Below are positions 1-48,480 of a stretch of 48,480 nucleotides of DNA, piece after piece (the first letter of the stretch is position 1; each line of letters starts with the position of its first letter). The DNA is from Thermodesulfobacteriota bacterium (GTDB taxonomy: Bacteria > Desulfobacterota > BSN033 > WVXP01 > G020346125): assembly GCA_030145085.1 (NCBI GenBank), contig JAQYWG010000004.1:1-48480 (forward strand), read 5' to 3'. The notes under the pieces are model-generated. The model was not told the DNA's origin. It was given only the letters and a program-made list of their open reading frames with translations, and did no database searches. Position numbers and translations under genes: made by a program.

Positions 1-2
1 TG

Positions 3-269
3 GGCGGACAGATCGGATGGCTCGCTTCTGGAATGGAGTTCCAGTTCCTACGTCCGATCTATATCAGCGAAACGATTACCTGTAGGGTAACTATCAAAGA
101 AATAGATGAGCGGAACTTTGCCAGGGCGGAGGGGATATTTACCAAGCAGGATGGCCAAAGGGTACTGAAAGCAACGCTGACCGGGTTTATTCCGGGAACC
201 CGCGAAAGGAAAGTCCTCTCAAAAATGATGGCTGAAGGTGATCCCACCAATAAACTTTGGCAAGGTTGA
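3..269 (+). CDS. MaoC-like hotdog-fold protein, C-terminal part (5' truncated by window edge)
   Basis: The reading frame is already open at the first bases of the window and continues to a TGA, so only the last 88 residues of the gene are present. The segment GWLASGMEFQFLRPIYISET resembles the central strand region of MaoC-like acyl dehydratases and (R)-specific enoyl-CoA hydratases, where the protein moves from the hotdog helix into the 'rP.y.gdtl...v.i' strands. It then reads through two further strands typical of the fold. Known members hydrate or dehydrate acyl-CoA thioesters. The catalytic Asp-His pair of the family would lie upstream of the window edge, so activity cannot be judged. An internal ATG at 33 is unlikely to be the real start because homologous-looking sequence continues in front of it. 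No downstream partner gene follows. Confidence 0.6.
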   Translation, partial: GGQIGWLASGMEFQFLRPIYISETITCRVTIKEIDERNFARAEGIFTKQDGQRVLKATLTGFIPGTRERKVLSKMMAEGDPTNKLWQG

Positions 270-384
270 ACAACATATGGCACTCTGGGCAAGGACGGTG
301 GTCTTACTCGAGGAGATTGTATCAACAAATGTGCCGTACTGGCTCATCCCATCAATGCTTCCCTGACCTCCTCATAGAGTAAGA

Positions 385-660
385 TTAAAGCTCTGTGATC
401 ACCGTACTTAAGCCATCTGATACTTCCTCAACGCTCCAAACAACGGGCATCATGTCCTTAACCTCCTCGATATGGGTAATGAGAAAGATCTGGCGAGGTC
501 CGGGTCGATTTCAATAATCCTATCGAAACCTGCTTGAAGTCATCATAAACGTCTTTTTCCCTTTGATTAACGCTGCTGGGGTAACTTTTTCGTAAGCGGA
601 ATAACCCAAATGGGTATCCGATAGCAGCACTCTCTTTTCCTCAACCTTAACCTTACCCTC
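385..660 (-). pseudogene. Remnant joining the start of SbcD/Mre11 to the end of SbcC/Rad50
   Basis: Read on the minus strand, 660 to about 580 encodes RVLLSDTHLGYSAYEKVTP, the N-terminal strand and metal-binding Asp-x-His loop of Mre11/SbcD nucleases. After a frame change it continues with VNQREKDVYDDFKQV, and after another with DRIIEIDPDL. All three pieces are in the order expected for Mre11. At about 490-500 the sequence switches directly to QIFLITHIEEVKD and then MMPVVWSVEEV, ending in TAA at 385. This last part looks like the C-terminal D-loop/H-loop region of Rad50/SbcC ATPases. sbcD and sbcC are normally adjacent in that order, so the simplest reading is a large internal deletion (most of both genes) followed by frameshifts. 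No functional product is expected. The match is by recognition, not by alignment. The rest of 270-867 has no gene. Confidence 0.6.
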
Positions 661-700
661 TTAAATCTCATCTCTTACTGCTTACTTCTTACTTTTTGTT

Positions 701-763
701 ACCTCTTGCCTCTTGCCTCTTGCCTCTTGCCTCTCGCCTCTCACCTCTTCCCTCCCTCCTCTC
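701..763. repeat. Pyrimidine-rich heptamer tandem repeat
   Basis: Four near-perfect copies of the 7-base unit CCTCTTG are followed by degenerating copies (CCTCTCG, CCTCTCA, CCTCTTC). The plus strand here is almost pure pyrimidine. The repeat sits between the sbcD/sbcC remnant and the uracil-DNA glycosylase promoter and is not coding. Confidence 0.8.
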
Positions 764-804
764 AGCCTTGACCTGGTGGGAATCAGAGATCTCGAGAAGG
801 CAAG

Positions 805-833
805 TTGACAGGTGGGAATCGTAGACGTATCAT
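805..833 (+). promoter_or_regulatory. Sigma-70-type promoter of the uracil-DNA glycosylase gene
   Basis: TTGACA at 805-810 and TATCAT at 828-833 are separated by 17 bases. This is a consensus -35 box with a five-of-six -10 box. Transcription would start near 840. The TTG of the -35 box could be misread as a start codon for the downstream gene, but a promoter here places the translation start at the ATG at 868. Confidence 0.65.
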
Positions 834-867
834 GGTATGGAGCAAAACCGATCCCATGAGGAATTTC

Positions 868-1551
868 ATGGATAAGGCAAAAAGATCCCTATTAAAGAGA
901 CAGTTCATCGAACTCATAGGAGATTTAAGGCATTACGTAGCCTATCAAGGAAGTCTGGGCGCGGAATTCCTCCCCGGATCCGCGAGAAAAATCCCTCATC
1001 CTCAGCCCACCTTAACCGAGGTGAGGAGGAAGCTGGGGGAGTGCAAGCGGTGTAAACTTCATCTAACGCGCCGACATATCGTCTTCGGTGACGGGAGCGA
1101 GAAGGCCCAATTGGTATTCATCGGGGAAGGTCCAGGAGAGGATGAAGACCGACAGGGAAGGCCTTTCGTCGGTAAGGCCGGGCAACTCTTAACTCGAATC
1201 ATCAATGCGATCGGCCTCAGGAGGGAAGAGGTCTATATCACCAATATTATTAAATGTCGCCCTCCCCATAATCGAAATCCTCAGCAGGACGAGATCGCCA
1301 CCTGTGAGCCTTTCCTCTATAAACAGCTAGAGATCATTCAGCCAAAAATCATCTGCGCCCTGGGGACCTTTGCGGCCCAAACGTTGCTCAAGAGTGATGA
1401 AAAGATTTCCAACTTGAGAGGACGGTTTTTTTTGTGCCACGGAATCAAGGTGATACCCACCTATCATCCGGCCTTTCTTTTGAGGAATCCCCACAAGAAA
1501 AGGGAAGTCTGGGAGGACATAAAGAAGGTTCACGAGGAATACATCACGTAG
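868..1551 (+). CDS. Family 4 uracil-DNA glycosylase (Fe-S)
   Basis: This enzyme removes uracil from DNA to begin base excision repair of deaminated cytosine. The 227-residue product has four cysteines placed as in family 4 enzymes (C59, C62, C130, C146), which bind a 4Fe-4S cluster. It also has the water-activating loop GEGPGEDED at 87-95, continuing to GRPFVGKAG, and the DNA-contacting motif HPAFLLRNP near the C terminus. I chose ATG 868 because GAGG lies six bases upstream and because a promoter occupies 805-833. Earlier in-frame starts (TTG 805, ATG 832, ATG 856) would lie in the promoter or lack a ribosome binding site. The last 22 bases overlap the 3' end of sppA, which is convergent. 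Family assignment is firm; the exact start is less so. Confidence 0.9.
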   Translation: MDKAKRSLLKRQFIELIGDLRHYVAYQGSLGAEFLPGSARKIPHPQPTLTEVRRKLGECKRCKLHLTRRHIVFGDGSEKAQLVFIGEGPGEDEDRQGRPFVGKAGQLLTRIINAIGLRREEVYITNIIKCRPPHNRNPQQDEIATCEPFLYKQLEIIQPKIICALGTFAAQTLLKSDEKISNLRGRFFLCHGIKVIPTYHPAFLLRNPHKKREVWEDIKKVHEEYIT

Positions 1552-2408
1552 CTGAGCCGGTACTCCCTCTGCCAAACCTCATCCATAATGAGGCGGAGGG
1601 ATTGCTTGAAGAGCAATTCGTAGAGGGATAATTTCTTCTTCGGGTAAACCACCACGGGTTTCCCTTCAATCCCGATCATTTCGGCCGCTATTTCGATGGC
1701 GTCTTGAAGGCTTCCAAGCCGGTCAACCAACCCCAATTCCTTGGCCTGTTCCCCTGAAAAAATGCGGCCATCGGCGATCCGCCTTATCTTCCCTTCCTCC
1801 ATATTCCTGCCCTCCGCGACCGCCCGAACGAACTGACTGTGGACACTATCGATAACGCTCTGAAGGATTGCCTTCTCCTCAGAGGTCATTTCTCTTAACG
1901 GGGACCCGATATCCTTATGTTTACCGCTTTTGATCACGTAGCTCCGTAATCCTATTTTTTTCAATAAATCCTCTACATTTGAGAATTCCATCACCACACC
2001 GATGCTCCCCGTAATGGTTCCCGGATTGGCCACGATGATGTCCGAAGCACAGGCAACATAATACCCACCCGATGCGGCCACGGATTCCATCGAGGCGATA
2101 ATTTTCTTTTTCTCCTTGGCTCTCAAGACTTCCCGATAAATCTCCTGTGAAGGCCCGACGCCGCCTCCCGGGGAATTGATCCTCAAAATGATGGCCTTAA
2201 CATCGCTGTCCTCCTTCAATTTTTCGATCTGCTCAACGATGCCCCTGGAACTGGTGATCACCCCCTTAATATCCACCACGGCGATCTTATCCCCAAGGAC
2301 GAAGGCCCTTTCCTCTCCAAACCGACCTAAGAAAAAGAGCGATATGAGGAAGACGCCTAAAATAACTCCGATGATAATGAGACCTAACAATACGGGATGC
2401 TTTCTCAT
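1530..2408 (-). CDS. sppA: Signal peptide peptidase SppA (36K type)
   Basis: SppA is a membrane-anchored serine protease that degrades cleaved signal peptides. The product has an N-terminal membrane helix at about residues 7-28 and a ClpP/crotonase-like fold. Its NSPGGGVGPSQEI segment forms the substrate groove. The nucleophile is Ser113 in AASGGYYVA, and the general base is Lys165 in SGKHKDIGSP, as in the Bacillus-type Ser-Lys dyad. At 292 residues it is the short single-domain form, about half the length of the E. coli protein. ATG 2408 is preferred over ATG 2429 because AAGGAG lies six bases upstream. The gene converges on and overlaps the UDG4 gene. A dispersed repeat element occupies the region just upstream. 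Confidence 0.93.
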   Translation of the reverse strand: MRKHPVLLGLIIIGVILGVFLISLFFLGRFGEERAFVLGDKIAVVDIKGVITSSRGIVEQIEKLKEDSDVKAIILRINSPGGGVGPSQEIYREVLRAKEKKKIIASMESVAASGGYYVACASDIIVANPGTITGSIGVVMEFSNVEDLLKKIGLRSYVIKSGKHKDIGSPLREMTSEEKAILQSVIDSVHSQFVRAVAEGRNMEEGKIRRIADGRIFSGEQAKELGLVDRLGSLQDAIEIAAEMIGIEGKPVVVYPKKKLSLYELLFKQSLRLIMDEVWQREYRLSYVMYSS

Positions 2409-2435
2409 GGGGCACTCCTTTTCTCGCATGAATCT

Positions 2436-2764
2436 TTACGGCTTAGTAAAAATTCCATCTGCCGTTCGACAGGCTCACGGCCCTGAGCAAAGCCGAAAGG
2501 CCACTCGACAGGCTCACGGCCCTGAGCAAAGCCGAAGGGCTGCGTTGCGCTTCATCCCCTGCCCTGTTACATTGAAGGCAGCCATATCAAGAGATATGGG
2601 ATAGAGAAGCTGCTTGAAAACAGTAACATCAAACAAAGAAAATATGTAACAGGGTGAATCACTGCAGCGTATTTCTATGTACGCCCCATTCCTCAGGACG
2701 TGCGCGCCTTGCATCTGAATTTTTTTCTTTGCCGTCTCATTTCAACTCATTACAATGACGTCAA
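2436..2764 (-). mobile_element. Dispersed MITE-like repeat, copy 1
   Basis: One of four related non-coding elements in the window (others at 8824, 14576 and 21771). Its ends read TTACGGCTTAGTAAAAATTC on the left and TTGACGTCATTG (minus strand) on the right, matching the imperfect terminal inverted repeats of the other copies. Inside are two tandem copies of a roughly 39-base unit containing GCTCACGGCCCTGAGC, a small hairpin, and then the shared core around GCAGCGTA..TGTACG. The element fills most of the 382-base gap between sppA and the next gene upstream of 2790. It carries about 90 extra bases between the 39-base units and the core, including ATCCCCTGCCCTGTTACATT and its near-inverse ATGTAACAGGGTGA. 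No transposase is encoded. Confidence 0.7.
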
Positions 2765-2790
2765 TATAAATAAAGAAAGGGCAGGGACCT

Positions 2791-3483
2791 TTAAGACCCT
2801 GATGCTTCCCTTGGCATAAAACGAACCATAACCTGATCCTCAAGGGTTTGATGGATCTCCAGGAAGAATTCCTCAAACTCCTTTGTCGTCAAAGCATCGA
2901 GAAAGGATTGGATATCGCCGGCTAATTCAATGTCCATGGTGAACTCTCCTGTCATCACGGACCGAAGTTGAACCCCCCTGACGAATTCAAGCCCTTCCCT
3001 CAGGAAATCCTCAAATTCCCTATACCAAGGATACCGAGAGACCTCAGCGAGGACCATTCGGATGCGGACAATCTCCTCCTGGACGACCTTCTCCCCCAAT
3101 AAGCCCAGAGCCGACAGCGAATCCTTCAATTTATGGAGGTCCACCTGAGCTTGCAACAATACCTCATGCCCATCATCCCTCCCTGTCTCGGAGAGAATCT
3201 TGAAGGTTTGCACGTATTGGGTCACCCGGCTGAAGATCTCCATGTTCAGCGTAACGGTATTCTCTTCAAGCATGGGTGCTGTAATAAACTCCAGCAGAGA
3301 GATCCGTACCGCCTCCTTGAGGGCATTTAGAATTGCATCTTGACGGGCCCTCCCGACGTTCCCCGCAACCATTTCCCCAGACCCCACTACCATCAGTTCC
3401 TTTACCTGGGGCAATTCCGTGGCCGAAAGGTCTATTATCACGGCCACAATCAATAAACCAACAATGATAACAATCCTTTTCAT
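2791..3483 (-). CDS. Secreted FlgT-N-like protein of unknown function
   Basis: A 230-residue protein with an N-terminal signal sequence: basic MKR, then a hydrophobic stretch to about residue 19, with possible cleavage after the Ala-Thr region near residue 22. Just after this, VVGSGEMVAGNVGRARQDA followed by ILNALKEAV follows the 'G.....g....AR..Al..Al..Av' pattern seen in the N-terminal domain of the flagellar assembly protein FlgT and related periplasmic proteins. The remainder is predicted mixed alpha/beta without a motif I recognise. No flagellar gene is near. It starts nine bases after the scpA stop and is probably cotranscribed with scpA, in the place where scpB often lies. Function is not assigned. 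Confidence 0.75.
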   Translation of the reverse strand: MKRIVIIVGLLIVAVIIDLSATELPQVKELMVVGSGEMVAGNVGRARQDAILNALKEAVRISLLEFITAPMLEENTVTLNMEIFSRVTQYVQTFKILSETGRDDGHEVLLQAQVDLHKLKDSLSALGLLGEKVVQEEIVRIRMVLAEVSRYPWYREFEDFLREGLEFVRGVQLRSVMTGEFTMDIELAGDIQSFLDALTTKEFEEFFLEIHQTLEDQVMVRFMPREASGS

Positions 3484-3492
3484 GGATTTCCC

Positions 3493-4215
3493 CTACCCTC
3501 CCGAGAGGGCGAAAATCTCTATCGGTCCAAATGGAGTCCTTTGATAAACCTTAATCATCCTCATTTTGATCAATTCCAAAAGAGCGAGGAAGGTGAGAAT
3601 AATATCCTCCTTGGACGATGCCCCGGAAAAGAGCGACGAGAAGAGAAGTCCATTCTTTTCCAATTTGACCGCCTCCAGAATTTGGGCGATCCGCTCCTCT
3701 ATCGTTATCCGATCCAGGGTAATATCATAGGCCGCTTCGATGGAGGCCCGATTCAAAACATCCTTGAGGGCCTCGATCAGTTCGAAAACCCCGATCTCAA
3801 CTAGTCTCCTATCTTCAGATCCCTCTGCTTGATTTCCCTGCACGAAGATATCCCTTTCCAACATATCCCTCTCATGGAATCGAGCAGCCGCTTCCTTGTA
3901 TTTCTGATATTCCAATAGCCTGTTCACCAGCTCTGCCCTCGGGTCTTCCCCCCCTTCTTCCTCCCCTTCGGGCGGTAATGGCAACAATGTCTTCGATTTT
4001 ATTTGGAGCAAGGTCGCCGCCATCAAAAGGAATTCACCGGCAACATCCAAGTTGAGACTCCTCATCATGCTGAGATAATCCAGGTATTGGTCTGTGATCG
4101 TGGCGATGGGAATATCGTATATGTCTACCTGGTTCCGTCTGATGAGGTGCAAGAGAAGGTCCAAGGGGCCCTCGAAAATCTCCAATTTTACCGTGTATGG
4201 ATCTACAGTAACCAT
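3493..4215 (-). CDS. scpA: Segregation and condensation protein ScpA (kleisin)
   Basis: ScpA is the kleisin subunit that bridges the heads of the SMC dimer in bacterial condensin. The N-terminal signature VKLEIFEGPLDLLLHLIRR, followed by VDIYDIPIATIT, is diagnostic. LLMAATLLQIKSKTLLP and the C-terminal winged helix (TFLALLELIKMRMI) complete the family pattern at 240 residues, the usual length. It lies 35 bases downstream of the M50 protease gene and nine bases upstream of the secreted FlgT-N-like gene. No scpB follows within the window, although scpA-scpB is the common arrangement. The start at 4215 has only a weak ribosome binding site, but the conserved motif begins within ten residues of it. 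Confidence 0.95.
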   Translation of the reverse strand: MVTVDPYTVKLEIFEGPLDLLLHLIRRNQVDIYDIPIATITDQYLDYLSMMRSLNLDVAGEFLLMAATLLQIKSKTLLPLPPEGEEEGGEDPRAELVNRLLEYQKYKEAAARFHERDMLERDIFVQGNQAEGSEDRRLVEIGVFELIEALKDVLNRASIEAAYDITLDRITIEERIAQILEAVKLEKNGLLFSSLFSGASSKEDIILTFLALLELIKMRMIKVYQRTPFGPIEIFALSGG

Positions 4216-4250
4216 TGAATATACCGATGCATTCCCCCTATATCATCATA

Positions 4251-4889
4251 CTAAGGACCCAAAAAGACGTCCATAAAGAATCCGATAATGGGCCAGATAA
4301 GATCGATCACCCCCGTAAAGAAAAGTAATAATATGATGATAAATCCAAAAGGCTCCAATTTCGAAAATACCGCCGCCTGTTCCGGGGGAAGAAGATGGGC
4401 CAAAACCCGACTTCCGTCAAGGGGGGGAATAGGAATCGCATTGAAGACGGCTAAGATAATATTAATCATGACGCTGACCGCGAGCATCTTTAACAGAGGC
4501 TCTCCAATGAAGCCTAATGAACTGGGGAGGAGAAATCTCATCATCCGAAATACCATGGCGGAAACGGCCGCCAAGGCCAAATTGGTCAATATGCCGGCGA
4601 GGGATATCCAAATTATATCCCTCCTCGGATTTCGCAGATTGTAGGGATTGATGGGAACGGGTTTGGCATAGCCGAATATAAACCCGCCTGAAATGAGCAG
4701 GACCAGCGGCAAAATGATGGTGCCGAATAAATCGATGTGGGCCGCGGGGTTTAGGGTTATTCGCCCCGAGTATCGGGCGGTGGAATCGCCCAGCCTATCG
4801 GCGACCCATCCATGGGAGACCTCATGAAGGATGATGGCCAACAAAATCGGAATGACAGAAATGGATATTCTTTGAATTATTGAATCCAT
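4251..4889 (-). CDS. Site-2 protease family (M50) membrane metalloprotease
   Basis: A 212-residue polytopic protein with the zinc motif HEVSH (HExxH) in the first membrane helix and the distal metal-binding motif NAIPIPPLDG in a later helix. Both fit the small YwhC/SpoIVFB-like branch of M50 proteases, which cleave within membranes. About five or six hydrophobic segments are visible, and there is no PDZ domain. ATG 4889 was chosen because an AAGGGTGG-type ribosome binding site precedes it and the family's usual start is just before the first helix. An upstream ATG at 4976 would add 29 hydrophilic residues, partly from the neighbouring repeat DNA. The substrate is unknown. The gene probably heads a transcript with scpA. 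Confidence 0.88.
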   Translation of the reverse strand: MDSIIQRISISVIPILLAIILHEVSHGWVADRLGDSTARYSGRITLNPAAHIDLFGTIILPLVLLISGGFIFGYAKPVPINPYNLRNPRRDIIWISLAGILTNLALAAVSAMVFRMMRFLLPSSLGFIGEPLLKMLAVSVMINIILAVFNAIPIPPLDGSRVLAHLLPPEQAAVFSKLEPFGFIIILLLFFTGVIDLIWPIIGFFMDVFLGP

Positions 4890-4968
4890 AGGCCACCCTT
4901 GGGGGAAAAGGCATCGGATTAAGTCCTTCGGTTCATACGTTCGATTACGAACATATTTAGACTTCGGC

Positions 4969-5127
4969 TGAGACATGTCGACGAGCCCCTCGGCCTGAGC
5001 TCGGGTCGAAGGCTCATGTCGAGTCGCTCAGTCGAAGCCCTCAGGACTTAGTGCTGCCCTCGGCCATGAGACATGTCGACGAGCCCCTCGGCCTGAGCTC
5101 GGGTCGAAGGCTCATGTCGAGTCGCTC
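4969..5127. repeat. Direct duplication of a 61-bp palindrome-rich segment
   Basis: Positions 4969-5029 and 5067-5127 are identical over 61 bases, offset by 98. Each unit contains ACATGT and GAGCCCCTCGGCCTGAGCTC, so it can fold on itself. The 37 bases between the copies hold CAGTCGAAGCCCTCAGGAC. The array occupies most of the roughly 310-base gap (4890-5199) between the M50 gene and the nucleotidyltransferase gene. I see no gene in that gap. Confidence 0.85.
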
Positions 5128-5199
5128 GGGCCGAATGGAGTGAACATTTGCTCAGATCTTGCCCCAAGAAATTCGTTATTGTATTTGCGAATCGAAGCA

Positions 5200-7854
5200 C
5201 TAAGCCGTTCCCCTTTGATTTATATAGGTCCTTTTCACGTAATCGACCTCATCGTCCCTCGTTCTGATGCGCCGATCGAGACGAGCCCTCAGGAGATCGG
5301 CCAATATCTCCTTCATGATAGGTCCTGGACGAACACCCAATCGGATCAAATCCCTCCCCTTTAATAAGGGTTTCAGCCCCCGAAGCGTTGTAAAGAAAAG
5401 GGAGATCCACTGTTTCGTCTCTTTTTTGGTGGTCTTGGCCATCATGAAGAGCTTCGCCTCCGTTGAAAGGGGTTCCAAGAGCTCATACATTGCGCTTCGT
5501 CGAATCCTTCTCCTGGAATCCAATCTTCGGACAATCTCCCTCAGGGTCTCCTCGGCCTCTGTCCTTCCGTTTCTGATCTTCTCCTTGTTTTTCTCGGAGA
5601 ACGAAAGCCGTTGGCAGACATCCAAGGCCTCTTCCTCCGCCAGGGAATCCATCAACCCATAAAAATAGACCTGCCACTTTTCGCACTCTCCCTCCAAAAA
5701 GAGCAGGTCGTACCAGGATATGACATTCTTAATGGCCTCTAACAGGTTCTCGCTCTCCTTCTCCCAGGGGATTTTGGTGTGGATGGATTTCAATAGGTCC
5801 AGTTCACTCATCCTTCGAAGAATGGGGATTGGATCCTCTTCGTTGAAGATGAGCACCAGTTCGGTAAAGATCCTTCGCCCCGAAAGGCGATCCAGAAATC
5901 CCATCTTCACGGCATTCTTAATCAGATTCTGGGTTTGCTTGTCCAATTGGAAGCCAAACCGCTGCTCGAAGCGAATGGCACGCAAAACCCTCGTTGGGTC
6001 TTCGACGAAACTCAGGTTATGAAGTACCCGGATTACCTTCTCCTTAATATCCCTTTGGGCGCCGAAGAAATCGACCAGTTCGCCAAATTCCTCCCCATTC
6101 AATTTGATGGCCAGGGTATTAATGGTAAAGTCCCTTCGATAGAGGTCATTCTTGATGGAACTGAGTTCCACCGTGGGAAGGGCAGCGGGAAAATCATAGT
6201 ATTCCAACCGAGCTGTTGCTATATCAACCTTGAGGTTGTTCGAAAAACGGAGAGCAGCCGTTCCAAACCGCCGGTTAATCCTGATCTTACAGGGATGCCT
6301 CTCGGCAAAATATTCTGCGAATCGGATGCCATCCCCCTCCACTACGATATCCACGTCTAAGTTATGGTCTCTCAGCAAAAGGTCCCGAACGAACCCTCCC
6401 ACCGCATACACGGGACAGCTCAAATCCTCCCCAACCCTGCCGAACTCCCGGAGAATGTCTTGAACCCTCGACGGAAGCCTCTCCTGCATCAACTTCGTGA
6501 TCATCTTCTTCCTGGCATAGAGCTTGTGAACCTCAAGGGGAAAAGGGGAATCGGATCGTCCCACCAAATCCTCCTGAATGGCCCTTAAGACGTCCGTCCG
6601 GGTGATGGCCCCCAAAAGTTCACCTCCCTCCATTACGGGCAAAAATCGCTGATTGTTGCCCACGATAAGGCGTTGAACGTTAGTTAGGGGCGTGGTCATA
6701 TCGACTACCGAAAATTCCGTGCTCATGTATTCCTTGACCGGGCGATCTCCGAGCCCATGGAATGAGGCCTTTTCGATGACCTGTCTGGATATCAACCCCG
6801 CCAATTTCCTTCCCCTCATCACCGGCAATACGTTGATATTATACCGAGTGAGGAGATCCCCTGCTTCGGACAGCCTCCTCTCGTCTTGGATGGTCTTCAC
6901 CGGAGAGGTCATGAGGTCCTTGGCGAATTTCCCCAGTTTAACAGTCCCCTGAAGCACCTTCACCAATTTCTCGGCGCACTGGATTAATGTCAAATCCTTT
7001 ACGGTGGCCGAGGCGGCCGTCGCATGCCCACCTCCTCCAAACTCCAACAGAATTTCCGCCACGTTGACCTCCTCGATCCGGCTCCTTCCAATCATGTGGA
7101 CCCGATCCTCCATCCGAACCAAGGCGAAAAGCACATCCAAATTCTCCATATCCTTTAATTTATGGACGAGGATGGCGATATCACCGACGTATTGATCCGC
7201 CGAGGCCGTAGCAATAACCACATCAATGCCACCTATCGTGTAGTTGGTAGCGGACTGGATCAGGTCGTTGAGAAGAAAAACCTGTTCCGCCGTCAGCTCC
7301 TTGGTCACCATATCCGATATCATATTGAGACTTGCACCCTGTGACAGCAGATATGCGGCGGCATGAAAGTCATCCTCCGTTGTCGAGGAAAAGGTGAGGG
7401 AGCCCGTATCTTCGTAAATCCCCAGCATCATTACCGTCGCCTCATCGGAGGTTATATCAATATCTCTCTCCCTCAAAACCTCCAGCATCAAGGTGATAGC
7501 AGATCCCACTTCCTTCACCACTTCTACTGAACCCTTAATATCATCCGAAGAGGGAGGATGGTGATCGTAGATGTGGATGTCCACTGTTGGCCTCTTTACG
7601 ATTTGAGCGAACTTCCCGATTCGGCTTTTCTGTCGAGTATCGACGAGGATGAGACGGTTGATTCGATCCAGATCCACGTTTTTCATCCGTTCGGCCTCGA
7701 ATACGTAAATGGTGGACCGGACGAAAAAATCCCTTAGGCTCCCCTCCTGGGACCCCGGGAAAACCAAAATCGCCTCAGGATAGAGCTTCTTAGCCGCTAA
7801 CATGCAGGCCAAAGCGTCGAAATCGGCGTTGATGTGGGTAGTAATGACCTCCAT
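5200..7854 (-). CDS. A-adding-type tRNA nucleotidyltransferase with DHH and CBS domains
   Basis: An 884-residue multidomain enzyme. Residues 1-310 form a DHH phosphoesterase-like domain (HINADFDA, DHHPPSSDD, GGGGHATAAS). About 315-432 hold two CBS domains. About 455-600 form a class II nucleotidyltransferase head (GGFVRDLLL, catalytic DVD in NLDVDIVVEGDG, RRDFTINTLA, EDPTRVLRAIRF). A helical tRNA-binding tail follows, ending in GVRPGPIMKEIL. This architecture matches the A-adding enzymes of Aquifex and Geobacter, which finish the tRNA CCA end after a separate CC-adding enzyme. A second nucleotidyltransferase at 39209 fits the partner role. Assignment as A-adding rather than full CCA-adding is inference from architecture. 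The gene starts 53 bases after the xerD stop, with a weak ribosome binding site. Confidence 0.88.
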   Translation of the reverse strand: MEVITTHINADFDALACMLAAKKLYPEAILVFPGSQEGSLRDFFVRSTIYVFEAERMKNVDLDRINRLILVDTRQKSRIGKFAQIVKRPTVDIHIYDHHPPSSDDIKGSVEVVKEVGSAITLMLEVLRERDIDITSDEATVMMLGIYEDTGSLTFSSTTEDDFHAAAYLLSQGASLNMISDMVTKELTAEQVFLLNDLIQSATNYTIGGIDVVIATASADQYVGDIAILVHKLKDMENLDVLFALVRMEDRVHMIGRSRIEEVNVAEILLEFGGGGHATAASATVKDLTLIQCAEKLVKVLQGTVKLGKFAKDLMTSPVKTIQDERRLSEAGDLLTRYNINVLPVMRGRKLAGLISRQVIEKASFHGLGDRPVKEYMSTEFSVVDMTTPLTNVQRLIVGNNQRFLPVMEGGELLGAITRTDVLRAIQEDLVGRSDSPFPLEVHKLYARKKMITKLMQERLPSRVQDILREFGRVGEDLSCPVYAVGGFVRDLLLRDHNLDVDIVVEGDGIRFAEYFAERHPCKIRINRRFGTAALRFSNNLKVDIATARLEYYDFPAALPTVELSSIKNDLYRRDFTINTLAIKLNGEEFGELVDFFGAQRDIKEKVIRVLHNLSFVEDPTRVLRAIRFEQRFGFQLDKQTQNLIKNAVKMGFLDRLSGRRIFTELVLIFNEEDPIPILRRMSELDLLKSIHTKIPWEKESENLLEAIKNVISWYDLLFLEGECEKWQVYFYGLMDSLAEEEALDVCQRLSFSEKNKEKIRNGRTEAEETLREIVRRLDSRRRIRRSAMYELLEPLSTEAKLFMMAKTTKKETKQWISLFFTTLRGLKPLLKGRDLIRLGVRPGPIMKEILADLLRARLDRRIRTRDDEVDYVKRTYINQRGTA

Positions 7855-7907
7855 TGCTATCTCGAAGGCTGAGGGTATCCCCTTTCCCCCTCAGCGAACG
7901 GTGGCGA

Positions 7908-8795
7908 TCACGATCTGGGATGGTATCGAGCATGGATCTTCTTCAACCTTTCCCGGGTCACGTGGGTGTAAATTTGAGTCGTGGAGATATCCACGTGTCC
8001 CAACAAGCTCTGGACTGACCGCAAATCCGCCCCACCTTCCAGGAGATGGCTTGCGAAGGAATGTCTGAGGGTATGGGGGGAGATGGTCTTCCGAATCCCA
8101 GCCATAAGGGCGTATTTCTTAACGGTCTTCCAAAAACCCTGCCGGGTCATTCCCTTCCCCCATTGGCTCACGAAGGCAAGTGGACTCCGGTTGTTCCCGA
8201 GGAGCATTTTGCGGGACCCCTCCAGATACCTCTTTAGCCAATGGAGAGCTTCTTGGCCCATGGGAACAATCCTCTCCTTGGCCCCCTTGCCCATGACGAC
8301 CAGATATCCCGCCTCAAAGTTAATATTATTCAGGACTAAATTGGTTAACTCGGATACCCTCAACCCCGTCGCGTACAGTACTTCCAACATGGCCTTATCC
8401 CTCATCCCGATGGGATTGGAGGGGTCGGGTTGATTCAGCAGTGAATCGACTTCATCCAGGGAAAGTACTCCCGGTAGGGATCGGATCGTCCTCGGGGATT
8501 CCATATCCTCCAATGGATTTCCTCGCAGTACCCCCTCATCGGCCAACCACCGATAAAATCCTCGCAAAACGGAAATAGATCTGGCCACCGTTTTAGAGGA
8601 AAGGTCGCGTTTCCGCAAAGAGAGCAGGTAAGCCATCACCTCTAGCTTTGAAGTCTCTCCGATTTCGACTATGCCCAATCCCCCCAAAAAGCTCATGTAC
8701 CGAACCAGATCGCCGCTGTACGAATCGAGGGTGTTCTTGGACAGTCCTCTCTCAACGGTTATGTAGTTCATATAGCTATCGACCCATCTCTCCAT
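7908..8795 (-). CDS. xerD: Tyrosine site-specific recombinase XerD
   Basis: XerD resolves chromosome dimers at dif sites together with XerC. The 295-residue product has an N-terminal SAM-like core-binding domain (YITVERGLSKNTLDSYSGDL) and a C-terminal catalytic domain. The catalytic residues are in TGLRVSEL (Arg), VMGKGAKERIVP (Lys), HTLRHSFASHLL (His, Arg) and LGHVDISTTQIYTHV (His, then the nucleophilic Tyr). The closing stretch after the Tyr is closer to XerD than to XerC. ATG 8795 is chosen because AAGG lies upstream. A start at 8882 would translate 29 residues from the adjacent repeat element. The gene is single and not flanked by phage functions, so a chromosomal Xer role is likely. Confidence 0.9.
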   Translation of the reverse strand: MERWVDSYMNYITVERGLSKNTLDSYSGDLVRYMSFLGGLGIVEIGETSKLEVMAYLLSLRKRDLSSKTVARSISVLRGFYRWLADEGVLRGNPLEDMESPRTIRSLPGVLSLDEVDSLLNQPDPSNPIGMRDKAMLEVLYATGLRVSELTNLVLNNINFEAGYLVVMGKGAKERIVPMGQEALHWLKRYLEGSRKMLLGNNRSPLAFVSQWGKGMTRQGFWKTVKKYALMAGIRKTISPHTLRHSFASHLLEGGADLRSVQSLLGHVDISTTQIYTHVTRERLKKIHARYHPRS

Positions 8796-8823
8796 GAACA
8801 GCCTTTTAAGCTTTTCACTTACG

Positions 8824-9060
8824 TATAATGATCTCGTAAAAAGCCATAAATCAGACGGCACAGTAAAAAGCTCCAGATGCAAGGCGCGCGAAACTTTAGG
8901 AATGAGGCGTACCTACTAGTACGCTGCAGTGACTAAAGATGAAGCGCAACGCCGCCTTTCGGCTTCGCTCAAGGCCGTGAGCCTGTCGAACGGCCTTTCG
9001 GCTTTGCTCAAGGCCGTGAGCCTGTCGAACGGCAGATGGACTTTTTACGAAGCCGTCACC
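8824..9060 (+). mobile_element. Dispersed MITE-like repeat, copy 2
   Basis: Left end ATCTCGTAAAAAGCC, right end GGACTTTTTACGAAGCCGTC (9039-9058): imperfect terminal inverted repeats shared with the copies at 2436, 14576 and 21771. Between them is the core GGAATGAGGCGTAC..GTACGCTGCAGTGAC and two tandem 39-base units, each containing CTCAAGGCCGTGAGCCTGTC. It fills the 266-base gap between xerD and dut, and its right end abuts the dut stop codon. Confidence 0.75.
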
Positions 9061-9061
9061 T

Positions 9062-9523
9062 TTAAAGACCGGTGTGGCCAAAGCCACCTTCTTGCCTACG
9101 GCTTGTAGGCAGTTCATCAACCTCCTCCAATTCGGCCTTATATACCCTGGAGACCACAAGCTGTGCAATGCGCTGCCCGGTTCTGATGGTGATGGGTTTC
9201 TCGCCGTGGTTAATCATGAGAATTCCAATTTCCCCTCGGTAGTCGGCATCGATGGTCCCGGGGGTATTGACCAGCGTCACCCCATCCCTCATGGCCAGAC
9301 CGCTGCGAGGCCTCACCTGAATCTCGAAGCCATCGGGAATTGCCACAACGAGCCCCGTAGGAATCAACCGCCTCTGTCCTGGAGCGATGAGCACATCTTC
9401 ATCCAGAAAGGCATGGATGTCCAGTCCCGCTGCGTGTTCGGTCATATAAGAGGGCAACGGTAATTGTTCGTTCCCCCTGAGCCTTTTGATCTTGATCCTT
9501 ACCAGGTGGGACCCCTCCCCCAT
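9062..9523 (-). CDS. dut: dUTP diphosphatase
   Basis: The enzyme hydrolyses dUTP to dUMP and pyrophosphate, supplying dTMP synthesis and keeping uracil out of DNA. All five trimeric dUTPase motifs are present in order: [26 protein letters not shown] (with the catalytic Asp), RIAQLVV and [10 protein letters not shown]. In the last motif the usual Ser-Thr is His-Thr. The length of 153 residues is normal. A GGAGG seven bases before ATG 9523 supports the start. It follows the M16 protease gene by 12 bases at the downstream end of the nusA-pnp superoperon, and a repeat element begins right after the stop codon. Confidence 0.96.
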
Positions 9524-9535
9524 AGCTTTTCCTCC

Positions 9536-10795
9536 CTATCCAAAGCTCAACAGGTCTCGGGTGAGCTCCGTTTTCTCGATAGGACCCAAAACCGTTAGAC
9601 AGAACAACTCCTCTCGGAAAAGGTCCTGAGCCAATTGATTAAGCTCTTCCGAGGTGACGCCTTCGATCCCTTTGATAACCTCCTCAATGGGGATATATCT
9701 CCCGAAGTAAATCTCGTTTTGGGCCAAACGGGTCATCCAGCTATCCGAACTTTCCAGGAATAGGAGTAAATTTCCCTTGAGTTGTTCTTTAACCCGCTTC
9801 AGCTCTTCCTCATGAATCATCTCCCTTCGTAATTTATCGAACTGTTCCATGATCAATCGAATAACCTCCTTCAATGATCCTTTCTCAGTTCCCGCATATA
9901 CCACCAGTTGGCCCGCATCGTAATAGGCCGGCCTATAGGAATATACTGAATAGGCGAGGCCCCGCTTCTCCCGGATCTCCTGAAAGAGATAAGAGCTCAT
10001 GCCCCTTCCCAGAAGGGTATTGAGGATATAACTGGCAAATCGCATGGAATGGGTTTGGGGAATGCCTTTGGTGCCCAAACAGAGGTGAACCTGTTCCAAA
10101 TCCCTTGGAAACACCCCGATTCGGGGACTGGGCTCCGGGGATTTTCCTTTTCCCAGCTCCACCCTCTCGTGTAACCCACCGAATTTATCCTCGATCCGCT
10201 GGATCACCTCCGCGTGGTCAAAACTGCCAGCCATGGATATAATGAGGTGGTTGGATCGATAGTGATCATCGAAGTAGCGGCAAATGGTCTCTCGATCGAA
10301 GGAACTAACCCGCTCCTTCTTTCCCACGATGGGGTACCCCAGGGAATGCCCCCCCCAGAAAACCTGATTAAACAGGTCATGGATATAGTCATCGGGCGTA
10401 TCCTCCACCATTTTAATCTCCTGGAGGACTACGTTCCTTTCCCTTTCGATCTCATTGGGATCAAAGATAGAGTTCAAAAAGATATCTGAGAGGACCTCGA
10501 GGGCAAGGGGGCAATGTTGATCCAACACCTTTGCGTGAAAACAGGTATACTCCTTTTCCGTAAACCCATTGAGGACGCCCCCCACCGAGTCGATCTCTTT
10601 GGCTATATCGTGGGCGCTTCGACTCTCCGTTCCCTTGAAGACCAGGTGCTCAATGAAATGGGAAATCCCCTTTTCCTCGGAATCCTCTTCGCGCGATCCC
10701 GTAGTGATCCAAATCCCGATGGAAATCGACCTGATATGGGGGATGTTCTCCGAGACGACGCGGACTCCATTTTTCAGGACGGTCTTTTGATACAT
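9536..10795 (-). CDS. M16 family zinc protease (processing peptidase-like)
   Basis: A 419-residue insulinase-family peptidase. The inverted zinc motif HFIEH (HxxEH) near residue 46 and the distal Glu in the region around NGFTEKEYTCFHAKVL are present, so this is an active-type beta subunit. The C-terminal half has the second M16 fold with GLAYSVYSYRPAY, typical of the bacterial homologues of mitochondrial processing peptidase. There is no signal sequence, so it is probably cytoplasmic. ATG 10795 has AGGAG just upstream. The gene is 16 bases downstream of pnp and 12 bases upstream of dut. The pnp-M16-dut order is seen in several bacterial phyla. The physiological substrate is unknown. Confidence 0.92.
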   Translation of the reverse strand: MYQKTVLKNGVRVVSENIPHIRSISIGIWITTGSREEDSEEKGISHFIEHLVFKGTESRSAHDIAKEIDSVGGVLNGFTEKEYTCFHAKVLDQHCPLALEVLSDIFLNSIFDPNEIERERNVVLQEIKMVEDTPDDYIHDLFNQVFWGGHSLGYPIVGKKERVSSFDRETICRYFDDHYRSNHLIISMAGSFDHAEVIQRIEDKFGGLHERVELGKGKSPEPSPRIGVFPRDLEQVHLCLGTKGIPQTHSMRFASYILNTLLGRGMSSYLFQEIREKRGLAYSVYSYRPAYYDAGQLVVYAGTEKGSLKEVIRLIMEQFDKLRREMIHEEELKRVKEQLKGNLLLFLESSDSWMTRLAQNEIYFGRYIPIEEVIKGIEGVTSEELNQLAQDLFREELFCLTVLGPIEKTELTRDLLSFG

Positions 10796-10811
10796 CTCCT
10801 AAAGTGAGTTC

Positions 10812-12917
10812 TCATTTTTGATTAGTCTCTTTATCATACCCCTGTTTCAGTGCCGCCTTGCGACTCAACCGAATTCGACCATTGGGTTCGATTCCAAGCA
10901 CCTTCACCAACACCTCATCGCCTTCTTTCAGGATATCCGAGACGCTCTCCACGCGGTGCTCTGCAAGCTGCGAGATGTGAACCAACCCGTCGGTTCCCGG
11001 AAAGAGCTCTACAATGGCACCGAAGTCCAATATTCGCTTCACATGGCCCAAATAGAGCCGGCCCACTTCCACCTCCTGGGTGAGCCTCTTGATGATCGCT
11101 ATAGCCTCTTCGATGGCTTCATGACTGGGCGATGCGATTTTGACCAGATCCGGGTCCTCGATTTCGATCTTGACCCCGGTTTGGTCGACGATACTCCGGA
11201 TGTTCTTACCTCCGGGACCAATGATATCCCGAATCTTGTCCGGTTTCACCTGAAGAGTGATGATCCTCGGAGCGTGCCGGGAAAGGTCCTTCCTGGGTTC
11301 TGGAATCGTCTCCCGCATCTTTTTTAGGATATGGAGCCTTCCCTCCTTGGCCTGGCGTAAGACTTGCCTCAGCAATTCTCGGGTCAGACCCGACCCCTTG
11401 ATGTCCATTTGCACTGCGGTTATTCCCTCCTGCGTTCCGGCTACTTTAAAATCCATATCACCAATGTGATCTTCGTCGCCCAAAATATCGGAGAGAACAG
11501 CCACCCTGTCCCCCTCCTTGACCAGTCCCATGGCAATCCCAGCAACGGTATCGGTGGTCGGAACCCCCGCATCCATAAGAGCAAGCATTCCGCCACATAC
11601 CGTCGCCATGGAAGAGGATCCGTTGGACTCCAAAACCTCGGAAACTACCCGAATGGTATAGGGGAATGTGTCGCTGGGAGGCAGAACGGGTAGTATTGCC
11701 CTTTCGGCTAGGGCCCCATGGCCGACCTCCCTTCGGTTTGGTGACCTGAGGGGTGAAACCTCACCGACACAAAAGGGAGGAAAATTGTAATGGAGCATGA
11801 ACGATTTATAGCTTTCCCCGCTCAGCGAATCGATCTTCTGTTCATCGGATGAGGTCCCAAAGGTGGTGACGGCCAATACTTGCGTTTCACCTCGGGTGAA
11901 AATGGCCGACCCGTGAGTTCGGGGAAGAATGCCTACCTCGCAGGAGATGGGCCTGATCTCAGAAAGGTCCCTTCCATCTATTCTTCTTCCCTCGCTCAGG
12001 ATCATCCCCCTGATAAACTGCCTTTCCGTCTCCGCGATGACCGCCCTGACTTCCACCCCGAACTCTTCATCTTCGCCAGCAAATTTCTCCATTGCGGCCT
12101 CGAGGATCTCTCCCAACCTTCGCCTCCTTTCCAATTTCCCCGAAATGGCATGGGCCTCCTTTATTTTGGGAAGGACAAAGGAGTGAATCTGCTCCCCCAC
12201 CGCCTCATTTCTCCCGGGCGTAAATTCAGTCTTACCGATATTCAACTCATCCCTCAGCCTCTCTTGTACTTCGATCACACCTTGGAGATGATCATAGCCG
12301 AAGAAGATAGCCTCCAGGATATCGTCTTCATTGCCCACCTGCGCGCTTCCTTCGACCATGATTACGCCATCTCGATTTCCCGCCACCAGGAGGTCCATGT
12401 TGCTCATCTCCAACTCGCTATTGGTGGGATTACATTTGTATTCCCCGTTTATCCTTCCCACCTTTACTCCCCCAAGGGGACCATTGAAGGGAATATCCGA
12501 GACCATCAGAGCTGCCGAAGCCCCGATCATCCCTATGGCGGCGGGATCATTCTCTTGATCTGCGGACATGACGGTGGCGATAATCTGTGTTTCCCTGTTA
12601 AAACCCTTGGGGAGAAGGGGTCGTATGGGACGATCGATAAGCCTCGAAATGAGGGTTTCTCGGTCGCTGGGCCTCCCCTCCCTCTTGAAAAAACCGCCGG
12701 GTATGCGACCGGCGGCGAAGGTCATCTCGAGGTAGTTCACGGTAAGGGGGATAAAATCTATGTTCTTTCTCTCCTCCTCGCTACATACAGCGGTTACCAG
12801 GACTATCGTCTCTCCGTACTGAACGGCCACCGCGCCATTGGCCTGCTTTGCTATTTTCCCCGTCTCAATGGAGAGGGTTCTGCCGCCAAATTCAATAGAC
12901 ATTTTCCGTTCCATCAT
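10812..12917 (-). CDS. pnp: Polyribonucleotide nucleotidyltransferase (PNPase)
   Basis: PNPase degrades RNA 3' to 5' with phosphate and can add nucleotides in reverse. The 701-residue protein has two RNase PH domains (about 10-230 and 310-545) joined by a helical linker, then a KH domain with GPGGKNIR and an S1 domain (VGRLYLGHVKRILDFGAIVE..). Phosphate-binding and catalytic segments of the second RNase PH core are conserved (GTSSDEQ, GDEDHIGDMDFKVAGT). Several near start codons exist; ATG 12917 is taken, with MSIEFGG five residues later as the alternative. It lies 43 bases downstream of rpsO, a classic coupled pair, and belongs to the long operon starting at rimP. Confidence 0.97.
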   Translation of the reverse strand: MMERKMSIEFGGRTLSIETGKIAKQANGAVAVQYGETIVLVTAVCSEEERKNIDFIPLTVNYLEMTFAAGRIPGGFFKREGRPSDRETLISRLIDRPIRPLLPKGFNRETQIIATVMSADQENDPAAIGMIGASAALMVSDIPFNGPLGGVKVGRINGEYKCNPTNSELEMSNMDLLVAGNRDGVIMVEGSAQVGNEDDILEAIFFGYDHLQGVIEVQERLRDELNIGKTEFTPGRNEAVGEQIHSFVLPKIKEAHAISGKLERRRRLGEILEAAMEKFAGEDEEFGVEVRAVIAETERQFIRGMILSEGRRIDGRDLSEIRPISCEVGILPRTHGSAIFTRGETQVLAVTTFGTSSDEQKIDSLSGESYKSFMLHYNFPPFCVGEVSPLRSPNRREVGHGALAERAILPVLPPSDTFPYTIRVVSEVLESNGSSSMATVCGGMLALMDAGVPTTDTVAGIAMGLVKEGDRVAVLSDILGDEDHIGDMDFKVAGTQEGITAVQMDIKGSGLTRELLRQVLRQAKEGRLHILKKMRETIPEPRKDLSRHAPRIITLQVKPDKIRDIIGPGGKNIRSIVDQTGVKIEIEDPDLVKIASPSHEAIEEAIAIIKRLTQEVEVGRLYLGHVKRILDFGAIVELFPGTDGLVHISQLAEHRVESVSDILKEGDEVLVKVLGIEPNGRIRLSRKAALKQGYDKETNQK

Positions 12918-12960
12918 CTCTTTTCATCTCCCTATTTTACGTTTTACGGCCTCCCTGGCT

Positions 12961-13230
12961 CTATCCCCGAATACCCAACCTTTCGATAACCGATCGGTAT
13001 CGCTCAATCCCCTTCTTTTTGAGGTAGTTAAGCAAGCGTCTCCTCTGCCCGACCAATTTCAAGAGCCCCCGTCTCGAGTGGTGATCCTTCTTGTGTACCT
13101 TAAAGTGTTCTGTCAGGTACCTAATTCGCTCCGTAAGAAGGGCAATCTGAACTTCAGGTGAGCCCGTATCTTTATCATGGACTCGATACTCCCCGATAAG
13201 TTCCCTTTTCTTCTCCGCCTCAAATCTCAT
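12961..13230 (-). CDS. rpsO: 30S ribosomal protein S15
   Basis: S15 binds 16S rRNA early in small-subunit assembly and forms an inter-subunit bridge. The 89-residue product matches the family end to end, with [32 protein letters not shown] and [12 protein letters not shown]. Its ATG overlaps the truB stop as ATGA, indicating translational coupling. The order truB-rpsO-pnp is conserved widely. Confidence 0.98.
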
Positions 13231-14180
13231 CTTATCCCTCCCGCGTTTGCATGAAAGACCCTAAGCAATCTAAATGCCACCGCTTCCTTCTCCACAGGTC
13301 CCCCATATCCCATCTCCGCTCGGGCAATGGCGATCAAATCTCCATCGGATGAAATAACTCTGACCGGTTCCCCCATGTCAATTCGAGGAAATGGAGATTC
13401 CTCGATATCGCTTACCAGGATCTGCCTTCCCCGTTGGATTTTCCGCTGCAATTCCCCCTCAACACGGAGCTTCGGTAATCCGCCCAGCACTTGACTTAAG
13501 GGAATAATTTTCCCTTCGATCATCCCCCCTTCCGCCAGGACCTCCACCTCGCGAAAGGGGACCGCGTCTTTAAGGGCAAATGGACCGCTTCTGGTCCGAT
13601 GTAACTTGGAGAGGTGTGCCCCGCATCTCAATTCCCTTCCGACGTCATGGGCAAGGGCTCGAATGTAGGTCCCCTTTGAGCAGGCGACCTTAAAGGAAAC
13701 AAAGGGAAAACCAATGTGGGTAATCCCGATGTCCATTATCTCCACCACCCGGGGTTCCCTTTTCACGCTAATTCCCCGCCTCGCCAATTTATAGAGGGGC
13801 CTCCCCCGGTGTTTCACAGCGGAGAACATGGGTGGAACCTGTTCTATTCGACCGACGAATCCCCTCATAACGCCCTTGACGGTCTCCTCGTCCACCCGAA
13901 ACCCATCCAAATCCCTGGCCGCGGTAATCTTTCCAGTCCTGTCATACGTATCCGTCTCCACTCCCAGCTTCAGCACGGCTTCGTATTCCTTCTGGTCCTC
14001 AGCCAGAAAGGGAATTGTCTTCGTCCCCTCATTTATCGCCAAAGGAAGAACGCCACTGGCAAAGGGATCCAAAGTGCCTGTATGCCCCACCTTCTTGATC
14101 CTCAGCCATCTCTTTACCTGCCGAACAACACCGAAAGAGGAGATTCCGGAGGGCTTATCGACCACTAAAATCCCGTCCAT
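13227..14180 (-). CDS. truB: tRNA pseudouridine(55) synthase TruB
   Basis: TruB converts U55 in the T loop of tRNAs to pseudouridine and also acts as a tRNA folding chaperone. The catalytic Asp is in [16 protein letters not shown] near residue 38. The strands that follow include [18 protein letters not shown] and [13 protein letters not shown], the usual family motifs. The C-terminal roughly 80 residues form a PUA-like domain ([18 protein letters not shown]). At 317 residues it is the normal length for the long form. It starts seven bases after rbfA and overlaps rpsO by four bases. Confidence 0.96.
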
Positions 14181-14187
14181 TATCTGC

Positions 14188-14559
14188 CTATCTGCCCTTT
14201 TCGTCCTCTAATTTCTCGTCCTCGTTGATCTGATGAATCAGCTCTGCTAATCGGCTCATATGCTCCAACGAAGGATCAAAGCTGAACACGATATCGGGGA
14301 CATACCGAAGCCTGAGCCTTCTACCCAGTTCTCTCCGCACAAAACCCTTGGCACTATTCAGCCCCGTCAGCGAATCCGCTCTTACCGATTGATCGCCCAA
14401 CACACTGAAAAAGACCTTTACAACGCGGAGATCCTTTGAGACCTTAACCCTGGTAATGGTCACAAACCCTATCCTCGGGTCTTTGATCTCTCTCAAGAGC
14501 AAACGGGAAATTTCTTCCTTAATGGCCCCCCCTACCCTGTTTGGCCGCCTGTTGTCCAT
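14188..14559 (-). CDS. rbfA: 30S ribosome-binding factor RbfA
   Basis: RbfA binds immature 30S subunits and helps 16S rRNA 5'-end maturation. The 123-residue protein shows the type II KH fold with its conserved opening RPNRVGGAIKEEISRLL, then FVTITRVKVSKDLRVVKVFF and LRLRYVPDIVFSFDPSLE. It normally follows infB/ylxP and precedes truB, as here. The usual tight spacing to ylxP is broken by a 233-base repeat element, which places its start 257 bases downstream of ylxP. Confidence 0.95.
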   Translation of the reverse strand: MDNRRPNRVGGAIKEEISRLLLREIKDPRIGFVTITRVKVSKDLRVVKVFFSVLGDQSVRADSLTGLNSAKGFVRRELGRRLRLRYVPDIVFSFDPSLEHMSRLAELIHQINEDEKLEDEKGR

Positions 14560-14575
14560 TCCTTAATTTCCAAAA

Positions 14576-14808
14576 TTGACGGCTTCGTAAGAAGTCCATC
14601 TGCCGTTCGACATGCTCACGGCCCTGAGAAAAGCCGAAGGGCCGTTCGAGATGCTCACGGCCTTGAGCAAAGCCGAAAGGCTGTGTTGCGCTGCATCCTT
14701 CGTCATTGCAGCGTACTTCTCTGTACGCTCATTTCTCAGGATTTGCGCTCCTTGCATCTGGATTTTTTTTCTTTGCCGTCTGATCCCGACTTTTTACAAT
14801 GATGTCAA
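14576..14808 (-). mobile_element. Dispersed MITE-like repeat, copy 3, inside the nusA-pnp superoperon
   Basis: The clearest copy, 233 bases. The left end is TTGACGGCTTCGTAAGAAGT and the right end, read on the minus strand, is TTGACATCATTGTAAAAAGT. These are terminal inverted repeats matching at most positions. Inside are two variant 39-base units (GCTCACGGCCCTGAGAAAAG, then GCTCACGGCCTTGAGCAAAG) and the core GCAGCGTACTTCTCTGTACG. It lies between ylxP and rbfA with no other gene in the gap. Confidence 0.8.
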
Positions 14809-14816
14809 AATTCATC

Positions 14817-15104
14817 TCAAAAATTGAGTATTTCCAATTCGCTATGGGCGATATGAACGATATTCATCGCCTCGATGAAATTGACGACTCTATCCAAATA
14901 CGAATTGATAAATTTCCGATCGTTCCCTACCAAGCTCATTCCCAGTTGGGACCTCTGCCATAATTCGTTATCGCCCACCTCTGCGATGGAGATGTTGAAG
15001 CGATTCTTTACCCTGTCAATGACCCTCTTAATCACCTGACGCTTTCCCTTAAGGGAGTGGTTCTCCGGAATAATCACATCCAGATGACAAATGCCCACAA
15101 TCAT
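14817..15104 (-). CDS. ylxP: DUF503 / YlxP-family protein
   Basis: A 95-residue member of the YlxP (DUF503) family, small proteins of uncertain function often encoded between infB and rbfA. Diagnostic segments are MIVGICHLDVIIPENHSLKG, continuing to KRQVIKRVIDRVKNRF, and then VGDNELWQRSQLGMSLVGND, including the conserved Asn-Leu-Trp-Gln-like and 'lg...v..d' positions. ATG 15104 is preferred because a GTG at 15113 has no ribosome binding site and the family usually begins at this Met. It is 30 bases downstream of infB. The position fits a role in ribosome assembly or translation, but no activity is established from sequence. Confidence 0.9.
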   Translation of the reverse strand: MIVGICHLDVIIPENHSLKGKRQVIKRVIDRVKNRFNISIAEVGDNELWQRSQLGMSLVGNDRKFINSYLDRVVNFIEAMNIVHIAHSELEILNF

Positions 15105-15134
15105 TCTCTTCACCCAACGGGGAATACCCGAATC

Positions 15135-17588
15135 CTAGAGGGTGGAAGGAATCTCTTCGTACTCGTAGGATTCGATGACATCTTCCTCCTTCACATCGTT
15201 GAAATTCTCGATGCCAATCCCGCATTCATAGCCCTGCTGAACGTCCTTGGCGTCTTCCTTGAAACGCTTAAGGGATGTAATTCTCCCATCGTGAATAACC
15301 ACATCATCCCGTATTAACCTGATCCTACCCCCTCTAACAATTTTTCCATCGATTACAAAGCTTCCTGCAACAGTTCCTACCTTGGGTATGTTGAAAGTAG
15401 CGCGAACCTCTGCCCTGCCCAAGATCTTTTCCCTAAGGGTTGGTTCCAGAAGGCCTTCCATCGCTTTCTGGATGTCGGATACTGCGTCATAGATCACACT
15501 ATAGGACCGTATGTCGACCTGGTCCTGCTCGGCCAGCTGCATAGCCTTCAATCCAGGCCGAACGTTGAATCCGATAATGATAGCACGGGAGGCCATTGCC
15601 AGATTCACGTCCGTTTCGCTGATTCCCCCAACGCCTCCATGGACGATATTCACCCTCACCGAATCGGTCGAGAGCTTTTCCACGGAATTGCCAACGGCCT
15701 CCATGGAACCCTGGGTATCGGCCTTAACAATCATGTTCAATTCCTTTACTTCGCCTTCCTGAATTCTCGCGTAGAGCTCCTCCAATGATACCTTGCTCGA
15801 ACTGGCGAGTTCCTTTTCCCTCTTTTTCTGCTGCCGATACACCCCTATCTGTTTGGCAATCCGCTCGTCATCCAATACGACGAACGCTTCCCCCGCCTCT
15901 GGAAGCCCCGTGAACCCCACTACTTCCACCGGCATCGCAGGACCGGCATCTTCGATTCTTTGGCCTCGGTCATCCATCATGACCCTGAGACGACCATAAT
16001 TCATCCCGCTAATAAAGGAATCCCCAGTCTTTAGTGTTCCCTCTTGGACTATAACCGTAGCCACAACTCCACGGCCTCGATCCAACCTCGCCTCAATGAC
16101 GGTTCCCCTTGCCAATTTGTCGGGGTTGGCCTTCAATTCTAATACCTCCGCTTGAATCAAGATCAATTCCAAAAGCTCGGTAATGCCGATTTCTTGTTTT
16201 GCCGATACTTCGGCAAAGATGGTTTTCCCGCCCCATTCCTCCGGGATTAATTCATGTTCCGCCAGATCCTTTTTGACCTTATCCACGTTGGCATTGGATT
16301 TATCGATCTTATTGATGGCCACGATGATAGGGACGTTAGCGGCCCTGGAATGGTTGATGGCTTCAATTGTTTGGGGCATAACACCGTCATCCGCTGCAAC
16401 CACCAATACTACGATATCCGTTACCTGAGCACCCCTGGCTCGCATCGCCGTGAAGGCCTCATGGCCGGGGGTATCGATAAACACGATACGACCAGAATCT
16501 AATTGTACGTCATATGCGCCAATATGTTGCGTAATGCCTCCCGCTTCATCCTCAACCACATGGGTTTTTCTAATGGCATCTAATAGTAAGGTCTTTCCAT
16601 GATCAACATGTCCCATGATGGTCACCACGGGGGGCCTCAGCTTCAACTGCTCGGGGGAATCCTCCTTTTTCTCCAGGAAATCTCCCCTTTCCAGGGAGAC
16701 CTTTTCCACTTCGTAATCAAATTCGCTCGCGACGAGGGAAGCTAAATCGGCATCAATGGTCTGATTGATGTTTACGGCGGTACCCAGCTCCATCAATTTC
16801 TTGATCACCTCTCTGGCCTTTACCCCTATCCGCTTCGCCAGCTCCGAAACCATGATGACCTCGGCAACTCGAATGACCCTTTTGATTGGTTTGGGGGTGG
16901 TGATCACGGTCTTCTTCGAGACTGCAAACTCGACCTTCTTCCTCGGCATCTTGACGGGTTTAACCACCCGCTCCCGAGGTCCACGAGGATACCTCTTCTC
17001 CACTTCCAGTTCCGCTTCCTCGACAACCCTCCTCTTCAACATCCGTTTTTTCGGGAGACGCGCTCCCGCTCCTTCTTCCGCTATCTTCGGCTTTTTCTTC
17101 TTAACCTTGACCTTAGCCTTCTCCTCTTCTTCCTCGACTTCTGCCGGTTTCACCCCCTCTTGGGCGGCGGGCATAACCTCCTCGGGTGGCGCCTCCACAA
17201 CCTCCTCACGGATCTCTTCGGCTACCTCCACGGTCCTTTCCCCCTCCATCTCTTCCATGGGAGGAGGCACGATTGGCTTCTCCTCTTCCAAAACCTCCAC
17301 AAGCTCTCCCTGCGCCGCCTCTTGGGCCTCCTGTTGAACCTCTTCGAGGATTTTCTCGGGCTCCTCTACGGCCTTTGCCCTTCTCCGAATCACTGTTGGC
17401 TTAACCCGTTTCTCGACGAACTCGGCCCCTTCCTCATCCCTGACAACCCTCTCCATCGCCCCCCACGGGGTTCCCTGCTCCGCCATCTCCTCATCCTTTA
17501 CCTTCACTCCCATCTTCTTGAGCTTGGCGAGGAGTTTTTCCTTCTCCAACTCCTCTTGAGCCACATCGAGAACCCTTATTTTGGCCAT
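15135..17588 (-). CDS. infB: Translation initiation factor IF-2
   Basis: IF-2 is the GTPase that recruits initiator fMet-tRNA to the 30S subunit and promotes subunit joining. The 817-residue product starts with a small IF2-N domain ([17 protein letters not shown]). A Glu/Val/Lys-rich linker of about 180 residues follows, then a second IF2-N domain, and then the G domain with [16 protein letters not shown] and NKID. Beta-barrel domains and the fMet-tRNA-binding C domain complete it. ATG 17588 has GGAG eight bases upstream; an ATG at 17618 is less likely. The linker is typical in its low complexity. The gene lies 57 bases downstream of ylxR and 30 bases upstream of ylxP in the nusA operon. Confidence 0.98.
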
Positions 17589-17645
17589 TACGTTTCTCCC
17601 CCTCCGATTTAAAGCCAATGATGACCTTATCTGTCCGCCTTTTTC

Positions 17646-17921
17646 CTAACCTTTCTGGGGAATGGTTTCAATAGATTTTCGCAAGTTCTCATCAATGACT
17701 ACCCTTTTCCTAAAGGCATTGGATATGGCCTTCGCATTAAGGCCTATTCGAAGGCAACGATCGTCATTACAGAGATAAGCTCCCCTGCCGGACATCCTTT
17801 GCACCACATCTACTACCACACTCCTTCCCTCCACAGAGACTAGCCGGATAAGCTCATCCTTTCTCCGTCTCTTACGACAACCCAAACATCGCCTCAGGGG
17901 AGTGTGACCGACTTTAGTCAT
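17646..17921 (-). CDS. ylxR: YlxR-family RNA-binding protein (DUF448)
   Basis: A 91-residue basic protein of the YlxR family, found between nusA and infB in many bacteria. LRRCLGCRKRRRKDELIRLV and then GRGAYLCNDDRCL are the conserved segments, with a CxxC pair in the first and a Cys in the second. The known fold is a small putative RNA-binding domain. ATG 17921 overlaps the nusA stop within ATGACTAA, suggesting coupling; GGAAAGG precedes it. An ATG at 17939 is possible but has a worse ribosome binding site. Confidence 0.93.
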   Translation of the reverse strand: MTKVGHTPLRRCLGCRKRRRKDELIRLVSVEGRSVVVDVVQRMSGRGAYLCNDDRCLRIGLNAKAISNAFRKRVVIDENLRKSIETIPQKG

Positions 17922-19392
17922 GAGCCGCCTTTCCGTCAAAGGCCGAGGCCTCCCTCACCAATTTCTCCGCTTTCTTCATCCCAATCCCGGGAATCGAGGA
18001 AAGAAACCCTAAATCGGCCTTTGCCAAATTCCGAATGGTCTCGATCCCTTTGGACATGAGAAGCGCCGTCGTCTTTTCCCCTACACCCTTCAAATCGCTG
18101 ATGGGTGGAGATCCTCTCTCCCGATCTTCCTCGGCATCCACCTCTATCCCTTCCGCCTCGACTTCCACCATTTCCCTGGCAGCCATTACGATCTTCTGGG
18201 CATTTTTTATGCCAATACCCGATAATCTCGCCAGTTCCTCCACTCCTGAATCGGCGATTTCCTTTACCGAAACAAACCCTTCGTTGTAGAGGATCCGAGC
18301 GATCACCTCTCCCACATGGGGAATTCCCCTCAGCCCTCCGATGGTTTCCTCCGAAATTTGCTCCATTCTGGACTCGCTCTTGATGTCGATCCTGTAACCC
18401 GTGAGCTTTGACGCTAATCTCACGTTTTGTCCTCTTTTTCCAATGGCCAAGGAGAGTTGATCATCCTCAACCACGATCTCCATGTTTCTGTTTTCCTCGT
18501 CGATGTAAGCCCGGGATATTTTGGCAGGAGCCAAAGCATTGCTCACATATTTGGCAATATCTTCGGCGTAAGGGATGATGTCAATCTTTTCACCTCGGAG
18601 CTCTTGGACAACGCTTTGGACCCTGGAACCCCTCATCCCCACGCAAGCCCCCACGGGGTCAACATCCTTATTGGTGCTATAAACGGATATCTTTGCCCTC
18701 TCCCCTGGCTCCCTCGCTGCGTCGACGACCTTGATAATTCCCTCTGAAATCTCCGGAACCTCCATATCAAAAAGCTTGATCAACAGTCTCGGATGGGTCC
18801 GAGAAAGGAAAATTTGGGGTCCCTTTGACGATCTTTGAACGTCCAAAATATAAGCGCGGATGCGATCACCCTGTCGATATACCTCACCCCGTACTTGTTC
18901 TCGGGACTGCAAAATCGCCTCAGCCCTTCCCAAGTTTATATAGAGGTTCCCCCTTTCGACCCTTTGAACGTTCCCCGTCACAATCTCTCCTTTTCTATCC
19001 TTATAGTCATTGTAGATGTTATCCCTCTCCGCGTCACGGACCCTTTGGATGATGACCTGCTTGGCCGTCTGCGCGGCTATCCTTCCGAAGGCACTGGTGT
19101 CCAGCTTAACTCCCAAACTGTCCCCGATCTCCGCATCCGGATCAAGTTGCCTCGCCTCGTCCAGGGATATTTGGGTGTAGGGGTCCTCCATCTCTTCCAC
19201 CACCTCCACGAATTGGAAGAGTTCGACCTCTCCAATCTCCTCATTATAGTGGGCCTCCATCAACCTCTGGGGCCCGAACTTTTTCCGAGAGGCCATCAAA
19301 ACCGCATTTTCCAATGCGTCGATAATTACATCACGCTCGATTCCCTTATCCTTTCCCACCTGTTCGATGATATAGTTTAGATTTTGAGACAT
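17914..19392 (-). CDS. nusA: Transcription termination/antitermination factor NusA
   Basis: NusA binds RNA polymerase and modulates pausing, termination and antitermination. The 492-residue product has the NusA N-terminal domain (ALENAVLMASRKKFG), an S1 domain (about 135-200, GEIVTGNVQRVERGNLYI), KH1 and KH2 (VGACVGMRGSRVQSVVQELRG, one base motif followed by AIGKRGQNVRLASKLTG), and two C-terminal helix-hairpin-helix repeats joined by an acidic linker. ATG 19392 with GGGGAGGAG upstream is preferred over the ATG at 19425. It lies 33 bases downstream of rimP and overlaps ylxR by eight bases. Confidence 0.97.
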   Translation of the reverse strand: MSQNLNYIIEQVGKDKGIERDVIIDALENAVLMASRKKFGPQRLMEAHYNEEIGEVELFQFVEVVEEMEDPYTQISLDEARQLDPDAEIGDSLGVKLDTSAFGRIAAQTAKQVIIQRVRDAERDNIYNDYKDRKGEIVTGNVQRVERGNLYINLGRAEAILQSREQVRGEVYRQGDRIRAYILDVQRSSKGPQIFLSRTHPRLLIKLFDMEVPEISEGIIKVVDAAREPGERAKISVYSTNKDVDPVGACVGMRGSRVQSVVQELRGEKIDIIPYAEDIAKYVSNALAPAKISRAYIDEENRNMEIVVEDDQLSLAIGKRGQNVRLASKLTGYRIDIKSESRMEQISEETIGGLRGIPHVGEVIARILYNEGFVSVKEIADSGVEELARLSGIGIKNAQKIVMAAREMVEVEAEGIEVDAEEDRERGSPPISDLKGVGEKTTALLMSKGIETIRNLAKADLGFLSSIPGIGMKKAEKLVREASAFDGKAAHD

Positions 19393-19425
19393 CGAGTCTC
19401 CTCCCCTTCTCCCTTCTATTACCAA

Positions 19426-19884
19426 TTAAAATTCAAATTCCAGGTTTGCCTTAGCCACATTGGACAGGGATATGTGAAGGACTTGCCCTCCCACCTCGAT
19501 TTGAATCGACCCCCTCGTGCACCCTAACAGCCTTCCCTTGAAGTTCCTCCTCTTCCCTATGGCATTATAGGTACGTATTCTCACCGGCCTCTCCTTGAAT
19601 CTCTTGAAATCTCTCTCCTTCTTCAAGATTCTGTTGAGGCCCGGGGAAGAAACCTCCAGGGTATAGGGCGACTGAAAAAGGTACTCGACATCCAATACCG
19701 TTCCGACTTCGTTGCTGACCAAAACACAATCATCCAGGCTAACCCCACCTTTCTTGTCGATGTAAATCCTGAGCACCCATCCCCTAGCCTCTCTCTTATA
19801 TTCCACAGCGACCAACTCCATCCCCTGGGAAGCCACAATGGGTTCAACGATCTCACTAACTGTGCTCTCCGTCGCCCTTTCCAT
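19426..19884 (-). CDS. rimP: Ribosome maturation factor RimP
   Basis: RimP assists early assembly of the 30S subunit. The 152-residue product has the two-domain RimP pattern: an alpha/beta N domain ending in YLFQSPYTLEVSSPGLNRIL, where the 'Y.LEVSSPGl.R.L' signature is diagnostic, then an SH3-like C domain (RNFKGRLLGCTRGSIQIEV). It is the first gene of the rimP-nusA-ylxR-infB operon. A Rho-independent terminator lies about 50 bases upstream of its start. Confidence 0.96.
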   Translation of the reverse strand: MERATESTVSEIVEPIVASQGMELVAVEYKREARGWVLRIYIDKKGGVSLDDCVLVSNEVGTVLDVEYLFQSPYTLEVSSPGLNRILKKERDFKRFKERPVRIRTYNAIGKRRNFKGRLLGCTRGSIQIEVGGQVLHISLSNVAKANLEFEF

Positions 19885-19930
19885 CTCATTTCAGCTTAAG
19901 GAGACCAATCTCTTGCCCAACAACAAAGGT

Positions 19931-19963
19931 TCTAATAAAAAAGTGGGCCGGAAGCCCACTTTC
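19931..19963 (-). terminator. Rho-independent terminator upstream of rimP
   Basis: On the minus strand AAAGTGGGC pairs with GCCCACTTT around a five-base loop (TTCCG), followed by TTTTTTATTA. It ends transcripts coming from the HIT-ihfB-phosphorylase genes before rimP. A weak promoter-like pair just upstream would make it part of the rimP leader, as an attenuator. Confidence 0.85.
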
Positions 19964-19984
19964 TCAGTAGACCTAATTACCAGT

Positions 19985-20013
19985 AATTTAGCATAAATAA
20001 ATAGACATTGCAA
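19985..20013 (-). promoter_or_regulatory. Possible promoter of the rimP-nusA operon
   Basis: On the minus strand TTGCAA (20013-20008) and TAAATT (19990-19985) are separated by 17 bases. Each box has four of six consensus positions. It lies in AT-rich DNA after the phosphorylase stop and before the terminator at 19931-19963. Support is weak. Confidence 0.3.
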
Positions 20014-20022
20014 GTAAAAAAG

Positions 20023-20832
20023 TTACAGATTCCCTAGCCTTCCGACTTGTTTCACGATGGTTTTGCAAACCATCCGCATCGTCTCTCCCACCTTCTCGGA
20101 GGAAAAACCGCCTTGCCATGATGAATCCGAAAATTCATCCGTAACAACCATCACCGATCCAACCCGGATGTTCCGATATATCCCCAAGCAGAAGACCGCG
20201 GAGGTCTCCATGTCAACGCCCAATACCCCTTTGGATCGATACCGCCTGACCTTCTCCGCAGTCTCCCGGTAGAGGGCGTCCGTAGTCCAGCACATCCCCA
20301 CATAGGGCTCAATCCCGCATTCCCTTAACCCCTTGTGGACGAGGTTCTGAATGTCTTCATCGGCGTGACAACTCACCCCCTTTGGGAGGTAATGATATGA
20401 GGTGCCCTCCTCCCTTATGGAATCAGTAGGCAGAATGACCTTCCCAACTCCAATAGGTTCTCGTATTGACCCGCAGTATCCAAGGAAAACAGCCTTCTTC
20501 ACCCCGAAAGCCACCAACTCCTCAAGGAGCATGACTGCATTGGGTGCTCCATACAGGGATTGGGTTAGGATATATCTGTCCTTCCCTACCACTCCTCGAT
20601 ACAACCTGTCATTCCTCCCGCACCATGCCTTCACCTTGCGGGCCCTTGTCTGCCCAACAAGGGTGAGCAAATCGCGTCGGGTGAAGGTAATAATGGCCAC
20701 ATCGTCCAATGCCAATGCCTTCTCCGTTATCCCCTTTTCTGAAAGAGAGGCTCTCACCACCTCTCGAGGTGTTACAACTGACCCATTCTCAAGGCTGAGG
20801 AAATCCATGCTTGCCTCAAAACCCCTCAGCAT
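20023..20832 (-). CDS. Nucleoside phosphorylase (uridine/purine phosphorylase superfamily)
   Basis: A 269-residue member of the PNP/UDP family 1 fold, which cleaves nucleosides with phosphate to free base and ribose-1-phosphate. Supporting segments are GAPNAVMLLEELVAFGVKK, FLGYCGSIREPIGVGKVILP (the glycine-rich phosphate and base site) and GVLGVDMETSAVF, where the Met-Glu pair binds the ribose. DEFSDSSWQ near the C terminus holds the Asp usually involved in base recognition. Whether it prefers uridine or a purine cannot be told. The start is ATG 20832 or ATG 20808. It is 24 bases downstream of ihfB and probably cotranscribed with it and the HIT gene. Confidence 0.85.
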   Translation of the reverse strand: MLRGFEASMDFLSLENGSVVTPREVVRASLSEKGITEKALALDDVAIITFTRRDLLTLVGQTRARKVKAWCGRNDRLYRGVVGKDRYILTQSLYGAPNAVMLLEELVAFGVKKAVFLGYCGSIREPIGVGKVILPTDSIREEGTSYHYLPKGVSCHADEDIQNLVHKGLRECGIEPYVGMCWTTDALYRETAEKVRRYRSKGVLGVDMETSAVFCLGIYRNIRVGSVMVVTDEFSDSSWQGGFSSEKVGETMRMVCKTIVKQVGRLGNL

Positions 20833-20856
20833 GACGGAACGATCCCGAGGGGAAAT

Positions 20857-21132
20857 TCAGGAATTTACCTTTTTCTTCAGCTCCTTTCCCACTTTAAAAA
20901 AGGGTAATATCTTGGCCGGAACCTTAATGGCCTTCCCCGTTTTGGGGTTCCTGCCGGTATATGCCTTATATCTTCGGTTCATAAAACTGCCAAATCCCCT
21001 GATCTCGATTCGCTCATCCTTCAATAAGGCCTCTTTCAAGCTCTCAATCACCGTTTCCACGATCATCTTCGCCTTTTTGTTGGTCAGATTGAATCGCTGT
21101 GCCAATATCTCGCTCAATTCAGACTTTGTCAT
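20857..21132 (-). CDS. ihfB: Integration host factor beta-like DNA-binding protein
   Basis: A 91-residue HU/IHF-family protein. MTKSELSEILAQRF, IEIRGFGSFMNRRY, TGRNPKTGKAIKVPAK and FFKVGKELKKKV match IHF-beta better than HU, notably the opening MTKSEL and the Arg-Gly-Phe-Gly-Ser-Phe strand. The protein bends DNA and helps recombination, transcription and nucleoid folding. The Pro in the beta-arm that intercalates DNA is present within NPKTGK. ATG 21132 has a strong GAGGAGGGG upstream. It lies 48 bases downstream of the HIT gene. Confidence 0.9.
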   Translation of the reverse strand: MTKSELSEILAQRFNLTNKKAKMIVETVIESLKEALLKDERIEIRGFGSFMNRRYKAYTGRNPKTGKAIKVPAKILPFFKVGKELKKKVNS

Positions 21133-21180
21133 AAATCCCCTCCTCACTAACTTCGACCATGTGTGATACGAATTCGGTCC

Positions 21181-21663
21181 TTAGGGTCCTTCCACAAAGG
21201 AAATTAACCTGTCATACGTCTTCTCAAGGTATTCCGGCATTACCTTTGTCTCAACGAGAACGGGCATGAAATTCGTGTCCCCATTCCATCGTGGAACGAT
21301 GTGGAAATGAATATGATCCTCGATTCCTGCTCCTGCTACACTTCCGATATTCATCCCCACATTAAATCCATCCGGTTTTAACGCCCTCTTCAGAATGATT
21401 ATGGATTGCTTCAACAATGCCATCAATGCCACCATTTCCCCTTCGTTGAGCTCATCAAGGGAGGCAACATGCCTGTTAGGCACGACCATGAGGTGACCGT
21501 TCGTGTACGGAAACCGGTTCAAGATAACAAAGGAGTGGCTACTTCGACATAAGATGAGATTCCCCCTATCGTCCCTTCCCTTCAATTTGGAACATAATAG
21601 GCACCCCTGCTCTCGATCTCCCGCGATATAGGTCATGCGCCATGGAGCCCAAAGAACCTTCAT
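21181..21663 (-). CDS. HIT-family hydrolase (AP4A phosphorylase-like)
   Basis: A 160-residue histidine-triad protein that acts on nucleotides with an alpha-phosphate leaving group. The catalytic triad motif HIHFHIVPRW (HxHxHxx) is intact. The N-terminal MKVLWAPWRMTYI and CLLC zinc-knuckle-like pair are typical of the bacterial subgroup related to diadenosine tetraphosphate phosphorylase and hydrolase. GHLMVVPNRH is the usual strand before the alpha helix. AAGGAG precedes ATG 21663. A repeat element lies upstream, and ihfB follows at 48 bases. Confidence 0.92.
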   Translation of the reverse strand: MKVLWAPWRMTYIAGDREQGCLLCSKLKGRDDRGNLILCRSSHSFVILNRFPYTNGHLMVVPNRHVASLDELNEGEMVALMALLKQSIIILKRALKPDGFNVGMNIGSVAGAGIEDHIHFHIVPRWNGDTNFMPVLVETKVMPEYLEKTYDRLISFVEGP

Positions 21664-21699
21664 CCTTTTCTCCTTATTTACGGGTACTTGCTGCCTCCC

Positions 21700-21728
21700 T
21701 TCCTACCATCCAGCCATCGGATTGTCAA
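21700..21728 (-). promoter_or_regulatory. Possible promoter of the HIT-ihfB-phosphorylase genes
   Basis: On the minus strand a consensus TTGACA (21728-21723) is followed after 17 bases by TAGGAA (21705-21700), a poor -10 box. The spacing and position 37 bases upstream of the HIT start are reasonable, but only the -35 box is convincing. Confidence 0.35.
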
Positions 21729-21770
21729 GGGGATCGCCTCCATTCTCCCAAAAATTTTCCCCGGATATTT

Positions 21771-22152
21771 TTGACGTCATTGTAAAAAGTCGAAATCAGA
21801 CGGCAAAGAAAAAAGATCCAGATGCAAGGCGCGCAAATCCTGAGGAATGAGGCGTACATGGAGCCCCACAGGCAAGCCTGTGGTACCGCTTGTTATGCCC
21901 ATACGGGCGACATCCTGAGCAAAGAGCATTCCACCCACGGCTAAACCCGTGGCGCTCTGCGTCGAAGGAGAGAAGTACGCTGCGCTGACGAAGGATGAAG
22001 CGGAACGCAGCCCTCCGGCTTTGCTCAAGGCCGTGAGCATGTCGAACGGCCCTCCGGCTTTACTCAGGGCCATGAGTCCTTCGGCTTTGCTCAGGACCGT
22101 GAGCTTGTCGAACGGCTTGTCGAATGGCAGATAGACTTTTTACAAAGCCGTT
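21771..22152 (+). mobile_element. Dispersed MITE-like repeat, copy 4 (with nested insert)
   Basis: The largest copy, 382 bases. The left end is TTGACGTCATTGTAAAAAGT (21771-21790) and the right end GACTTTTTACAAAGCCGTT, inverse matches of each other as in the other copies. The core is split by a separate hairpin-bearing insert at about 21858-21972. The 39-base units follow in three degenerate copies, ending in TTGTCGAATGGCAG. Together with 22153-22290 it makes up the 627-base gap between the HIT and HNH genes, which otherwise holds only a terminator. Confidence 0.75.
21858..21972. other. Hairpin-rich insert nested in the repeat element
   Basis: In the other copies the core reads nearly continuously from GAATGAGGCGTAC to GTACGCTGC. 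Here about 115 bases separate these parts. The insert holds a perfect hairpin, CCACAGGC-AA-GCCTGTGG at 21866-21883, and an imperfect one at 21923-21958 with outer AGAGC/GCTCT and inner CCACGG/CCGTGG stems. It has no coding potential that I can see. Confidence 0.6.
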
Positions 22153-22227
22153 ATTTTTCATTTCTCCGAAAATAGAAGATCTCCATAATCTCCTTCTTGC
22201 GACGAAATGCCTCCCATCCCCAATCCA

Positions 22228-22267
22228 CGAAAAAAGGGAATGGGTCCCCCGGGGGAGGGACCCATTC
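22228..22267 (-). terminator. Rho-independent terminator of the HNH gene
   Basis: On the minus strand GAATGGGTCCC pairs with GGGACCCATTC (11 perfect base pairs, loop of eight), followed by CCTTTTTTCG. It begins 24 bases after the stop codon of the HNH nuclease gene. Confidence 0.9.
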
Positions 22268-22290
22268 GCCCCTTCGGGAAAGAGGGATGG

Positions 22291-22815
22291 CTAAGTCTCC
22301 ATATGAACACCCCAATAGAGATATGGATGCCATGATACCGGGGTCTCTTGAACCCCTATGACTATGGTTAAAATCGGGGGCCAGGGGGGGTTTTGGGGTG
22401 GCCTGATTAACCTCATCCCCGCCTCTTTTGGGGTGCTGCCCCCTTTCTTGCGATTACACGATCTACAGCAGGTCACGATATTCGTCCAGTCCGTCAATCC
22501 CCCCTTGGATCGTGGGACCACGTGATCATATGTCACCAGGTCCCGACGATAATACTTCCCGCAGTACTGGCACATACCCTTATCCCTCAGGTATATGTTC
22601 TGTCTGGAGAATTTAATGGAGGAGGGCCTCCTCTTGATAAATCTGAAGAGGCGAATCACCGATGGAAGTTTGATGGAGAATGAGACCCCATGGATTACCC
22701 GGTCGTATGTCTCAACAACTTCCACCTTGCCCAAGGTGAGCATAATGATGGCCTTCCTCCAGGATACCACCCTAAGGGGTTCATAAGTCGCATTGAGAAG
22801 CAACGCCCTTTCCAT
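22291..22815 (-). CDS. HNH endonuclease family protein
   Basis: A 174-residue protein. The N-terminal half, LLNATYEPLRVVSWRKAI with IMLTLGKVEVVETYD, is the usual leader of a widespread group of small chromosomal HNH nucleases. The C-terminal half carries the nuclease motif: CQYCG (first zinc pair), YDHVVPRSKGG (catalytic His), then NIVTCCRSCNRKKG (Asn and second zinc pair, with the final His replaced as in related members). The biological role of this group is not established. ATG 22815 is preferred to ATG 22857 because family members begin near this Met and the promoter at 22878-22906 would leave almost no leader for the earlier start. Its own promoter and terminator make it a single-gene unit. 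Confidence 0.85.
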   Translation of the reverse strand: MERALLLNATYEPLRVVSWRKAIIMLTLGKVEVVETYDRVIHGVSFSIKLPSVIRLFRFIKRRPSSIKFSRQNIYLRDKGMCQYCGKYYRRDLVTYDHVVPRSKGGLTDWTNIVTCCRSCNRKKGGSTPKEAGMRLIRPPQNPPWPPILTIVIGVQETPVSWHPYLYWGVHMET

Positions 22816-22877
22816 CTGTTCAGGTCCTCGGGGCTCCAAGGCTAAGAAAAAACTCATATCTTATGGAATTTTCAAGC

Positions 22878-22906
22878 GTTATACAGATTTTGGGGTTTTG
22901 TGTCAA
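22878..22906 (-). promoter_or_regulatory. Sigma-70-type promoter of the HNH gene
   Basis: On the minus strand TTGACA (22906-22901) and TATAAC (22883-22878) are 17 bases apart, eleven of twelve consensus positions. It lies between the selB stop and the HNH start. Confidence 0.75.
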
Positions 22907-23030
22907 GACCTTTTGGCCCTGGGTTCCCTCAAGCTTCCGAACGGCGAGTTTTTGAACCCGATTACCCGCTGAAAGTCTTTGGTCGGACCATCCACCCACA
23001 ACAAGGTTCTCAATTCCTCCCTTAATCGGT

Positions 23031-24944
23031 CTATTCCCCCCTCAGAAGCCTTTTCTCACCTACTCTGATGGTTATCTTACGATTATCGAAGTATTCCATG
23101 AGGGGGATTACATATTTCCGTGAAACCTTGGTCATCTCCTTGAATTGGGCGATTGTAATCTCATGATGGACACGGAGAAACTGGATCAATTTCCCTTTGA
23201 GCTTCTCAACGGCCTCCCTATGGAAATACAGATCCTCCTTCGCCTTAATGATAGTTCCCTCCTCCACCAAAAGACGAACCACGTTTTGTAACTCAGATTC
23301 ATCTGTAGAGAGATTTATTGCGAGTTCCTTAAGGGACGGAGATTGGAGGCCCCCCCTTGCGAAAAGCCCTTCAACCCTATTTTTCAACCTCTTTTGATCA
23401 TCTCTCAGGGATACCCGGTGGGTAGATAACCTCAGTTTATCCTTCTCAACCAATACCTTCTTTGAAGCCACCAGTTCCCTCATCATGTGATGGAATATTT
23501 TCGATTCAACGGTTTTGGGCAATTTCGACTTCACCTCTTCTTTTGATGGACCAGGCCTGAGAGGATATTTTTCGTGAAATTCAAGAATGTAGGATAGCGT
23601 CTTTTCCCTCAGTTCTTCATATTTTACATGATGAACAAGCCTCCCCTCTTCTCCATTGATCGTCACGATCTCTCCCCTGGCCATCAATTCCTTGAGGAGC
23701 TTCGATAATCGGCTGGGAAAAATATCCACCCTCTCCCTCAGCTCTCTGAGGGTCATTCCCTTTACCCCTGAACTCGCCAAATAGTGACTAACAACCTCCT
23801 CTTCTCCCCCTTCCTTTAGGATCATCAGTCCGGCCAAAACATCCTCTGCAAGCCTTTTATGTTTGGCTGGGTGGGAATCGATGACAACACCTCCTCCCAG
23901 GGTTTGAATGGCGGAGGAACCCCTGATGACGAACTGATCATGGGGTAAGACCACCACGGGTTTCTCGAACCTCAATTGCACGAACCCTTTCTCCCCCGGG
24001 GGTAATTCCGGCTTGTCTAAAAGAATCATGGTGGCCAGCGTTGAGCTGGTGCCGACATGAAATCGCTGCTTTATCCTGTTACGCAAAGGGCGAGGCGAAT
24101 TGGGAAGATGCTCAAGGTAGGCATCAACCATATAGGTGGGTGTTATGGTTTGGAGATGGACTAAGACATCGCCTCGATTGACAAGGGATTTCTCTATCCC
24201 CTGCAGATTAACCGCCGTCCGTTGCCCCGCCTTTGCCATCTCAACGATTTTATTATGAACCTGGATGCCACGAATCTTCCCCTCTTTCTTCAATGATGGC
24301 AGTATTTGAACCGTATCACCAACTGAAATACTCCCAGAAACGAGGGTGCCCGTAACCACCGTCCCAAACCCCTTCATGACGAATACACGGTCGATAGGTA
24401 AGCGAAATAAGCCCTCGGATGTCCTTCCTTGGACTTCATTGGCCAAGCCATCTAAGGTGGTCAACAATTCCGGAATCCCCTCGCCAGTGAGGGAGGAAAC
24501 GTTAACAATGGGAGCCCCTTCCAAAAACGTTCCCTTGACCAATTCCCTGACTTCTTCACCAACCAATTGGACCAACTCGAGGTCGACCAAATCGATCTTA
24601 CTCACTACTACCAAACCCCTTTTGACCGCCAATAACCTGCAAATATCCAAATGTTCTCTCGTTTGGGGCATAATTCCCTCATCGGCGGCCACAACCAAGG
24701 CAACTAGATCAATGCCCCACGCCCCAGCAACCATATGTTTAACGAATTTCTCATGGCCCGGGACATCCACAATCCCCATTCTTGAGCCACTGGGCAGCAC
24801 GAGGGAGGCAAATCCCAGTTCAATGGTAATTCCCCTCTCTTTCTCTTCCTTCAACCGATCCGTATCAACACCCGTCAGTGCTTTGATCAAGGCAGTTTTA
24901 CCATGATCGATGTGTCCAGCCGTTCCCAAAACGATCTGTTTCAT
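23031..24944 (-). CDS. selB: Selenocysteine-specific elongation factor SelB
   Basis: SelB is an EF-Tu-like GTPase that carries selenocysteinyl-tRNA to UGA codons marked by a SECIS hairpin. The 637-residue product opens with [19 protein letters not shown], has the switch [20 protein letters not shown] region typical of SelB, and shows [13 protein letters not shown] and SKIDLVD. EF-Tu-like domains 2 and 3 follow, then a C-terminal third of winged-helix domains that would bind the SECIS RNA (for example [16 protein letters not shown]-like folds near the end). Its presence implies that the organism makes selenoproteins. selA, selD and tRNA-Sec are not in the window. It lies downstream of hup but is separated from it by a terminator. 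Confidence 0.96.
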
Positions 24945-25083
24945 TCCCTTGCCCCGAGCCCTTGTATCATAGGACTAAGAGGATTTCCCCTTATCCTTAA
25001 TTAGCAAATTTCCATCACCAGTTCAAGGATTATCTCCCTCCACTAGCAGCTTTTCATCCTCGTTGAACCCGATTCCTCCCGTG

Positions 25084-25114
25084 AAAAAAAAGGGAGAACC
25101 GAAGTTCTCCCTTT
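25084..25114 (-). terminator. Rho-independent terminator of hup
   Basis: On the minus strand GGGAGAAC-TTCG-GTTCTCCC forms an eight-pair stem (extended by AAA/TTT) closed by a stable C(UUCG)G tetraloop, followed by a T-run. It starts 16 bases after the hup stop. Confidence 0.95.
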
Positions 25115-25129
25115 CCCGAGAAAGAGACG

Positions 25130-25402
25130 TTATTTCACGGTCTCCTTCAGTTTATTTCCCGGTTTGAACTTGGCAACCTTGGTAGCGGCTATCTTGATTT
25201 CCTTTCCCGTTCTGGGATTGCGCCCCGACCTCGCTTTTCTCTTTGCAACCATAAAGGTGCCAAAACCGGTCAGGGTCAATTTATCTCCCTTTTTTAATGC
25301 CTTCGTCACATTGCTGGTAAAGGAATTTAATGCCTTTTCAGCCGCTGCCTTCGTAATCTTGGCTTCCTTAGAAATATTTGCAATGAGTTCAGCCTTCGTC
25401 AT
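25130..25402 (-). CDS. hup: DNA-binding protein HU
   Basis: A 90-residue HU-family nucleoid protein that binds and bends DNA without strong sequence preference. MTKAELIANISKEAKITKAA, LTLTGFGTFMVAKRKARSGR and NPRTGKEIKIAATKVAKFKP cover the family from end to end, including the Pro at the tip of the DNA-binding arm. It is closer to HU than the IHF-like protein at 20857. AAAGGAGGTGAAAGG stands upstream of the ATG, a strong ribosome binding site. A good promoter (25478-25506) and a terminator (25084-25114) make it a one-gene transcription unit. Confidence 0.96.
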   Translation of the reverse strand: MTKAELIANISKEAKITKAAAEKALNSFTSNVTKALKKGDKLTLTGFGTFMVAKRKARSGRNPRTGKEIKIAATKVAKFKPGNKLKETVK

Positions 25403-25477
25403 TCCCTTTCACCTCCTTTTCCTCTTGAATTATGTCAAGAAGCCCCCCAGCAGGGACTCAAGAAATACAGTGTTCCC

Positions 25478-25506
25478 ATACTAATGAGTTCCACGATAAA
25501 TGTCAA
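25478..25506 (-). promoter_or_regulatory. Sigma-70-type promoter of hup
   Basis: On the minus strand a consensus TTGACA (25506-25501), a 17-base spacer and TAGTAT (25483-25478) lie about 75 bases upstream of the hup start. The rest of the 416-base gap 25403-25818 holds a copy of the second dispersed repeat (25655-25712), the perfect hairpin CAGGGGC-AAA-GCCCCTG at 25743-25759 and no gene. Confidence 0.8.
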
Positions 25507-25654
25507 CGAAAAACTTCTTTTTTTTCTATTTTTTCTCCATTATCTCGCTATTTCCGAGTTCGATGGATATCGGGGTTCATAGGGCTTTACCATAAGAATT
25601 GCGCTCGCTTGCCAAAATTAACTAATGATTTCAAATAAATACATATCTTGATCT

Positions 25655-25712
25655 TCCTGAGTTTCCGGAGAAACCCATTGTCCCGGTGTTCCTGAGCATA
25701 ATCTTTTGAAGA
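25655..25712 (+). repeat. Second dispersed repeat family, copy A (partial)
   Basis: The segment GAGTTTCCGGAG... GTGTTCCTGAGCATAAT resembles the copies at 27640-27722 (GAGTTTTTGGAGAAC..TTCCTGAGCGTAG) and, inverted, at 44017-44100. This copy lacks the downstream GTACCCATCGAGGGT part. It is non-coding. Confidence 0.5.
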
Positions 25713-25818
25713 ACTGGAATGATGGAATGTTGGAATAATGGGCAGGGGCAAAGCCCCTGAGTTCCTATATAGTCAACGGATTACAGGAATATTTCCTCTA
25801 AAACTCAGGAAATCCCGA

Positions 25819-26967
25819 TTATATATACCTCTCCATGAGGTCCGCAATGGCCTCTTCAACCTTTTGCTGGGATGTGGCCTGTATCCTCTCCAGGTGATCC
25901 TGCACCCGTTGAAAAAGCATGGGATTGTTGAGGTCATCCAATTTTCGATAGAGCCCAGCACGTCTCCCCAGCCGATAATTGAGCCTCTGCTCCTCGGGAA
26001 GCGTTAAATATCGATCAATGATCCTTTTCATCTTAGGTTTGTCCCCCGGCAACTGGCCCCCCACCTCCTCCAAGAGGTTCAGGATGTGATCACTTGCAAA
26101 ATAGCTCTTAATTCCTTGTAGTTCGTCGATGAACAACCCCTCCTCCCTTATTATTTCGTCATCGGAAGACAGGACGAACTCATGTGCTTCGACCTTTCCA
26201 TACAAGGGCATATCCTGGAGAACCTTTAAGGTTCTGACCCGAATGAAATGCGGATCAATCTGGTTCAGGACCTTGGCCGTCTCAATGGCATGGGGTTTCC
26301 ACATCCCTTCCCCCCCCAATCCCAAGATCACGTATTCGGAAAGCCCCAAACCGGATGCCTTGATCTTCTTTCCCGCCTCGATATGCAGCCGAGCCGTCAC
26401 CCCCTTCTTCATGAACGCAAGAAGGCGATCATATCCCGACTCCAAGCCGATATGAACCCTTGATAGTCCCGCTTTCTGAAGCGCCTTGAGCTTTTGGAGT
26501 TCTATTGTATGAACGGTTTTGGACCTCGCATAGGTGGTAATCCTCTGGACGTCGGGAAAGGTCTCTTTCAGAAAGGTAATTATCTCCGTCAGATCATCGG
26601 TCCCCATCCTCAGGTTATCACCGTCTTGAAGAAAGACGTTATTTCCCCCACCGTAAAGCCAAAGAGCAACCCTCCGAAAGGCCTCATTGTAGAGATCAGC
26701 CCTGTCAAAGATGGTCTGAACCACTGAGGCATTGATTTCCCCCGCAAGACCCACGTTCCATGACATCCCCTTTATCTCCTGGCTGATCTCCTTGACCGCC
26801 CTAATATCCTCCTTAACCTCACCTACGGATCTCAGGCTAAACCGCTCCCCCTTATAGGTTCGGCAAAAGGCACACCGATTCCATGGACAATTCCGGGTAA
26901 CCCGGATAAGGAGGCTGTAAGCCTCGTTGGGGGGCCTAATGGGACCCTGTTCAAAGGTATATTGCAT
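25819..26967 (-). CDS. Radical SAM protein (CX4CX2C type)
   Basis: A 382-residue radical SAM enzyme. The cluster motif is CPWNRCAFC, with four residues between the first and second Cys instead of the usual three. This spacing is known in a subfamily whose proteins open with 'IRPP.EA.S.l..vT..C', exactly as here (IRPPNEAYSLLIRVTRNC). GEINASVVQTIFDRADL and RVHIGLESGYDRLLAFMKKG give the barrel strands and the SAM-binding Gly-Leu-Glu-Ser-Gly motif. There is no B12-binding or TRAM domain. The reaction is unknown. It begins 17 bases after an HD-domain gene and is probably cotranscribed with it. Confidence 0.85.
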   Translation of the reverse strand: MQYTFEQGPIRPPNEAYSLLIRVTRNCPWNRCAFCRTYKGERFSLRSVGEVKEDIRAVKEISQEIKGMSWNVGLAGEINASVVQTIFDRADLYNEAFRRVALWLYGGGNNVFLQDGDNLRMGTDDLTEIITFLKETFPDVQRITTYARSKTVHTIELQKLKALQKAGLSRVHIGLESGYDRLLAFMKKGVTARLHIEAGKKIKASGLGLSEYVILGLGGEGMWKPHAIETAKVLNQIDPHFIRVRTLKVLQDMPLYGKVEAHEFVLSSDDEIIREEGLFIDELQGIKSYFASDHILNLLEEVGGQLPGDKPKMKRIIDRYLTLPEEQRLNYRLGRRAGLYRKLDDLNNPMLFQRVQDHLERIQATSQQKVEEAIADLMERYI

Positions 26968-26984
26968 CTTCCGTAAACTCCCGT

Positions 26985-27551
26985 TCAGCCCCAGGTAGCT
27001 ACCAACTTCGCGGGGTCAATATCCAATTTCGAACAGATCTTATTCTCAATGCGGTAACAGAGCGTTTCCAATCGATCCATCCACTCCCTTTGGCCTTCAT
27101 CTTTGCAATATCGGACCCTGACATAATCGAACCGTTCCCTCAAGGTCACAATCTGATCGTCAAGGACCCTCTTATCTGAATAATTAACCACCTCCTCCTC
27201 AGAAATCCGTGGTAAATCCGGATCCTTCAGGAGGCAAACATGCTGACGGACGATCTCTGCAATGCGCTTGTAGCCCAGCTTCCTCAATAATCGATAACCC
27301 GTAAGGCTATGATCCTCACCGGAGTCAAGGCTTTCAGCCTTGGTGATATCGTGAAGCAAGGCTCCGGCCTCCACCAGATTCAAGTTCAAATTCTCACCCC
27401 TTCGGTTCAGCGCCGTCGAAATCGCGAGAGCAACTTCAGCTACCCTGATACAATGTCGGATCATATTTTCCATCCCATTATATCTTTTCATCAGGTCCAT
27501 ACATTCCCCTTTCGATGGAACCCTCATTCCCCCGTGCTGCTTTTTCCCCAA
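26985..27551 (-). CDS. HD-domain metal-dependent phosphohydrolase
   Basis: A protein of about 188 residues with an HD fold. MIRHCIRVAEVALAISTAL supplies the first His, ALLHDITKAESL the His-Asp pair, DHSLTGYRLLRKLGY the next metal-binding segment and VRQHVCL a further His. The group resembles small HD hydrolases of tRNA 2',3'-cyclic phosphodiesterase or YqeK type, but the substrate is not clear. The start is uncertain: TTG 27551 is preferred because AAGGAGG lies five bases upstream. ATG 27527 and ATG 27500 (with AAGGGGA) are alternatives. A promoter at 27596-27624 fits any of these. The radical SAM gene follows 17 bases downstream, suggesting a joint role. Confidence 0.8.
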   Translation of the reverse strand: MGKKQHGGMRVPSKGECMDLMKRYNGMENMIRHCIRVAEVALAISTALNRRGENLNLNLVEAGALLHDITKAESLDSGEDHSLTGYRLLRKLGYKRIAEIVRQHVCLLKDPDLPRISEEEVVNYSDKRVLDDQIVTLRERFDYVRVRYCKDEGQREWMDRLETLCYRIENKICSKLDIDPAKLVATWG

Positions 27552-27595
27552 AGGGTCCTCCTTCATCCTCTGAATGATTGTATTGCTTACAATAA

Positions 27596-27624
27596 AACAT
27601 ATAACCCAGCACAATCCCTGTCAA
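27596..27624 (-). promoter_or_regulatory. Promoter of the HD-radical SAM pair
   Basis: On the minus strand TTGACA (27624-27619) and TATGTT (27601-27596) are 17 bases apart: consensus -35 and four of six at -10. It places the transcript start near 27589, so translation starts further upstream can be ruled out. Confidence 0.6.
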
Positions 27625-27639
27625 GGAAATCAGATTCAG

Positions 27640-27722
27640 GAGTTTCCGGAGTTTTTGGAGAACACCGTTGTTCCTGAGCGTAGATTCCTGGAGAGGTGGG
27701 GTACCCATCGAGGGTAAGCAGA
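27640..27722 (+). repeat. Second dispersed repeat family, copy B
   Basis: GAGTTTTTGGAGAACACC..TTCCTGAGCGTAGATTCC..GTACCCATCGAGGGTAAGC. The same order of segments occurs, inverted, at 44017-44100, and in part at 25655-25712. It lies in the gap 27552-28056, which has no gene and also contains an inverted microsatellite. Confidence 0.55.
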
Positions 27723-27786
27723 GCTTGTCCTGAGTCTTCGACCCTGAGCTCCATTCGGCTCATCTCCAAAAAAGTTGGTAGTCATA

Positions 27787-27939
27787 GAAGGATTCAAGGG
27801 GTCAAGGGTTCAAGGATTCAAGTGAAATGATTAAAATCGGAGTGATAGAGGAGAGGTTGAAAGGATGCTCAAGGCACCAATAAAGTCTCTAGAAAATAAA
27901 CACTTGGATCCTTGAATCCTCGAATCCTTGGCCCCTTTC
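27787..27939. repeat. Inverted pair of 8-bp tandem repeats
   Basis: The left arm 27787-27824 is made of four GGNTTCAA-like octamers (GGATTCAA, GGGGTCAA, GGGTTCAA, GGATTCAA). The right arm 27901-27939 is the inverse (TTGGATCC, TTGAATCC, TCGAATCC, TTGGCCCC). The arms are separated by 76 bases and could form a long imperfect stem. Confidence 0.8.
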
Positions 27940-28056
27940 TTCCACCTCATTGGGATAAGAACCAGAAATATTTATGTCGTCATATATGAATATTACATCT
28001 CCTGACCCATGGGGCCCTCTACAAAGCCATCGATGGCCCTTTCCCTTATGGATCCC

Positions 28057-29031
28057 TTAGGAAAAATCCGACCGCGCGATCTTCACCGTGAGATAAAGAT
28101 CCCCGCGTTCCCCATGGGGGGAGCTCCGGCCCATACCCCGAAGCCTGAGGCGGGTTCCATCGCCAATATCCGGGGGAATCGTGACCACAACCGTCCTTCT
28201 TCTATGCGGAATGCTGACGAACTTGCGGGCTCCCAAGAGGGCCTCCCGTGGTGTAATAGCAATGGTCCCGTGGGTATCAAGGTCTTTCCCCTTAAAGGGA
28301 CGGATATTTTGAAGCCGTGGCGTACTTCTCCGTTGTAGTGAATGGGCGAGCTTCTGGCTGATCCCGGTTCTCGGAAGGGCAAAAAAGAGCTTGACGGTAA
28401 CCAAACCGAAGATGAATCCCCCTATGTGAGCCCACCAGGCGACCCCACCCGCCTGTCCGTGGCTCACCGATGCGTAAAAGAATTGGATTAAAACCCAGTA
28501 GCCCAAGAAGAAGACGGCCGGCAACTCGAATATATAGGGAAAGAAGAATATGGGAATCATGGTGAGAACCCGTGAACGGGGGAATAGGAGAAAATAGGCA
28601 CCCATAACGCCGGCAATGGCACCACTGGCCCCTATGGTTGGGAGAGGGGAATGCCAGTTGGTCGCGAGATGGATCGACACAGCGGCAATTCCGCTCAGGA
28701 TATAGAATGCGAGAAAACGGGATGGTCCCAGCCTGTCTTCCACGTTGTCCCCAAAGATATAGAGAAACCACATGTTCCCCAGCAGGTGGAGAAATCCGCC
28801 ATGGAGGAACATATAGCTGAAGAATGGAACCACCTGTGTCAGGATGGTGAAGTCACCCGAGATCCCTGGGTCTGAGTATCGAATCGGAACCACGCCATAG
28901 AGGAAAAGGATCCTTTTGAGATAGGGCCCCTGGGCCAATTGCCAGAGGAACACGAGGACATTGATGCCGATGATGATGTTTCTGATGATGGGGTAGGTCT
29001 TTGACTGGATCGTATCGCGTAAGGGAATCAC
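28057..29031 (-). CDS. Rhomboid intramembrane serine protease fused to a DnaJ-type C-terminal domain
   Basis: A 324-residue membrane protein. Residues 1-220 are a six-helix rhomboid core: oxyanion-side Asn86 in HLLGNMWFL, nucleophile Ser136 in IGASGAIAG and catalytic His202 in AHIGGFIFG. After a basic linker, residues 255-318 (GTIAITPREALLGARKFVSI, then TIPPDIGDGTRLRLRGMG and RGDLYLTVKI) match the second substrate-binding barrel of DnaJ/Hsp40 proteins, with the usual Ala-Leu-Leu-Gly, 'IPP...G..LRLrGkG' and 'GDLyv.v.v' signatures. No J domain or zinc finger is present. With six helices and a cytoplasmic N terminus the C-terminal domain should be cytoplasmic. The start is GTG 29031 after GAAGGG. 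The domain calls are firm; a role in membrane-protein quality control is inference. Confidence 0.88.
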   Translation of the reverse strand: MIPLRDTIQSKTYPIIRNIIIGINVLVFLWQLAQGPYLKRILFLYGVVPIRYSDPGISGDFTILTQVVPFFSYMFLHGGFLHLLGNMWFLYIFGDNVEDRLGPSRFLAFYILSGIAAVSIHLATNWHSPLPTIGASGAIAGVMGAYFLLFPRSRVLTMIPIFFFPYIFELPAVFFLGYWVLIQFFYASVSHGQAGGVAWWAHIGGFIFGLVTVKLFFALPRTGISQKLAHSLQRRSTPRLQNIRPFKGKDLDTHGTIAITPREALLGARKFVSIPHRRRTVVVTIPPDIGDGTRLRLRGMGRSSPHGERGDLYLTVKIARSDFS

Positions 29032-29038
29032 GGATGCT

Positions 29039-29185
29039 CTACCCTTCAGTGGTAACGCCCTGTCTCAGGGTAACCTCTGAAAATTCCCACAGAGATTTCT
29101 TCAAAATATTGGTGTAGACAATCCACGAATACCCAGAAGGGCCTCCCTCAACGAGGTATTCATAGAAGCAACCGTCTGCCCCCAT
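29039..29185 (-). CDS. Possible small upstream ORF before the rhomboid gene
   Basis: A 48-codon frame from ATG 29185 to TAG at 29039, ending seven bases before the rhomboid GTG. The -10 box of a promoter-like pair ends 12 bases upstream, so the message would be nearly leaderless for this ORF. The peptide (starting MGADGCFYEYLVEGG) matches no family I know, and no ribosome binding site is visible. It may be a regulatory upstream ORF or chance. The rest of the gap 29186-29436 has no gene. Confidence 0.25.
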   Translation of the reverse strand: MGADGCFYEYLVEGGPSGYSWIVYTNILKKSLWEFSEVTLRQGVTTEG

Positions 29186-29196
29186 TTCCCGAAATG

Positions 29197-29225
29197 AGCA
29201 TAGGGCACCTCCCCGACATTGTCAA
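29197..29225 (-). promoter_or_regulatory. Probable promoter of the rhomboid gene
   Basis: On the minus strand TTGACA (29225-29220), a 17-base spacer and TATGCT (29202-29197). The transcript would carry a roughly 160-base leader before the rhomboid start. Confidence 0.55.
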
Positions 29226-29436
29226 GTAATTTCCCGTGGATTTTCATCTTCGTGGAGTTTCCCGATTTTTAAAGGAGTGTCTTTACGGGGTATTTGTGGA
29301 ACCTGTTGATCACAGAGAAACTCAGGGGGTTTGCCTTCTCCTTGAATTCCTGAGGATAAAGTGGTAAATAGGGGTAATTTCATCGGTTGGGTTGGAACGA
29401 TGGAATCGATAATGATCTCTCGTTGGGGGGAACAGT

Positions 29437-29775
29437 ATGGCTAGGAAACGGAACCAGGATGAATTTGTGCTCATTCTGGTGACGGCAAGCTCTCAAGATG
29501 AAGGGCTGAATATCGCCCGTGCCCTGGTTAATTCGAGGCTGGCGGCCTGTGTCAATATCATTTCAGGCCTTCGGTCTATCTACCGATGGAAGGCAAAGAT
29601 CTGGGATGAGGGGGAACTCCTTCTGCTCATCAAGACTCGAATGGCTCTATTCGAACAGGTAGAAGGCAAGGTCAAGGAAATCCACAGCTATGAAATACCG
29701 GAAATCATTGCCATTCCCATAATTCGTGGATTCGAAACCTACCTCAATTGGCTGAAGGAATCGACCCTTTCGTAG
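29437..29775 (+). CDS. cutA: Divalent-cation tolerance protein CutA
   Basis: A 112-residue trimeric ferredoxin-fold protein of the CutA1 family, linked in E. coli to copper tolerance but with a still unclear general role. ARALVNSRLAACVNIISGLRS, YRWKAKIWDEGELLLLIKT and YEIPEIIAIPI are the diagnostic segments, including the conserved Cys and the Lys-Thr pair. GGGGGAACAG precedes the ATG. It is followed closely by a flavodoxin gene on the same strand (28 bases), and the two probably form an operon. Confidence 0.95.
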   Translation: MARKRNQDEFVLILVTASSQDEGLNIARALVNSRLAACVNIISGLRSIYRWKAKIWDEGELLLLIKTRMALFEQVEGKVKEIHSYEIPEIIAIPIIRGFETYLNWLKESTLS

Positions 29776-29803
29776 TGGGATGAAACCGTTGAAAGGAGGG
29801 AAT

Positions 29804-30277
29804 ATGCCTAAAGTCCTCATCATCTACTATTCTCGTACGGGAAACACCAAGGCCATGGCCAAAGCCGTTGAAGAAGGTGTGAAATCCGAGAGCGTCGATG
29901 TCCAATGTAAAGAGGTCAAGAATGTGTCGGCCAAGGAACTCTTGCAGTACAATGGAATCGTCATCGGATCGCCCACCTACTATGGAACCATGGCGGGAGA
30001 GATCAAAATCCTCTTGGACAAAAGCGTCAAGCATCACGGGAAGTTGGCCGGCAAAGTGGGCGGGGCCTTCTCCTCTTCTGGTATCTTGGGTGGCGGAAAT
30101 GAGACCACAGTTTTGGACATCCTGAAAGCGCTTCTCGTCCACGGCATGATCATCCAGGGAAGCCCCATGGGGCCCCACTATGGCCCCGTGGCAATTGGAA
30201 GACCCGATACAGACAATCGAAACCAGTGCCTCAACTTGGGAAAGAGCGTCGCCCGATTGGTGAAGCGATTAGCCTGA
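29804..30277 (+). CDS. Flavodoxin / WrbA-like FMN protein
   Basis: A 157-residue flavodoxin-fold protein. The FMN phosphate loop YYSRTGNTKAMA is near the N terminus, and IVIGSPTYYGTMAGEIK and GGAFSSSGILGGGNETTV supply the isoalloxazine loops. The last segment resembles NAD(P)H:quinone oxidoreductases of WrbA type more than electron-transfer flavodoxins. The protein is shorter than typical WrbA (about 200 residues), so the precise class is open. ATG 29804 has AAAGGAGG immediately upstream; an ATG at 29780 is less likely. It follows cutA, and gatA converges on it from the other strand. Confidence 0.85.
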   Translation: MPKVLIIYYSRTGNTKAMAKAVEEGVKSESVDVQCKEVKNVSAKELLQYNGIVIGSPTYYGTMAGEIKILLDKSVKHHGKLAGKVGGAFSSSGILGGGNETTVLDILKALLVHGMIIQGSPMGPHYGPVAIGRPDTDNRNQCLNLGKSVARLVKRLA

Positions 30278-30451
30278 GATACCTGAGAAACGTGGAAAAG
30301 GAGCTCTGAGCGCAAAATTATAGAGTGTTGCAGTGCTGCGGTGCTGCAGTCATGCGGTTAGGGCCCTGTACATTCCAACAAGTAGTGGAGTGAACTTAAG
30401 AATGGTCGAAAAAATGTTTTTGAGAGGCGAGGAGCGACTTTTTCAGAAATT

Positions 30452-31915
30452 TCAATCTAACCGTGGGCGTTTCAGATGACAATCGGTGCGCTGTTCGAAG
30501 GTATAGGCTACCCGCAAGATCTTCTCCTCATCGAAATGCTTTCCGATGATTTGAAGCCCAATGGGAAGTCCCCCACGGCTGAAGCCGCATGGTATGGAAA
30601 TTCCCGGAAGACCCGCCAGGTTGACGGGAATGGTGAGAATATCCGAAAGATACATTTGGAGGGGATCCTTCACCTTCTCCCCAATCATGAATGCAGGTGT
30701 GGGTGAGGTGGCGGTCAGGAGGGCATCGTACTCCTCAAAGGCTCGATCGAAATCTTCTCTGATGAGGGTCCTCACCTGTTGCGCCTTCCTATAATAGGCA
30801 TCATAGTATCCTGCCGATAACACGTAGGTTCCCAGCATGATTCTCCGCTTCACCTCGGGCCCGAATCCCTCCGAACGAGTTTTGCCGTACATGTCGATTA
30901 GGCCATCATATCCTTTAGCCCGGTGGCCGTATTTCACTCCATCGTACCGAGCCAAATTGGAGCTTGCCTCGGCTGTACAGATGATGTAATACGTGGCGAC
31001 GGCATACTCCGTATGGGGGAGGGAGACCTCCTTGATGGAGGCACCCCATTTTTCCAAAAGCTTAATCGCCTCCCAAACGGCCCTTTCAACATCTGGGTCC
31101 ATTCCTTCCACAAAATATTCATTTGGGATGCCCAGCTTCATTCCCTTCACATCGTTTACCAACGCCTTTCTGTAGTCGGGAACCGCCACATTCACGGAGG
31201 TCGAATCATTGGTGTCATGGCCGCTGATACTATTCATCAAAATGGTACAATCGGTTACGTCCTTTGTTATGGGTCCAATCTGATCTAGGGAAGAAGCAAA
31301 GGCCACAAGGCCGAAACGGGAAACCCTGCCGTACGTCGGTTTAAAACCAACTACCCCGCAGCAAGCGGCGGGTTGTCTAATAGAACCTCCTGTATCCGAT
31401 CCGAGAGAGGCGATACACTCATCGGCGGCCACAGCTGCAGCGGATCCACCGCTGGATCCGCCGGGAATTCGATTGAGATCCCAGGGATTTCGGGTAATAC
31501 CGAATCCGGAGTTCTCCGTAGACGACCCCATGGCAAACTCATCCATGTTTGCCTTCCCCAAAAAGACCGCACCGTTTTCCCTCAATTTCTTGACCACCGT
31601 TGCATCATAGGGGGGGTAAAAGTTACTTAATATTTTCGATGCACACGTGGTCCTTATGGACTTGGTGCACAGGATATCCTTCAGGGCCAGGGGAATCCCC
31701 GTCAATTCGGTTACGCCCTCCCCTTTGGCAATCTTCTCATCGGCCTGTTGGGCTTGCTGGTACGCCTCCTCTTCCATAGGGGTGAGATAGGCGGCGACTT
31801 TGGAATCCACCGCCTTGATGCAATCATAGAAAGATTGGGTCAACTCCAGAGATGAGAATGACTTCTTCATCAGGTATTCATGGGCTTCATGCGCGGTTAA
31901 TCGACTCCACTCCAT
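30452..31915 (-). CDS. gatA: Asp/Glu-tRNA amidotransferase subunit A
   Basis: GatA releases ammonia from glutamine so that GatB can convert misacylated Glu-tRNA(Gln) or Asp-tRNA(Asn) to Gln- or Asn-tRNA. The 487-residue amidase has its Ser-cisSer-Lys triad: Lys in [11 protein letters not shown], the glycine-serine stretch [12 protein letters not shown] and the nucleophile in [12 protein letters not shown]. It starts 30 bases downstream of gatC. gatB does not follow; the next gene downstream is on the opposite strand. The upstream genes on the strand are valS and the receiver gene. Confidence 0.96.
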
Positions 31916-31945
31916 GGTCTTCCCCTCTTTCGATGGTTTCCCCGC

Positions 31946-32233
31946 CTATGCGATGATCTTGGGTACCTTATAAAAAGCCCTTTCCTTCTCCGGTGCATTC
32001 TTCAGAGAAGGTTCAGAAGGAAGGGATTCACGAACCTCATCATTCCTCAGGACGTTTTTAATGGAAATAACGTGCGAGGTAGGCTCCACTCCGGTCGTAT
32101 CGACTTCATTCAACTTATCCATATACGTCAATATATCATCCAATTGGGTGGTAAACTCCTCCTTCTCCTCGTCCGAAAGCCTCAATCTGGCCAATCCTGC
32201 CACATACTCCACATCTTTGAAACCAATTTTCAT
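31946..32233 (-). CDS. gatC: Asp/Glu-tRNA amidotransferase subunit C
   Basis: GatC is the small subunit that links and stabilises GatA and GatB. The 95-residue product shows VEYVAGLARLRLSDEEKEEF, LDDILTYMDKLNEVDTTGV, then EPTSHV and VLRNDEV, the full family pattern. It lies 30 bases before gatA. The 157-base gap to valS upstream contains no clear signal. Confidence 0.96.
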   Translation of the reverse strand: MKIGFKDVEYVAGLARLRLSDEEKEEFTTQLDDILTYMDKLNEVDTTGVEPTSHVISIKNVLRNDEVRESLPSEPSLKNAPEKERAFYKVPKIIA

Positions 32234-32390
32234 ATTCCCTTCTCCTCTCCCAAAAGGATCTCATCTAGAAAATTCGAGCAAATATGATGAATGTTCTGAA
32301 CGGAATGGTCTTCCCAGAAACCTTTTGCAGCGGATAGCGTGGAGGTATTGTGGATGTGCCTTATCCCATCGGTCCCTCAGCGTCGCGACC

Positions 32391-35075
32391 CTATCTCCCC
32401 CCTTTGTTCGAGGTTGATCCTCGAATCTCCAGGATTTTAGCGAGACTTTCCCTGATTTTTTTCTCCCTGTTCAGCAATGCCTCTCGCTTCATCTTCGTTT
32501 TTTCCACCACTCCCCCAGGCGCCTTGGAGATAAACTCAGCATTGGAGAGCTTTCGACCCGTGAACTCCAACTCCTTCTCCACCTTTCTAATTTCCTTCTC
32601 AAGCCTTCTGGTTTCTCCACCGAAGTCCATGTCCTTTCCCATGGGAACAAAAATCTCCACATCCCCAAGGACAGCCGTCGCCGCATCCCGGTGTTTTCCC
32701 CTGGAGGTAATGAAGGAAAGGCTGTCAAGCCGTGCCAGATGTGTGATGTAAATCCGGTATTGTTCCAGCCTTTCCCGAATATACTCCTTTTCGGCCAGCA
32801 ACAACACATCTAATCGTTTGTTGGGAGCAATATCCATCTCTCCCCTGATATTACGGATCCCCCCTATCGTCCTCATCACCAGATCCATGTCCTCAAGAGC
32901 CTCCTTGTCCCTCAGGCCTTCGTCGTATTGGGGGAAATCCGCTATCATAATGCTTTTGCCATCGTGGGGAAGCCTTTGCCAGATTTCCTCCGTAATGAAA
33001 GGCATAAAGGGATGAAGTAACCTCAAGGCGCCGTCCAGTACCCGCATCAGGACGTATTGGGTAACGGTACGTTCCTGGGAATCGTCTTTCCCATAGAGGA
33101 CGGGTTTGATCAGCTCCAAGAACCAGTCACAGTACTCATGCCACATGAAATGGTAAATGGCCTGAGCCCCATCGTTGAATCGATACTCTTCCAAGGCCTC
33201 GGTAACCTCCCTTACCGTCTCGTTGAACCTTGACAAAATCCACCGATTGGGCAGTCTCAATTCACCGAGGTCAATTTCTTGGGAGATGCCCCTAAAATCA
33301 GTTAAATTGGCCAACGAGAAGCGAGAGGCATTCCATATCTTATTGGCGAAGTGACGATAGCCTTCTATCCTCTCTTCGGAAAGGAGTATATCCCTTCCCT
33401 GGGCTGCGAAAGCCGCCAGGGTAAATCGAAAGGCATCCGTTCCATATTCCTGCATAACCACCAGGGGGTCAATGACATTGCCCCTCGATTTGCTCATCTT
33501 GCGGCCGTGGATATCCCTCACCAGGGCATGGATGTGAACCTCCTTAAAGGGAACATCCCCCATGAAATGTAACCCCATCATCATCATCCGGGCTACCCAG
33601 AAAAAGAGGATGTCGAAGCCGGTAACCAGGACCGAGGTGGGGTAAAAAACCCTGAGCTCATCTGTCTCCTGAGGCCATCCCATCGTTGAAAAGGGCCACA
33701 AGGCCGAGCTAAACCATGTATCGAGGACATCGGTCTCCTGTCGCAATTCCTTCCCACCGCATCGGCCACAGGAGTGGGGTTCCTCCTTCGAAACTATGGT
33801 TTCCTCGCACCCCTCGCAGTACCAAGCGGGAATCCGATGTCCCCACCAGATCTGTCTTGAAATACACCAGTCTCGAATGTTATTCATCCATTCGAAGTAG
33901 GTCTTTTCCCAAACCTGTGGAATGATCTTCGTTCTGCCAGTCTTCACTGCCTGAGAGGCTACTTCTGCAAGCGGTTTCGTTCGCACAAACCACTGTTTAG
34001 ACACGGTCGGTTCGACGATGGTCTTACATCGATAACAATGGCCCACATTATGCCGATAATCCTCCTCCTTCAAGAGAATTCCATCCCTCTTAAAATCCCC
34101 TACGATCTTCTCCCGGCATTCAAAACGATCCAGGCCCTGATATGGCCCGGCTTCTTTGCCCATCTTGCCGTCCTCATCGATGACCTTCACCATTTCCAAC
34201 TCATGGGCCAAGCCAATCTCAAAATCATTCAAATCATGGGCAGGGGTCACCTTCAATGCGCCCGAACCGAATTCCATGTCCACATACTCGTCCCCGATAA
34301 TGGGGATCTCCCTGTGCAGCACGGGGAGAATTACCTTTTCGCCGATGAGGTCCAGATACCTATCGTCCTTGGGATGGACGGCAACAGCAGTATCCCCCAA
34401 CATCGTCTCCGGCCGAGTGGTCACCACGATGATCGATCCCCTTCCACTCTCAAGGGGGTAAGCAAGATGGTAAAGCTTTGCGGATTCCTCCTCATGCTCC
34501 ACCTCCAGATCCGATAAGGCAGTTCGACACCGAGGACACCAATTTATGATATAGTCGCCCTTGTAGATGAGGCCCTCGTTGTATAACCTCACGAAGACTT
34601 CCCTGACCGCCTCGGATAGGCCCTCATCCATGGTAAACCGTTCCCGACTCCAATCGCAGGAAGCTCCCAACTTTTTCAGCTGCTTGGTGATCACTCCTCC
34701 ATACTGTTCCTTCCACTGCCAGACTCGCTGGATGAACTTCTCCCTTCCCAAGCTGTGGCGATCAAGGCCCCCTTCGGCCAACTTTCTTTCCACCACGTTC
34801 TGGGTGGCAATCCCAGCATGATCCGTTCCCGGCATCCACAAGGTGTTGAAGCCCTGCATGCGGTTAAAGCGAATCAAAATATCCTGCAAGGTATTATTGA
34901 GGGCATGGCCCATATGGAGGGAACCGGTTATATTCGGCGGCGGGATGACGATGGAGTACCGGCGTTTGGTGGAATGTGAATCTGCTCTGAAGAAACCTCC
35001 TTCCATCCAAAATGTATACCACTTCTCCTCTACACCACTCGGTTCATAGGCCTTACTCAAGGTCTGTGCATCCAT
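32391..35075 (-). CDS. valS: Valyl-tRNA synthetase
   Basis: Charges tRNA(Val) with valine. The 894-residue class I synthetase has the HIGH-type motif HMGH in GSLHMGHALNN and KMSKS in GRKMSKSRGNV. An inserted CP1 editing domain (TTRPETMLGDTAVAVHP) lies between them, and a zinc-binding-like Cys cluster follows (CEGCEETIVSKEEPHSCGRC, residues near 420). A C-terminal coiled coil rich in Glu, Lys and Arg closes the protein, as expected for ValRS. ATG 35075 is preferred over ATG 35096 because GGGAG lies upstream and MDAQTLSKAYEP is the usual opening. It is 32 bases downstream of the receiver gene and probably cotranscribed with it. Confidence 0.97.
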   Translation of the reverse strand: MDAQTLSKAYEPSGVEEKWYTFWMEGGFFRADSHSTKRRYSIVIPPPNITGSLHMGHALNNTLQDILIRFNRMQGFNTLWMPGTDHAGIATQNVVERKLAEGGLDRHSLGREKFIQRVWQWKEQYGGVITKQLKKLGASCDWSRERFTMDEGLSEAVREVFVRLYNEGLIYKGDYIINWCPRCRTALSDLEVEHEEESAKLYHLAYPLESGRGSIIVVTTRPETMLGDTAVAVHPKDDRYLDLIGEKVILPVLHREIPIIGDEYVDMEFGSGALKVTPAHDLNDFEIGLAHELEMVKVIDEDGKMGKEAGPYQGLDRFECREKIVGDFKRDGILLKEEDYRHNVGHCYRCKTIVEPTVSKQWFVRTKPLAEVASQAVKTGRTKIIPQVWEKTYFEWMNNIRDWCISRQIWWGHRIPAWYCEGCEETIVSKEEPHSCGRCGGKELRQETDVLDTWFSSALWPFSTMGWPQETDELRVFYPTSVLVTGFDILFFWVARMMMMGLHFMGDVPFKEVHIHALVRDIHGRKMSKSRGNVIDPLVVMQEYGTDAFRFTLAAFAAQGRDILLSEERIEGYRHFANKIWNASRFSLANLTDFRGISQEIDLGELRLPNRWILSRFNETVREVTEALEEYRFNDGAQAIYHFMWHEYCDWFLELIKPVLYGKDDSQERTVTQYVLMRVLDGALRLLHPFMPFITEEIWQRLPHDGKSIMIADFPQYDEGLRDKEALEDMDLVMRTIGGIRNIRGEMDIAPNKRLDVLLLAEKEYIRERLEQYRIYITHLARLDSLSFITSRGKHRDAATAVLGDVEIFVPMGKDMDFGGETRRLEKEIRKVEKELEFTGRKLSNAEFISKAPGGVVEKTKMKREALLNREKKIRESLAKILEIRGSTSNKGGR

Positions 35076-35107
35076 AGCAAGCTCCCGCCCCGGCAACGTA
35101 AACTGGC

Positions 35108-37417
35108 CTATATATCAAAGTCCTCTCCCTTCTTGATTTTTTCCAACCGCTGTATCTCCTTCTGAATGGCCTCTTCTGCCATTTTAGGTACTATTTTCTG
35201 GACCGTTTTTTCGATCCTCTCGGCGGCGGCGGCGGCAATGGCCTCTGTCAATTGAGGAAGGATTTTTGCGCTCATGCCTTCTACCAATTCCTTGATCGCT
35301 CCGGAGATCGTCTCTGGAACCGGTCTCTCCGGAGAGGGTTGAAGCCCCGTTTCCTCTTCCCCTCTCACCGTCTCCCCGGTAAATTCCTCGATAGCCTCCG
35401 CTAAAGCACCTTCCGGAATTTCCTCCTTCTCCTGGTCCCTCGTAACCTCCTCGGCTATCTTTTCCAGTTCCCCCTCCTTGAAAACCTCCTCATAAAACTC
35501 CTCCAGTCCCTCTTTCTCCAAACCTTTTTCGCCAAAAGCTTGCAGATCTTCTTCATTCAAGACCTTCTCGGCTAAACCCTCCAAATCCATCTCATGAGAA
35601 ACCTCTTGGGGTAGCCCCTCCAGCTCCTCCCCGGGCAACTGTTCTCCGGGGAGCTCTTCCAATTCTCCCTCTTTAAGGATCTCCCCAGGCAATTCCTTTA
35701 ATGCCTCTTCCAAGGCCCCCTCTTCATCCCTCCCTCCATCAGTCTTTTCCCCCAACTCCTCTAATCCTCCAAGTTCCTCTATGGATACATTTCCTTCGGG
35801 AAGCTTTTCCGCCTTCCCTTCTTCAGGGGCCTCCCGATGTAATTCCTTTAATGCCTCTTCCAGAGCTCCCTCTTCATCCCTCACTACATCAGTCTTTTCC
35901 CCCAACTCCTCTAATCCTCCAAGTTCCTCTATGGATACATTTCCTCCGGGAAGTTCTTCCAATTCTCCCTCTTTAACCACCTCCCCAGGCAATTCCTTTA
36001 ATGCCTCTTCCAGGGCTCCCTCTTCCTCCCTCGGCACTCCAGCTTCCCTCCCCAGCTCCCCCAATCCCTCTAGCTCCGCCTTTCCCTCATCCGGGGTATC
36101 CTCCAATTCCCTGGAGGTCTCTTTTGGCTCCTCCTCTCCGAGGAAATCCCCCGGTAATTCCTCGATCTCCTCCGCCAGGGCCTCCTCTAAGCCCTTCCCC
36201 TTCAGGATATCCTGGGGCAATTCTCCCATTCCCTCGGTGGGAACCTCCTCCGTACTCTCTTCAGCTCCAAGTTCCCCTCTTGCAGGTTCAGAAATCTCCT
36301 CGAGTGGAGGTTGTTCCCCCTCCTCCGCAAAGGCCTCTTCCAAGCCCTTCCCCTTCAGGATATCCTGGGGCAATTCTCCCATTCCCTCGGTAGGAAGCTC
36401 CTCCGTACTCTCTTCAGCTCCAAGTTCCCCTCTTGCAGGTTCAGAAATCTCCTCGAGTGGCGGTTGTTCCCCCTCCTCCGCAAAGGCCTCTTCCAAGCCC
36501 TTCCCCTTCAGGATATCCTGGAGCAATTCTCCCATTTCCTCGGTGGGAACCTCCTCCACACTCTCTTCAGCTCCGAATCCTCCTCTTTCAGGTTCAAAAG
36601 TCCCCTCCGGTGGACCCGGATATTGTTCTTCAGTGCCACTGACCTTGCCAATACCCTCTTCGGAGGAAATCTCACCCTCCGTCACAGCCGGCTCCGTCTT
36701 GACATCCACCTTCTCAGGGACCCCAGGCTCCGGAGCGGGCCCTTCCATCTCCGGGGCTTGGATTGCTTCCTCGGCCTTTGGGAATTCCATATCCTCCGCT
36801 AACTCGAGATCGGCCAGGGCACTCTCCTCCACAAGTCCCCCTCCCTCCGATTCCCGCGTTTCTACACCTTTCATAGCTTCTCCGGGAACTTCAGCAGGGG
36901 CTTCTTCAGCTCTGGCCACCGGTTCCTCGATGATATCCAATAGGTCAATGATCTCCTCCTCTCCCTGGGAACTCACCGCTTCGGTCACCTCCGCCATGGG
37001 TTGCAACTCCAGGATCTCCTCCTTAACCTCCCTTGACGCCTCAACTGGTCGAGGCGTCAGCAATCCATCCACCAGTTTTAGAATAGGTTCCCCCTGCAGG
37101 GGTTTCGTTATGGCCCCATTGGCCCTCACCTGTTTCTTTTCCTCTTCGATATCCTCATCGAAAGGGCCTCCCAAAAGCACAAAGGGGATTTTATTCAGAT
37201 TAGGGTCTCCTTTAAGCATCTCGCAGAGTTCTTTCCCATTCTTATCGGGCATGGTGACATCGGCAATGACGAGGGCCGGTTTGGACAATTTCATCTTCAG
37301 GAGGGCATCTTCGCCGTTTTCGGAAAAGATGAGATTGTAATCGGTTTCCTTGAAGATCTCTTCGAAGGCCTTATGAGCTGCCTTGTTACCATCGGCAATG
37401 AGAATCTCCCTTGCCAT
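35108..37417 (-). CDS. Receiver-domain protein with long Glu-rich repeat region and helical C terminus
   Basis: A 769-residue protein. Residues 1-120 form a CheY-like receiver with phosphoacceptor Asp53 (VIADVTMPDKNG) and Lys105. The acidic pair is reduced to Asp9-Gly10, and the usual Thr/Ser is Gly83, so phosphorylation chemistry may be altered. Residues about 130-690 are very rich in Glu, Pro and Gly and predicted disordered, with two tandem arrays: three 51-residue units (DILKGKGLEEAFAEEGEQ) and three 50-residue units (EEGALEEALKELPGE). The last 70 residues (PQLTEAIAAAAAERIEKTVQ, then PKMAEEAIQKEIQRLE) look like conserved amphipathic helices. The plan resembles the myxobacterial polarity protein RomR (receiver, Pro/Glu-rich, helical end); this is inference only. 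ATG 37417 has GGAGG upstream. Confidence 0.8.
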   Translation of the reverse strand: MAREILIADGNKAAHKAFEEIFKETDYNLIFSENGEDALLKMKLSKPALVIADVTMPDKNGKELCEMLKGDPNLNKIPFVLLGGPFDEDIEEEKKQVRANGAITKPLQGEPILKLVDGLLTPRPVEASREVKEEILELQPMAEVTEAVSSQGEEEIIDLLDIIEEPVARAEEAPAEVPGEAMKGVETRESEGGGLVEESALADLELAEDMEFPKAEEAIQAPEMEGPAPEPGVPEKVDVKTEPAVTEGEISSEEGIGKVSGTEEQYPGPPEGTFEPERGGFGAEESVEEVPTEEMGELLQDILKGKGLEEAFAEEGEQPPLEEISEPARGELGAEESTEELPTEGMGELPQDILKGKGLEEAFAEEGEQPPLEEISEPARGELGAEESTEEVPTEGMGELPQDILKGKGLEEALAEEIEELPGDFLGEEEPKETSRELEDTPDEGKAELEGLGELGREAGVPREEEGALEEALKELPGEVVKEGELEELPGGNVSIEELGGLEELGEKTDVVRDEEGALEEALKELHREAPEEGKAEKLPEGNVSIEELGGLEELGEKTDGGRDEEGALEEALKELPGEILKEGELEELPGEQLPGEELEGLPQEVSHEMDLEGLAEKVLNEEDLQAFGEKGLEKEGLEEFYEEVFKEGELEKIAEEVTRDQEKEEIPEGALAEAIEEFTGETVRGEEETGLQPSPERPVPETISGAIKELVEGMSAKILPQLTEAIAAAAAERIEKTVQKIVPKMAEEAIQKEIQRLEKIKKGEDFDI
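35691..36140. repeat. Tandem repeat, 150-bp period, three copies, within the receiver gene
   Basis: The marker AATTCCTTTA recurs at 35691, 35841 and 35991 on the plus strand, exactly 150 bases apart. Each unit encodes 50 residues (EEGALEEALKEL..NVSIEELGGLEELGEK). Copies differ by scattered substitutions but keep frame. Confidence 0.9.
36170..36640. repeat. Tandem repeat, 153-bp period, three copies, within the receiver gene
   Basis: AAGCCCTTCCCC occurs at 36189, 36342 and 36495, exactly 153 bases apart, giving 51-residue units (DILKGKGLEEAFAEEGEQ..). The first two copies are nearly identical, so the expansion looks recent. Confidence 0.92.
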
Positions 37418-37474
37418 GATCAACCCTCCTTGACTGGGGTGGAAAAAGTTGAGGGAAAATCTAAATTTATAACA

Positions 37475-37502
37475 AGTATCTCACAGATTAAGGGAATGTC
37501 AA
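37475..37502 (-). promoter_or_regulatory. Probable promoter of the receiver-valS-gatCA genes
   Basis: On the minus strand TTGACA (37502-37497) and GATACT (37480-37475) are separated by 16 bases. It lies about 60 bases upstream of the receiver start. The rest of the gap 37418-37915 is low-complexity AT-rich DNA without a gene. Confidence 0.55.
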
Positions 37503-37527
37503 GCTCTCGGGACTGCAAGTCTCCTGA

Positions 37528-37640
37528 GTTTGCTCAGTTTATTCGGTCTGTTCGGTTTATTTAGTTTATTCCGTTTATTCGGTTTAGATCGTTAAGGTCG
37601 TTTAGATGGTTTATTCGGTTTATTCTGTTTAGGTCGTTTG
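37528..37640. repeat. AT-rich short tandem repeat (GTTTATTCG-like units)
   Basis: Units of about 9-10 bases such as GGTTTATTCG, AGTTTATTCC and GGTTTAGATC recur about ten times with drift. The plus strand is G/T-rich here. It is non-coding and lies between the receiver promoter and the dGTPase gene. Confidence 0.8.
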
Positions 37641-37915
37641 TCCAGTTTTCTGGACGGTGTTTTCCTCTCAACCCACTATTCCATCATTCCATTTTTCCAA
37701 TACTCCGGTATTTAACCATTCCATTCTTCCCTCCGGTTTCCCATGGCCGTAGGTCCGCTGTGGCAAAGATTCTGAGTCCCTATATGATAAACAGGTTCCA
37801 AAAATACTCCATATAAAGGTAGTGAAACCACAGTGAGAGATTGCTTTTATCTCAAACTCAGGTTGCTGGGAGAGGCAGAACTAACGGTGACATGAGGAGG
37901 GGCACAGGGAGGGTT

Positions 37916-38965
37916 TCAAAAAATCATCCAGGGAAGGGGAAGGAAAATCTTCTCGTACAGTTTAAAGGCATACCGATCCGTCATGCCTGCGATGAAATCA
38001 CTCACGCAGAGTTCCAAGGCATCGTAGAGCTCCTCCTTGACTATCTCCCTCAAGAAATTCTCTTCGTTTTCGATGAAATAATGATAAAGTTCCCCTACGA
38101 TCTTTGACGACTTGATGAAATCCCTGTGGACCTTGTCCACATCGTATACCCGATCGTAAAGGAAACCCCGCAGTTTAACCATTGCCTCCGAGATTCCCTC
38201 CGAGAGACAGAGCTCAAAGCGTGATTTCTCCAGCGTGCAGGCAATGAGATCGACCACCATGGTATTGATCCGTTGGGAGTGGGTGTATCCCAAAATCCGA
38301 GAACAGCTCTCGGGGATATCTTCATCCTTAATGATCCCTCCCCGAAGGGCATCGTCGATATCGTGATTGATATAGGCAATGATATCGGCGATCCGAACAA
38401 CCTGCCCCTCTGGGGTTACTGGCATCTCGGATAGATCTTCACATATGATCTCGCCCTTCCCCTTCGAATGCCTCAAGATCCCATCCCTGACTTCAAGAGT
38501 TAGATTCAATCCCATGCCATCCCGTTCCAGTACATCCACCACCCTCAAGCTCTGTTCTGCGTGATGGAAACCTCCCGGAACGAGCCTGTCAAGAACCTCC
38601 TCACCAGCATGGCCGAAGGGTGTGTGTCCCAGATCATGCCCGAGGGCAATGGCCTCGGTCAAATCCTCATTGAGTCGGAGGGATTTGGAGATCGTCCTGG
38701 CAATTTGAGAAACTTCAAGGGTATGGGTTAAACGGGTGCGATAGTGATCCCCGGTCGGGGCCAAGAATACCTGGGTTTTGTGCTTTAAACGGCGGAAAGC
38801 CTTGGAATGGATGATCCGGTCCCGGTCATGCTGAAAGGCAGGACGGATATCGCACTCCTCTTCTTGGACAATCCGCCCTTTACTGTTACTGCTCAAAGTG
38901 GCGAAAGGTGAAAGAAACTTCTGTTCCCGCGCCTCTAACTGCTCCCTCACCTTCAGCAGTCTCAA
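37916..38965 (-). CDS. dgt: Deoxyguanosinetriphosphate triphosphohydrolase-like protein
   Basis: HD-superfamily enzyme that hydrolyses dNTPs (classically dGTP) to nucleoside and triphosphate. The 349-residue product shows the family opening [19 protein letters not shown], the metal-binding His in [14 protein letters not shown], the HD pair in [13 protein letters not shown] and the distal Asp in [14 protein letters not shown]. It is of the shorter, non-E. coli type. The start is taken as TTG 38965, six bases after AAGGGG; an upstream TTG at 39001 has no such site. It is divergent from the second nucleotidyltransferase gene. Confidence 0.92.
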
Positions 38966-39126
38966 CCGATTCCCCTTCCCCCTTCCACTGTAGCAACCCA
39001 AGGGAATTTTGGTAACCTATCCCATGGCAAGGAACTTCCCTTCGCAGCGAAAGGCCTCGCCTCGTGAAACCCTCCGCCCGAGGAGAATTCTCCAACACCT
39101 GGAAGGGCCTAAACAGCGGCGCTCCG

Positions 39127-39155
39127 TTGACAATCGATCCGCTTTGGCTTAATCT
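39127..39155 (+). promoter_or_regulatory. Possible promoter of the CC-adding-type nucleotidyltransferase
   Basis: TTGACA at 39127-39132 is followed after 17 bases by TAATCT. Only the -35 box is strong. The position, about 50 bases upstream of the ATG, is plausible. Confidence 0.4.
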
Positions 39156-39208
39156 GATCATTAAAATCCCTATCACAAAGCACCTCATTTTTCAACTCGA
39201 TACGTGCT

Positions 39209-40633
39209 ATGCACAAACTCCAAGAAGTAATCCAAAGAATCCATGGGGATCGAGTACTAATGCACCTTGCCTCTATCGCAAAAAGGGAAAGGGCTGAGGT
39301 TTACCTGGTTGGTGGCACCATTCGAGACCTGACCCTCGGCAGGGGCCGGCAGGATTATGATTTCGTCCTTCACCAAAGGGATATGACCTTTGTTCAGAAG
39401 CTCTGCCAAGAGCTCAAAGGCCATCTCTTCTCCATGGGAAAGGATGAGAAACAGAGGGTTTACCGAATCCTAACGGGGAATGAGATCCTCGATTTCAATT
39501 CGATAGATGGATCCACAATCCAAGAGGACCTCAATAAAAGGGACTTCACCATCAACGCAATGGCCTATTCCCTGCGTGACCATCGATTTTACTTCCATCC
39601 GGGAGCCGAGGAAGACGTCGATAAAAAGGTCATTCGCATGGTATCGTCGGAGGGGTTCCATCGAGATCCCCTTCGGATGATCAGGGGGGTTCGATACCTC
39701 TGTATCCTCGAGGGATTTCGATTGGATGAAAAGACAAAGGGGGTTATCCGTGGAAAGTCCGGCCTGGTGAGAGGCATCTCCGTGGAGAGGATAAAGATGG
39801 AAATGGACAGGATTCTCCTCTCACCAAAGCCTTTCTTGGGTATGAGGGAATTGGCCGCCCTCGGTCTACTCCCAGAGATTTTCCCCGAACTCCAGATACC
39901 CGGTGCTTTGAAACCAATGGACCTTTTCCGGTTGGATGCCTTTTCCCAGTGCCTACGATTCTTCAGGGACCTCGGCCAATGGAATGGATGGGAAGGGGAT
40001 TTGCCCTTACATACGGAGGAAATGCTTATCCTCTCCTATGTCGCCCTATTTGCCGGAATGGGAAGAATCCGGGTTACGGGTAACCAATGGGCCAGGGAAA
40101 AGTCCATCCCCCAGGAATCTCCTTCCCATTTGGCCTATGAGATAATGACCAGGATGAAATTTTCAAAACGCTTCAAGGAACTGGTAAAGAGGTTAATGGA
40201 TCATCATGCGAACTTATTGAAGCTCTCCCGATCGACGGTGGGCCAAAAGGACCTGAGGCAATTTATCCATCACGTGGGGACTCCCGTGAGGCTGCTGATC
40301 ATCTTCTCCCTCTTGGATCAACGGGCCAGCGTGGACAATGGGCTATCCCGTAAGGGCCAAAAATTGGTTCGACTTTGTCATCGAATCAAAGCCCTCTGCA
40401 AGGGGGGAAAAATCATGAACCCCCCTACCCTCATCACGGGAAGGGACGTGATGAGGCTGGGGTATGAACCCGGCCCTGTGGTGGGCCACATCCTTCATTG
40501 CGTTCGGGAAAAACAGATACGGGGGGAAATAGGAGATCGCCAACAAGCCCTCATCTTTCTTCGGGAGACCTTTGGGAAAAAGGAGGGTTCTCACACTTCG
40601 CCGCGATTCTTTGGCCCTGAGACCGAAGCGTGA
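39209..40633 (+). CDS. Class II tRNA nucleotidyltransferase, probable CC-adding enzyme
   Basis: A 474-residue class II nucleotidyltransferase: VYLVGGTIRDL, catalytic Asp49-x-Asp51 in GRQDYDFVL, and KRDFTINAMAY at about 110-120. The amino-acid template motif, normally EDxxR, reads RDPLR at 152-156, so the Glu is Arg while Asp and Arg are kept. A helical tRNA-binding region follows. There are no DHH or CBS domains. A second nucleotidyltransferase with the A-adding architecture lies at 5200. Species such as Aquifex and Geobacter split CCA synthesis between CC- and A-adding enzymes, so this is the likely CC-adding partner. A poly(A) polymerase role cannot be excluded. The start at ATG 39209 has a weak ribosome binding site. 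Confidence 0.82.
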   Translation: MHKLQEVIQRIHGDRVLMHLASIAKRERAEVYLVGGTIRDLTLGRGRQDYDFVLHQRDMTFVQKLCQELKGHLFSMGKDEKQRVYRILTGNEILDFNSIDGSTIQEDLNKRDFTINAMAYSLRDHRFYFHPGAEEDVDKKVIRMVSSEGFHRDPLRMIRGVRYLCILEGFRLDEKTKGVIRGKSGLVRGISVERIKMEMDRILLSPKPFLGMRELAALGLLPEIFPELQIPGALKPMDLFRLDAFSQCLRFFRDLGQWNGWEGDLPLHTEEMLILSYVALFAGMGRIRVTGNQWAREKSIPQESPSHLAYEIMTRMKFSKRFKELVKRLMDHHANLLKLSRSTVGQKDLRQFIHHVGTPVRLLIIFSLLDQRASVDNGLSRKGQKLVRLCHRIKALCKGGKIMNPPTLITGRDVMRLGYEPGPVVGHILHCVREKQIRGEIGDRQQALIFLRETFGKKEGSHTSPRFFGPETEA

Positions 40634-40750
40634 GCCTTTACCCCTCTTGCTTGCCGTCAAATCCCGATGAGCCGGGACACTTCTCAAGTTCTTATGGCTC
40701 GGCGACAATAGATTTCTCTAAAACCCGGGAAAGACCGCCAGTGCTTCTTG

Positions 40751-40780
40751 TTGACAGGAAAAAGCTCAATGGATTATAAT
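40751..40780 (+). promoter_or_regulatory. Consensus sigma-70 promoter of galE-pyrE
   Basis: TTGACA (40751-40756) and TATAAT (40775-40780), both perfect, with an 18-base spacer. The start of galE is about 35 bases further on. Confidence 0.88.
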
Positions 40781-40821
40781 CAACAGAGTTTTTTACCTCT
40801 TAATTTACAGGAGAGCCCGGG

Positions 40822-41838
40822 GTGGGCAAGGTTCTAATAACCGGAGGAGCCGGTTATATTGGTAGCCATGTCGTAAAAAGGCTTCTTGAAAGGGGGATCG
40901 AGACCATTGTCCTCGACAACCTCCAAACGGGGCATCGGGAAGCCGTCGTTGGGGGAACATGTGTCCAAGGCGATATCGGTGATGAACGAATTCTCCAAGA
41001 GATCTTTGCCGGCCATGAAATCGATTCGGTCATCCATATGGCGGCCGACTGCCTGGTAGGCGATTCCACTAAAGCTCCATTGAAATACTTCAATAATAAC
41101 GTCAATAAGAGCCTAAGACTTTTGGGTGAAATGGTCGAGCGTAGGGTGAATAAGATGGTATTCTCCTCTTCAGCCGCCGTGTACGGGAATCCTTCTCGAG
41201 TTCCCATTGAGGAAGACTCTCCAGCGCTCCCAATAAATCCATACGGGGAGACGAAGCTCATCTTCGAGAAAATCCTCGAGAGCTGTAAGATAGCCCATGG
41301 CCTTCAATACATTTCTCTGAGGTATTTTAACGCCGCTGGCGCAGATCCCGATGGCCTCATAGGCGAGGATCATCATCCGGAAACCCACCTTATCCCTACT
41401 GTGTTGAAGGCTCTACTGAGAAAAGGGCGAAGGGTCCCTATTTTCGGGACCGATTATGACACTCCCGATGGAACCTGTATTCGGGATTACATCCATATCG
41501 TAGACATCGCCGATGCTCATATCTTAGCCCTCGAGGCCTTACATGCAGGTGAGGGGTGCGATATTTTTAACCTGGGAAATGGAAACGGCTTCTCGGTTCA
41601 ACAGATCATCCAAGCGACCTCTCAGGTGACGGGAAGGACGATACCCGTAATGGAGTCTCAACGGAGGCCTGGAGACCCACCAGTCTTGATTGCATCCTCC
41701 GAAAAGATCCGAAAAAGGTTGGGCTGGATCCCCCAGTATGGAAAATTGGAGGAGATTATCGACACCGCATGGCGTTGGCATCGCACTCACCCGCATGGCT
41801 TCAGATCCAGTGTATTGAAAAAGGGGGTAGGAGGGTGA
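40822..41838 (+). CDS. galE: UDP-glucose 4-epimerase
   Basis: Interconverts UDP-glucose and UDP-galactose for polysaccharide and lipopolysaccharide synthesis. The 338-residue short-chain dehydrogenase/reductase has the NAD-binding GGAGYIGSH, the Ser-Tyr-Lys triad in SSSAAVYG and YGETK, and the sugar-binding NLGNGNGFSV and RRPGDPPVL segments. The usual 'HFAA..vGeS' stretch is HMAADCLVGDS, a modest variation. The start is GTG 40822 with AGGAG seven bases upstream. Its stop overlaps or touches the start of pyrE, an uncommon pairing. Confidence 0.94.
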   Translation: MGKVLITGGAGYIGSHVVKRLLERGIETIVLDNLQTGHREAVVGGTCVQGDIGDERILQEIFAGHEIDSVIHMAADCLVGDSTKAPLKYFNNNVNKSLRLLGEMVERRVNKMVFSSSAAVYGNPSRVPIEEDSPALPINPYGETKLIFEKILESCKIAHGLQYISLRYFNAAGADPDGLIGEDHHPETHLIPTVLKALLRKGRRVPIFGTDYDTPDGTCIRDYIHIVDIADAHILALEALHAGEGCDIFNLGNGNGFSVQQIIQATSQVTGRTIPVMESQRRPGDPPVLIASSEKIRKRLGWIPQYGKLEEIIDTAWRWHRTHPHGFRSSVLKKGVGG

Positions 41839-41840
41839 AC

Positions 41841-42383
41841 TTGAGGACGCGACTTTTGCAAATCATCAGGGAGAAATCCTATGAAAAGGGGGAGATTACA
41901 CTGACCTCGGGGAGAAAGAGCCACTTCTATGTTGATGGAAAACAGACTACCTTGGACTCGGAAGGGGGGTATTTGGTGGGAAAGCTCTTTCATGAGATGA
42001 TTACGAGATCAAAAATCCCCGTTGAAGCTGTAGGAGGGCCCACATTGGGAGCAGATCCCATTGTAACCGCCATATCCATTGTCAGCTACCTGGAGGGCGT
42101 TCCGATCCCAGCCTTCATCATTCGAAAAGAGCCCAAAAAGCACGGAAAGGCCTTGTGGATAGAAGGCGACAATAACCTAAGGCCAGGGACCAAGGTAGCT
42201 GTCGTTGAAGATGTGGTGACCACGGGGGGATCCATCTTGAGGGCTATTGAGATTACGGAGGCCCAAGGATTCCGGGTTGTCCAGGTGCTGGCCCTCGTCG
42301 ATCGGGAGGAAGGGGGAAGGGAAAATCTGGCTAAGGAGGGTTACACCCTTGAGTCAATCTTTACCAAAAGGGATATCGTATGA
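41841..42383 (+). CDS. pyrE: Orotate phosphoribosyltransferase
   Basis: Transfers phosphoribose from PRPP to orotate, giving OMP in pyrimidine synthesis. The 180-residue product has the PRPP-binding signature VAVVEDVVTTGGS and the flexible-loop segment IRKEPKKHGKA, with GEITLTSGRKSHFYVDGKQT at the start as in OPRTases. I favour TTG 41841, six bases after GGAGG. GTG 41835, which overlaps the galE stop as GTGA, is the alternative. The protein is a little shorter than E. coli PyrE (213), mostly at the N terminus. It is coupled to galE and followed by a small conserved gene. Confidence 0.9.
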   Translation: MRTRLLQIIREKSYEKGEITLTSGRKSHFYVDGKQTTLDSEGGYLVGKLFHEMITRSKIPVEAVGGPTLGADPIVTAISIVSYLEGVPIPAFIIRKEPKKHGKALWIEGDNNLRPGTKVAVVEDVVTTGGSILRAIEITEAQGFRVVQVLALVDREEGGRENLAKEGYTLESIFTKRDIV

Positions 42384-42422
42384 GATATCCCATCCGGGGA
42401 ATCCATTGATTGGGAGGTGAAG

Positions 42423-42671
42423 ATGTACAAAACCAGGGTCAAGAAGGAAAAAGTCCCCGTTAAGATCCAGACCCTTCAAAACAGGATTGAGGGAAATGTC
42501 TATCTCCTGCCGAATACCCGCATCACGGACATGCTCAATCAGGAGGGTTACCATTTCATCCCCGTCACCGATGCCAAAATTTATTCCTTCAAGTCCGGAG
42601 GCCTGGTCGATGAGGCGGAATTCGTGGCCATCAATAAAAATCACGTGGTCTTGATCTTGGAAAAAAGATGA
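42423..42671 (+). CDS. Small conserved hypothetical protein
   Basis: An 82-residue basic protein beginning MYKTRVKKEKVPVKIQTL. It has a predicted all-beta pattern (KIQTLQNRIEGNVYLLP, FIPVTDAKIYSFKSG, FVAINKNHVVLILEK). I recall similar small proteins in related genomes but know no function. GGGAGG six bases before ATG 42423 decides the start. It lies 39 bases after pyrE and is probably the last gene of the galE-pyrE transcript. The 90-base gap to ychF holds nothing clear. Confidence 0.75.
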   Translation: MYKTRVKKEKVPVKIQTLQNRIEGNVYLLPNTRITDMLNQEGYHFIPVTDAKIYSFKSGGLVDEAEFVAINKNHVVLILEKR

Positions 42672-42761
42672 CGCCTTTCCCCTCACCTTCGTGGCGAATT
42701 TAACCTCATAAACCCTATGAAATCCAGGAATGAAACACAATCTACTTTGAGGCGAAAGGAT

Positions 42762-43856
42762 TCAGACGTTGAACCTGAAGTGGATAATATCTCCGTCCTG
42801 GACCACATACTCCCTCCCTTCCGAACGGAGAAGGCCTTTTTCCCTGGCCGTATGTTCTGAACCACACCGGATGAAATCCTCAAAGGAAACCACCTCTGCC
42901 CGTATAAAGCCCCTTTCCATATCCGAATGAATCTTCCCCGCGGCCTTGGGAGATTGGGTGCCTTTTACCACCGTCCATGCCCTCAATTCATCGCTGACAG
43001 TGGTGAAAAAGGTTATCAGGTTCAGGACCTCATAGCCTACCTTGATCAATTGATCAAGGCCCGAGGTTTCAAGGCCCAAACTCTCCCGAAACGCATCCCT
43101 ATCTCCCTCGTCCAGTTGAGCGATCTCCGATTCCAAATCCCCACAAATAACAACCACCTGGCTTCCCTGCACCTCAGCGAGCTTCCTCACCTCCTGAACA
43201 TAGTGACCATCTCCTTTGAGCTGAGCTTCATCCACGTTGGCCACATAGAAAATTGGCTTGGCCATGAGAAGGCAAAGGTCATCGAAGATGGCCTTCCTAC
43301 TGCCTTCATATTTCAGGTCAATGGTCTTTCCCCCTCGGTTGAAAATCTCCAAAACCTCACCATAAGTCTCCAACTCTTCCGCTTCTTTCTTCCCGCCGAC
43401 TTTTACTAACCTCCCCACCTTAGCCATACGTTTCTCCACAACCTGCAGGTCGCCCAATATGAGCTCCGTTTCTACCACCTCGATATCCCTTCTGGGGTCG
43501 ATGGAACCATATTCATGGGAGACATTTTCATTATCGAAACACCGAACGATATGGGCTATTGCGTCCACATTGCGGATGTGGCCGAGGAACTGATTTCCCA
43601 GGCCCTCCCCCTTGCTGGCCCCCTTCACCAATCCAGCAATATCGAGGAATTCCAATGTGGTCGGAATCACCTTTTTGGGATGGATGAGATCGGCAATTTG
43701 GCCCAGTCGTTTGTCCGGAACGGGAACAACACCAATATTGGGCTCGATGGTTGTAAATCGATACGCCGCCACTTCAGCTCCCGCGAAGGTCAGCCCGTTA
43801 AAGATGGTAGACTTTCCCACATTTGGAAAACCCACAATGCCACACCGAAACCCCAT
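42762..43856 (-). CDS. ychF: Redox-regulated ATPase/GTPase YchF (EngD)
   Basis: YchF is an Obg-family P-loop protein that prefers ATP and associates with ribosomes. The 364-residue protein has the Walker A GFPNVGKST, the switch region DIAGLVKGASKGEGLGN, NVDE in place of the usual NKxD, and the C-terminal TGS-like domain (FIRAEVVSFEDF). The Leu-for-Gln change in the switch II region, typical of the Hyd-GTPase branch, fits. ATG 43856 follows GGGGG. It is often next to pth; here hppA and a diadenylate cyclase gene separate them. Confidence 0.96.
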   Translation of the reverse strand: MGFRCGIVGFPNVGKSTIFNGLTFAGAEVAAYRFTTIEPNIGVVPVPDKRLGQIADLIHPKKVIPTTLEFLDIAGLVKGASKGEGLGNQFLGHIRNVDAIAHIVRCFDNENVSHEYGSIDPRRDIEVVETELILGDLQVVEKRMAKVGRLVKVGGKKEAEELETYGEVLEIFNRGGKTIDLKYEGSRKAIFDDLCLLMAKPIFYVANVDEAQLKGDGHYVQEVRKLAEVQGSQVVVICGDLESEIAQLDEGDRDAFRESLGLETSGLDQLIKVGYEVLNLITFFTTVSDELRAWTVVKGTQSPKAAGKIHSDMERGFIRAEVVSFEDFIRCGSEHTAREKGLLRSEGREYVVQDGDIIHFRFNV

Positions 43857-44016
43857 TTGCACCCCCTTCAGCTATCTTGGCCTCAGTCCTCCAATTCATA
43901 CGTTCGCTGATGGACTTTTGGGGACTTCGGCACGAGCAGCAAATTCTATTTTTCCTAAGCGAACGCACTTGTCTCTACGATCCAATGCTTCGGGGTCTGT
44001 TGCCCAAATTCCCTTT

Positions 44017-44100
44017 CGCTCACCCTCGATGGGTATCTCAGTTCTCCAGCAGACTACGCTCATGGACGACTATGTTCTCCAGAAACTCAGGAGACCCTGG
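44017..44100 (-). repeat. Second dispersed repeat family, copy C (inverted)
   Basis: Read on the minus strand it gives GAGTTTCTGGAGAACAT..CATGAGCGTAGTCTGC..ATACCCATCGAGGGTGAGC. This is the same order of segments as at 27640-27722. It fills part of the 368-base gap between ychF and the diadenylate cyclase gene, which has no other gene. Confidence 0.55.
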
Positions 44101-44110
44101 TGGAAATATA

Positions 44111-44139
44111 TTGTTTTCGCATAGTTATTATAATATAAT
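44111..44139 (+). promoter_or_regulatory. Probable promoter of the diadenylate cyclase gene
   Basis: TTGTTT (44111-44116), a 17-base AT-rich spacer and a perfect TATAAT (44134-44139). The start codon is 85 bases downstream. Confidence 0.6.
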
Positions 44140-44224
44140 CCGCATCAGTGCGAAACAAAAATGTGGGGCGAAAGAATATCAAAGGGTATCGAGGATCCTT
44201 TTAGCCAAGGCAGAGGGGGAGTAG

Positions 44225-45097
44225 ATGAGGAAGGAAAACAGGATGATGCTCGAAATTGCCTGCACCATTGCCAAACGGACAAAGGCAAAGGCCATTTTGG
44301 TCTACGTAGATGTCTGTGAGGATTACGAGGCCCTCATTAAGATGACTCAAGCCGCCAAAACTGACGTCATCGGCGTGGTCAAAGACGAATCCACCTATCA
44401 AGAGGCCTTGCCTATCATTAACAACCTGGTCAAAGTTCCCCAATTCGAACTCAGCCGAACGAGTCAGATAAAGGTTGCCGTCATAGAAGGTCTCTCCTCC
44501 GGAATCATCCAGAGGGGGGATAAACTGGTGTGCCTATCGGGAATCTCCAAGTTCGGTATTCTCGACACCCTCATCATCTTGGAGATAGGAAAGGAGCTCG
44601 AAATATTATCCACGACGGACCTTCCCGTCGTTTCCGAGGTCGTCAAGCCCGAGGTATTCGATAGAATCCTCGATATCGCCCTTGAACTATCAACCGAGGG
44701 CAGGGAGGGCAGACCCGTGGGCTCCCTCTTCGTGTTAGGGGATCACGAAGAGGTCCTCAGGTTCTCCCACCAGATGGTCATCAATCCCTTCAAGGGTTAT
44801 CCCGAAGACGAAAAGAACATCCTCGACCCCAAGCTTAAAGATACCGTTAAGGAGTTTTCAACCATTGATGGCGCCTTCATCATCAGGGAGGACGGAGTAA
44901 TCCTGGCCGCCGGAAGGCACCTCGATGCCTCCGGGGAAAAAATTGAGATGCCCATGGGTCTGGGGAGCCGACATCTGGCAGCGGCGGGGATTACCAACGT
45001 AACTCAGGCCATCGCCCTCGTCATCTCCGAATCCACCGGTGGCTTGAGGATCTTTAGCAAAGGGAAGCTGTTCATGGACATCGAACGAGGCGAGTAA
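44225..45097 (+). CDS. DacZ-like diadenylate cyclase (DisA_N domain)
   Basis: A 290-residue protein. Residues 150-290 form a DAC domain, which condenses two ATP to cyclic di-AMP: Asp215-Gly-Ala in FSTIDGAFIIREDG and Arg249-His in GLGSRHLAAAGIT, then AIALVISESTGGLRIFSKG. The third residue of the RHR motif is Leu251 in place of Arg. Residues 1-145 form a separate alpha/beta domain resembling the pyruvate-kinase C-terminal-like domain in DacZ enzymes (AKAILVYVDVCEDYEALI, GDKLVCLSGISKFG). There are no membrane helices, and no helix-hairpin-helix domain as in DisA. GGGGGAG precedes the ATG. It converges on hppA, 11 bases apart. Activity is likely but should be tested given the Leu. Confidence 0.85.
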   Translation: MRKENRMMLEIACTIAKRTKAKAILVYVDVCEDYEALIKMTQAAKTDVIGVVKDESTYQEALPIINNLVKVPQFELSRTSQIKVAVIEGLSSGIIQRGDKLVCLSGISKFGILDTLIILEIGKELEILSTTDLPVVSEVVKPEVFDRILDIALELSTEGREGRPVGSLFVLGDHEEVLRFSHQMVINPFKGYPEDEKNILDPKLKDTVKEFSTIDGAFIIREDGVILAAGRHLDASGEKIEMPMGLGSRHLAAAGITNVTQAIALVISESTGGLRIFSKGKLFMDIERGE

Positions 45098-45108
45098 ACC
45101 CACCGATA

Positions 45109-47154
45109 TCACAGGAGCCCAGGAAATTTCGCTAAGACCGGTGCGAACACCAGCGCAATGATAGACATGAGTTTAATCATGATATTCAAGGAGGGGCCCG
45201 AGGTATCCTTCATCGGGTCTCCAACGGTATCGCCCACAACCCCTGCCTTGTGAGCCTCGGACCCTTTGCCCCCGAAATTTCCCTTCTCTATCCACTTTTT
45301 CGCATTGTCCCAAGACCCCCCAGCGTTTGCCATGGTGATAGCCAGGATAAATCCACTAGCGATGGCTCCCACCAAAAATCCCCCAAGGGCCAGCGGGCCA
45401 AGGATAAAACCGACGATAATAGGTGCAACCACGGTCATCAATCCCGGGGCCAACATCTCCTTGAGGGCTGCCTTGGTACAGATATCAACACACTTCCCGT
45501 ATTCGGGCTTCGCCTTCCCCTCCATTAACCCGGCAATTTCGCTGAATTGCCGGCGAACCTCGTTGATGATCGCAAAGGAAGTCCGACCGACGGCCGTCAG
45601 CGTCATGGAACAGAAAATGGCGGGCAACATAGCACCGATGAAAAGCCCCACGATTACCCTGACATCCAAAAGGCTGATCTCGGACACCTTGATTCCCGCG
45701 GCATTGGAATAAGACAACATTAAGGCAAGGGCTGTCAGTGCCGCTGCACCGATGGCGAATCCTTTACCCGTTGCCGCCGTCGTATTTCCCAGCGAATCGA
45801 GGGCATCGGTTCGCTCCCTGATCTCCGCCGGAAGCCCCGACATTTCAACGATCCCCCCCGAGTTGTCGGCCACCGGCCCATAGGCATCGGTGGCCAGGGT
45901 AATTCCCAACGTGGAAAGCATTCCAATACCGGCAATGGCTACACCGTAAACATCCGCAAAACGGTGGGCAACGAGGATGGCGATACCCACCAGAATAATG
46001 GGGGCGAAAGTACTCATGAGGCCGTTGGCAAATCCCCTCACCACCGTCGTCCCAGCCCCCGTTAATGAGGCCTCCGAGACATGTCTAGTCGGAGAATAGG
46101 CGTAGGAGGTATAGTAGTTGGTGCTCTCCCCAATGAGGACTCCGGCAACCAATCCAGCGAGTATGGCATAGAAGATTCCCAAATCGGCCTTGAGAACGTA
46201 GACAGCCAGGTATGAGAAGATGGCGGTGAGAATAGAGGCCGAGAAGGTACCACGACGAAGCGCCGTAAGCAGGGCCTCCATTTCTGGTTTATCCCCCACT
46301 CGGACCAGGAAGGCCCCGATGATGGATGCGACGATTCCACCGGAAGCCACCAGCATTGGCAGATACCATGCCACCCTCTCATCCGGAACTAAGGGCATGC
46401 CGCCTTTGATGCTGGGCAGTATGGCAATCATGGCCAGGGTGATGGTTGCGATGATGGAATCGACATAGGATTCGAAGAGATCAGCTCCCATCCCGGCCAC
46501 ATCCCCCACATTATCCCCCACGAAATCCGCTATAACGGCAGCATTTCTTGGGTCATCCTCGGGGATTCCCTTTTCCACTTTTCCCACTAAGTCCGCCCCC
46601 ACATCGGCCGCCTTGGTATAAATGCCTCCCCCCACCCTGGCAAAGATAGCAACCGAAGAGGCCCCGAACCCGAAGCCTGGGAGGATGGTCATAAAATCCG
46701 GTCGACTTCCGAAGACGAAGTAAAGGGCGCTGAGGCCAAGAATGCCGATGCTGACGACACACATCCCCATCACACCTCCACTTCGGAAGGAGACCCGAAG
46801 CCCATGGTTTAGGCTCTTTTGGGCGGCAGTGGCCGTGCGAGCGTTGGAGCGGATGGCTATATTCATCCCGATGTATCCCGCAAGGGCCGAGCAGATAGCT
46901 CCGAAGACGAAGGAAAGAGAAACCAGCCAACCCAGGCTCGGAATGAACCCCAAGATTATGGCCACAGCCACCACAAAAAGGGCCAAAATTCGATACTCCC
47001 GTCCCAAAAAGGCCGTTGCACCTTCTTGTATCGCAGCGGAAATCTCTCTCATCTTCTCCGATCCCTCATCGTTCTTCAAGACGTAGAGGACGAGAAAGAA
47101 CGCGAAAATCAACCCCAAGATTCCCGAGATAACTGCAATAAACATCTCATCCAT
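45109..47154 (-). CDS. hppA: Membrane-bound K+-dependent-type pyrophosphatase
   Basis: Couples pyrophosphate hydrolysis to pumping of H+ or Na+ across the inner membrane. The 681-residue polytopic protein has the substrate motifs DVGADLVGKVEKGIPEDDPR, continuing RNAAVIADFVGDNVGDVAG, and at the end DTVGDPMKDTSGPSLN. The diagnostic segment GNTTAATGKGFAIG has Ala where K+-independent enzymes have Lys, so the enzyme should need K+. Whether it pumps H+ or Na+ I cannot tell from this reading. ATG 47154 with GGAGGAG upstream is preferred over ATG 47184. It follows pth by 39 bases on the strand and converges on the diadenylate cyclase gene. Confidence 0.96.
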   Translation of the reverse strand: MDEMFIAVISGILGLIFAFFLVLYVLKNDEGSEKMREISAAIQEGATAFLGREYRILALFVVAVAIILGFIPSLGWLVSLSFVFGAICSALAGYIGMNIAIRSNARTATAAQKSLNHGLRVSFRSGGVMGMCVVSIGILGLSALYFVFGSRPDFMTILPGFGFGASSVAIFARVGGGIYTKAADVGADLVGKVEKGIPEDDPRNAAVIADFVGDNVGDVAGMGADLFESYVDSIIATITLAMIAILPSIKGGMPLVPDERVAWYLPMLVASGGIVASIIGAFLVRVGDKPEMEALLTALRRGTFSASILTAIFSYLAVYVLKADLGIFYAILAGLVAGVLIGESTNYYTSYAYSPTRHVSEASLTGAGTTVVRGFANGLMSTFAPIILVGIAILVAHRFADVYGVAIAGIGMLSTLGITLATDAYGPVADNSGGIVEMSGLPAEIRERTDALDSLGNTTAATGKGFAIGAAALTALALMLSYSNAAGIKVSEISLLDVRVIVGLFIGAMLPAIFCSMTLTAVGRTSFAIINEVRRQFSEIAGLMEGKAKPEYGKCVDICTKAALKEMLAPGLMTVVAPIIVGFILGPLALGGFLVGAIASGFILAITMANAGGSWDNAKKWIEKGNFGGKGSEAHKAGVVGDTVGDPMKDTSGPSLNIMIKLMSIIALVFAPVLAKFPGLL

Positions 47155-47193
47155 CTTACTCCTCCTTGTTGTTAATTTTTTCACAAAAAAAGG

Positions 47194-47754
47194 CTAATTG
47201 AATCGGGACATGGCCCTCTGTACTCCATCACAGAGAAGCGTCTCCACCGATTCGGCGGCACGGGCGATGATTTCCCCCAGCGGAATTTTCTCATCATCGC
47301 TAAAGGGTTCCAAGACGTAATCGCTGAGATTGGGATATCCCTTGGGCTTTCCGATTCCGACCTTGATCCGGACAAATCCCGAACCCCCTAAGAGGTCCTG
47401 GATTGACTCGATCCCCTTATGACCCCCGTGTCCGCCACCTTGCCTTATCTTTATCCCTCCGAAATCGATATCCACATCATCGTGAATCACGATCAAATCC
47501 TTCTCTTCCAAATGAAAAACCTCCATGATGCTGCCCACTGCCAATCCGCTCAGGTTCATGAAGATCAATGGCTTGGCCAAAATGGCCTCGTGTTCCTTGA
47601 TTAGTCCTCTGCCGAAACGGGTTTTGTATCTCCTCTCCTCCAGGTCGATTCCATTTCTTCTCGCCAATTCATCGATGACCAGAAAACCCGTATTATGTCG
47701 GGTGAACCGATATCTCCTCCCTGGGTTTCCTAAACCAACGATCAAATTCACCAA
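47194..47754 (-). CDS. pth: Peptidyl-tRNA hydrolase
   Basis: Releases tRNA from peptidyl-tRNAs that drop off the ribosome. The 186-residue product has LIVGLGNPGRRY, the catalytic His in TRHNTGF, KPLIFMNLSG, and the conserved Asp in IVIHDDVDIDFGGIKIRQGG. Translation starts at TTG 47754 or GTG 47751; an AGG lies upstream of both. It is 23 bases downstream of rplY, a conserved pair, and hppA follows. Confidence 0.96.
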   Translation of the reverse strand: MVNLIVGLGNPGRRYRFTRHNTGFLVIDELARRNGIDLEERRYKTRFGRGLIKEHEAILAKPLIFMNLSGLAVGSIMEVFHLEEKDLIVIHDDVDIDFGGIKIRQGGGHGGHKGIESIQDLLGGSGFVRIKVGIGKPKGYPNLSDYVLEPFSDDEKIPLGEIIARAAESVETLLCDGVQRAMSRFN

Positions 47755-47777
47755 AAGACCTGCTTTCCCTTGTCTTC

Positions 47778-48437
47778 CTACTCCTTCTCTCCCTCTACCC
47801 CTGCCTCTTCTGCAACCTCCTCGACCTCCTCGGCTTCGGCCACCTCTTCCTCGGCCTCCTCTTCAACGACCACCTTCTCCACCGTAGGTGGTACTACGGT
47901 GGCAAGGGTGGTGGCAGAATCGACCAGGATCTTTCCCTTCTCCAGCCCGATATCGCCGATATGAATTGTATCCCCTATATCCAGATGAGAGACATCTACC
48001 TCTATGTTTTGCGGAATATCAGCGGGAAGACACTCCACCGTAATTTCCCTCGTTATCTGCTCCATGACGCCCCCCATCTTAACCCCTTCGGGTTTCCCCA
48101 CAAGAACGATGGGTACCTCCACGCTAATTTCCTCATCCATCACTACCTCGAATAGATCGGCATGGATACATTGATCCTTAAGGGGATCGAGCTGCAAATC
48201 CCTAACCACTACCACCTTCTGGGCCGCTTTCTTTCCGTTTTGAATCATCAGGTCAATGAGCACGTTCTCTCCCAAGTGAATGGTTTTCATCAACTCCTTC
48301 GTATCTAGGGTAAGGGGAACCGGGTCCGTCCGGGGGCCATAACAGATAGCTGGTACCAGCCCCTTCCGGCGTAGCTTTCTTGAAGCCTCCTTCCCAAATT
48401 GGGTTCGTAATTTGGCCAATAGCTTCGGTCTGGGCAT
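47778..48437 (-). CDS. rplY: 50S ribosomal protein L25 (Ctc/TL5 form)
   Basis: Binds 5S rRNA. The 219-residue product is the long two-domain form: an N-terminal 5S-binding domain (LRTQFGKEASRKLRRKGLVP, AICYG) and a C-terminal beta domain (EISVEVPIVLVGKPEGVKMG, DIPQNIEVDVSHLDIGDTIH). It ends in an acidic tail of about 35 residues rich in Glu and Ala. GGAGGAAAGG precedes the ATG. It heads the rplY-pth-hppA set within the window; its promoter lies beyond the window edge. Confidence 0.97.
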   Translation of the reverse strand: MPRPKLLAKLRTQFGKEASRKLRRKGLVPAICYGPRTDPVPLTLDTKELMKTIHLGENVLIDLMIQNGKKAAQKVVVVRDLQLDPLKDQCIHADLFEVVMDEEISVEVPIVLVGKPEGVKMGGVMEQITREITVECLPADIPQNIEVDVSHLDIGDTIHIGDIGLEKGKILVDSATTLATVVPPTVEKVVVEEEAEEEVAEAEEVEEVAEEAGVEGEKE

Positions 48438-48480
48438 CCTTTCCTCCTTCAGATTCCTAAACGAAAAGCGAGCTCACCGA

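Follow-up and report, generated by a model that had tools for sequence, protein, structure and literature searches.

GlpG of E. coli and H. influenzae is a rhomboid protease with six transmembrane (TM) helices, a Ser/His dyad, and a C terminus on the inside. GlpG is reported to act in the quality control of orphan membrane proteins and subunits (PMC7232013). YqgP of B. subtilis is a rhomboid with an N-terminal metal-binding cytosolic domain and an extracellular C-terminal TPR domain; the cytosolic domain is needed for the regulated cleavage of MgtE and for the FtsH adaptor role, so that an extramembrane domain aids cleavage and hand-over (PMC7231995). Class B J-domain proteins (CbpA, Sis1, DNAJB1, and T. 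thermophilus DnaJ2) possess a CTD1 beta-sandwich with a conserved EA..G..K motif and a client groove.

The window, the whole 48,480-nucleotide stretch of DNA analyzed here, encodes a protein in which a rhomboid core is followed in the same frame by a DnaJ C-terminal (DnaJ_C) tail. The six-TM fold and the Ser/His dyad are shared with GlpG, and so, by prediction, is the internal C terminus. However, GlpG has no DnaJ_C tail and is only ~16 to 22% identical in fold matches, and its small N-terminal cytosolic domain has an unrelated fold. Like YqgP, the protein combines a rhomboid with an extramembrane domain, but neither YqgP domain is DnaJ-like, and the YqgP-type N-terminal metal-binding domain is absent from the fusion, in which TM1 of the model starts at residue 15. 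The tail resembles the CTD1 of class B J-domain proteins, the EA..G..K motif included, but the fusion lacks their J domain, G/F region, CTD2, and dimerization segment and is anchored in the membrane by a protease. The nearest relatives of the core, up to ~60% identical, are "MIPLRD" rhomboids of other Desulfobacterota, Deferrisomatales, and Brocadia, which, unlike the fusion, stop shortly after TM6.

Both domains are well known, but their combination is apparently undescribed. The earlier note knew of no system with this layout, and we found no description of one in the literature searched, which was mostly non-subscription; a recent rhomboid review does not mention DnaJ. Domain-architecture databases may list the combination.

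Architecture and topology of the fusion protein

An uninterrupted minus-strand open reading frame (ORF) with a GTG start encodes the 324-amino-acid protein (Table 1). Homologues begin with MIPxRD at the same position as this GTG. A Pfam search returned Rhomboid and DnaJ_C and nothing else, and sub-threshold NCBIfam matches agreed, the tail matching DnaJ models and the core rhomboid models. The rhomboid core read in the earlier note from Asn86, Ser136, and His202 was recovered with these residues at exactly those positions. Asn86 is presumably the oxyanion-type asparagine of rhomboids, Ser136 is taken to be the catalytic serine of the GxSG type, and His202 is presumably the catalytic histidine. 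The note's DnaJ_C assignment of the tail was borne out above the curated cut-off, as was the lack of a J domain, with no PF00226 match and no HPD in the protein. The note had further described a DnaJ-type C-terminal barrel. Of the two C-terminal sandwiches of DnaJ, only one is present: the tail is a single beta-sandwich subdomain of ~70 amino acids, corresponding to half of PF01556, with no second CTD and no C-terminal dimerization segment, as the protein stops 6 residues past the DnaJ_C match. In the linker, Q241 is at least 90% conserved. Promoter-like consensus matches in the region numbered three, against 1.6 expected by chance; one lies upstream of the gene.

Table 1. Positions in the window of the fusion gene and its parts
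Feature	Position	Strand	Basis
Rhomboid-DnaJ_C fusion gene	28057..29031	-	ORF; 89 intact fused homologues; AlphaFold2 model
Rhomboid domain, residues 66-217	28381..28836	-	PF01694, E 8.2e-34, 117.3 bits vs curated cut-off of 22.6
Asn86, TM2	28774..28776	-	Invariant in 89 fused homologues
Ser136, GASGA, outer end of TM4	28624..28626	-	Invariant in 89 fused homologues
His202, TM6, WWAHIGGF	28426..28428	-	Invariant in 89 fused homologues
Basic linker, residues 219-250, with conserved (T)PRLQ	28282..28377	-	Charge count, conservation
DnaJ_C tail, residues 246-318	28078..28296	-	PF01556, E 6.3e-10, 39.7 bits vs curated cut-off of 26.6
Lys270, aligned with Sis1 K199 of the CTDI client/EEVD groove	28222..28224	-	Alignment
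Promoter-like TTGACA-17-TATGCT, upstream of gene	29197..29225	-	Consensus scan only

An AlphaFold2 model of the full protein, based on a 66-sequence alignment, had a mean pLDDT of 91.2 and a pTM of 0.86. It contains six TM helices (residues 15-33, 80-101, 103-124, 136-149, 172-188, and 197-218), a hairpin at 154-171, and tail strands at 240-318, with residues 322-324 of low confidence. In Foldseek searches, the full model matched GlpG (2xow, E 1.2e-6; target-normalized TM-score of GlpG matches, ~0.7) as well as DnaJ (4j80 and 3i38; best rmsd, 1.0 to 2.0 A over ~70 residues). The tail modeled alone (pLDDT 85.7) matched T. thermophilus DnaJ 4j80 with an E value of 1.4e-6, and it also matched Sis1-Ssa1 2b26, Hdj1 peptide complexes, and the single-CTD client-complex entries 6prp, 6pqm, and 6pq2. 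Single-CTD constructs of T. thermophilus DnaJ2, solved as client-peptide fusions and deposited under the title "Structural Basis for Client Recognition and Activity of Hsp40 Chaperones," are among the PDB matches of the tail.

TM4 of the model begins at Ser136, and His202 lies close to the beginning of TM6, as in GlpG; this arrangement places both the N terminus and the tail inside. Past TM6, the linker has 8 K/R versus 1 D/E (family means, 7.1 versus 2.9), whereas outer loops L3 and L5 carry almost no charge, in agreement with the positive-inside rule. The modeled N-in/C-in topology and the strongly basic linker both suggest that the tail lies on the cytosolic side, where the earlier note had placed it.

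Conservation, origin, and type of the tail

A survey of rhomboids for the same fusion, a check suggested in the earlier note, yielded 110 loci with a homologous ORF among relatives and a genome collection. The full fusion was present in one frame in 89 of these; a few are duplicates, in that two collections contributed one genome or near-identical ones (for example, the cores of L017 and L041 do not differ). Both Pfam families were matched in 66/66 aligned members, with DnaJ_C at E<=0.01. Homologues that lack the tail stop soon after TM6, at ~225 to 245 amino acids.

The fusion could in principle be an artifact, either two genes merged by a sequencing or assembly error, the frameshift joint that the earlier note had itself raised, or a chance low-complexity match. 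The source is a metagenome-assembled genome (MAG), and a few homologues (L058 and L095) have stops or frameshifts between the domains. However, intact fused ORFs with invariant catalytic residues occur in many assemblies, including those of Desulfosarcina widdelii PP31 and Desulfoluna spongiiphila AA1, and a joint of this kind was rejected. A chance match was likewise rejected: PF01556 is above its cut-off, and a profile of 63 homologous tails matched PDB DnaJ chains with an E value of 7.6e-20. The probability of an artifact is negligible.

The dN/dS of the tail (Nei-Gojobori) was 0.06 to 0.18 in most close pairs, not far above that of the rhomboid core, indicating that the tail is functional and under purifying selection; it was 0.35 in the nearest pair, which is the least informative. 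The linker was the fastest-evolving part in most pairs. Two folded, selected domains connected by a looser linker are the natural reading of this pattern.

Of 297 genomes sampled evenly across the phylum, 224 contained a rhomboid homologue (E<=1e-20). Among the matches listed, those of 38 sampled genomes ran through the tail (query end of at least 318); two further tail candidates, in G054 and G012, run into contig ends and stand outside this count. Within the best 80 genome-contig matches, fusions were found only in records named as Deltaproteobacteria or Desulfobacterota or as unresolved Proteobacteria. On a rhomboid-core tree (232 columns, 130 rows), the tail-bearing proteins fall in a single clade (SH-aLRT 99), which also includes two tail-less members, and the tail state needs three changes, one gain and two losses. 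The two losses (L110 and L146) end just past TM6, with no tail downstream in any frame. The tail is therefore not indispensable.

The tail was compared with the two CTDs of class B J-proteins from the same genomes. The tail profile scored 34 to 53 bits against CTD1 and lower against CTD2 in nearly all cases. The lysine at position 270 is present in 63/63 tails and 14/14 class B CTD1 domains but in 0/31 CTD2 domains. Sis1 CTDI SLEDLFVGKKKSFKIG, confirmed in PDB 2b26, aligns without gaps with TPREALLGARKFVSIP of the tail when the two are placed by eye on their common E(A/D)...G..K frame, so that Sis1 K199, F201, and I203 correspond to K270, V272, and I274. These Sis1 residues are in or beside client pocket II, and the Sis1 K199N/K202N/K214N mutant has lost EEVD binding (PMC11722011). 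Judged by sequence, the tail is of the client-binding CTD1 type, without the dimerizing part. An origin from CTD2 or the dimerization region was rejected on the K270 pattern and on the support (93/95) for grouping tails, single-CTD proteins, and CTD1 against CTD2.

In HMM comparisons, the closest relatives of the tail are single-CTD J-proteins (L121 to L125) from the same bacterial class and its relatives, with hhalign scores of 114.5 against these, 86.6 against CTD1, and 79.9 against CTD2. Unlike the fusion, they have a J domain (PF00226 in L121) and no protease. The tree for the tail donor has 80 columns, too few to fix the exact donor. The single-CTD proteins (L121:2184-3077, minus strand, and L122 to L125) have a long F/R-rich middle between a J domain and a single DnaJ_C subdomain, and they apparently represent a distinct J-protein type in related genomes. 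Very short J-proteins of 204 to 209 amino acids with a truncated single CTD were also seen (L010:1069-1683, plus strand, and L127:1665-2291, minus strand), one of which belongs to the window's own genome.

Two other loci have unusual gene structures. In L058:4989-5966, an in-frame stop falls exactly at the conserved Gln of TPRLQ and is followed immediately by an ATG and an intact tail, which could mean either that the two domains are naturally split or that the MAG has a point error. L126 has two rhomboid gene copies ~7 kb apart (2868-3836 and 9871-10944), and the tail reading frame of the first is lost around residue 259.

Candidate functions of the tail

Homology makes a role of the tail in binding misfolded clients or in positioning substrates plausible. 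We propose, by analogy with the accessory domain of YqgP and with the orphan-subunit quality control reported for GlpG, that it may be a cytosolic client-capture module tethering membrane-protein substrates to the protease, and we give this reading an even chance. Via its beta1/beta2 groove, the CTD would bind exposed cytosolic segments, hydrophobic or extended, of membrane proteins that have misfolded or have not been assembled, and it would hold the client beside the rhomboid gate. A transmembrane segment of the client would then be sampled and cut at the Ser136/His202 site, and the cleaved fragment would be released to cytosolic chaperone or AAA-protease machinery. The tail would thus be a built-in substrate adaptor, as the YqgP cytosolic domain is in MgtE cleavage and FtsH hand-over. 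We read the core as an active-type rhomboid and infer protease activity, peptide binding, and a quality-control role for the fusion. Several points speak against client capture: a lone CTD without CTD2 or the dimerization part would bind weakly if monomeric, no neighboring gene points to a chaperone function, two members of the clade have dispensed with the tail, and the tail alignment is short, at ~70 amino acids.

The tail might instead be a regulatory or structural module in cis that packs on the cytosolic face and gates or stabilizes the rhomboid without binding clients. The surfaces for such packing would be the N-terminal strand at residues 2-6, the hairpin at 154-171, and the linker strand at 240-242. 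The pTM of the model suggests a fairly fixed placement of the tail, its cytosolic strands could pair with the CTD edge, and the TPRLQ motif of the linker is conserved. However, tail-less homologues have both the N-terminal strand and the L4 hairpin sequence to the same extent, so these did not evolve for the tail, and the client-groove lysine is kept; we consider a cis module unlikely. In class B J-proteins, CTD1 uses the same groove to bind the EEVD tail of Hsp70 (PMC11722011), and the DnaK of the window's genome, which ends in ...DFEEVKDDQK, contains EEV. The tail could on these grounds recruit the cytosolic Hsp70 system, either DnaK or a J-protein, with clients passed between DnaK and the rhomboid. 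However, bacterial DnaK has no terminal EEVD, dnaK and dnaJ are not conserved neighbors, and the fusion cannot stimulate DnaK because it has no J domain, which makes such recruitment distinctly unlikely. The C-terminal regions of DnaJ form dimers, and CTDs are able to make sheet-edge contacts, so that the tail might drive self-association of the rhomboid or the assembly of a complex rather than substrate capture. However, DnaJ dimerizes via CTD2 and the extreme C terminus, both of which are absent here, the tail ending with a CTD1-type fold, and we regard this explanation as highly unlikely.

Client capture by the tail may define a class of self-adapting rhomboid proteases, in which a client-binding domain was captured once, in the ancestor of a large Desulfobacterota clade, as a built-in cytosolic client sensor. 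This broader proposal is tentative, and we place it somewhat short of an even chance. The logic would be analogous to that of Derlin/ERAD factors but in one bacterial polypeptide, and the fusion would take the idea of the rhomboid as a quality-control adaptor (YqgP and Derlins) as far as a gene fused directly to a chaperone part. It suggests that one molecule both catches and cuts unfolded membrane proteins in the Desulfobacterota, a large sulfate-reducer-type group in which many families have kept the fusion. To our knowledge, few bacterial rhomboids have had their substrates and rules of selection worked out. With a client-binding domain of known fold and groove on the protease, substrate capture becomes approachable through one 75-amino-acid domain, and the isolated tail could be used as bait for natural substrates.

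Gene neighborhood and other features of the window

A chaperone or FtsH gene was looked for as a conserved neighbor or operon member of the fusion gene, and none was found; the conserved neighbors include valS, nadC, and lepA. In Desulfobacteria, many loci have valS-nadC upstream of the fused gene, and some have lepA downstream of it. The fusion gene of the window also has valS, with gatC and gatA, upstream on its own strand; cutA and a flavodoxin gene lie in the interval on the opposite strand. The intergenic region downstream of the rhomboid gene (27790-27940) contains repeated words of the GGATTCAAGG type, flanked by reverse complements.

Elsewhere in the window, a minus-strand gene (35108-37423) encodes a 771-amino-acid protein in which long acidic repeats come after a receiver domain. 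The gene contains tandem arrays with periods of 150 and 153 bases at 35644-36032 and 36167-36614. A tandem 39-base unit, TCGACAGGCTCACGGCCCTGAGCAAAGCCGAAAGGC-like, occurs in several places and on both strands (2466-2540, 8954-9033, and 14602-14681).
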